A stretch of DNA of 36,135 bases from Candidatus Hebobacterum abditum (GCA_029821875.1 JALGXW010000037.1:1-36135), one strand, 5' to 3'. Positions 1 through 36,135 are shown, counted from the stretch's first letter. Translations and numbers: made by a program. The notes: generated by a model not told the origin, from the letters alone.

Positions 1-2
1 GC

Positions 3-79
<77 letters not shown>

Positions 80-89
80 TCGTGGTTGT

Positions 90-118
90 AGTATAGCACA
101 GACCTGAGTTGCTGTAAA
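90..118 (-). promoter_or_regulatory. sigma-70-type promoter of tRNA-fMet
   Basis: On the minus strand TTTACA (113-118) and TATACT (90-95) are separated by exactly 17 bases. The -10 box lies 10 bases upstream of the mature tRNA 5' end at 79, a normal spacing for a tRNA gene with a short leader. Confidence 0.75.
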
Positions 119-183
119 CCCCCGGGCCGAGCCCCCCAGCCACCGCGGAGGAGTCCCACCCACAGCGGCGCAGGCGGCGGCGT

Positions 184-1758
184 CTACTCCTCCAATCGCT
201 CGATCTGTGCCGTGAACGCGCGGTCCGACCGCCAGGCCCTTATCACGACCGCATCGCCTCTCTTCAGCTGACCGACGACGCTCTCGTAACTTGCCACATC
301 GGTGATCGGCTGCCGGTTGACCTTGAAGATGACGTCCCCTGGTTCGATGCCAGCCCGCGCCCCCTGACCCCCAGGGTCGACCGAGCGGACGAGCACACCA
401 CCGGCTACGCCCATCTCGCTTGCGCGAGCCGCAGGAAGCGTCTCGATGGTCAGACCGAGCTTCCCACCCTTGGCTCTCTTCGGTTTGCTCTCAGCCGTCT
501 CCAGGGAGAGGGCCTCGATCGTCACCTCCAGGTCCAGCGCCTCGCCGTCGCGGAGGACGGTCAGGCCCACAGTTGTGCCAGGCTTCGTGCGCAAGACGGC
601 GTTCACGAACTGGTCAACCGATAGCATGCTCTCCCCGCGGTAGCGAAGGATCACGTCTTCTGCCTGCAGGCCGCCGCGCGAGGCCGGGGTGTCGGGGACC
701 ACCTCCTCAACGAACACGCCGTGCTCGGCATCGTATACAGACTTGAGAGCGGGGGTAAGTGCATCAACGTGGACGCCGAGCTGTCCTCTGACGACCGGCT
801 CGCCGCCCTTGAGCGCTTCGATGACCGACTTCGTATTCTCGTTGATCGGCACCGCGAATCCGACTCCGATGTTCCCGGAGATCGGGGTCGTGAAGATGGC
901 TTGGTTGATGCCAATCACCTCTGCCCTGATATTGACCAGCGGGCCGCCGCTGCTGCCTGGGTTGATGGGCGCGTCGGTCTGGATGAGGTCACGGTAGGGC
1001 CTGCCAGGGATGTTAGATCTGAGCTGGCGGTCCTTTGCACTGATGACACCGACGGTGACGGTCGGCTCGAACCGCTGCGCGGTGTCGAAGAGGCCGCCGA
1101 CGGTTCCGCTGGTACGGGAGTGGGCGGCACCAAAGGGATAGCCGATGGCCATCACCCATGAGCCCACCCTGGAGACTTCAGCGTTCCCCAACTTCGCAGC
1201 CTTGAGCTTCCGGTCCGCCTCGATCTTGATTACGGCCAGATCGCTCAGCACGTCGGTGCCAACGACCTCGGCCTGGTGGGCCTCGCCGTCGGAGAAGTGC
1301 ACCTTCACCTTGTCGGCCGACCCGACGACATGGTTGTTGGTCAGGATGTAGCCCTCGGGGTCGATCACGACTCCCGAGCCTTGACCCAACTCGGGGCCGC
1401 GAGGTGGCGACTGCGGCCTGTCGGGGCCCGGGAATGGAAATCCTGGGCCGAAGAAATCGCGAAACCGCTCAGGCACATCGAACTCGCGCCCCTCGGTGAT
1501 GGCATCATGGTCGCGCGCCTTCTGCTCGACTTCGATGAAGACGACGGTAGGCTTGACTTCCGCCGCCATCCAATTGAGGCCGGCCTGGATTGCCTCGAGT
1601 GTCCTCAGGTCAGCGGGCGGCGCGGCCTCGGCCGTGTTGTGCGAGGGGCGATCGGTCCACGTCGCCGCCGCGATGCCGATCGCCAATATGACGAGAAAGC
1701 CAACAGGCCAAGCAAGCTTGGCATACCTTCTCCCAGAGTTGGACTTGTTGGCGTACAT
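184..1758 (-). CDS. htrA: HtrA/DegP-type serine protease with two PDZ domains
   Basis: A membrane-anchored, envelope quality-control protease of 524 residues. A basic N-terminus and one hydrophobic segment (about 14-33) form a signal anchor. The trypsin-like domain carries the triad His143 (NNHVVG), Asp173 (SDLAV) and Ser270 (GSSGGP). PDZ1 spans about 328-420 and PDZ2 about 435-524. The ATG at 1758 is preferred because AGGAGG sits 6 bases before it; the frame stays open 20 codons further with no better site. Unusual for the family, about 20 extra residues lie between the PFG turn and the TVTVG strand (about 200-235), in the region of the regulatory loops. It is preceded by a small coiled-coil membrane protein 132 bases upstream. 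HtrA proteases degrade or refold misfolded exported proteins; the partner here is unknown. Confidence 0.93.
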   Translation of the reverse strand: MYANKSNSGRRYAKLAWPVGFLVILAIGIAAATWTDRPSHNTAEAAPPADLRTLEAIQAGLNWMAAEVKPTVVFIEVEQKARDHDAITEGREFDVPERFRDFFGPGFPFPGPDRPQSPPRGPELGQGSGVVIDPEGYILTNNHVVGSADKVKVHFSDGEAHQAEVVGTDVLSDLAVIKIEADRKLKAAKLGNAEVSRVGSWVMAIGYPFGAAHSRTSGTVGGLFDTAQRFEPTVTVGVISAKDRQLRSNIPGRPYRDLIQTDAPINPGSSGGPLVNIRAEVIGINQAIFTTPISGNIGVGFAVPINENTKSVIEALKGGEPVVRGQLGVHVDALTPALKSVYDAEHGVFVEEVVPDTPASRGGLQAEDVILRYRGESMLSVDQFVNAVLRTKPGTTVGLTVLRDGEALDLEVTIEALSLETAESKPKRAKGGKLGLTIETLPAARASEMGVAGGVLVRSVDPGGQGARAGIEPGDVIFKVNRQPITDVASYESVVGQLKRGDAVVIRAWRSDRAFTAQIERLEE

Positions 1759-1890
1759 ATCGTGCCTCCTGCGAATGATTGCGCGCACTCCCTGTGGTAC
1801 TTCGGGGGCTCCAGGCATCCCCCCTGTCGCTCATGTCGGACAGGCTGGGGCGATCACTGGCTGGGGCCCCCAGCGTGCGCCTTGCCGAGC

Positions 1891-2286
1891 CTAGTCGTCG
1901 TCGGTCTCCGAGTTCCTGGCGAGCATCTGGATGAGGTCCTCGACCTCCTCCTGCGCCCGCTCGGCGCTGCGCGAGATGGCCCGCTTTGCCGACTCCAGCT
2001 GGTCGACCAGGCGCTGACGTTGGCTCTCCGTCATGTGCCCTGCGTCCTCCAGCATCGAGCGGAGGCGTTCGAGCGCCGCCTCTGCACGCTCCATCTCGCC
2101 TCGACCAATCGCCTCGGCCGCGTCGCGGGCACACTCCAGCATCGACGTGAGGTTGGGATCCCGGGCCGGACCCGTTTCCCGAGTCAGCTCGGCCAGGTCC
2201 GCCCGAATGAGCCGGATCTGCCATATAGCATACCCATTCGCGGCGATCAATGCCGCAAACAGCAGGAACAACAGACAGCCCCTCAT
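1891..2286 (-). CDS. small membrane-anchored coiled-coil protein, unknown function
   Basis: A 131-residue protein not recognised as a known family. An N-terminal hydrophobic helix (residues about 4-22, MRGCLLFLLF onward) is followed by about 100 residues rich in Glu, Arg, Ala and Leu with heptad-like spacing, and an acidic tail (SETDDD). It is probably a single-pass protein with a long helical domain. The start at 2286 has GGGAGG just upstream (short 3-base spacing); the longer frame to 2337 would overlap the beginning of the gap after holB and lacks a better ribosome site. It lies between holB (38 bases upstream) and htrA, so it could be co-transcribed with either. No function is proposed. 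Confidence 0.7.
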   Translation of the reverse strand: MRGCLLFLLFAALIAANGYAIWQIRLIRADLAELTRETGPARDPNLTSMLECARDAAEAIGRGEMERAEAALERLRSMLEDAGHMTESQRQRLVDQLESAKRAISRSAERAQEEVEDLIQMLARNSETDDD

Positions 2287-2324
2287 ATACCTCCCCTTGC
2301 CGACCACTCGCCGTTCGGCCGCGG

Positions 2325-3461
2325 CTACTCGCACCACGCCACGAGCCCGAGGGCGAGTGACTCAAGCGCGATGTCGATGTTGGCGTTGCGCTGGATGGCG
2401 TGCTTTGTCTCCAAGATGCTCTCGACAGCGCACTCGGTTCGGCTCGCCAACTGCGGCCGGTACTGCTGCTTCAGAGCCTGTTTGTAATCGGGATTGAGCA
2501 GCGGACCGTCCTGACCGATGGCCAGAAGATCGCGGTACCATGATACCATGATGTCGAGACACCAGGGAAGCTCTTCCCGTAGCGCCCGATCCCCGACGGG
2601 GGACTCCTCTTGAGCGTCATTGCGCGCTTTGAGGGCGTTCTCCTCCACTTCAGCCGAGTTCCGGATACGGGCCAGCTCCGCGGCCTGAGACTTGATGTCC
2701 TCTGCAAGCCGCAGGCTGTCCGGCGCTCCGTGCCCGCTTATTGCCGCGCACAGCGTGAGCAGGGCGTCCCTCGCCCTCAGCACCTCTGTGCGCTTTGCCG
2801 CATTGACGGCCCACGCGACGCGGCCGCCCGAGAGCCGCGCGAGCGAAGCCGAGGCTTCGGGCGCCACGTCGAGCCCGATGAGGTGTTGCTCGATGTCGGC
2901 GCTGCCTGCAAGCTGGAAGACGACTTCCTGGCACCGAGAGAGCACTGTGGGCAGGAGGGCGGAAGGCTGTGATGTGACCAGGGTGAGCACCACGTGCGGT
3001 GGCGGCTCTTCGAGAACCTTGAGCAGAGCATTTGCGGCTTCGGCAGTCATGCGGTCGGCTGGATCGACGGTATAGACCTTGTGTCTGCCGATTGCAGGCT
3101 TGAGGTAAGCGTCCTGAAGGAGCGGGAGCGGAGTCTGTCGCGGCTTCCGCGAGTTTTGGCGGATCTGGTCTATGCTGATCTCGGTGCGCCGTCCGGCCTC
3201 CGCATCGCTGGCAATCCCGACGACTCGCATGTCTGGGTGGCTGCCGCTGGCACCAAGCTGGCACGATCGACAGACGCCGCAGGGAAGTTCGCCCTCCGCC
3301 CCCTCGCAGTTAAGGGCCTGAGCGAACAACGCGGCTGCGGTTGACTTGCCTACGAACTCGGGACCGGAGAAGAGATATGCGTGGGCGACGCGGTCGCGGC
3401 GCAGCGCGTTGCGCAGGATGGAAACCGCTCTCGCTTGTCCGACAAGGTCTTCGAGCCTCAA
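2325..3461 (-). CDS. holB: DNA polymerase III subunit delta' (clamp loader)
   Basis: A 378-residue AAA+ clamp-loader subunit that, with the tau/gamma and delta subunits, loads the beta sliding clamp on DNA. The sequence shows the N-terminal VGQ motif, a P-loop-like GPEFVGKST (33-41), a zinc module with Cys52, Cys61, Cys64 and Cys67, a DPADRM Walker-B region and the SRC motif (LSRCQ). Delta' often lacks ATPase activity, and the P-loop here departs from GxxGxGK[ST]. The start is TTG at 3461 with no strong ribosome site. The only upstream in-frame stop is the TGA that ends darA, five codons before, so the two genes share a reading frame and are probably translationally coupled. Gene order tmk-darA-holB matches that of Firmicutes. 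Confidence 0.92.
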   Translation of the reverse strand: MRLEDLVGQARAVSILRNALRRDRVAHAYLFSGPEFVGKSTAAALFAQALNCEGAEGELPCGVCRSCQLGASGSHPDMRVVGIASDAEAGRRTEISIDQIRQNSRKPRQTPLPLLQDAYLKPAIGRHKVYTVDPADRMTAEAANALLKVLEEPPPHVVLTLVTSQPSALLPTVLSRCQEVVFQLAGSADIEQHLIGLDVAPEASASLARLSGGRVAWAVNAAKRTEVLRARDALLTLCAAISGHGAPDSLRLAEDIKSQAAELARIRNSAEVEENALKARNDAQEESPVGDRALREELPWCLDIMVSWYRDLLAIGQDGPLLNPDYKQALKQQYRPQLASRTECAVESILETKHAIQRNANIDIALESLALGLVAWCE

Positions 3462-3476
3462 GTGCCACGCGCCCCG

Positions 3477-3806
3477 TCAGAGCTTCTCCGCTCGCTCGAC
3501 GTTCAGCACGAAGACCGTCGCGCCACCGACCTGGACCTTGACCGGGTTTGGGATGCAGGTTCCGATGGGCTCGATCGTCGGCGGGAAGACGTTGACGAGC
3601 TGCTCGCGGGTCTTGGAGTGGGTCCCGATGACCTCGATGACGTCGTCGACCTGGTCTTCATCCACCCCAATCAAGAAGGTCACATTCCCCTCCCGGAGGA
3701 GCCCGCCCGTAGTCGCAATGTTGGTGAACTTGTAGCCCTTCTCGAGCAGCGCGTCCGTCACCTTCCGTTGGTCCTTATCCTGGACGACCGCGATGACGAG
3801 CTTCAT
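3477..3806 (-). CDS. darA: cyclic-di-AMP receptor DarA (PII-like, YaaQ family)
   Basis: A 109-residue PII-like protein that aligns along its whole length with the Bacillus YaaQ/DarA family: the MKLVIAVVQD N-terminus, the ATTGGLLREGN loop, the FLIGV strand and the VQVGGATVFVL C-terminal strand are all present. Members form trimers that bind cyclic di-AMP; downstream partners are poorly defined. It starts with an ATGA overlap on tmk (3803-3806) and its stop is followed in the same frame by holB. Synteny with tmk and holB strengthens the call. Its presence implies that the organism makes c-di-AMP, although no cyclase gene lies in the window. Confidence 0.93.
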   Translation of the reverse strand: MKLVIAVVQDKDQRKVTDALLEKGYKFTNIATTGGLLREGNVTFLIGVDEDQVDDVIEVIGTHSKTREQLVNVFPPTIEPIGTCIPNPVKVQVGGATVFVLNVERAEKL

Positions 3807-4459
3807 GATCCCTTCCTCTTCCTCGCTGCAGACGGCAGCCGTCTCTCCAGCAAGTCCCGGACCACCGCGACAATCTGTTCGTGGACCGCCTCGACCTCCC
3901 CCATTGCATCGACCAAGCGCACCCGCTCCGGCTCGGCCTCGGCCAGCTGGTGGAAGCCCTTGGCCACGCGTTCCAGGAACTCGGCTCCCTCTGATTCTAG
4001 CCTATCCAAGCGTGCCGCGTCCAGTCGCGCCTTGGCCGGAGGCATGTCGAGCACGAGGGTGAGGTCCGGGGCCAGCCCTCCCGTGGCTATTGCGCTGAGG
4101 CTCCGGAGAAGCGCGACCTCCATGCCCCGACCGAATCCCTGGTAGGCCAGCGTCGAGTCGGCATGGCGCTCGCACACGACAATCCGGCCCTCCGCCAGGG
4201 CGGGTCGGAGCACCTCGGCCACGTGGAGCGCACGGTCAGAGAGATAGAGAAAGAGCTCCGCCTCCGGCGTGATGGCGTTCGCGGGCGCAAGGAGAATCTC
4301 GCGCAGGCGGGCCCCCACCTTAGTGCCGCCCGGCTCGCGCGTGGCCGTCACGGGATGGCCTTGCTCTCGGAGCCACTCCACGAGCCGACCAGCCTGTGTG
4401 GTCTTCCCAGACCCGTCGATGCCCTCAATGGTTATGAAGGATCCTCGCACCGCTACCAT
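3803..4459 (-). CDS. tmk: thymidylate kinase
   Basis: A 218-residue dTMP kinase that phosphorylates dTMP to dTDP on the way to dTTP. Visible motifs are the P-loop GIDGSGKT (13-20), REPGGT for the substrate loop, the DRx-type motif here written ERHADSTLAYQG, and an Arg-rich lid (LDRLESEG). The first Asp of the usual DR motif is Glu here, a mild variation. The gene overlaps the EndoQ gene by 7 bases at its start and darA by 4 bases (ATGA) at its end, so it sits in the middle of a translationally coupled group. The upstream ribosome site is weak (GATGGG next to ATG), as expected for coupling. Confidence 0.95.
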   Translation of the reverse strand: MVAVRGSFITIEGIDGSGKTTQAGRLVEWLREQGHPVTATREPGGTKVGARLREILLAPANAITPEAELFLYLSDRALHVAEVLRPALAEGRIVVCERHADSTLAYQGFGRGMEVALLRSLSAIATGGLAPDLTLVLDMPPAKARLDAARLDRLESEGAEFLERVAKGFHQLAEAEPERVRLVDAMGEVEAVHEQIVAVVRDLLERRLPSAARKRKGS

Positions 4460-5667
4460 CCCATCGAAATCTGGGTGTCCGAGTTGTCAGCCACCGCCTT
4501 GCCGTAGCGGCCCCCGCCACCGGCCAGGAGAGGCAGGACCCCCTCTCGCGCTTGGACGATCAGGTCGGCCAGCTTCTTGCCCACGACGAGCTCCAGTTCG
4601 CCGCGATCCGTGTCATGGAGGACGCTCATCTCTGTGCCAAAGCGGTTGAGGAGTCTCCCCAGCGACACCGCCCCGATGCCGGGGAGGAACTGCAGTGGAA
4701 CCTGGTAGTTGTAGGGCGGTCTGTGTTCCGGCGGCCGCGGCTCGGGGTAATCCGCGATCTCGGCGATCCGGTCCAACACGCCCTTGACGATCCGCTCCTT
4801 GCTGCACAGAGGGCAGCAGAGGGCCGGCGGGTCGGCATGGGCTATCTGCTCACACTCAAGGCAGAACGTTCTGTGGTACTTGCCCAAACGCGGGTCAAGG
4901 CCGTAGTTGGCCGTCACCTTGCGGCCGCGCTCCCTTCGCAGGGCCCAGAGGACCTCCTGCAGACTGGCTTCCTCAAGCCAGAGAACGTTGTATTCGCGAG
5001 CGATCCTGGGAAGCGAATGGGCATCGGAATTCGAGAGGAGCGTCAGCTCCCGCAGCTCGGCGATCCGGTCGGCCAAGTGGCTGTCCGCGCTCAGCCCGAG
5101 CTCGAGGGCCGCGAGGTCCGCGACTCCGTCGTCGCCGAACATCTCGGACAGCCGCCGAACGCAGCTTCCATACGGGCTCCTGTGTGGCGTGAAGGCATGT
5201 GCCGGGACGAAGACGCCTCCGGCTGCGGCGGCCATCCGAAGCAGTTCACGGGCCGGCGCCCGGCAGCGCTGGGAGCTGAGGTCGAGGTTGGTCACCAGGC
5301 GCCGCAAGAACCCGACGAAGACCTCGAGCTGTTCGCGATTTGCGAAGTAGGACACATGATGGGAGGCGCTGCCGTCGTCCTCGGCCGTCTCCAGCTCACA
5401 GCCGAGGATGACGGTCGTGGCGCCGCGGTAGCGCAGGCCGCCGCCCGGGAGCTCCTCCATCTCGCCAGAGTCGACAAGAGCGTCTATGTCCTGCATCACG
5501 GCCTGCGAACCACAGTCGACGACACCCGCGATGTCGATGCCCTTCCGAGTGGCACATTCCTTCGCAATGTTCTCGAAGGTGAGATCGCGGGCGGCCGTGA
5601 TCTTCACCGGCTTCCCGGAGCTGGCTCTGCCTATGTGGATGTGGAGATCGGCGTAGAACTTGCGCAT
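4453..5667 (-). CDS. endonuclease Q-type PHP-domain DNA repair enzyme
   Basis: A 404-residue protein with the layout of the EndoQ family, which cuts DNA 5' of deaminated bases (dU, dI) and abasic sites. The N-terminal PHP metal-binding domain shows His9-x-His11, Glu91 (GCELET), His103/His104, His157 (PAHAF) and Asp215-Ala-His217. A zinc ribbon follows (Cys269, Cys272, Cys285, Cys288), then a helix-hairpin-helix (LPGIGAVSLGRLL, about 329-341) for DNA binding. Length is usual for the family. It lies 25 bases after udk and overlaps tmk by 7 bases, close to dut, so genes that keep uracil out of DNA and remove it are neighbours. The ribosome site is weak. Activity on dU is family knowledge, not shown here. 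Confidence 0.88.
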   Translation of the reverse strand: MRKFYADLHIHIGRASSGKPVKITAARDLTFENIAKECATRKGIDIAGVVDCGSQAVMQDIDALVDSGEMEELPGGGLRYRGATTVILGCELETAEDDGSASHHVSYFANREQLEVFVGFLRRLVTNLDLSSQRCRAPARELLRMAAAAGGVFVPAHAFTPHRSPYGSCVRRLSEMFGDDGVADLAALELGLSADSHLADRIAELRELTLLSNSDAHSLPRIAREYNVLWLEEASLQEVLWALRRERGRKVTANYGLDPRLGKYHRTFCLECEQIAHADPPALCCPLCSKERIVKGVLDRIAEIADYPEPRPPEHRPPYNYQVPLQFLPGIGAVSLGRLLNRFGTEMSVLHDTDRGELELVVGKKLADLIVQAREGVLPLLAGGGGRYGKAVADNSDTQISMGW

Positions 5668-5692
5668 CTCATCATCATGCAGCAGCCATCGG

Positions 5693-6295
5693 TCACTTTA
5701 GGCCAGCGCGCTCCGACATCCGCGTCGCGCCGAGGGCGCTCTGCACACGCTGTGCGACCTGCGCGAGCAGTTCGTCACGCTTCGGGCGCTCGTCATGACC
5801 ACCCGGTATCACGATATCGGCCTCGCTCCTTGTGGGCTCGCAGAACTCCTCATGTCGGTAGCGCACCGAATCCAGGTAGAAGTCGCAGATCTCGTCGAGG
5901 TCATAGCCCCATGCCAGATTGCGTCTGATGCGACGGACTATGCGCTCGTCGGATGCAGCATCGACGAACAGCTTCAGGTCCATCAACTCCCGCAGCTCGG
6001 GATCGTGCAGCACCAGGATGCCTTCGACGATGATGACGGCCTGACCGCCATTGCGGGCGGCCGCTACGTCCTGCTTCAGACGCGAGAAGTCGAACGAGTC
6101 AGGATGGTTGTGATCGGGCCAGCTCCGCCCGCTCGCCGGCGCCTCGTAGCGGGGCAGCTCGTCAGACTTGCGGAAGTAGCGGTCCTGGTTGATGACATCG
6201 ACAGGCAGCGGCTCAAGGAGCCCGCGCAGCTGCTCGGCCACGGCCGTCTTGCCGGCCGCGCTTCCCCCGCCGATCCCGATTACGAAAGCAAACAT
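5693..6295 (-). CDS. udk: uridine kinase-type P-loop kinase
   Basis: A 200-residue kinase of the uridine kinase/phosphoribulokinase superfamily, which transfers phosphate from ATP to a nucleoside such as uridine. The P-loop GGSAAGKT is at 10-17. The QDRYFR and HPDSFDF segments and the CEPTRSEADIVIPGG segment correspond to the substrate and C-terminal signatures of Udk. The ATG at 6295 is chosen because it lies 10 bases after the dut stop, and the longer frame to 6364 would overlap the conserved C-terminal motif of dut. The classical RDxxERG stretch is diverged (RRNLAWGY), so the exact substrate is less certain than the fold. Confidence 0.82.
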   Translation of the reverse strand: MFAFVIGIGGGSAAGKTAVAEQLRGLLEPLPVDVINQDRYFRKSDELPRYEAPASGRSWPDHNHPDSFDFSRLKQDVAAARNGGQAVIIVEGILVLHDPELRELMDLKLFVDAASDERIVRRIRRNLAWGYDLDEICDFYLDSVRYRHEEFCEPTRSEADIVIPGGHDERPKRDELLAQVAQRVQSALGATRMSERAGLK

Positions 6296-6305
6296 GCCAG
6301 TGCTC

Positions 6306-6755
6306 TCACCGTCCGGTATGACCGAACCCCCCCGCGCCGCGGCCCGTCGCCGCCAGCCCCTCACACAACTCGACTCTGGCTCGGACCACAGGAGCCACCA
6401 CGAGCTGAGCGATGCGTTCTCCCCGCCTCACCTGGAACGGCTTCGACCCGTGGTTGATGAGGACAACGCACACCTCGCCGCGGTAGTCCGCGTCGATGGT
6501 GCCGGGAGCATTGACAACCGTGACGCCCACCTCTGCCGCCAGGCCGCTGCGAGGCCGGACCTGTCCCTCGTAGCCCGCCGGGAGCGCGATCCGTATCCCG
6601 GTCGGAATGAGAGCGAAGCCTCCCGGTGCGAGGTCAACCGGCTCGGGGACGGCCGCCCGGAGGTCCATTCCCGCTGCTTGCTCGCTCATATAGGCTGGTG
6701 GCGGCAGATCACGTGCCTCCTGAAGCTGCTCGACGCGTAGAACGATGTCAGCCAA
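6306..6755 (-). CDS. dut: dUTP diphosphatase
   Basis: A trimeric dUTPase of 149 residues that hydrolyses dUTP to dUMP and PPi, keeping uracil out of DNA and supplying dUMP for thymidylate synthesis. All five family motifs are present: AAGMDLRA (27-34), RPRSGLA (67-73), the [11 protein letters not shown] loop (85-95), [11 protein letters not shown] (110-120) and the C-terminal [10 protein letters not shown] arm (139-148). The motif-5 Ser is His here. No ATG fits; the TTG at 6755 gives the standard family length. The open frame continues upstream to 7211, but that part overlaps the NlpC gene and is not dUTPase-like. Ten bases separate it from udk. Confidence 0.93.
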
Positions 6756-6918
6756 CTGTCTGTCGCTGTCCTCGAGGTTGGTGCCCTCTTCTCTGCCGTC
6801 GGCCGTGAGACCTCCCGGCCAGGCGCGGCCTGAGGGCGCGTTGGCACCGCGAAGGAGGCGATCAGGCGAGAAAGGCCGGCCCGGCTGGCAGGCTGAAGGG
6901 AAGAGAGATGGACGGCGC

Positions 6919-7794
6919 TCAGTGCACCCGCCGCGCGCCAACGTATCTTCGGTGGTAGTATCCCCTCTCAAGGGTGTCGACGCGAACGCGTCCCCTGCCG
7001 CTCGAAGCGTGGATGAACTTGCCCTCGTCGACGTAGAGACCAACATGCGAAATGCCTCGGCCGCTCGTGTTGAAGAACACAAGATCGCCGGGCTGGAGCT
7101 CCGTCCTGGAGACCCCCCGGCCGAGCTTGTATAGGGCCTTCGAGCTGTGCGGGGCCTCGATCCCGTGAGTGGCGAGGACGCGGGCCACCAGCCCCGAGCA
7201 GTCCATCCCACGGGTGGTCATCCCGCCCCAGCGGTAGCGCACACCGCGGTACTCCATGGCCGTCTGCACGAAGCTGTCTCCGTCGCCGTTGTCAGTAGGA
7301 GCCGTGCCCGGCACTTCCAGGCGCAGGCCGATGGGGAGAACTGCGTCCACGTCCAGCCCGTTCATGTCGGCCAGGGCCCGCGCCGTCGTGCCGTACGGGC
7401 GCGCTATCGTCCACAGGCAGTCGCCCTTCTGGACGACGTAGAAGCGCGGTGTCGTCTCGTCTCCAGCGGCAGGTGGTATCTTGAGCCGGAGACCTATTGG
7501 CAGCACCGACTCAGCGTCGAGCCCATTGCCCTGAGCCAGCGCGCGCACCGATACGCCATGTCTCCGCGCCACAGCCCAGAGAGAATCCCCTGCCTGGACC
7601 ACATAGGTGGCGTCGCCATCTGCCTGCACTGATGGGACCGCCGCTGCAGACGCAGGAGATTGCTCGCGCCCGTCGGCCGACTCGGCATACGGCTCGCCGA
7701 CCGCGACCGGCGTGTCAGCGGCCGCTATCCACCGGCCGGCAGGCAGTAGCATGGTGAGACAAACAATGAGTGCTACGATCTCTCGTCTCAGCAA
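6919..7794 (-). CDS. secreted LysM-LysM-NlpC/P60 peptidoglycan hydrolase
   Basis: A 291-residue cell-wall endopeptidase. A signal peptide (about 1-26, ending IAAAD) is followed by two LysM peptidoglycan-binding repeats (about 63-107 and 118-162, each starting YVVQxGD) and a C-terminal NlpC/P60 domain (about 173-291). Catalytic residues are visible: Cys199 (MDCSGLV), His250 (ISHVGLYV) and His262 (FIHASS). The family cuts peptide cross-links, typically D-Glu to diaminopimelate. The start is TTG at 7794 with GAGG 7 bases before. It begins a new group after a 167-base gap from the NuoN-like gene and is followed by dut after 163 bases. Confidence 0.92.
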
Positions 7795-7961
7795 GAATCC
7801 GCCTCTGGGTCAGATCCAGACCCAAATGTATCATTCCGTACTGTGGGCCGTCGCCCCAGAACCTCCCGCGCTCAGGCGCTACGCCCACGCCAGGCCCCGC
7901 TCCCGCCCCCGCGAGAGACAGGAAAGGCTACCAGAAATGGCACATCGCCGCAACCCATGAC

Positions 7962-8621
7962 TTAAGGTCCGATCACCAAGCGAGCGACCGGCGCTGCCAC
8001 AGCGATGCCGGCTTGCGGATAGATGCCGAGACCCACAACGGCCGCCAGTAGCAGGACGACCCAGAAGACGCGCAGACTGCGCAGGGCAGGCGGCTGGTAC
8101 AGGCTCGCGGCGAAGAAGGCTGCCACCAGCGCAGCTAGGCTGCCGGCCATAGCGGCCACGACGGCCCAGCCCCACCCCGCCGATAGGAGAGCCCGGTAGA
8201 TAAGCAGCTTCGCATGGAAGCCCACCGCCGGTGGGAGGCCCACGAGGCTCAGCCACGCGACGAGGAACCCGGCTGAGGCCACTCGCGCACGCGGGGGGTC
8301 CTCCTCACCTGCCGCGCCAAGGCTCGCAGCGCCGAGAGCAGCGGCGAGCAGAACCGCGAGCAGCTGCAGGAGGGCCGCCGTCAGCCCCGCGCTCCCGGGC
8401 TCTCGGACCGCGGCAGCCAATCCCAGCAGCGAATAGGCGAAGCCAGCTATGACGACCCATGTGAATGCGCTCGAGGCCGCCGCAGCGGCCTCGGCGCCCC
8501 GCCCTGTTCCCCCTGCTCGGCGCGGCCGCACGGCCCACGCGGTGGCCCCGAGTAGAAGGAACAGGCCTCCGAGGAGGAGTGCCACGGCCATTGCGCCCTC
8601 GATCGTCGAGCCCCCGCTCAT
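7962..8621 (-). CDS. short NuoN-like proton-antiporter protein (C-terminal part only)
   Basis: A 219-residue membrane protein. The segment LSLVGLPPAVGFHAKLLIY (about 124-142) and the preceding FAYSLLGLAAA helix match the C-terminal half of NuoN/antiporter subunits of complex I. Family members have 14 helices and about 450-500 residues; this one has only about six and lacks helices 1-8. Lys138 in the GFHAK motif is kept. The start at 8621 overlaps the upstream gene stop as ATGA, which explains why the longer frame to 9428 is not used; that extension lacks membrane helices and is a shadow. It could be a functional short subunit, or a degraded nuoN. No other complex I genes are in the window. 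Confidence 0.7.
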   Translation of the reverse strand: MSGGSTIEGAMAVALLLGGLFLLLGATAWAVRPRRAGGTGRGAEAAAAASSAFTWVVIAGFAYSLLGLAAAVREPGSAGLTAALLQLLAVLLAAALGAASLGAAGEEDPPRARVASAGFLVAWLSLVGLPPAVGFHAKLLIYRALLSAGWGWAVVAAMAGSLAALVAAFFAASLYQPPALRSLRVFWVVLLLAAVVGLGIYPQAGIAVAAPVARLVIGP

Positions 8622-10147
8622 GGCCCCGCCGCCGACCCGGCGGGCGATACCATGAGGATTCCGCGCAGGACAGCCTCCGCCCAACCCGCAGTTGATGTCT
8701 GGCTGAGGCCCAGAGCCAGGAGGGCGACACTTGCCAGCGAGACGCTGAGGACAAGCCAGGGGGAGCCCCAGCGCGCGGCTGGGGACGGGCCGGGTCGTGT
8801 GAGCGCCCGCCTCACCGCCACGTCCAGCACGGCCAGCGCAATCAGCAGATCGGCCGCCACGATGGCAACTGAGAACCACAGGCGACCGTCGGCCGCCAGG
8901 CTCGTGACCAGCAGCCGCTGCACATAATGTCCCGGCAGGAGCGGGACCCCGGCCAACGACAACCCGCCCAGCAGGAGCGCCATCAGGGCCAGGGGTGCCC
9001 TGCGCGCGACCCCAGAGAGGTCCACCACTTTGTCGGTGCCGAACCGCGCTCTCACGACGCCTGCTCCGCTCCAAACCGCTGCGAGCGCGAGCGGGGCAGC
9101 GATCAGGTGCACGAGGGCAGCCTGGGTCAGCGCCGGCGATGCAGCAGGAGTCGATATCCCGCCGAGGGCAATGAGAAGGTGCCCTGACTGAGCGACCGTC
9201 AGCCACGCGGCCAGCTGCCGAAGCGTCGGGGCCATCCACGCGCGAACAGCGCCCCACCACAAGCTCGCCACACCCAGCACCAGCGCGATGACGCCAAGGC
9301 CCGGCACCGGTTGCGTTAGCACTGCTCCCGGCAATATCCTCAGCAGAGCCGCGCCGCCGACGATCGGGAGGAGGAGGCAAGCAGCCGCGCCCTGGAACGG
9401 AACGGAGCCCGCGACGCTGTTCAGCCATCCATGGCCCGGAACGGACGCGATCCTGGGCGCCAGGCCAAGCAGCACGAGCAGCGCCATCACCTGCAAGCCG
9501 GCCGGACTGGCCGAAAGGAGTAGGAGGGGCAGAGCAGGAATGGCGCTGTCGCCGGCTGTTCGCCAGATCAGCAAAGCGCCTCCCAGGAAGAAAAGGCCGC
9601 CGACATAGGCCGTGGCGAGCAACTCGTTCGCCGCGCGGCGGCTGTCAATCGAGGCAAGGAGCCACAGGCAAACGAGCGTCGCCTCAAGGAAGAAGAAGAG
9701 GAGGACGATGTCAGCGCTTAGACACACGCCCAGCGCACACCCCTGAGCGCAGAGCAGCAAGGCGGCCCGGTGATGGGGCTGTGATAGGTTCGGCACGCCG
9801 GCCAGGAAGGCGTGGAGAAGCAGGCCAACGGCTGAGATCAGGGCCGCCAAGGCCCCGGTGAGGAGGTCGGCCTGGAACCGCAGATGGTAGAAGTCGCGGG
9901 TCCACCAGTAGTCGACCGTTGCCGGACGACCGGAGGACATGTCGGCCAGCAGCGACCCTGCAAGGAGCAGACCCATCAGCGATGCGAGCACTCCGAGTAG
10001 AAACGGGCCTCTGCGAAGAGATTCTGCCTCCCGCTCAGAACGCACGTGTAGGCTCAGGCGGGGGAAGAGCTCGGCGCAGATGGCTGCAAAGAAGGGCAAT
10101 AGGAGGAGCCAGTTAAGAACGACTGTGTCTGGGCGGATCAGGGCCAT
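8618..10147 (-). CDS. NuoM-like proton-translocating membrane protein with altered key residues
   Basis: A 509-residue polytopic protein (about 13-14 hydrophobic helices) of the proton_antipo_M family, which includes NuoL/M/N and Mrp antiporter subunits. The helix-5 glutamate is kept (Glu155 in FFFLEATL), and the VPGHGWL segment matches the family VPFHTWL turn. The channel lysine of helix 7 is Arg232, the helix-8 lysine position is Pro261, and the helix-12 acidic residue in the GFxGE segment reads Gln. Proton pumping as in complex I is therefore doubtful. It overlaps the NuoN-like gene by ATGA and lies 61 bases after the secreted-repeat gene. Membrane-bound hydrogenase or ion-translocating complexes use similar subunits. 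Confidence 0.78.
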   Translation of the reverse strand: MALIRPDTVVLNWLLLLPFFAAICAELFPRLSLHVRSEREAESLRRGPFLLGVLASLMGLLLAGSLLADMSSGRPATVDYWWTRDFYHLRFQADLLTGALAALISAVGLLLHAFLAGVPNLSQPHHRAALLLCAQGCALGVCLSADIVLLFFFLEATLVCLWLLASIDSRRAANELLATAYVGGLFFLGGALLIWRTAGDSAIPALPLLLLSASPAGLQVMALLVLLGLAPRIASVPGHGWLNSVAGSVPFQGAAACLLLPIVGGAALLRILPGAVLTQPVPGLGVIALVLGVASLWWGAVRAWMAPTLRQLAAWLTVAQSGHLLIALGGISTPAASPALTQAALVHLIAAPLALAAVWSGAGVVRARFGTDKVVDLSGVARRAPLALMALLLGGLSLAGVPLLPGHYVQRLLVTSLAADGRLWFSVAIVAADLLIALAVLDVAVRRALTRPGPSPAARWGSPWLVLSVSLASVALLALGLSQTSTAGWAEAVLRGILMVSPAGSAAGP

Positions 10148-10208
10148 GCCCGACGGTCCTCGCAGTTTCTGTGCTCAGGTCGCAACTCGAATGGCGCCAC
10201 CCGCGCGG

Positions 10209-11348
10209 CTAGAGGTCGTCGCGCACACCCTGCTCGGGGGCCTCAGACTCCGGCGGCATGACGAAGAACGCGCTCATCTGGTCGGCCAACACCAGGTCTC
10301 CATCACCGAGGACCTGCACCCTGACTGAGTGAACGCCTGGCTCGAGGTCGCGTGTATCCCACCGGTAGCCGTAGGGCGGGGAGTTCATGATGACTTCGGA
10401 CTGTGAGTCGATCGTGAGAACCACAAACCTCGCGGGCGGCCCGACGTAGCTGGCCACGAGGTCAACGACCCCCGCAACGGTCGAGCCCGGTTCTGGGTAC
10501 ACCATCAGCCTCGGTTCGGCCTGCGGGGCCACAGGCTCGGCGGTGCCGTACAGAGGTAGGCTCGGCGGCGGGGCCGCGTCAACTGAAGGCTCCTCGCCCT
10601 CCCACTCCGAGTAGGGCTCCGCCGACTCCCGTTCGCTGCCGCGGTCCCAGGCCGGCTCTTCGTCCCACCGTGTCCCAGCGTACTCGGTCGGCTCGGCCTC
10701 CCCCAGCCATGAATAGGGAGGGGCGTACGCCGGAAGTATGATGGAGTCGTAGAGCTGGCCCTCCCAGTAGGCGTAGCTCACGCAGACCGCCAATCCGGCC
10801 AAGTAGTCGGCCGCCGAAAGCCGCTGGCCGTCCACCCAGACCGAAGTGGGGATGACCTGGACCCGGTCAACGAACCGCACGACGGCGGGGCACACTGCTA
10901 GGAACTGCTCGGTCGGTATCTCCCTGCCACTCGCCTCATCGCCGGGCGGTCCCACGACATCCTCGGGGTCCAAGGGAGGTGGACTCACCTCATCGGGAGC
11001 GATCGGCACCGTCTCGGGAAGAGCGCCCGTGAAGCGCCAGAGATGCGCGGTCCTGGCCAGCAAAGTGAAGACCTCTGCCGCCGACAAAGTCGTCAACTCG
11101 CCAGAGGAGCTCTGCGCTTGCGCATAGTCAGGTGCTGTGCCCGTCTCCGCGAGGTACTCGGCGACGAAGTCGGCCAGGTCGACAACTGCCTCCCCCCCCA
11201 CAGCCCGAGCACCCGCCCTGGCTACGCTCCCCCAGGACTCAGGGAGTGCTTGAGTCTCTTCGGCAGCGCCCGCCTCAAGCTGCGCCACGCAGACAGATGG
11301 CAAGAGGCACAGGAGCACAGCTACGCCCAGCACTGTGGCACGGATCAT
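10209..11348 (-). CDS. secreted protein with pseudomurein-binding-like repeats and an Ig-like domain
   Basis: A 379-residue exported protein, signal peptide about 1-22 (ends VCVAQ). Two segments, about 58-102 (DFVAEYLAETG onward) and about 155-195 (PTSVWVDGQRLSAADYL), resemble pseudomurein-binding repeats, a cell-surface attachment module first described in methanogens but also reported in bacteria. A Pro/Glu/Trp-rich linker (about 205-270) precedes a C-terminal beta-sandwich (about 285-365) like bacterial Ig domains (RFVVLTID, GVHSVRVQVLGDG). It starts 6 bases after alr and is followed after 61 bases by the NuoM-like gene. A role in cell-wall association fits the alr neighbour, but this is inference. 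Confidence 0.6.
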   Translation of the reverse strand: MIRATVLGVAVLLCLLPSVCVAQLEAGAAEETQALPESWGSVARAGARAVGGEAVVDLADFVAEYLAETGTAPDYAQAQSSSGELTTLSAAEVFTLLARTAHLWRFTGALPETVPIAPDEVSPPPLDPEDVVGPPGDEASGREIPTEQFLAVCPAVVRFVDRVQVIPTSVWVDGQRLSAADYLAGLAVCVSYAYWEGQLYDSIILPAYAPPYSWLGEAEPTEYAGTRWDEEPAWDRGSERESAEPYSEWEGEEPSVDAAPPPSLPLYGTAEPVAPQAEPRLMVYPEPGSTVAGVVDLVASYVGPPARFVVLTIDSQSEVIMNSPPYGYRWDTRDLEPGVHSVRVQVLGDGDLVLADQMSAFFVMPPESEAPEQGVRDDL

Positions 11349-11354
11349 CTCGGC

Positions 11355-12563
11355 TCACCCTCTGGGACCCAGGCCTGGATCAGGCGGCTGTTCCCCGTCT
11401 ACGTACACGCGTGTGACGCGCCGGCCGATCACCGTCGGCACCTCATGGACAACCGTCCCGGCCCACTCAGCCAGCCTGTTCGCTGTAACGGCGGAGTTTC
11501 CCTGTCGGCCGAGCAGAACGACTTCATCGCCAACCTGTGCGCCCTCGGCCTCGGTCGCGTCGATCATCATGTGATCCATGCATACCACGCCGATGGCCGG
11601 ACAGGGCTGGCCGCGCAGGAGCGCGTGAGCATGATTCGACGCACTGCGCGGGTAGCCGTCGGCGTAGCCGAGTGGAAGCACGCCGACAAGGGAATCACGC
11701 TCAGTCACGTAGGTGCATCCATAGGAGACAGGAGAACCCGCCGGCAGCCGATGGAGGTAGGAGAGGCGAGTCTTCCAGCTCATCGCAGGCCTCAGGTCCA
11801 GCGGCGCCAGGTCGGGCGCGTCCGGCTGGATCCCGTACACTAGAAGCCCGGCCCGCACCCCATCGAGAATCATCTCTGGGAACCGGAGCGCGGCCGCGCT
11901 GTTGGCCAGGTGGCGGACGCCGCACTGTGCCCCTGTCGCCGCGACATCGCTCACGGCCTTCATGAATCGCTCATGCTGAAGCCTCGTGTAGGCGGGGTCA
12001 TCGGACTCCGCCGCCGCCAAGTGGGAGAAGATGCCCTCGAGCTGAACGCCGGGCTGGCTGGTCAGGAACTGCGCGAACTCGGCCGCGCTCTCCGGGCGCA
12101 CCCCGAGCCTGCTCATCCCCGTATCCACTTTGAGGTGGACTCGTGCCGGCTTCTTCAGCCTCTCCGCTGCAGCGGAAAGCGCCTCCACCATCACTCGATC
12201 GGTCGCCGTCAGGATGATGTCCAGCCTGACCATCCATGCGGCCGCCCGGGGCTCTCCGGGCGCGAGCACCAACAAGGGAGCACGTATGCCCGCGTCCATC
12301 CGGAGCTCGGCCGCCTCGTTGAGGCAGGACACCGCCAGCCCGTCGGCGCCGGCCTCCAGGGCTGCGGTGGCAGCCTGCACGGCACCGTGGCCGTAGGCGT
12401 TGGCTTTCATGACCGCCCACAGGCGGCGCTGAGGGCCGAGGAACTGCTTGACGGCGCGGACGTTGTGGCGGAGCGCCGCGAGGTCGATCTCCGCCCAGGA
12501 GTGCGACGAGGGCCGGCGAAGTGCTGGCTCTTCTGTGGCTTGAGCTTGGCTGTGATCGGTCAT
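11355..12563 (-). CDS. alr: alanine racemase
   Basis: A 402-residue PLP enzyme that converts L-alanine to D-alanine for peptidoglycan. The PLP lysine is Lys53 in VMKANAYGHG and the second catalytic base is Tyr281 in SYGCTY. The CMDHMMID segment and VGDEVVLLG strand of the C-terminal beta domain are also present, so both domains are complete. An N-terminal extension of about 20 polar residues precedes the usual WAEIDLAALRHN start. The gene begins with an ATGA overlap on the kinase gene (12560-12563), so D-Ala supply is translationally coupled to a PhoR-like sensor. Confidence 0.95.
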   Translation of the reverse strand: MTDHSQAQATEEPALRRPSSHSWAEIDLAALRHNVRAVKQFLGPQRRLWAVMKANAYGHGAVQAATAALEAGADGLAVSCLNEAAELRMDAGIRAPLLVLAPGEPRAAAWMVRLDIILTATDRVMVEALSAAAERLKKPARVHLKVDTGMSRLGVRPESAAEFAQFLTSQPGVQLEGIFSHLAAAESDDPAYTRLQHERFMKAVSDVAATGAQCGVRHLANSAAALRFPEMILDGVRAGLLVYGIQPDAPDLAPLDLRPAMSWKTRLSYLHRLPAGSPVSYGCTYVTERDSLVGVLPLGYADGYPRSASNHAHALLRGQPCPAIGVVCMDHMMIDATEAEGAQVGDEVVLLGRQGNSAVTANRLAEWAGTVVHEVPTVIGRRVTRVYVDGEQPPDPGLGPRG

Positions 12564-14323
12564 GCGATTGGCACTGTGAAGCTGAAGGTGGATCCCTCTC
12601 CGGTTTCGCTTTCCGCAGATACACTACCTCCGTGCGCTTCCACAATCGAGCGCACGATTGACAAGCCCAGTCCCGTGCCGCCGTCCTGCCGTGCGCGGGA
12701 GGAATCAGCTCTATGGAATCTCTCCCAGATGCGGGGGAGCTGGTCGGCTGGGATGCCGGGCCCCGAGTCCCTCACAGCAACTCGCACGAGCCCATCCTCG
12801 CGACGAGCGGACACGGCGATCTCTCCTTCGGGCCGATTGAAGCGCAGGGCGTTCGAGAGCAGGTTGACCATGACCTGGTAGATCCGGTCCGCGTCTACCC
12901 GCACCGGCGGGAGGTCGCGGGCGAGGTCCAGCTCCACGCGGAGGTCTCTATCGGCGGCCTGCCTGCCGAATGACTCCACGGCCGCCTGGACCAGCTCCGG
13001 CAACTCGACATCCTCGAGCTGCAACTTGGCCGCGCCGGACTCGATCCGCGACAGATTCAGCAACTCGTTCACCAATCGGGTAAGCCGTTCCACTTCTCGC
13101 ACGATGAGAGTTGCGCTTCGCGTGCGCTCTTCGGGAGTCGTCGCCGTGCCATCCGCAATGGCGGACGCGAACCCACCGATCGCGGTCAGCGGCGTTCTGA
13201 TCTCGTGGGAGGCATCGCTGATGAACTGCCGGCGCATGTGGTCGAGCCTCCGCTCGCCCGTCACATCCCGCAGGACGGCGACGGCTCCCCAGCCTCCTTC
13301 TTCTCCCGATCGCACCGGCGCAACCTGCAGAAGGAGTTGTCGGTGAGTCTGCTCCAGCTCGAACTCGGCGCTGCGCAGCTGGTTGGTGCTCAGGCACTCG
13401 GAGAACAGACGCATGATGTTCTCAGGCAGCGGCAGGTCGTGCACGGGAGAGCCTATCGCCTGCTGCTGAGCCACCCCGAGCAACTCCGCGGCCTGCGGGT
13501 TGACCAAGGCGATTTGCCCCTCCGTGTCCACCGCGATGATGCCCTCCGCAACGGAGGCGAGGATGCCGCGCAAGCGCGCTTGCTCCCGCTCCAGCTCTCC
13601 CAAGGTTGTCTGGAGGCTGTCCGCCAGAGAGTTGAACGAGTGTGCGAGGTCCCGGACCTCGGTCGGCTCGTCTATGCTCAGCCGACGGCTGAAGTCGCCG
13701 GCCGCCATCTCCCCCACGAGACCGCGGATGCCCCGCAGTGGGTTGGCGATTCGCCTCGACAGAGCGAACGCCGTCACGAGCGAAACGCCGACCGCGATCA
13801 GCACGGCCAGGAGTACGAGGCGGCGCAACTGGTAGACGATCTCATCCACCACTCCGACCAGGCTCGCGCGAACGTACAGCGACCAGATACTGCCCTCGTC
13901 GTCTTCGAAGTTCCATTGTGCGTTCAGCATGCGCTCGCCGCACAGCACCTCGCCTCCCGGCACCACCGCGGCACCTCCCGGCTCCAACTCCACGGCCCCG
14001 GGTCCCGGCGTCTGCTCGCCGCCACCCGGCCCCTCGCCGAAGGTTCTCCCGGCGGGATCGCTTCGCCCGACCAAGCAGATCTGAGTGCCGCTGCTCGCCT
14101 CGATAAGCCTGAGGACTCGCACCAGCTCCTCCTCGTCGACTGGGTCGGAGACGAAGGGCTTCAGGCGCTCCGCCATCCCCTCTGCAAGGTGACCCATGTG
14201 GACTTCGGCCCGCTCCATATAGAAGTTCTCGATGGTGGCCGTGAGGAGAAGGCTCACCGTTGCCAGAGCGACCAGCAGGGTGAGCAGGGTGGCGAAGAAG
14301 ACCTTCCAGAAGAGGCTGCGCAT
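12560..14323 (-). CDS. PhoR-type sensor histidine kinase
   Basis: A 587-residue membrane sensor kinase. TM1 is about 9-29, a periplasmic sensing region of about 135 residues is Gly/Pro-rich in the middle, and TM2 is about 168-188. HAMP follows (about 189-240), then a PAS domain (about 248-357), HisKA with the phospho-acceptor His373 (SHEIRTPLTA), and a HATPase_c domain with N box (NLLSNALRF), G1 (DSGPGIP) and G2 (GGTGLGLSI). The start at 14323 lies 5 bases after the response-regulator stop; the longer frame to 14404 would overlap that gene. It phosphorylates the regulator encoded just upstream. The stimulus is unknown; coupling to alr suggests envelope stress. Confidence 0.93.
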   Translation of the reverse strand: MRSLFWKVFFATLLTLLVALATVSLLLTATIENFYMERAEVHMGHLAEGMAERLKPFVSDPVDEEELVRVLRLIEASSGTQICLVGRSDPAGRTFGEGPGGGEQTPGPGAVELEPGGAAVVPGGEVLCGERMLNAQWNFEDDEGSIWSLYVRASLVGVVDEIVYQLRRLVLLAVLIAVGVSLVTAFALSRRIANPLRGIRGLVGEMAAGDFSRRLSIDEPTEVRDLAHSFNSLADSLQTTLGELEREQARLRGILASVAEGIIAVDTEGQIALVNPQAAELLGVAQQQAIGSPVHDLPLPENIMRLFSECLSTNQLRSAEFELEQTHRQLLLQVAPVRSGEEGGWGAVAVLRDVTGERRLDHMRRQFISDASHEIRTPLTAIGGFASAIADGTATTPEERTRSATLIVREVERLTRLVNELLNLSRIESGAAKLQLEDVELPELVQAAVESFGRQAADRDLRVELDLARDLPPVRVDADRIYQVMVNLLSNALRFNRPEGEIAVSARREDGLVRVAVRDSGPGIPADQLPRIWERFHRADSSRARQDGGTGLGLSIVRSIVEAHGGSVSAESETGEGSTFSFTVPIA

Positions 14324-14328
14324 GGGCC

Positions 14329-15080
<752 letters not shown>

Positions 15081-15084
<4 letters not shown>

Positions 15085-15362
15085 CTCTGACCTCCAGCCG
15101 TGTCCCCTGGGGTGGGAAGCTCCTCTTCGAGGGCCCTGCGCACGCGACTTCTGACGAGGACGCGTCCCATCATCTTCAGCTTGCCGTTCACCACCAAGGC
15201 AGGGGGATTGACGACGCCATATTCGAGCAGTTCGTCCACCTCGTGGACCTGGTCGACGGTCGCCTCAGGGATCTTCATCTCTGCAATCAGATCGTCGACG
15301 ATCTTCCGCAGCTCGTTGCAGAAGAAGCATCCCTTGCCGATGATACGAATCTCCAAGCTCAT
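15081..15362 (-). CDS. small thioredoxin-fold CxxC protein (MTH895-like)
   Basis: A 93-residue glutaredoxin-sized protein of the redox-active disulfide protein 2 type, with the CFFC motif (Cys12, Cys15 in GKGCFFCNEL) and the cis-proline segment NPPALVVNGK. Such proteins catalyse dithiol-disulfide exchange in the cytoplasm; electron donors here are unknown. The ATG at 15362 has GAGG 4 bases before and lies just downstream of a strong promoter; the longer frame to 15410 would start inside that promoter. It is the first gene of the redox-regulator-kinase-alr group, so it may sense or relay redox state to the two-component system (inference). Confidence 0.85.
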
Positions 15363-15381
15363 ACTGCCTCGATCCGGCCTG

Positions 15382-15410
15382 ATTATATCACCGCGGACAG
15401 GGCGAGACAA
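15382..15410 (-). promoter_or_regulatory. sigma-70-type promoter of the redox-PhoPR-alr group
   Basis: On the minus strand TTGTCT (15405-15410) and a perfect TATAAT (15382-15387) are 17 bases apart. The predicted start of transcription is near 15375, leaving a short leader before the ATG at 15362. It probably drives the redox protein, response regulator, kinase, alr and perhaps genes down to the NuoN-like protein, since no gap in that run exceeds 61 bases. Confidence 0.75.
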
Positions 15411-15516
15411 CGATGGTCGTATGAACTAACTATGAACTTCTCTCGAGACCGACGTCGCTGGCAGACGCGACAGGGGGGCTCGCCGCTGTGGCAGGTCTGC
15501 ACCAGATGGACACGGG

Positions 15517-16254
15517 CTATGGCCGGCGCGCGACGGCCACGTGCGAGACGCCGAGCGGCAGGGGAAGGTGCCTCAGCCAGGATCGCTCCAACCGAAGCAG
15601 CGCGGTCAGGAGCCAGTTGACGGGCTTCGGCGGGATGATGAACGCCGTCTCGGGCGCGCCTCGCCGACGCGGCAGGATGCGTTGCAGCAGTCGCAGAGTT
15701 GCGATCGGCAGCAGGAGTAGTGTGATGATCGGCGTGAGCTTCTCCACATGAAGACCGGCCTCTGCGAGAACGTGGCGCAGCCGCTTTGCGCGGTACCGCC
15801 GAAGGTGGTCGAGGGCCTCGTCGTGCTCGCTCCACAGCTCCGGGAGGGCCGGGACTGTTAGGACGAGCACACCGCCGGGCCGGAGCACTCGGGCAAGCTC
15901 CCTGGCCGCAGCCCGGTCGTCGCGTATATGTTCGAGGAGGTCGAGGGCCAGCACCACGTCTGCAGTTTCGCTCCCAAGCGGAAGCGCCTCTGCCGTGGCC
16001 AGCGCCAGACGCCGCAGTCCCCGGCGCTGACAGTAGTGGAGCGCCCGCGCTGACCGGTCTATCCCCACGCCTGCCCCGAGGTCCTCGAGCGCTTTCAGCG
16101 TGGCCCCGGTGCCGCAGCCCACGTCAACGATGGAGAGGCCCGGACGCGGTATGGCGTAGTGGAGGAGCAGCTCGCGCACGAGCTCCCGTCTGGCGACGAA
16201 CCACCAGTACGTATCCTCCAACTCGAACATCTTCGCCAGTTCGGCCGCCCTCAA
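15517..16254 (-). CDS. class I SAM-dependent methyltransferase, substrate unknown
   Basis: A 245-residue methyltransferase with motif I VDVGCGTGA (43-51), an acidic end of strand 2 (GIDRS), and the LALDLLEHIRDD and VLRPGGVLVLTVPA segments of post-I and motif III (Methyltransf_11 type). After residue 170 a hydrophobic stretch (ITLLLLPIATLRLL) and several basic residues suggest membrane association, as in enzymes acting on lipids or cell-surface glycans. The start is TTG at 16254, supported by GAGGTG 5 bases upstream, and lies 16 bases after the queA stop. Its substrate cannot be told from sequence. Confidence 0.82.
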   Translation of the reverse strand: MRAAELAKMFELEDTYWWFVARRELVRELLLHYAIPRPGLSIVDVGCGTGATLKALEDLGAGVGIDRSARALHYCQRRGLRRLALATAEALPLGSETADVVLALDLLEHIRDDRAAARELARVLRPGGVLVLTVPALPELWSEHDEALDHLRRYRAKRLRHVLAEAGLHVEKLTPIITLLLLPIATLRLLQRILPRRRGAPETAFIIPPKPVNWLLTALLRLERSWLRHLPLPLGVSHVAVARRP

Positions 16255-16270
16255 TCTGTCACCTCAGGTC

Positions 16271-17296
16271 TCACAGAATCAGCATGGCGTCCCCGAAACT
16301 GAGGAACCGATACTTCCGGCCGACGGCCTGGGCGTAGGCACGCATCACAAGCTCACGGCCGGCAAACGCGCAGACCAATGCGAGCAGCGTCGAGCGCGGC
16401 ATGTGGAAGTTGGTGAGAAGGGCCCCGACCGCGCGGAAGTCGTATCCCGGCACGATGAAGAGCTCCGTGGTACCCTCGCCGGCCCGGACTCGACCATCCT
16501 CTGTCGTCGCTGCCTCCAGCGCCCTCGCGGTGCTCGTGCCAACGCCCACGACACGCCGCCCCTGGGCCAGAGCCGCCGAGACGGACTTGGCGGCTTGCTC
16601 GGGGATCGAGTAGCGCTCGGCGTGCATGTGGTGGTCTCCCACTCGTGCTGTGTGGATTGGCCTGAAGGTGCCCAGCCCGATGTGCAGCGTAACGCAAACG
16701 ACCGCCCGGACGCGGCCCCGCACGGCCCCCAGCGTATCGTCGGAGAAGTGCAACCCGGCCGTTGGGGCCGCGCTCGCTCCGGGGCTCCGTGCGTAGACCG
16801 TCTGGTAGTCGCTCTCATCCTTCAACTCTCGCTGCACGTAGGGAGGTGTTGGCACCTCCCCCATCGTGGACAGCGCAGCCTTCAGATCCCCGGCGTTCGA
16901 GAACCGCAGCAGCCTGCCCCCCTCGGCGGTACGGCCGACGACTTCCGCTCGCAGATCGCCCTCGCCAAAGCTCAACCCCCGGCCCACCGGAATCCTCCGG
17001 CCCGGGGTGACCAGTGCTTCCCACAGACCATCCCGCCGCTCGGACAGGAGCAGCACTTCTGCCTTGCCGCCGCCGGGTTCCCGGCAACCCCTCAGCCGCG
17101 CGCGGACGACCTTCGTGTCGTTGAGAGCAACGACGTCGGTGGGCGCGAGGTACTCCGCGAAGTCCTGGAAGACGCGATGCTCGACCTCGCCGGAACCTCG
17201 ATGTATCACGAGCATCCTCGACGAGTCCCGCGGCCGAGCCGGCTCCTGAGCGATCAACTCCGAGGGGAGCTCGTAGTCCAGATCCTCAACGAGCAT
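16271..17296 (-). CDS. queA: S-adenosylmethionine:tRNA ribosyltransferase-isomerase
   Basis: A 341-residue QueA, which transfers and isomerises the ribosyl group of SAM onto preQ1 at tRNA position 34, giving epoxyqueuosine. Family signatures are clear: YELPSELIAQEPARPRDSSR near the N-terminus, ALNDTKVVRARL, APTAGLHF, the LHIGLGTFRP strand, TNFHMPRSTL and the C-terminal YRFLSFGDAMLI. Length is normal. The ATG at 17296 has no clear ribosome site. No tgt, queC or queG gene is in the window. The methyltransferase follows 16 bases later; 240 bases without a recognised gene precede it. Confidence 0.96.
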   Translation of the reverse strand: MLVEDLDYELPSELIAQEPARPRDSSRMLVIHRGSGEVEHRVFQDFAEYLAPTDVVALNDTKVVRARLRGCREPGGGKAEVLLLSERRDGLWEALVTPGRRIPVGRGLSFGEGDLRAEVVGRTAEGGRLLRFSNAGDLKAALSTMGEVPTPPYVQRELKDESDYQTVYARSPGASAAPTAGLHFSDDTLGAVRGRVRAVVCVTLHIGLGTFRPIHTARVGDHHMHAERYSIPEQAAKSVSAALAQGRRVVGVGTSTARALEAATTEDGRVRAGEGTTELFIVPGYDFRAVGALLTNFHMPRSTLLALVCAFAGRELVMRAYAQAVGRKYRFLSFGDAMLIL

Positions 17297-17536
17297 TCAA
17301 TCTGGTCACAGGCGGCCGCTGGTCCGGGATCTCTTCGAGCGCGCCCCGGGGCGTGGGGCCGCTGACCTTCCCCCTGTGCCGGCCCCAGAGGCCTGGCGGC
17401 AGGGGAGAACGAGGAAGCGCTGGATCCCGATGGCCGACATTGATGGGTGCTCCAGTGGGGAGTTCTGCGCGGCGGCTCCGGCGTCCTCTCCCGACCCAGG
17501 CGCGGCCGAGCCGGGTAGGCGTACCGGAAGGCCCTG

Positions 17537-17875
17537 CTACTCCACTTCACCCTCTTCGAAGAGCGTGAGGGAGCGCTGGACGTAGTCCTCTTCGACTATG
17601 CTGAAGTGCTGTTCGAAGGCAAGCAGCCATAGCAGGACGATGGCTTTCTCCGGCCCATAGTCGAGGACGCGGGAGAAGAAGTCGGCAACGATTTCCTCGT
17701 AGCTCCGCGCTTTCTCCTCGCCGTCGATCGCGTATGGGGGACCCTCGCCCGACTGCTCGTGCATCTCCACCTGGAGCCGATCGAGGAAATCCCGGACCGT
17801 GGCCGGGGTCGCCCGCTCGAGATGCTCCCCGAATTCCTGTTTCACGAGATCCCGCAGTTCGGCCACCGTCAGCAT
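17537..17875 (-). CDS. small acidic protein of unknown function
   Basis: A 112-residue acidic, mostly helical protein, not recognised. It begins with MLTVAELRDLVKQEF, a helix that resembles the start of a DNA- or subunit-docking domain, has a central hydrophobic segment (AIVLLWLLAFEQHF, about 78-91) and ends in a Glu-rich tail. It starts 25 bases after the hpf stop with GGGAG about 10 bases before the ATG, so it probably belongs to the hpf-ispDF transcript. A second frame covering almost the same bases (17547-17885) is basic and Gly/Arg-rich, like a shadow. No function is proposed. Confidence 0.65.
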   Translation of the reverse strand: MLTVAELRDLVKQEFGEHLERATPATVRDFLDRLQVEMHEQSGEGPPYAIDGEEKARSYEEIVADFFSRVLDYGPEKAIVLLWLLAFEQHFSIVEEDYVQRSLTLFEEGEVE

Positions 17876-17900
17876 GCTCTGCCAACTCCCCGGCGCGGAG

Positions 17901-18428
17901 CTAGAACTCCGGTTCGATCAAGCCGTAGTTGCCGTCCCTGCGGCGGTATATGACATTGACTTCTTCCGTCTCTGCATTGCGGAACACGAAGAAGTCATGT
18001 CCCACCAGCTCCATCTGAGCTGCGGCTTCCTCGGGGCTCATCGGCTTCACCGTGAACCGCTTGCTCCGGACCAGCCGAGGGTGGAAGTCCTCCATTTCCT
18101 CCTCGGCCTCCCAGGCTTGCCTGGTTTCCGGGGAGCTGCGGTAGTGCTCCACCATCTTGCTCCGCGACTTCTTGACGCGGCGCTCGAGCTTATCGAGGAG
18201 GCTGTCTATGGCAGACCGCAGGTCGATGGCACGGTCTTCGCCCCGGACGATAACGCCGTTCGCGTTCAACATGATCTCGACGACGCGCCACTGCCGCTCG
18301 CGGGAGCACGTGATGTCGACCGTGTCTATCTGCCGCAGCAGCCGCCCCAGCTTCTCTATCTTCTTCTCCGCCACCTCCCTCAGGTCTGGTGGCACAGCCA
18401 CTCCCTTTGCGGTGATGTTGATCTGCAT
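17901..18428 (-). CDS. hpf: long-form ribosome hibernation-promoting factor
   Basis: A 175-residue long HPF, which dimerises 70S ribosomes into inactive 100S particles during stationary phase. The N-terminal ribosome-binding domain (about 1-100) begins MQINITAKGVAVPPDL. The C-terminal dimerisation domain (about 122-172) shows RSKRFTVKPMSPEEAAAQME and VNVIYRRRDGNYGLIEP. A charged linker joins them. It starts only 2 bases after the ispDF stop, with GGAG 5 bases before the ATG, so it is translated with that gene. The long form is typical of most bacteria outside the gamma-proteobacteria. Confidence 0.95.
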   Translation of the reverse strand: MQINITAKGVAVPPDLREVAEKKIEKLGRLLRQIDTVDITCSRERQWRVVEIMLNANGVIVRGEDRAIDLRSAIDSLLDKLERRVKKSRSKMVEHYRSSPETRQAWEAEEEMEDFHPRLVRSKRFTVKPMSPEEAAAQMELVGHDFFVFRNAETEEVNVIYRRRDGNYGLIEPEF

Positions 18429-18430
18429 GT

Positions 18431-19672
18431 CTACTCCTTCGTCTGTTCCCCGCGACGCGGATGCTCGCGGCTCCTGCGGACGGTCGCTATCGCCTGGGTG
18501 GCGATGCCCTCACCCCGACCGGTGAATCCCATGCCTTCGGTGGTCTTGCCCTTCACGCTTATCTGGGATGTCTCCGACCCCATCGCATTTGCCAGCGATT
18601 GGCGCATTTCGGCGATGTGGGGAGCGATGCGCGGCTCTTCTGCGATGACCACTGCATCGACGTTCTCGACCTCCCATCCCCACTCCCTCACGATGTTGGA
18701 CACACGTTCCAGCAGAGCAATGCTGCTGATCCCCTCGTACTTGGGGTCAGTGTCGGGGAAATGTTGGCCGATGTCGCCTGCGCCGATCGCGCCCAGCAGC
18801 GCGTCGCATATGGCATGGCAGACGACGTCTGCATCAGAGTGCCCGAGCAGCCCGCGAGTGTCACGGCACCTCACCCCGGCAAGCACCAGCGGCCGGTCCT
18901 CCGCGAAGGGATGCGCATCGTACCCTATGCCGGCCCTAGTTGTGGTCTGCGGGTGGGTTCCCTGCGTGCCCAACTTCATCATCTGTTCGATTCGGCTCAC
19001 ATCCTCGGGCCATGTGATCTTGATGTTGTCGCGATCGCCCGGCACGACCTGCACTCGATGGCCCCGCCATTCCACGAGGGACGCATCGTCCGTGCCCTCG
19101 AAGCCGGCCGCGGCCGCGGCCTCGTGGGCTTCTAGAACGAGTTCCCTGCGGAAGGCCTGTGGCGTCTGCACGAGCCAAAGGCGGGAGCGGTCGAGCGTCC
19201 CGGTGACCGTGCGCTCGGGGCCAACCTCTTTCACTGTATCGGTCGCCGGCACCGCCGCGATGGCCGCTCCGTGGTCGGCGGCGGCCTGCAAGCAACGCCG
19301 AACCAGATCATGCGTGACGAAAGGCCGCGCGGCGTCGTGGATGAGAACGAGGTCGCGGCCGGGGCCCACCTCCGCCAACGCCGCCCGCACCGACTGCTGC
19401 CGCTTCGCGCCGCCGGCAACGACCCGCTCGCTCTGGCTGCCCCCGGAGCGCAGCAACACAGTTCGCGTGCGTTCCACGTCCTCCGGCGCAACGACCAGCA
19501 CGATCTCGGCGATCTCACGGCAGCCCCGAAGCACCTCGAGCGAGTAGGAGACCAGCGGCCTGCCCCCGAGCCCGGCGAAGGCCTTGTTGTCCGAGCTACG
19601 GAGTCTTTCGCCGCGGCCCGCGGCCGCTATTACCGCGGCCGCGCCTGTCTGAGTATTCCCGCTGTGCGCCGT
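18431..19672 (-). CDS. ispDF: bifunctional IspD-IspF enzyme of the MEP isoprenoid pathway; start codon unclear
   Basis: A fusion of 2-C-methyl-D-erythritol 4-phosphate cytidylyltransferase (IspD, N-terminal about 225 residues) and MEcPP synthase (IspF, C-terminal about 160). IspD shows VIAAAGRGERL, the Lys of DNKAFA, TDDASLVE and IKITWPEDV. IspF shows YDAHPF (metal Asp and His), LLGHSDADVVCHAICDALLG and DIGQHFPDTDP. The first conventional start in frame is GTG at 19534, but it would delete the nucleotide-binding AAGRGER motif, encoded upstream in the same frame. Between the upstream TGA and that motif there is no ATG, GTG, TTG or CTG. The coordinate given uses an in-frame ACG (19670-19672); ATA at 19628-19630 is another candidate. 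The N-terminal part overlaps the PIN/TRAM gene. Confidence 0.85.
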   Translation of the reverse strand, partial: TAHSGNTQTGAAAVIAAAGRGERLRSSDNKAFAGLGGRPLVSYSLEVLRGCREIAEIVLVVAPEDVERTRTVLLRSGGSQSERVVAGGAKRQQSVRAALAEVGPGRDLVLIHDAARPFVTHDLVRRCLQAAADHGAAIAAVPATDTVKEVGPERTVTGTLDRSRLWLVQTPQAFRRELVLEAHEAAAAAGFEGTDDASLVEWRGHRVQVVPGDRDNIKITWPEDVSRIEQMMKLGTQGTHPQTTTRAGIGYDAHPFAEDRPLVLAGVRCRDTRGLLGHSDADVVCHAICDALLGAIGAGDIGQHFPDTDPKYEGISSIALLERVSNIVREWGWEVENVDAVVIAEEPRIAPHIAEMRQSLANAMGSETSQISVKGKTTEGMGFTGRGEGIATQAIATVRRSREHPRRGEQTKE

Positions 19673-20765
19673 CTTCCTCCTGCGGGTGGCCGAATATCAT
19701 CTTCCCGGCCACCGTCTGCAACACGCTGGTGACAACGATCGGGACCGTCTCACCCATGCGGCCCTTACCGCGCTCGACGACGACCATCGTGCCGTCATCG
19801 AGATAGGCCACTCCCTGCTCCGGCTCCTTGCCCTCTCTGACGACGGTCACCGTCATCTCCTCGCCGGGCAGAACGACCGGTTTCACCGCATTCGCGAGCT
19901 CGTTCACGTTGAGCACGCGGATGCCCTGGACCTGCGCCACCTTGTTCAGATTGAAGTCGTTGGTGACGATTGCGCCATCCACGTCCTTCGCGAGCTGAAC
20001 GAGCCTGGCATCCACGGGCTCGCCGCTGCGAAAGGTCCTCTCGTAGTCGTCGAAGACGCGCATGTCGAGGTCGTGCTCCTGCTGCATGCCATTCAGGATG
20101 TCCAGTCCCCGCCGCCCCCGGTTCCGCCTGAGGGTGTCGGACGAATCAGCGATCAGGTGCAGTTCCTCCAGCACGAAGTCCGGGAGCAGAATCGGCCCCT
20201 CTATGAAGCCAGCCCGGACAATGTCGGCGATACGGCCGTCGATTATGACGTTCGTGTCCAGAAGTTTCGCCTGCATGCTCGCGCCGGGGTTCTCTGCCGC
20301 CGACTCGCCCGGCCGCCCCGAGCCGGGGAAGAAGAAGTAGAGCTCTTCCTTCATGCTCAGGGTTATCGCCACGCCGAAGTAGATGCTCAGTATGCCCACC
20401 AGCAGCACCAGCTGCGGCCCGAACCCCTCGATCCTGATCAGCACCATTCCCAGCAGCGCGGTCATGCCGAGGCCGATGAACATACCGAGGAGGACGGCCG
20501 CCTTGTCTCGAGCCGGAACGCGTCGCAGGTCAGATAGCAACCCGCCCGATAATTCCAGCGCCTGACGATAGATGAGGCTCGCGAGAGTGAATCCCAGCAC
20601 CAGCCCGAGCGCGCCGAACATGGCCCTGTAGATCTGCTCGAAGTACTTGAACGAACTGGCTACCTTGTACTTCGCAATATAGGGGTCAGACCACTGCACC
20701 GCCACCCACGCGGCAATGCCGGCAACGGCAAGGCTAAAGGCAAGTCCTACGAGTCGTGCAATCAT
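19596..20765 (-). CDS. membrane PIN/TRAM-domain protein (YacL-like)
   Basis: A 389-residue membrane protein of the YacL family. Four hydrophobic helices (about 4-24, 46-66, 90-110, 117-137) precede a PIN nuclease-like domain (about 165-285) with acidic residues Asp170 (LLDTNVIIDG), Glu200/Glu201, Asp252 and Asp270 (VTNDFN), then a TRAM RNA-binding domain (about 297-365). The gene has an excellent ribosome site, AGGAGGTGA before the ATG at 20765. Its last 26 codons are a basic Arg/Gly tail that overlaps the beginning of ispD in another frame. In Firmicutes the same gene sits between the clpC and ispD genes; here only the order is kept. RNA cleavage is a family guess. Confidence 0.9.
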   Translation of the reverse strand: MIARLVGLAFSLAVAGIAAWVAVQWSDPYIAKYKVASSFKYFEQIYRAMFGALGLVLGFTLASLIYRQALELSGGLLSDLRRVPARDKAAVLLGMFIGLGMTALLGMVLIRIEGFGPQLVLLVGILSIYFGVAITLSMKEELYFFFPGSGRPGESAAENPGASMQAKLLDTNVIIDGRIADIVRAGFIEGPILLPDFVLEELHLIADSSDTLRRNRGRRGLDILNGMQQEHDLDMRVFDDYERTFRSGEPVDARLVQLAKDVDGAIVTNDFNLNKVAQVQGIRVLNVNELANAVKPVVLPGEEMTVTVVREGKEPEQGVAYLDDGTMVVVERGKGRMGETVPIVVTSVLQTVAGKMIFGHPQEEDGAQREYSDRRGRGNSGRGPRRKTP

Positions 20766-21595
20766 CCGAGTTCACCTCCTTTCCATCGCGGATTGAAGCC
20801 AGCCTCGCGGCCCAGCGCCGATCGCCATCCCCCATGAGGAGAGAACCGCGCCTCGGCCTGCAGGCCGGGAAGCCACCATCGAACGCCTCCGTCACGTCCG
20901 CACCGGAACTGCCCCTATCTTCGCCGCACCTGTCGCCTCCGCCTGCCGCTGGACCGAACAACGGCGACGGCCCTGGCACACGGGCCCGGCGAGCCGGAGG
21001 ACAGATGCGGCCCCTCCCCTCAGCCCGCGCTCGCCGACACAGCCGGTCCCGACGGCAGTGGGCACGTCGGAACGTCTGCCTGCGAGCACAGCCCCCAGGT
21101 CGGCCGCCGACCCGTGCCGCTGGACCCCACCCAGCACACATAATGGATACCTGCTACGGGCCCACACGGATTCCTGCGCGCTTCTCCAGCACGGCCAGAA
21201 CGAGGCGGATGGACCCGCAGTGCAGCCAGCCGCGCTGCGCCCCACATTGCCTCCTGCTGCCGCCCAGGCCTCAAGCAGGAGCGCTCTAGGCTGGTCCCCT
21301 GAGGGCACGACGACGCTCGACCTCGGGACCGCCTGACGGCAAGATGGGAGTCCCGCCGCGATGGCCCCACTACCCGGGACTCGGTCGAACTCCCGTCTCC
21401 GGCTCCCCGACCGCTCCTCGGGGCCGATGGGGGCCACATCAGCCAGCATCGGCGCGCCTCTGCGCCGTGGCAGTGGCGAACGGAACCAGTCGGCTCTCTC
21501 GCCATTCGCTCGCCCGTAAGATGCACGAGCCCCCGCGTGCGGCGGGGGCTAACCTGTGGTCTTCGGTGTCGCCGGCGGCGGAGCGGCCCGCCCCT
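20766..21595. other. 830-base stretch with no recognised gene
   Basis: Between the PIN/TRAM gene and the end of clpC, three overlapping minus-strand frames (20734-21141, 20892-21449, 21020-21526) are open, but they are Arg/Pro/Gly/Ala-rich, mutually overlapping, without ribosome sites and without any recognisable domain. I also looked for signal recognition particle RNA and RNase P RNA cores on both strands and saw none. Promoter(s) of the PIN/TRAM gene and the clpC terminator hairpin should lie here. In related gene orders this position holds radA or disA, which are absent. Confidence 0.5.
21528..21550 (-). terminator. hairpin after clpC, possible terminator
   Basis: A perfect 9-base-pair GC-rich stem (AGCCCCCGC with GCGGGGGCT) with a 5-base loop, 46 bases downstream of the clpC stop on the minus strand. 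The T-tract is poor on that strand (TCGTGCATCTT) and absent on the other, so termination may be incomplete. Confidence 0.5.
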
Positions 21596-24100
21596 CTAAT
21601 GGGTCAGCGGCGCGAGCTCCTCTTCCCGTCGGAACGTCACTGCGCCGTCCTCCAGCACGGCCCGCACCGTGTCTCCCTCCTGGAACGTGCCGTGCAGGAG
21701 CGACTCCGAAAGCGGGTCCTCGACGAGCCGCTGGATCGCGCGCCGCAACGGCCGCGCGCCCAGCGTTCGATCGAAGCCCTCTCTGGCCAGCAGGTCCTTG
21801 ACCTCATCGGAGACGGTCAAGTGGAGGCCCTGGCCCTCTATCCTCTCACATAGCTGCTGCAGCAGCAGGTCCACGATCTGCTTGACCTGCTCCTGCGTCA
21901 GGGCGTGGAACACAATCACCTCGTCGACCCGGTTGAGGAACTCGGGGCGGAAGGTCTGCTTGAGCTTCTCGAGTATGACGTCTCTCATGCGCTGGTAGGA
22001 GTGCGCTTCCTCCTCGTCTCCAGTCCGCAGGCCCATCCCGACGCCGAGGTCGACGGAGCTTGTGCCCACGTTGCTCGTCATGATGAGCACGGTGTTGCGA
22101 AGGTCAATGACGCGGCCCTGTGCATCGGTCAGGCGCCCGTCCTCCATGACCTGCAGCAGTATGTTGAAGACCTCGTGGTGCGCCTTCTCCACCTCGTCAA
22201 GCAGGATCACCGAGTACGGCTTCCGCCGCACGGCCTCGGTGAGCTGCCCTCCCTCCTCGTAGCCGACGTAACCTGGAGGCGCGCCGATCAAACGAGATAC
22301 CGTATGCCGCTCGCGATACTCAGACATGTCGATGCGGATCATCGCATCCTCGTGGTCGAAGAGGAACTCCGCGAGCGCCCGGGCGAGCTCCGTCTTCCCG
22401 ACACCCGTCGGCCCCAGCAACAGGAAGGAACCAACGGGGCGCCGCGGGTCTTTCAGGCCCGCACGACCGCGTCGGACGGCGCGCGACACAGCGCGCACGG
22501 CTTCGTCCTGTCCGATGATCCGCTCGTGGACTCGTTCTTCCATGCAGAGGAGCTTCTCTGTCTCTCCCTCGGCGAGTCGAGATATGGGCACACCTGTCCA
22601 GACCGAGACAACGTGCGCGATGTCCTCCTCGTTCACGACGTCGCGCTGCTCGGCCCGCTCCTTGCGCCACTCCTCCTCCAGACCTGTCAGCTCCTCACGA
22701 AGCCGATGTCGTTCGTCACGGAGTTGGACGCCGCGCTGGTAGTCGGCCTCCTCGCGCTCCAGAGGGCTAATGCTGACCACCTTCTGGAGTTCACGAGAGA
22801 CGTCTTCGAGCGACTGGCGTACGCGCTTCACGTCCGCCGGAGGCTCGCTTATCCGAAGCCGGACTCGAGAGGCCGCTTCATCCATGACATCGATGGCCTT
22901 GTCCGGTAGGAACCGATCTGAGATGTAGCGAGCGGCCAGCCTCGCCGACGCGATCAGAGCGGCGTCATCGATCCGGACGCGGTGGTGCGACTCGTACCGA
23001 GAGCGCAGACCCTTGAGGATCTCGATGCTCTCCTCCGTGGTCGGCTCCTCCACCATGACCGGCTGGAACCGACGTTCGAGGGCGGGGTCCTTCTCGACGT
23101 GTTTCCGGTATTCACTGAGTGTGGTGGCCCCGATGCACTGCAGCTCACCGCGGGCAAGGGCCGGCTTCAGGATGTTGGAGGCGTCGATCGCGCCCTCGGC
23201 GGCCCCGGCGCCGATCAATGTGTGGAGCTCGTCCACGAAGAGGACAATCTCGCCGCTGGCCTTCCGTATCTCATCGGTGACGCGCTTCATGCGCTCTTCG
23301 AACTCGCCGCGGTACTTCGTGCCTGCCACGAGTCCGGCGAGGTCGAGCGCGATGACCCGTTTCCCGTGAAGGGCCTCCGGGACATCTTTCCTAATGATCC
23401 TCTGCGCGAGGCCTTCCGCGATCGCCGTCTTGCCGACTCCCGGCTCCCCGATCAGGCACGGATTGTTCTTCGTGCGCCTGCTCAGGATCTGGATAACGCG
23501 CTGGATCTCCTTGTTACGGCCGATGACGGGGTCCAGCTTGTCCTCGGTCGCATACTTGGTCAGATCGCGGCCGAACGCGTCCAGCACGGGGGTGCTCGAA
23601 CGACTGCGCGCGGCGGGAGCGCCAGCGGCAGCGCCGCCGAGCAGCTTGATGACTTCCCGGCGCACCTGCTCCAGATCGACGCCGAGCGCCCGCAGCACGC
23701 GAACGGCCGTGCTGTCGGTCTCGCGCACGAGCCCCAACAGCAGATGCTCGGTATCCACGAAGTTGGGAAGTCCGAGCTTGGGGTTGAGCTCTCGGGCTTC
23801 GTCCAGGGCCAGCTCAAGGACTCGGCGCGCGCCCGGGCTCCAACTCCGAGAGCCCTGCCCCGGCGCGCGCGTGTCCATCATCTCCATCTGCCGCCGGATC
23901 TCGTTTTGAGCACGACCCAGGCTCACCCCAAGCCGTTCCAACACCCGCGCCGCGACGCCGTCCTGTTCGCGAATCAGGCCGAGCAGCACATGCTCCGTCC
24001 CGACGGTACTCCCGCGGAACCGGCGCGCTTCTTCCTTCGCGTACTGAACGACGCGGATGGCAGGCGGTGTGAAGCGCTGCAGTAGCTCGCCGTCCGCCAT
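21596..24100 (-). CDS. clpC: ClpC AAA+ unfoldase
   Basis: An 834-residue class I Clp/Hsp100 ATPase that unfolds proteins and feeds them to ClpP. Two Clp_N repeats occupy about 1-150. AAA-1 has Walker A GEPGVGKT (218-225) and Walker B VLFVDELH; the middle domain (about 425-485) has a UVR-like stretch ([15 protein letters not shown]). AAA-2 has Walker A GPTGVGKT (563-570), Walker [12 protein letters not shown], and the D2 C-terminal domain follows. The start at 24100 follows a strong AGGAGGAAGAG; the frame continues upstream to 24205 without a better site. It has no mcsA, mcsB or ctsR neighbours. Gene order with the PIN/TRAM gene and ispDF is conserved in Gram-positives. Confidence 0.96.
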
Positions 24101-24188
24101 CTCTTCCTCCTCTCGGGACCCAACTCCTTCGCAGGCCCCGCCACAGCAAACAGCCTGGCCAAAGACTCGGCGCCGGTGGCCGGACGGG

Positions 24189-25067
24189 TCAGCCCACCGA
24201 CACACCTTCGGTGACTGTCACCTCCTTGAAGCTCGCCATCAGGCGCTTCGTGATCGGCCCGGGCTTCCCGTCGCCGATGATTCGCCCGTCACATCGCGCC
24301 GCGGGGACGATCTCCGCGGCAGTCCCGGTCAGGAAACACTCGTCAGCAGTGTATACCTCATAGACGGTCAACTGCTCCTCGCGCAGAGGCAGCTCCATCG
24401 CTTCTGCAAGCTCCACCACCACCTGGCGCGTTATTCCCTCTAGTATTCCCGTATGCGAGGGAGGAGTCTTGAGCAGCCCATCTCGCACTATGAACAGGTT
24501 GTCCGCCGTCGCCTCCGCCACGAATCCGAGGTGGTTGAGCATCAGACCTTCGTGGGCCCCAGCCCGCACGACCTCGATACTCGCAAGTATGTTATTGAGG
24601 TAGTTCAGCGACTTGATCTCGGGGTTGAGCGCCGTCGGCAGATTCCTGCGAGTCGTGCACGTGATGAGGTCCAACCCCTGCTCATACACTTCTTCAGGGT
24701 ACAGCGCAATACTGGAGGCGATCACGACGATTGTCGGAGGCGTGTGACAACTCATCGGATTCAGCCCGAGATCGCCCTCGCCCCGGCTCACGACAACTCT
24801 GATGTAACAGTCCCGCAGCTCGTTGCGCCGGACCGTCTCGATGATGACGTCTTTGAACTCTTCAGGCGTCAGCGGAATGTCGAGGACGATGGCCTTGGCA
24901 CTCCGATAGAGTCTTTCGAGGTGCTGGTCCAGCCGGAAGATGCGGCCGTTGTAGGCTCGTATGCCTTCGAAGACCCCATCCCCATACAGGTAGCCCCGGT
25001 CCAGAACGGAGACCTTGGCCTCAGATGGGGGGACGAACTGCCCGTTGATGTAAACCGATTCTCCCAC
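24189..25067 (-). CDS. ilvE: branched-chain amino acid aminotransferase (class IV PLP)
   Basis: A 292-residue fold-type IV PLP aminotransferase. The catalytic lysine is Lys152 (NPEIKSLNYLNN) and the cofactor glutamate is Glu185 (VAEATADN). The YLYGDGVFEGIRAYNGRIF segment (about 26-44) and the C-terminal TGTAAEIVP loop match IlvE, which interconverts Leu, Ile and Val with their 2-oxo acids. D-amino acid transaminase and aminodeoxychorismate lyase share this fold, but the LNYLNN and GTAAEI motifs favour IlvE. The start is GTG at 25067 with a GGGGAT ribosome site. It is preceded by its own promoter and followed by clpC after 88 bases. Confidence 0.9.
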   Translation of the reverse strand: MGESVYINGQFVPPSEAKVSVLDRGYLYGDGVFEGIRAYNGRIFRLDQHLERLYRSAKAIVLDIPLTPEEFKDVIIETVRRNELRDCYIRVVVSRGEGDLGLNPMSCHTPPTIVVIASSIALYPEEVYEQGLDLITCTTRRNLPTALNPEIKSLNYLNNILASIEVVRAGAHEGLMLNHLGFVAEATADNLFIVRDGLLKTPPSHTGILEGITRQVVVELAEAMELPLREEQLTVYEVYTADECFLTGTAAEIVPAARCDGRIIGDGKPGPITKRLMASFKEVTVTEGVSVG

Positions 25068-25097
25068 TAGCCGATCCCCATCTAGATTTCCATCGGT

Positions 25098-25126
25098 ATG
25101 TTACCACAAAAGACAGGTGGTGACAA
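25098..25126 (-). promoter_or_regulatory. sigma-70-type promoter of ilvE
   Basis: Minus-strand TTGTCA (25121-25126) and TAACAT (25098-25103) are separated by 17 bases and lie 31 bases upstream of the GTG start. No other motif is evident in this leader. Confidence 0.65.
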
Positions 25127-25187
25127 CTGAGGGACTCCATAGGGCTTGTGCTGCCTCCATAGATACAAGGGAACCTGAGGAGGGCAG

Positions 25188-25277
25188 CGGAGAGGCAGGG
25201 ATTCGAACCCTGGATAGAGCTTTTGGCCCTATAGCCGCTTAGCAGGCGGCTGCCTTCAGCCACTCGGCCACCTCTCC
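25188..25277 (-). tRNA. tRNA-Ser (anticodon GCU)
   Basis: A 90-nt type II tRNA with a perfect 7-base acceptor stem (GGAGAGG/CCTCTCC), anticodon loop CTGCTAA giving GCU for AGC/AGU serine codons, a long variable arm as in serine tRNAs, T-loop TTCGAAT and discriminator G. CCA is not encoded, unlike the initiator tRNA at the left end of the window. Confidence 0.96.
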
Positions 25278-25292
25278 GCGCTGCTGGCGGCT

Positions 25293-25321
25293 ATGGTATC
25301 ACATTCCGGAAGGTCGGACAA
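25293..25321 (-). promoter_or_regulatory. promoter of tRNA-Ser with extended -10
   Basis: Minus-strand TTGTCC (25316-25321) and TACCAT (25293-25298) are 17 bases apart; TG one base before the -10 box makes it an extended -10. It lies 15 bases upstream of the tRNA 5' end. Confidence 0.6.
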
Positions 25322-25439
25322 GTAGAGCTCCGGCCAGACTACACAAGCTCGCCCCGGGCGTCCGACCGGGGCCAGCTGTCAGAGCTGCCCCGGCGGGGGC
25401 CCGACATCACAACCTGTCGTATCGCTGCCCCGATGACAG

Positions 25440-25607
25440 CTAGGCCGCCGGGTGGCCCATGCCGGTCTTCGGCAGTCGAGGGGACTGGTGGCGCAGACGC
25501 CGCAGCGCGCTCAGCACACCCACGATGGCGTAAGCGACGAGTACCGCGGCCGCGCCCCAGAATGAAACGCCCGCACAGACCCAGCAGATCATCTTCTTGC
25601 CACTCAC
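25440..25607 (-). CDS. putative small single-pass membrane protein
   Basis: A 55-residue frame beginning GTG (VSGKKMICWVCAGVSF) with one clear hydrophobic segment (about residues 7-34) followed by a basic tail (RRLRHQ), the charge pattern of a single-pass membrane peptide. An alternative ATG lies at residue 6. No good ribosome site is visible. It follows the next small ORF by 11 bases, which suggests coupling. Unknown function; it could be spurious. Confidence 0.35.
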   Translation of the reverse strand: MSGKKMICWVCAGVSFWGAAAVLVAYAIVGVLSALRRLRHQSPRLPKTGMGHPAA

Positions 25608-25618
25608 GTCAAACAGGA

Positions 25619-25801
25619 TTACCGGGCGGCCTCAAGCTTCAGATGCCTGGTCGCACCTGCCAGTTGCTTGAGCCTCCGCCGCCGTGACAGGTAGCGCTCG
25701 ATCTCCTCACGGTGAGCGCACCAGTCCCAGAGTCCTTCGTGTCGCACTCGCACCGAGTGCCAGCGGTCCGCTCTGCCCACCTGATGGCGATGAAGACGCA
25801 T
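25619..25801 (-). CDS. putative small basic protein
   Basis: A 60-residue frame beginning MRLHRHQVGRADRW, rich in Arg, His and Trp, with a predicted C-terminal helix (EEIERYLSRRRRLKQLAG). The ATG at 25801 has an excellent ribosome site, GGAGGAG, 6 bases before it, the main reason to keep it. The frame continues upstream as a shadow of the amidohydrolase gene. It lies divergent to that gene. Unknown function. Confidence 0.4.
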   Translation of the reverse strand: MRLHRHQVGRADRWHSVRVRHEGLWDWCAHREEIERYLSRRRRLKQLAGATRHLKLEAAR

Positions 25802-25945
25802 CTCAGGCTCCTCCGTAGCAGATACACGCTTCATCTTAGCGTCGCAGGGTGTATTCCATGAATCGACACGCGTCCGGGGAGCCCCGTGTGGCAGGTTGGC
25901 AGGCATGGGTCTCAGAAAGATGCCTCGGGACTGGAGAAAGCAGAG

Positions 25946-26746
25946 ATGAGAATCGACGCGCACGTGCATTACAGCACAGAGGAGGGCTTCTTGGACCGCC
26001 TGGTCGCGGAGGAGCAGCGTCTGGGCTTCGACAAGGTGTGCCTCAACGGCGCGGACTGGCTCGAGCATCGAGACGCGAACGACGCGGTGGGGCGAGCGAT
26101 GGCGCAGTACCCCGAAATGATAGTCGGCTTCGCCTACTTCCCGCTCGGCCGCTGGGAGGTGACCTCGGTCCGCGAGCTCCACGAGCGCGGCTTCAAGGGC
26201 CTCAAGTTCATCCGCCCTCCCTCCCGGTACGATGACAAGGAGTTCTACCCCGTCTACGAAGAGGCCGAGGAATGCGAGCTGGTCTGTCTCTTCCACACAG
26301 GCATCGTTGCGCGCACACCTGAGGACCGCGATCACGACGTCAACAACGACAGACACCGGCCGGTCTATCTCGACACGATCGCCAGGACATTCCCGTCGCT
26401 GAAGACCATAGGGGCCCATCTGGGAAACCCCTGGTACGAAGAGGCCGGCATGGCGTGCCGCTGGAACCCGAACCTCTATTTCGACCTGAGCGGATCCAGC
26501 CTGAAGAAGAGGCCGCCCGACTACTTCCAGTCGATCCTCTGGTGGAGCGAGACCGGGCAGTACCGGGACCCCGAGGGACGACACCCCTGGCACAAGATCG
26601 TCTTCGGTTCCGATGTCGCCGTCGATCAGATCGCCGATGTGGTAGAAGACTATCAGCGAACCATGGACGCCATCGGCGTGCGAGCCGATGTGCAAGAGGC
26701 GGTATTCGGCGGGACTGTGGCGAGACTGCTCGGCCTCGAGAGGTAA
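25946..26746 (+). CDS. amidohydrolase-2-family metal-dependent hydrolase
   Basis: A 266-residue TIM-barrel hydrolase of the Amidohydro_2 type. The metal-binding residues are visible: His6-x-His8 (DAHVHYS), His117 (LFHTG), His158 (GAHLG) and Asp223 (FGSDVAV). The family decarboxylates or hydrolyses small ring or carboxylic acid substrates; the substrate here is unknown. The start is ATG at 25946 with GGAG about 9 bases before; the longer frame to 25886 lacks such a site and adds an unrelated leader. It stands alone, 124 bases before the next gene. Confidence 0.85.
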   Translation: MRIDAHVHYSTEEGFLDRLVAEEQRLGFDKVCLNGADWLEHRDANDAVGRAMAQYPEMIVGFAYFPLGRWEVTSVRELHERGFKGLKFIRPPSRYDDKEFYPVYEEAEECELVCLFHTGIVARTPEDRDHDVNNDRHRPVYLDTIARTFPSLKTIGAHLGNPWYEEAGMACRWNPNLYFDLSGSSLKKRPPDYFQSILWWSETGQYRDPEGRHPWHKIVFGSDVAVDQIADVVEDYQRTMDAIGVRADVQEAVFGGTVARLLGLER

Positions 26747-26870
26747 GGCGGAGGAACCTCGGAGAGCGCGAGCGAACTGCTCCCGAAGCGCTTGGTGAGT
26801 GCCCGGCCGGGAGAACAAACAGGGCTTTCCCGTGGTCTAATCAGGCAGGACACCACATAAGGGGGATGAG

Positions 26871-27359
26871 ATGCCTCGGAGGCGCAAGAAGGTCAGAGGC
26901 GACGATAAGTCGGGCGACAAGCCGCGTTCTTCGCGCGATCTGCTGCGAGACGCCCTCTCCGAGATCAGCGAAGGCAAGCAGGAGGTCGACCGGCGCTACG
27001 GCTCGAAGCAACGGCACGTGGACGACTACCGGGAGCAGGTGATCGACGGCGCCGACGGCGGGCCGGTCTCGGAAGCGCTCATGCGGCTCACCGAGGAGAC
27101 CCACGGCAAGCGAGACCGCCTGCTGCCCGAACAGAGGCCGCGGGTGAGGCTGTCCGGCGAGGCCCTGAGCCGCGACGAGGCCCGGCAAGCGGCTGAGGAG
27201 GCAGCGGAGGGCTTCCGAGAGGACCTCAAGAAGCGCGGCGCCCGAGAGCGCACCCACTACTATCCCGCCACCGAACGTCAGCAGGCCGGGGAAGTAGACC
27301 GAACCTACCGCGTCCCACCCCCAAAGGGCAAGAAGCGAGATGATAAGCGGGGCCGCTGA
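26871..27359 (+). CDS. highly charged protein of unknown function
   Basis: A 162-residue protein rich in Lys, Arg, Glu and Asp, with basic ends (MPRRRKKVRGDD; KGKKRDDKRGR) and an acidic, helical middle (about 20-135). Probably partly disordered; no domain recognised. The ATG at 26871 follows GGGGG 7 bases upstream. It ends inside a GC-rich hairpin that overlaps its stop codon. A 229-residue frame on the other strand covers the same bases (26841-27530) but has no ribosome site. It lies just before the c-di-GMP riboswitch and is separated from it by terminator-like hairpins, so it is likely a separate unit. Confidence 0.55.
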   Translation: MPRRRKKVRGDDKSGDKPRSSRDLLRDALSEISEGKQEVDRRYGSKQRHVDDYREQVIDGADGGPVSEALMRLTEETHGKRDRLLPEQRPRVRLSGEALSRDEARQAAEEAAEGFREDLKKRGARERTHYYPATERQQAGEVDRTYRVPPPKGKKRDDKRGR

Positions 27360-27368
27360 GGGCCCCGC
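27347..27368 (+). terminator. GC-rich hairpin at the end of the charged-protein gene
   Basis: GCGGGGCC pairs with GGCCCCGC around a 6-base loop that contains the TGA stop. A pyrimidine-rich stretch follows (CCCTCCTTTCCC) rather than a pure T run, so it may act as a weak terminator. Confidence 0.45.
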
Positions 27369-27401
27369 GCACCCCTCCTTTCCCGCCTGAGGGCGCTTTG
27401 G

Positions 27402-27426
27402 CGTCCGAACTGGACGTCTTTTCTTC
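27402..27426 (+). terminator. small hairpin with T-rich tail
   Basis: CGTCC and GGACG pair around GAACT and are followed by TCTTTTCTTCT. A short intrinsic terminator that would isolate the riboswitch leader from upstream transcription. Confidence 0.5.
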
Positions 27427-27532
27427 TGGCTCATCTCCAGATCGACGTCAGAATGTGGAAAATCCCATTCAGAAGCGACCGAGGATCGCCGACGCTGGCG
27501 CTCCTGGGTCGTTGTTCTTTGGAAAGGCAAGA

Positions 27533-27622
27533 TGTCCCGATAATGGCAAACCCGTCGAAAGACGGGGACGCAAAGCCATGGGTCTAAGGCTCTCCGTAGC
27601 TAAGACTGCCAGGCTGCCGAAG
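27533..27622 (+). ncRNA. cyclic-di-GMP-I (GEMM-I) riboswitch aptamer
   Basis: The conserved core is read directly: GGCAAACC, a stem CCCGTC/GACGGG capped by a GAAA tetraloop (GNRA, which docks in the family), then GGGACGCAAAGCC, GGGTCTAA, and a closing TGCCG. These are the highly conserved bases of the class I c-di-GMP riboswitch. The third helix (GGTCT with AGACT, and GCT with AGC) is formed by 27581-27610. Ligand binding and sign of control are inferred from the family. Confidence 0.93.
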
Positions 27623-27748
27623 GAGATCTGGTTGAATCTCCCCCCCTTGACAGGGGGTGGCGGCCCGGAGAGCCGATCGACCTGGTCTTCTTTCTGCTGT
27701 GTTCGCAAGGAACAAGACCCGTTTCGAGAGGCCGTGAGGCTCTCCGGG
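27588..27748 (+). promoter_or_regulatory. expression platform: mutually exclusive antiterminator pairing
   Basis: Segment 27664-27674 (CCCGGAGAGCC) can pair over 11 perfect bases with 27738-27748, the 3' inner arm of the terminator. Its 9 bases 27666-27674 (CGGAGAGCC) can instead pair perfectly with 27588-27596 (GGCTCTCCG) inside the aptamer's third helix. The two pairings exclude each other. If c-di-GMP stabilises the aptamer helix, the segment is freed to break the terminator, giving transcription on; without ligand the segment is held by the aptamer and the terminator forms. The pairings are seen; the direction is inference. Confidence 0.7.
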
Positions 27749-27764
27749 ACGGGTCTTTCTCGTT
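27714..27764 (+). terminator. intrinsic terminator of the riboswitch leader
   Basis: AAGACCCGT (27714-27722) pairs with ACGGGTCTT (27749-27757); an inner stem GAGAG-CC/GG-CTCTC sits inside a GTGA loop. A T-rich tail (TTTCTCGTTT) follows. It lies between the aptamer and the first pilin-like gene, so read-through is needed for that gene to be made. Confidence 0.85.
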
Positions 27765-27830
27765 TGGGCATGTTAGGTGAGCCGTCCGACGATGGGACAA
27801 GTACAGTCAAAACTGGGAGCAGGTGGCTCG

Positions 27831-28343
27831 ATGAGGACACGGCGGAGAGCAGCACGCAGCCGTGGGCACGGGCGCGCGACAGCCGCGATGCGCGCTCTGC
27901 TTCTGGCAGCGGGCGCGTCAGTCATTCTCCTTTCGCCGCCGGCCAGCGCTGATTCGGCCAGGCTGACGCTCGACGTCGCCGCGCTCTCCTTCCCGTCTGC
28001 AGATCCGGACGTTGTCCCACAGGTCAGCGCGCTCGAGAATCCTGTGACCGTGGAGGTCACGATCCGGGCCGGGAACCCGTCGATCGCCGATCTGACGGTG
28101 GTCTCTTCGGGGGACCTGCAGTCGGGAGCCGATGTCATCCCGATAGACCGCGTGAGTTGGACGGCGAACGGCGACGGCTTCACGTCGGGCGTGCTGAGCA
28201 AGAACGGCCCACAGCCCGTCGGGCAGTGGTTCGGGAAGAGAATCGATGCGGTTGGCACTCTTTGGTTTCAACTGGAGAACTCGTGGGACTACGCCGCGGG
28301 TTTCTATAGCCAGACCGTTGTCTATACGTTGACGTCGTACTGA
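27831..28343 (+). CDS. pilin-like secreted subunit 1 of the c-di-GMP-controlled locus
   Basis: A 170-residue exported beta-sandwich protein. A long basic leader (about 17 residues, RTRRRAARSRGHGR) precedes a hydrophobic core (about 21-35) and a cleavage site after PPASA40. The mature part, about 130 residues, has alternating beta strands and ends YSQTVVYTLTSY, much like the C-terminal strand of spore-coat-U/Csu-type pilins. No cysteine, unlike type 1 pilins. It is a paralogue of the next gene: both share ADPDVV, GDLxSGxD and SWDY..G.YSQTVVYTLT. ATG 27831 follows AGGTGG; GTG 27777 upstream is inferior. It is the first gene after the riboswitch terminator. Confidence 0.75.
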   Translation: MRTRRRAARSRGHGRATAAMRALLLAAGASVILLSPPASADSARLTLDVAALSFPSADPDVVPQVSALENPVTVEVTIRAGNPSIADLTVVSSGDLQSGADVIPIDRVSWTANGDGFTSGVLSKNGPQPVGQWFGKRIDAVGTLWFQLENSWDYAAGFYSQTVVYTLTSY

Positions 28344-28380
28344 GTCAGATCAAACGATCTCTCATAGGGGAGACTGAACA

Positions 28381-28887
28381 ATGAGAAGCTTGATAGGTGT
28401 GCTGATAGTTGCGGTCGCCTTGGCTGCACTCGTATGCGCGGGGCACCCCGCGTGGGCGGCGACCGATCAACAGACGTTGACGATCAACGCCACCGTGTCG
28501 GCGAAGGCGAAGCTGACGCTTGGCGTGGCGGCCATCAACTTCGGGGACGCCGATCCGGATGTCGTGGCGTCGATAGCGGCCGGCGAGAACCCAGTTTCCG
28601 TGACGGTGAAGGCGCAGACTGCCGCTGCCTCCGCGGTGACGCTGACCGTGCAGGCCAACGGCGATCTCGATTCCGGCACTGACACGATCGGCATCACAAA
28701 CGTCACATGGACCGCGACAGGAGCCGGCTTCGTGGGCGGCACGATGGATACCGTGGCCCAGTCGGCTGGTTCCTGGACCGGCCCCGGCCGGAGAGATGGC
28801 ACGTTTTCCTACTGGCTGGCCAATAGCTGGGACTACCCGCCAGGGAGTTACTCGCAGACGGTCGTCTACACGCTGACCGCACCGTAG
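28381..28887 (+). CDS. pilin-like secreted subunit 2
   Basis: A 168-residue secreted protein with a standard signal peptide (about 1-26, cleavage after HPAWA). The mature protein of about 142 residues begins TDQQTLTINATVSAKAKLTL, is rich in Thr, Ala and Val, and ends YSQTVVYTLTAP, a strand that matches the end of subunit 1. Free N-terminal residues before the domain could serve as the donor strand used in chaperone-usher fibres; the sequence allows this but does not show it. Start follows GGGGAG, 37 bases after subunit 1. It is followed by two stem-loops before the chaperone gene. Confidence 0.75.
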   Translation: MRSLIGVLIVAVALAALVCAGHPAWAATDQQTLTINATVSAKAKLTLGVAAINFGDADPDVVASIAAGENPVSVTVKAQTAAASAVTLTVQANGDLDSGTDTIGITNVTWTATGAGFVGGTMDTVAQSAGSWTGPGRRDGTFSYWLANSWDYPPGSYSQTVVYTLTAP

Positions 28888-28910
28888 CCACCCCCGTGGC
28901 TGACGTCCTA

Positions 28911-28950
28911 TGTGCCGGGGGCGGAGCGAGGTAGCACCGCCTCCGGCACA
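28911..28950 (+). repeat. long stem-loop between pilin and assembly genes
   Basis: TGTGCCGG pairs with CCGGCACA and GGCGG with CCGCC, a stem of about 14 base pairs (one G-T) with a 12-base loop and no T-tract. A smaller hairpin (AGCCAC/GTGGCT, 28886-28901) overlaps the stop of subunit 2. Such structures often stabilise an upstream mRNA or damp downstream expression, which would give more subunits than assembly proteins. Confidence 0.6.
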
Positions 28951-28997
28951 AGGGCGGCTGAGTCCCCAGCGGATGGGGGATCAGGAGGCTCGAGAGA

Positions 28998-29837
28998 ATG
29001 TTCAGAGTCATGACTGGTTACATAGCGAGTGGTCTCGTGTTGGGCGCCATGCTCGTCCTGTCCGGCGGCACGGCGGCTGCAGGAGTGTGCTCCTTCGAGG
29101 TGTCTCCTCTGACTGTGGAGATACAGATCGAGCCCGGCCGTGCCCACACGGGCACCATCGACGTTACGAACACCGGCGAAGAGGCCGAGCACATCCATGT
29201 CTACTCCCAGGACTGGACCCTGAAGCCAGATGGCGTGGTGGTGTTTCTTCCTGCCGGCAAGACCCTGGGATCGGCCAGCACCTGGGTGCAGCTCATGCCC
29301 AGCGAACTCGACCTCGAGCCGGGTCAGACACAGCGGGTGCGGTACACGATCCGCGTTCCGACCCAGGCCTCTGGCGAGGCGCGTACTGCAGTGATATTCG
29401 AGGCCGAGCCAAGGGAGCTGTCGATGCCCGGAGGCCCATCCCGCCTGGTCCCGCGGATCGGCACGATCGTATACGTCCAGTGCGGGCCGGAGGATCCTGC
29501 GCGGGTACGCGCGGTCCGGTTCGATGTTGACCGGAGCGGGGGCACACTGGACGTCGAGAACCTTGGAACCTCCCATCTCCGCTTCAAGGGATACCTGGAG
29601 GTCAGGGATCAGCGAGGTGCGCTCGTGCGGCGCCATGACCTGAATCCATTCGTCGTTCTGCCTGCCCCCTTCAACCGCCACAGTAGGCGACTCGGCCCAG
29701 AGATCCTGTCTGGATTGCCCGCCGGGCGCTATCAGATCACGGCCATCCTCGACCATGGCGGAGATGCTCTGCTCGGGGCCCGGATTGAGACCGAACTCGG
29801 GCCGGAGCCGCCGATTCAGGTGGCCTGTGAGCCATGA
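28998..29837 (+). CDS. PapD-like periplasmic chaperone
   Basis: A 279-residue exported protein, signal peptide about 1-28 (ends GTAAAG), then two beta-sandwich domains. The first resembles the pilus chaperone N-domain: FEVSPLTVEIQIEPG, a GTIDVTNTGEEAEHIHV edge strand, and the pattern VQLMPSELDLEPGQTQRVRYTIRVP before GEARTAVIFEAEP. The second domain (about 165-279) is a diverged C-domain (LDVENLGTSHLRFKGYLEV). Canonical Arg/Lys anchor residues cannot be placed with certainty. AGGAGG lies 9 bases before the ATG, and ATGA joins it to the usher-like gene. By position it should chaperone the two upstream subunits. Confidence 0.75.
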   Translation: MFRVMTGYIASGLVLGAMLVLSGGTAAAGVCSFEVSPLTVEIQIEPGRAHTGTIDVTNTGEEAEHIHVYSQDWTLKPDGVVVFLPAGKTLGSASTWVQLMPSELDLEPGQTQRVRYTIRVPTQASGEARTAVIFEAEPRELSMPGGPSRLVPRIGTIVYVQCGPEDPARVRAVRFDVDRSGGTLDVENLGTSHLRFKGYLEVRDQRGALVRRHDLNPFVVLPAPFNRHSRRLGPEILSGLPAGRYQITAILDHGGDALLGARIETELGPEPPIQVACEP

Positions 29838-32059
29838 TGTCTCGGGCCGCAGGCACAGCTCTCGGGGTGCTGTTTCTCGCCTGCGTCGGACTGCCTGCAC
29901 TATCCCATGAGGCGATCCCGGAGCGACGGCCGGCCCAGGAGCAAGCATTCAAGCTGCCGGAGCCGCGCGACCTCGGCGACGGCCCGAGATTCCCACTTTC
30001 TGAGCTGGGGGCCCGGCTCGGCATCATCGTCACCGTTGTCGACGAGAACGTCCACATCATCCGCCGCGACGGGAGCGAACTCAGGCTGAAGGCGTCCACA
30101 CCCGGCGAGAGGCCCCTGGAACTGGGGAAGGCAGAGGTCCTGGTCAGCAGTGCCGACGTCTGGGCTCGCGCTAAGGATGTGCCGCGACTGCTAGGACTGC
30201 CGGGAACACTGGATGCTGACGCACGAGAGATGACGGTGAGCCTGCTGCAGGACGAGGCGCAGCCGGTGGAAACCTTCCTGGTGGCGAAGCCGGTGGTCCT
30301 TTCAGCTCCTCGGAGGCGCGGGCAGACCGCGCGAGCAAGACGGCCGCGCCCCGACAGCCGCTCGGGCGGGGACAGCTCCGGCCTAGTTACCGAGGTGATG
30401 ACCGGCGAGACAAGCCTCGGCGTTTCGCAGTTGTCCCTCCTCAACAGCCCGGGCATGACCGGCGTCTACCAGCAGGTAACCGGGCCCGCCTCCTCGGATG
30501 CCCGCCGCACCAGTCGGGACCTCGACCCGGAGTCACCGCTCCGGCACACGGTGGCCCAGTTCTCAATGGAGGTGCACGAAGAGGACCGAGTCTACGCCGC
30601 GGGAGACGTGTTCGATCCCCTCTGCGGGACGGCCACCGGCTTCGAGATGCGCACCGCGGTGAACGAGGATGCCTGGGTTGGCGCCGCGGTCCTTGTGCCC
30701 AATGATTCCGTGCGAGAAGATGTGGAAGGTCAGGTCTCCCTGCGAGCCGCGGCCCCAGTCGGGCCGCACGTGAGCACAGATCTGGCGGTCTCGCTGGATG
30801 GTTCGTACAGCCTCTCAGGTCAGTGGCGGCGAGGCAGCACCGCGCTTCGCTCCTCCATCCTCGACCGCGCTGACCTCTTTCGGCGCGACCTCTCAGTCGA
30901 GCATCAGATCGCCCGATCGGTCAGAGGGTATGCCCGCTCCTCCGAACTGCAAGGCCTGTACGGGGCGCGTGCCGATCTCCTGGGTGCGGAATGGCGACTC
31001 GGGAAGGCGCGTCTGGCGCTCGAGCGGACGCGGGGGATCTCTGGCGACGACCTCTGGGGCACCGACGCCGTCTCCATGTCTCTCCTCCGGGGCCGCTCCG
31101 CCAGCACCGTTAGGTACCTCGTGCCGCGCAACGGGGACGGCAGATCCGGGCTCGAATGGTTCGTCAGCCGATTTCATCCCTCTGGCAGGCAGGTCTTCTT
31201 CAGCTCCTCGGCCCCAAGCACTGGATCGGCCTCGACCGACCGCACCTATCGCGTCGGGACATCATGGCCAGTTGGGCAGGGCCTGCGGCTGCGCGCCGCT
31301 CTGGGATGGGACAGCGAGGAGCTGCGCCCGGAGGCTAAGATGGAGTGGCGTCCCGCGCGGGACAAGGTCATCACACTCCAGTATGGGCCGTTCGACATGG
31401 ACGCATCGGGCGGCGCCCTCGACACCGCCATCGTGCTCCAGGCCAGCATGGCCTTCGGCGGCACGGCCCGCGGGCCGCGGGGCAGCGGTCGCGTAGTGGG
31501 TCAGGTGAGAGATGACAGCGGTCAAGGAGTCGGGGACGTGGCCGTCGTGCTCGGAGAAGTGGCCGAGACCTTCACGCGACCCGATGGGACCTTTGAGTTC
31601 CGCCGCGTCAAGCCCGGCCGCCAGGTCGTCAAGATCGACGGCAACAGGCTCCACGCCGACCTCGGCGGCCAGTTGCGACCCCGCGTCGTGTTCGTGAGCG
31701 AGAACGGGAGCGAGCGCGCCGACTTCGTCGTGACTCGGCTCTGTCGCATATCGGGCGGCGTCTATGTCCGATCGGCCGATGACGCACTGGGCGAGCCATT
31801 GCCGGATGCCGTCGTGCAGCTCAGCGACGGCCGCCTCGCGAGAACGAACAGCCAGGGGCGCTACAGCTTCGTCGGCCTTGACGCGGACCGCTACACCGTT
31901 TCGCTCGCCTCCAGCATGGATGTCTCGACCCTGCGCCCGCTGGCGCCAACATCCTGGTCGTTCCGACTCCAGCCGGGCGACGAGGCAGACGGCGCCGACT
32001 TCACGTTCGAGCGCAGAGAGCGGCCGGTCATCTTTGGCGTGCTGACGAGCGGGGAGTGA
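29834..32059 (+). CDS. usher-like outer-membrane protein with terminal carboxypeptidase-regulatory-like domains
   Basis: A 741-residue exported protein. After a signal peptide (about 1-24, ends PALSH), residues about 45-140 form a small beta module like the copper amine oxidase N domain (FPLSELGARLGIIVTVVDENVHIIRRDG). A basic linker (about 158-178) leads to about 340 residues (215-553) of alternating amphipathic strands such as RTYRVGTSWPVGQGLRLRAALG, as expected of an outer-membrane barrel. Two carboxypeptidase regulatory-like domains follow (about 554-600 and 640-693). Classical ushers are larger, have a plug and use other N/C domains; here similarity is architectural only. It overlaps the chaperone gene by ATGA, ending the locus. 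Confidence 0.65.
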   Translation: MMSRAAGTALGVLFLACVGLPALSHEAIPERRPAQEQAFKLPEPRDLGDGPRFPLSELGARLGIIVTVVDENVHIIRRDGSELRLKASTPGERPLELGKAEVLVSSADVWARAKDVPRLLGLPGTLDADAREMTVSLLQDEAQPVETFLVAKPVVLSAPRRRGQTARARRPRPDSRSGGDSSGLVTEVMTGETSLGVSQLSLLNSPGMTGVYQQVTGPASSDARRTSRDLDPESPLRHTVAQFSMEVHEEDRVYAAGDVFDPLCGTATGFEMRTAVNEDAWVGAAVLVPNDSVREDVEGQVSLRAAAPVGPHVSTDLAVSLDGSYSLSGQWRRGSTALRSSILDRADLFRRDLSVEHQIARSVRGYARSSELQGLYGARADLLGAEWRLGKARLALERTRGISGDDLWGTDAVSMSLLRGRSASTVRYLVPRNGDGRSGLEWFVSRFHPSGRQVFFSSSAPSTGSASTDRTYRVGTSWPVGQGLRLRAALGWDSEELRPEAKMEWRPARDKVITLQYGPFDMDASGGALDTAIVLQASMAFGGTARGPRGSGRVVGQVRDDSGQGVGDVAVVLGEVAETFTRPDGTFEFRRVKPGRQVVKIDGNRLHADLGGQLRPRVVFVSENGSERADFVVTRLCRISGGVYVRSADDALGEPLPDAVVQLSDGRLARTNSQGRYSFVGLDADRYTVSLASSMDVSTLRPLAPTSWSFRLQPGDEADGADFTFERRERPVIFGVLTSGE

Positions 32060-32171
32060 CTCCGCATCAGCCTCCGGCGCCTGACCGCAGCGATGTCGCC
32101 GGCGTCCTGCTGAACCCAATCGTGGGCATCCTTCCTGATTAGGCCGTCCGGTGTGTGACCGCAATCGCGAC

Positions 32172-33494
32172 TCAAGGGAGAGTCTGATCCGAGGGAGGCG
32201 AGCCGCTCCGGCGCAGATCCAGGCACACGAGGGCCAGGACCGCATAGAAGAGCACGGTCGCCCAGAACAGGTTCCCGAGCGCGCGGGCGTAGTGGCTCAC
32301 CAGTAGGATCGTCGCGAGCACCAGCCCCCACAGCGCGACCCGAAGCGCGAGCAGCGAACGGGCCCCCAGCGTCTCCCTGTCGGACAGCAGACGTAGCCCC
32401 AGCATCACCGGCAGCAGGAGCATCACGAAGAAGTAGGTCCACGAGAGAGGCGAGAGGAGCAGGAGCAGAGTAGTCACCAGCCCGTACTCGGCCGCGAGCC
32501 CGAGCGCCTCCTGCGGCCGCCGCCGTCCCACGCTCAGAACGAAGCCCGCGCACAAGGCGAGAGCAAGGGCTCCGGCAATGAGAATCGCTTGCGCCGGCGC
32601 GAGCTTGACAACGTTGACGTAGATGGGTGGCCGTTCTCGCGCCATCACCTGCGCATCGACCCGCGTGAGGTATCGACGCGCCACCGCAGGCAGTGACTGA
32701 TTGCCGAAGTCGAGGGAGTGCTGTCCCCAATCGCCCGCCTCTCCCCTGGATACAAAGGGGGCCGCCACCCGCTCCGCCCAGCTGCTCACCTCCTCGAGGT
32801 TGCGGCCGAACCCGCGGACCGGCGCCGGGAGGAGCAGGAGGAAGAAGGCGCAGCACAGCAGGCCGCTGGCGAGGATTCGCCCCCGAAGCCGGAACGCGAA
32901 GTAGAGCACCAGAGCCATGGGGAAGGTCTTGATCGCCATCGCTGCCCCCAGCGGTATCCCCGCCCGCCATTGCCGTCCCTGCTGATCCCACAGGAAGGAC
33001 ACGTACACCAGGGCCATGATGAGGATGTTCGTCTGACCCAGGAACAGATTGTCGATTGCGAAGGCAGCCACGAGCAGCGAAGGCAACCAGTAGTCTCGAG
33101 GAGACACTTGGCCTCCGGAGGGGAAGACGAGGGCCCGCGCGAGCCACGCCGAGGCACCGAACAGAGCGACGTTCAGCAAGTACCAGATGAAGAAGAAGGG
33201 GGCGAAGCCCAGCGCCGTCAGCGGCGCTACGAGCACGGCGAAGGTGGGGGGATATCGGTAGTGGGGGAGCCCTGCAAGGGTGTCGCCGGTGAGGACGCGG
33301 CGGCCTGCGTCGTACCACACCTCCGCATCCTTGTAGTCGCCGTGCAGGAACTTGCCGACCATGATGGCGGAGACAAGCGCGAAGAGCAGGCCAGCGACTA
33401 CCCAGGCCGGGTGCAGAGGGTACTTCCGTCCCACAGCTGCCTCTGAGGGTCCGCCGGCCGCGCGGCTCTCAGCTTTGCCTCGCCTGTTGCCCAT
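32172..33494 (-). CDS. GT87-family (DUF2029) polyprenyl-sugar-dependent mannosyltransferase-like protein
   Basis: A 440-residue integral membrane protein with about ten helices (GT-C fold). The catalytic-type loop between the first helices contains DYKDAEVWYDAG, and YRYPPTFAVLVAPL, NLFLGQTNILIMAL and AIKTFPMAL are typical of the DUF2029/GT87 family, known from alpha-mannosyltransferases that use polyprenyl-phosphate-mannose. The acidic residues in the D-x-x-D-like stretch (KDAEVWYDA) fit a GT-C catalytic site. Starts at ATG 33494 without clear ribosome site. It converges on the pilus locus (112 bases apart); surface glycan or glycoprotein synthesis is plausible but not shown. Confidence 0.82.
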   Translation of the reverse strand: MGNRRGKAESRAAGGPSEAAVGRKYPLHPAWVVAGLLFALVSAIMVGKFLHGDYKDAEVWYDAGRRVLTGDTLAGLPHYRYPPTFAVLVAPLTALGFAPFFFIWYLLNVALFGASAWLARALVFPSGGQVSPRDYWLPSLLVAAFAIDNLFLGQTNILIMALVYVSFLWDQQGRQWRAGIPLGAAMAIKTFPMALVLYFAFRLRGRILASGLLCCAFFLLLLPAPVRGFGRNLEEVSSWAERVAAPFVSRGEAGDWGQHSLDFGNQSLPAVARRYLTRVDAQVMARERPPIYVNVVKLAPAQAILIAGALALALCAGFVLSVGRRRPQEALGLAAEYGLVTTLLLLLSPLSWTYFFVMLLLPVMLGLRLLSDRETLGARSLLALRVALWGLVLATILLVSHYARALGNLFWATVLFYAVLALVCLDLRRSGSPPSDQTLP

Positions 33495-33589
33495 GTACCA
33501 TGGTCTTCTGCCCGGAGGCGACCTCGGCCTCCCCGTGGAGGTTGCCTCCAGCAGTGGGCGAACTAGTGTGCAGCCATCGGAGGCCTGGG

Positions 33590-33913
33590 ATGAAGATCGT
33601 CGGCCGCGGGGAGATATGGATTCACACGCACTTCGTCACCGATTGCACCTATCTCCCGGATCATCTTGCGCGGGAGATTCGCCGCAAGGCAGATCGGCTG
33701 CTCGAGAAGCTGCGGATCGTCTTCGGCATCCACTTCGGTGAGCAGTACGACGGTGGCTTGAGGATCGTCCTGGAGTGCATCCCGCTGCCGGAGACGATGG
33801 AGAAGATCGAATCCGGGCTGGCGGAGATCATCGAGCCCATCCCGGCGCGGCCCCGGAAGACGAAGGTCAGAATCGAGCCGCCAGCGCGACGCGTGAAGGC
33901 GGCCGCACGCTGA
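33590..33913 (+). CDS. small protein of unknown function
   Basis: A 107-residue protein, not recognised. It starts MKIVGRGEIWIHTHFVTDCTYL and has a helix rich in Arg and Lys (about 26-42), two beta-like segments (GLRIVLECIPLP) and a basic, Pro-rich C-terminus (PARPRKTKVRIEPPARR). GGAGG lies 6 bases before the ATG; the longer frame to 33500 lacks a ribosome site. It is divergent from the GT87 gene and followed 30 bases later by the oxidoreductase. Confidence 0.6.
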   Translation: MKIVGRGEIWIHTHFVTDCTYLPDHLAREIRRKADRLLEKLRIVFGIHFGEQYDGGLRIVLECIPLPETMEKIESGLAEIIEPIPARPRKTKVRIEPPARRVKAAAR

Positions 33914-33943
33914 CCCGCAAGAGCAGAGAGGACTGGTTCGACT

Positions 33944-34936
33944 ATGTCTGTCTCGGTTGCTTTCATCGGATTGAAGGGCCACCAGTACATCGTGCTCGAC
34001 GCGCTCCCCGACTTGCCGGAGGCGGAAGTCGTGGCGGTCGCGGATGACAATCTCGATGCGCTGAAGCGCGTGGCGGAGTTTCCTGGGGCAAGCTCGAGCA
34101 CGAAGGTGTATCTAGACTCCACCGAGCTTCTCCGAAACCATAAGCCCGACATCGTAGTGGAGGCCGGCACCGACCGGGATCGCGCCGATGTGCTCATCGC
34201 CTGTGCCAAGCGTGGCATCCACGTCGTCTGCGAGAAGCCGGTCGCCAAGGACCTCGCGAATCTGGACAGGGTCGCAGAGGCGGTCACCGACTCGGGCATC
34301 AAGTGCACTGCCCTGCTGACCATGCGCCTCGAGCCCCCTTACCTTGCCGTGCGCAAGGCAATAGCGGAGGGCAGCATCGGCGAGGTCACCCAGGGCGGCG
34401 GACAGAAGTCGTACCGGCTGGGGGAGCGCCCGGCCTGGCAGAAAAGCCGGGAGACGTTCAGCGGGATCATCCCGTTCATCGGGATCCATGCCATGGACTT
34501 GCTTCGCTGGACGACGGGCCGGGAGTACGTCGAAGTGATGGCCTACGCCGCCAATGTGGGCCATCCGGAGATCGGCGAGCTGGAGGACAACGCCTGCATC
34601 CTGGCTCGGCTCGATAACGGGGCCTCGGCCGCCTTCCGGCTGGACTACTGCCGGCCCGAGGCCGCGCCGACCCACGGCGACGACCGGCTGCGAGTGGCAG
34701 GGAGCAAGGGTGTCGTGGAGGCCCGCGGCGGCGGGGCAACGCTCATCACGCAGGAGGAAGGGCCGGCCGAACTGCCGCTGCCACCTGGCGTGAATCTGTT
34801 CGCCGACTTTCTCGGAGCTGTGCGGGATGACAAGGAGCCGTTCATCCCGTTTGCGGATTGCGCGAAGATCACCGAGGTGGTTCTGCGCGCGCACGAGTCG
34901 GCCCTGACCGGCCGCCCGTCCAGGCTGCCCACTTGA
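33944..34936 (+). CDS. Gfo/Idh/MocA-family NAD(P)-dependent oxidoreductase
   Basis: A 330-residue dehydrogenase. The N-terminal Rossmann fold begins VAFIGLKGHQYIV with a reduced glycine motif, followed by the family signature CEKPVAKDL (96-103, with Lys98 expected to be catalytic). The C-terminal domain shows the GIIPFIGIHAMDLLRW stretch with the conserved His and Asp. The family oxidises or reduces sugars and cyclitols, often within polysaccharide degradation loci. The substrate is not known. GAGAGGA precedes the ATG at a long spacing, and a lipoprotein gene with a carbohydrate-binding-like module follows 14 bases later. Confidence 0.88.
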   Translation: MSVSVAFIGLKGHQYIVLDALPDLPEAEVVAVADDNLDALKRVAEFPGASSSTKVYLDSTELLRNHKPDIVVEAGTDRDRADVLIACAKRGIHVVCEKPVAKDLANLDRVAEAVTDSGIKCTALLTMRLEPPYLAVRKAIAEGSIGEVTQGGGQKSYRLGERPAWQKSRETFSGIIPFIGIHAMDLLRWTTGREYVEVMAYAANVGHPEIGELEDNACILARLDNGASAAFRLDYCRPEAAPTHGDDRLRVAGSKGVVEARGGGATLITQEEGPAELPLPPGVNLFADFLGAVRDDKEPFIPFADCAKITEVVLRAHESALTGRPSRLPT

Positions 34937-34950
34937 TGAGGGAGAGGCCG

Positions 34951-36135
34951 ATGGGACGCATGAGATGGCTCCTCGCGATGTGTGCTGTTGTATGGTCGCT
35001 GGCCGGATGCGCCGCCGCCGAGGACTACGAGCTGGAACACCGCTGGCTGTTCATCATGCGCAACCACCGCCGTGCCGAGAACGTTGCGCGCACCGTGGCC
35101 CTCTTCCCCCGCGCGGCGGCCGCCGGCTACAATGCCGTCGTCATCTCCGAGGGGGGCCTCTACAACCTCGACACGGCCGACGAGGCCTACCGCGCGAGTC
35201 TCCTCGAGCTCCAGCAGGAGGCCCGCCGCCACGGCCTCGAGTTGATCCCCGCGGTCATGCCGATTGGCTACTCGGGGGCCATCCTCGGCCGGGACCCGAA
35301 CCTGGCCGAAGGGATGCCGGTCAGGGACGCTTTGTTCGTGGTGCGCGGTCGGACCGCCACCTTGCAGCCCGACCCACCGGCCTCGCTGCCCGGCGGCGAC
35401 TTCGAACGAGTCGAGGGCGGCCGATTCCTCGGCTGGGACTGGTACGACGATCCGGGTCAGAGCACGATACCAGACCGTACCGTCGTGCACTCGGGCCGGA
35501 CATCGGCGCGGATGGAGAACATCGACCAGGCCGACCCGGTGCACGGGCATTGCCGCTTCATGCGTGCACTCGAGGTGCGGCCGTACCGACAGTACCATAT
35601 CAGCGCCTGGGTGAAGACGGATGACTTCGAGGCGACGGAGGCCGCCCACATCTCCGTCCTCGCGCCGACCGAGAAAGAGCGGTCCGTGGCGAGCATCACG
35701 GTGCGCGCCGAGCCAACGCAGGACTGGAAGCAGTATCACCTGGTCTTCAACAGCCTGAACTGGGATCGTGTCCGGGTGTACATCGGCACCTGGGGCGGCA
35801 AACGTGGGCGGATCTGGTGGGACGACGTCGGGATGGAAGAGATCGGCCTGATGAATGTGCTCCGTCGGCCAGGCTGCCCCGTTTCGGTGAGAGGTGAGAA
35901 CGGTGTCACCTACGAGGAGGGCCGCGACTTCGAGGAGATCACAGATCCGCAGCTTCGGCCGTGGCAGATCTACCACGAGCCGCCGGTCATCCAGCTCACG
36001 GCGAATTCGCGAATCGAGGACGGAGAGCGCCTGAGGGTCAGCTACTACCACCCCATAGTGATCCACCAGTGGCAGGTCATGTGCTGCCTCAGCGATCCGA
36101 AGGTCTACGACATCCTCCGCGACCAGGTCCGCGCC
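34951..36135 (+). CDS. lipoprotein with glycoside-hydrolase-like barrel start and inserted CBM-like module (partial)
   Basis: The first 395 codons of a longer gene cut by the window edge. A lipobox LAGC (Cys20) marks a lipoprotein. After it, about 25-145 read like the first strands of a TIM barrel (HRWLFIMRNH, YNAVVISEGGLY, GLELIPAVMPIGYSG). Residues about 150-300 form a jelly-roll carbohydrate-binding-like domain (DFERVEGGRFLGW, YHISAWVKTDDF, WKQYHLVFNSLNWDRVRVYIGTW, GRIWWDDVG), inserted within or after the barrel start. The ATG at 34951 follows GGGAGAGG. With the oxidoreductase upstream it suggests sugar or glycan catabolism. The rest is outside the window. Confidence 0.7.
   Translation, partial: MGRMRWLLAMCAVVWSLAGCAAAEDYELEHRWLFIMRNHRRAENVARTVALFPRAAAAGYNAVVISEGGLYNLDTADEAYRASLLELQQEARRHGLELIPAVMPIGYSGAILGRDPNLAEGMPVRDALFVVRGRTATLQPDPPASLPGGDFERVEGGRFLGWDWYDDPGQSTIPDRTVVHSGRTSARMENIDQADPVHGHCRFMRALEVRPYRQYHISAWVKTDDFEATEAAHISVLAPTEKERSVASITVRAEPTQDWKQYHLVFNSLNWDRVRVYIGTWGGKRGRIWWDDVGMEEIGLMNVLRRPGCPVSVRGENGVTYEEGRDFEEITDPQLRPWQIYHEPPVIQLTANSRIEDGERLRVSYYHPIVIHQWQVMCCLSDPKVYDILRDQVRA

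Follow-up and report, generated by a model that had tools for sequence, protein, structure and literature searches.

Proteobacteria are the main known source of chaperone-usher pili, the archaic ones occurring in Cyanobacteria and Deinococcus-Thermus as well (PMC4654587). In the WxL/WxLIP system, WxLIP has been predicted to complete the fold of WxL by an inserted strand, without fibres being formed (PMC10599100). The locus described here lies in a single contig of 36,135 nucleotides, the whole of which was analysed and is referred to as the window, from the 4.3-Mb genome of Candidatus Hebobacterum abditum. The organism belongs to the phylum Armatimonadota (Ca. Hebobacteria), the class Hebobacteria having been described previously (PMC10290634), and its lineage is uncultured and comes from sediment. 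The nearest named relative is Candidatus Hebobacteria isolate M3-38_Bin_440, the usher-like protein of which is 92% identical. An Omp85 protein is encoded in the genome and the cell therefore has an outer membrane. With a probability of roughly two in three, we consider the locus to be a chaperone-usher-like operon for the assembly of a surface fibre.

The order of elements in the window is riboswitch, strong terminator hairpin, subunit 1, subunit 2, chaperone and usher-like gene (Table 1). A preliminary description, made from the sequence alone, had proposed a chaperone-usher-like locus with this gene order and an ATGA overlap of its last two genes, and this was borne out, with the overlap occurring at 29834–29837. 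The two exported subunit paralogues which it had reported are both present and have the C-terminal YSQTVVYTLT in common. The four-gene order is identical in the close relative G001 and in the genome G004, the usher-like protein of which is 47% identical. Comparison with G001 gave dN/dS values of 0.18–0.33, and the genes are therefore under constraint (purifying selection).

Table 1. Features of the operon and its leader, with positions counted from the first nucleotide of the window.
Feature	Position	Strand	Basis
c-di-GMP-I-GGC riboswitch aptamer	27536–27622	+	Rfam RF03167, 79.5 bits
Intrinsic terminator hairpin, then T-rich tract (likely expression platform)	27714–27757	+	RNA fold
Subunit 1, exported, without N-terminal extension (candidate tip or cap)	27831–28343	+	ORF; alternative GTG start 27777
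Subunit 2, exported, N-terminal extension QQTLTINATVSAKA (candidate major, polymerising)	28381–28887	+	
Periplasmic chaperone, two Ig-like domains, WxLIP/PapD-like	28998–29837	+	hhalign, AF2, Foldseek
Usher-like outer-membrane protein (candidate barrel), 741 aa	29834–32059	+	
N-terminal domain of usher-like protein (copper-amine-oxidase-N-like in homologues)	29951–30268	+	PF07833 in homologues
Candidate beta-barrel region, residues 186–546	30389–31471	+	Amphipathic beta periodicity
First CarboxypepD_reg domain, residues ~552–635	31487–31738	+	PF13620
Second CarboxypepD_reg-like domain, residues ~636–735	31739–32038	+	PF13620/PF13715

Analysis of the chaperone by hhalign gave a score of 85.7 (E about 1e-11; best shuffle 21.3) against a DUF916 (WxLIP) protein of Cellulosimicrobium, as expected of a DUF916/WxLIP protein, and PF06030 (DUF916) was matched in the window chaperone at E = 6e-4, below the cut-off. 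A profile of the Armatimonadota-Deinococcus chaperones scored 49.3 (E = 1e-6) against EcpB/EcpE of E. coli, with controls of 19.4 for the best column shuffle and 11.6 for the reversed profile. The same profile aligned to the FimC family over its full length, co-linearly and across 204 columns, with a score of 33.3 (best shuffle 19.6); as a yardstick, the accepted homologues FimC family and EcpB/EcpE score 32.0 against each other. Pfam gave no match to PapD_N or PapD_C in the chaperone. The AlphaFold2 model of the protein is all-beta and of low confidence (pLDDT 51.7), the second domain reaching 70–86. A Foldseek search of 350,542 chains with this low-confidence model placed WxLIP (9i25/9i1y) and the class-5 chaperone CfaA (4ncd/6k73) in the top 12, with the WxLIP crystal structures ranking 3rd, 7th, and 9th. 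The profile scores, the all-beta model and the presence of CfaA among the top matches are those of a two-domain, PapD-like Ig chaperone, which is what the preliminary description had recognised; the closest relative of the protein, the Gram-positive WxLIP/DUF916 proteins, had been missed there. Judged by profile comparison, the chaperone is homologous to DUF916/WxLIP and, more weakly, to EcpB/EcpE. Because of the hhalign scores and the Foldseek matches, it is placed in the Ig-like group containing WxLIP and the pilus chaperones, and nearer to WxLIP. The C-terminus of the window chaperone is a hydrophilic tail with no membrane helix, whereas the DUF916 protein of Cellulosimicrobium has such a helix.

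For the usher-like protein, Pfam analysis of the window's protein and 13 homologues identified no PF00577 usher, PapC_N, PapC_C or TcfC plug domain, with FimD, YehB, and EcpC all being matched as positive controls; weak matches to CooC_C occurred in 4 of the 13 homologues. The paired carboxypeptidase-regulatory-like domains of the preliminary description were recovered, with PF13620 matching in two stretches (E = 3e-14). These domains also have weak S-layer and SdrD-like matches. The amine-oxidase-N-like module which it had placed in this protein was found in part, as PF07833 (Cu_amine_oxidN1) matches 3 of 13 family members (best 3.5e-6) and has no Pfam match in the window's protein; the N-terminal domain is absent from some homologues. 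The preliminary description went too far in treating such a C-terminus as absent from all known systems, since the domain following the barrel of EcpC, the alternative usher of K-12, has a CarboxypepD_reg match (E = 1.2e-4), and the Deinococcus proteins have the same tail.

A barrel in the usher-like protein is plausible. The middle 360 residues contain 20 amphipathic beta segments, compared to 12.7 ± 2.3 in shuffles, with FimD being similar. The outer-membrane barrel of the preliminary description, at residues ~186–546, is left unconfirmed by AlphaFold2, the model from two near-identical input sequences being unusable (pLDDT 28). The profile comparison with FimD, which had been put forward beforehand as a check, did not support the claim. 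The hhalign score to FimD was 37.4, under the 41.1 of reversed FimD, and the barrel region by itself scored 32.5 against 31.8 reversed. As these scores were no better than those of reversed FimD, the barrel alignment was dropped as evidence; the Armatimonadota and Deinococcus barrels likewise gave no alignment (16.8 vs. 17.1). Since the barrel has no detectable homology to FimD and its structure prediction was unusable, the term usher is employed in a functional sense, a role that we infer from gene position, domain order and C-terminal domains, the beta pattern and the partner genes.

To compare subunits between loci, the residues from the predicted signal cleavage site (assigned by a simple rule and not by SignalP) to the single invariant Phe were counted in 24 of them, and two classes were found. 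The short class has 13–16 residues, together with two ambiguous cases at 20–21, and the long class has 27–39, giving an N-terminal extension of about 14–18 residues. The surplus stretch of the long subunits has alternating hydrophobic residues, such as TLTINATV and TTFTANV. Each complete locus of the window's type encodes a single short subunit and one or more long ones. In the window it is subunit 1 that is short, in locus L074 the second of two, and in most other loci the short subunit is encoded 3' of the usher-like gene. A donor-strand fibre that has a tip or cap would be expected to have this composition, one extension-less subunit and one or more extension-bearing subunits. The putative donor extension, C-terminal strand and extension-less end subunit of chaperone-usher systems are thus recognisable as sequence patterns, and these predicted classes are the strongest indication of a fibre within the loci themselves. 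Identity to G001 is 80% for subunit 1 and 94% for subunit 2; subunit 1 evolves faster, and its conservation, the lowest, would fit an exposed tip protein.

None of the 24 subunits matched a Pfam pilin family or the WxL Pfam domain, and sequence comparison with solved pilins in the PDB gave no match. The "Pam pilus" pilin of NCBIfam was considered and set aside, having matched 2 of the 24 subunits below significance (E = 0.06–0.11); no paper on a "Pam pilus" was found. Comparison with the actinobacterial neighbor of the DUF916 protein gave just a C-terminal match of 21 residues and was also rejected.

A single-sequence search of genome contigs matched the sister genome alone. Separate profile searches with the usher-like protein and the chaperone were conducted on 291 Armatimonadota genomes, and the two profiles repeatedly matched neighboring genes. 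Strong usher-like matches (E < 1e-60) were found in 13 genomes. The chaperone gene lies immediately upstream in all ten strong loci with a contig extending in that direction, which come from at least seven families; the three remaining contigs stop short of the chaperone position. The usual order is subunit(s), chaperone and usher-like gene, frequently with one more subunit after, so that the subunit-chaperone-usher order is conserved. Two further loci (L082 and L083) were found via the chaperone. Canonical PF00577 ushers above the cut-off occur in 1 of the 291 genomes.

Full-length homologues of the chaperone are also encoded on Deinococcus plasmids (E = 4e-17, 29% identity), examples being the loci of NZ_CP140100, NZ_CP026517 and D. 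deserti NC_012529. The order there is subunit, chaperone, (subunit) and CarboxypepD_reg protein, nearly all annotated as "hypothetical." Co-occurrence of the genes elsewhere had been set beforehand as a test, and it was found in related Armatimonadota genomes and on these plasmids. Profile alignment gave E = 1e-43 for the chaperones of the two groups and E = 1.4e-13 for the C-terminal regions of their usher-like proteins; a search of the plasmids with the window's own usher-like protein gave no match. Usher-like proteins of the Deinococcus type, whose N-terminal domains are Ig-like, are found in the Armatimonadota too (L083).

The c-di-GMP-I riboswitch ahead of the operon has an aptamer scoring above the RF03167 gathering score of 59, together with an expression platform. 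A riboswitch of this kind, through which the preliminary description had proposed control of the locus, was found in three family members (the window genome, G001 and G004, with usher identity as low as 47%), and the terminator hairpin is kept in all three leaders. A search of the loci of other families found no riboswitch; its control of the operon is kept within the window's own family only. When the leader was folded, the terminator hairpin formed whether the aptamer was present or not. Six such riboswitches, that of the operon among them, occur in the genome, the others being upstream of genes for a GGDEF/HD-GYP-type protein, secreted SLH-type proteins, a CheY-like protein and of pseudopilin-like genes, as assigned by eye from the downstream ORFs.

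We infer that a fibre is formed, and its assembly could proceed as follows. Subunits would arrive in the periplasm with their Ig fold incomplete and would receive a strand from the chaperone, the candidate G1 strand being at about residues 147–161. The chaperone would hand them over to the usher-like barrel, where the N-terminal extension of the next subunit would displace the chaperone strand. The extension-less subunit would be located at the tip, or would cap an end, with the fibre growing outward. Binding of c-di-GMP would govern read-through of the terminator, turning the operon on or off, and such a switch would tie the fibre to sessile life.

That DUF916/WxLIP is the best homologue of the chaperone, that its crystal structures rank so high in Foldseek and that strand insertion without fibres is predicted for WxLIP (PMC10599100) would all suit a diderm WxL/WxLIP complex. 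In this reading, a WxL-like subunit would be kept stable by its WxLIP-like partner, and the barrel protein would serve to export an adhesin complex that does not polymerise, or to anchor it on the outer membrane. However, separate extension-bearing and extension-less subunits in each locus would be needless in a one-to-one complex, the chaperone has no C-terminal membrane helix, the subunits have no WxL Pfam match, and a candidate barrel-like outer-membrane partner adjoins in every locus, so that we regard this explanation as unlikely. That the locus came in by horizontal transfer and is a genuine alternative or archaic chaperone-usher system that has diverged strongly is quite improbable: the usher and plug domains are missing, PF00577 ushers are above the cut-off in just 1 of the 291 Armatimonadota genomes and the chaperone is nearer to WxLIP than to EcpB/EcpE, despite the EcpB/EcpE profile match, the match to the C-terminal domain of EcpC and the weak CooC_C matches. 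The spread over many Armatimonadota families and Deinococcus suggests instead an old vertical presence. It is also conceivable that the locus encodes a beta-rich surface or envelope-stress module (an S-layer or adhesin and its anchor) with no strand exchange, its resemblance to chaperone-usher systems being convergence of common beta folds. The weak S-layer and SdrD-like matches, and the unusable AlphaFold2 model of the barrel, fit such a module, for which the chances are nonetheless very slight given an operon order conserved across two phyla, chaperone homology far above shuffles and the paired subunit classes.

The operon is real and conserved, resembles fibre-assembly loci and belongs to a class that has a name in neither Pfam nor NCBIfam; our search for a description of this class, which covered the open-access literature and not subscription papers, returned none. 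It represents a branch of fibre-building machines that is widespread in the Armatimonadota and Deinococcus and apparently has no name. The usher domains having been tested and none found, the best reading is that of a distinct chaperone-usher-like class, one that is related to the defined chaperone-usher families and lies outside them. More tentatively, and at slightly less than even odds, these loci may represent a third, unnamed lineage of donor-strand fibre assembly in the Armatimonadota and Deinococcota, with a chaperone that bridges WxLIP and the PapD-like chaperones evolutionarily and an usher-like barrel that either arose separately or diverged to an extreme degree and that works without the plug and the classical N-domain.

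Of greatest interest is the chaperone, a link between the WxLIP module of Gram-positives and the pilus chaperones of Gram-negative bacteria. A class of this kind, conserved in Armatimonadota and Deinococcus and unannotated so far, would broaden the chaperone-usher pathway and would suggest that its chaperone was derived from, or had a common ancestor with, the Gram-positive WxLIP/WxL surface module, and the origin of the pathway becomes testable. The locus would also offer a possible minimal usher without a plug, and a putative c-di-GMP-switched fibre in an uncultured sediment lineage.

When compared to known systems, the WxL/WxLIP (DUF916-DUF3324) clusters of Bacillota and Actinomycetota share with the locus a homologous chaperone, an adjoining small exported beta subunit and strand donation into a partner, which is predicted there (PMC10599100). 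The window chaperone differs in lacking a membrane anchor, and the locus adds an usher-like outer-membrane protein (a candidate barrel) and has extension-bearing and extension-less subunit classes with no WxL Pfam match. The alternative chaperone-usher systems ECP (EcpA/EcpB/EcpC/EcpE) and CFA/I (CfaA) have the same subunit-chaperone-usher order, and ECP has in addition the chaperone profile match and a CarboxypepD_reg-like domain behind the EcpC barrel, one in EcpC and two in the window protein. Here, however, there is no TcfC plug, CooC_C is not above threshold, the subunit sequences are unrelated and the N-terminal usher domain is different. With the classical FimC/FimD system the locus shares a two-domain Ig-like chaperone and extension-bearing subunits with an end subunit, but it has no PF00577, PapC_N or PapC_C, and barrel similarity is no higher than the level of the reversed control. 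The unnamed Deinococcus loci, although differing in a larger first subunit and in two Ig-like N-terminal domains on the usher-like protein, have a homologous chaperone, the same gene order and the CarboxypepD_reg tail.

In the leader of the window operon, nucleotides 27664–27676 (CCCGGAGAGCC) are perfectly complementary to part of the terminator (27738–27748, GGCUCUCCGGG), with which they could pair; judged from sequence, this segment is a possible antiterminator. One A-U of the pairing is changed to G-U in the sister genome G001. Five more c-di-GMP-I-GGC riboswitches were found in the window's own genome (contigs C22, C56, C71, C82, and C97), and near these lie genes, assigned by eye, for a GGDEF/HD-GYP-type protein, SLH-type secreted proteins and a CheY-like protein, as well as pseudopilin-like genes.

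The in-frame TGA in the usher-like gene of G004, a relative whose genome is 55% complete, represents either an assembly error or a decaying copy. G234 is the only Armatimonadota genome with a PF00577 usher above threshold and, as the new-type locus is also present, it holds two systems. Two of the tandem extension-bearing subunits of G094 are nearly identical, suggesting recent duplication of the major subunit.

Coordinates of the features discussed
Feature	Position	Remark
G004 usher-like gene	L013:4722-6941	single in-frame TGA at codon 538
Above-threshold PF00577 usher	G234:C105:2982-4418	
Subunit tandem array, G094	L079:6729-8960	extension-bearing subunits, n=3
Exported small protein and DUF916 protein	L130:4076-5930	Cellulosimicrobium plasmid

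Homologous loci on Deinococcus plasmids (L127, L128, and L129) are annotated as 'hypothetical', and the database label of the D. deserti chaperone, 'FimB/Mfa2 family fimbrial subunit', is probably a mis-annotation. In Cellulosimicrobium, the DUF916 protein, which has a C-terminal membrane helix, directly follows a small exported protein ending in PGSYSSTLTLTL; this is a monoderm subunit-chaperone pair without an usher.
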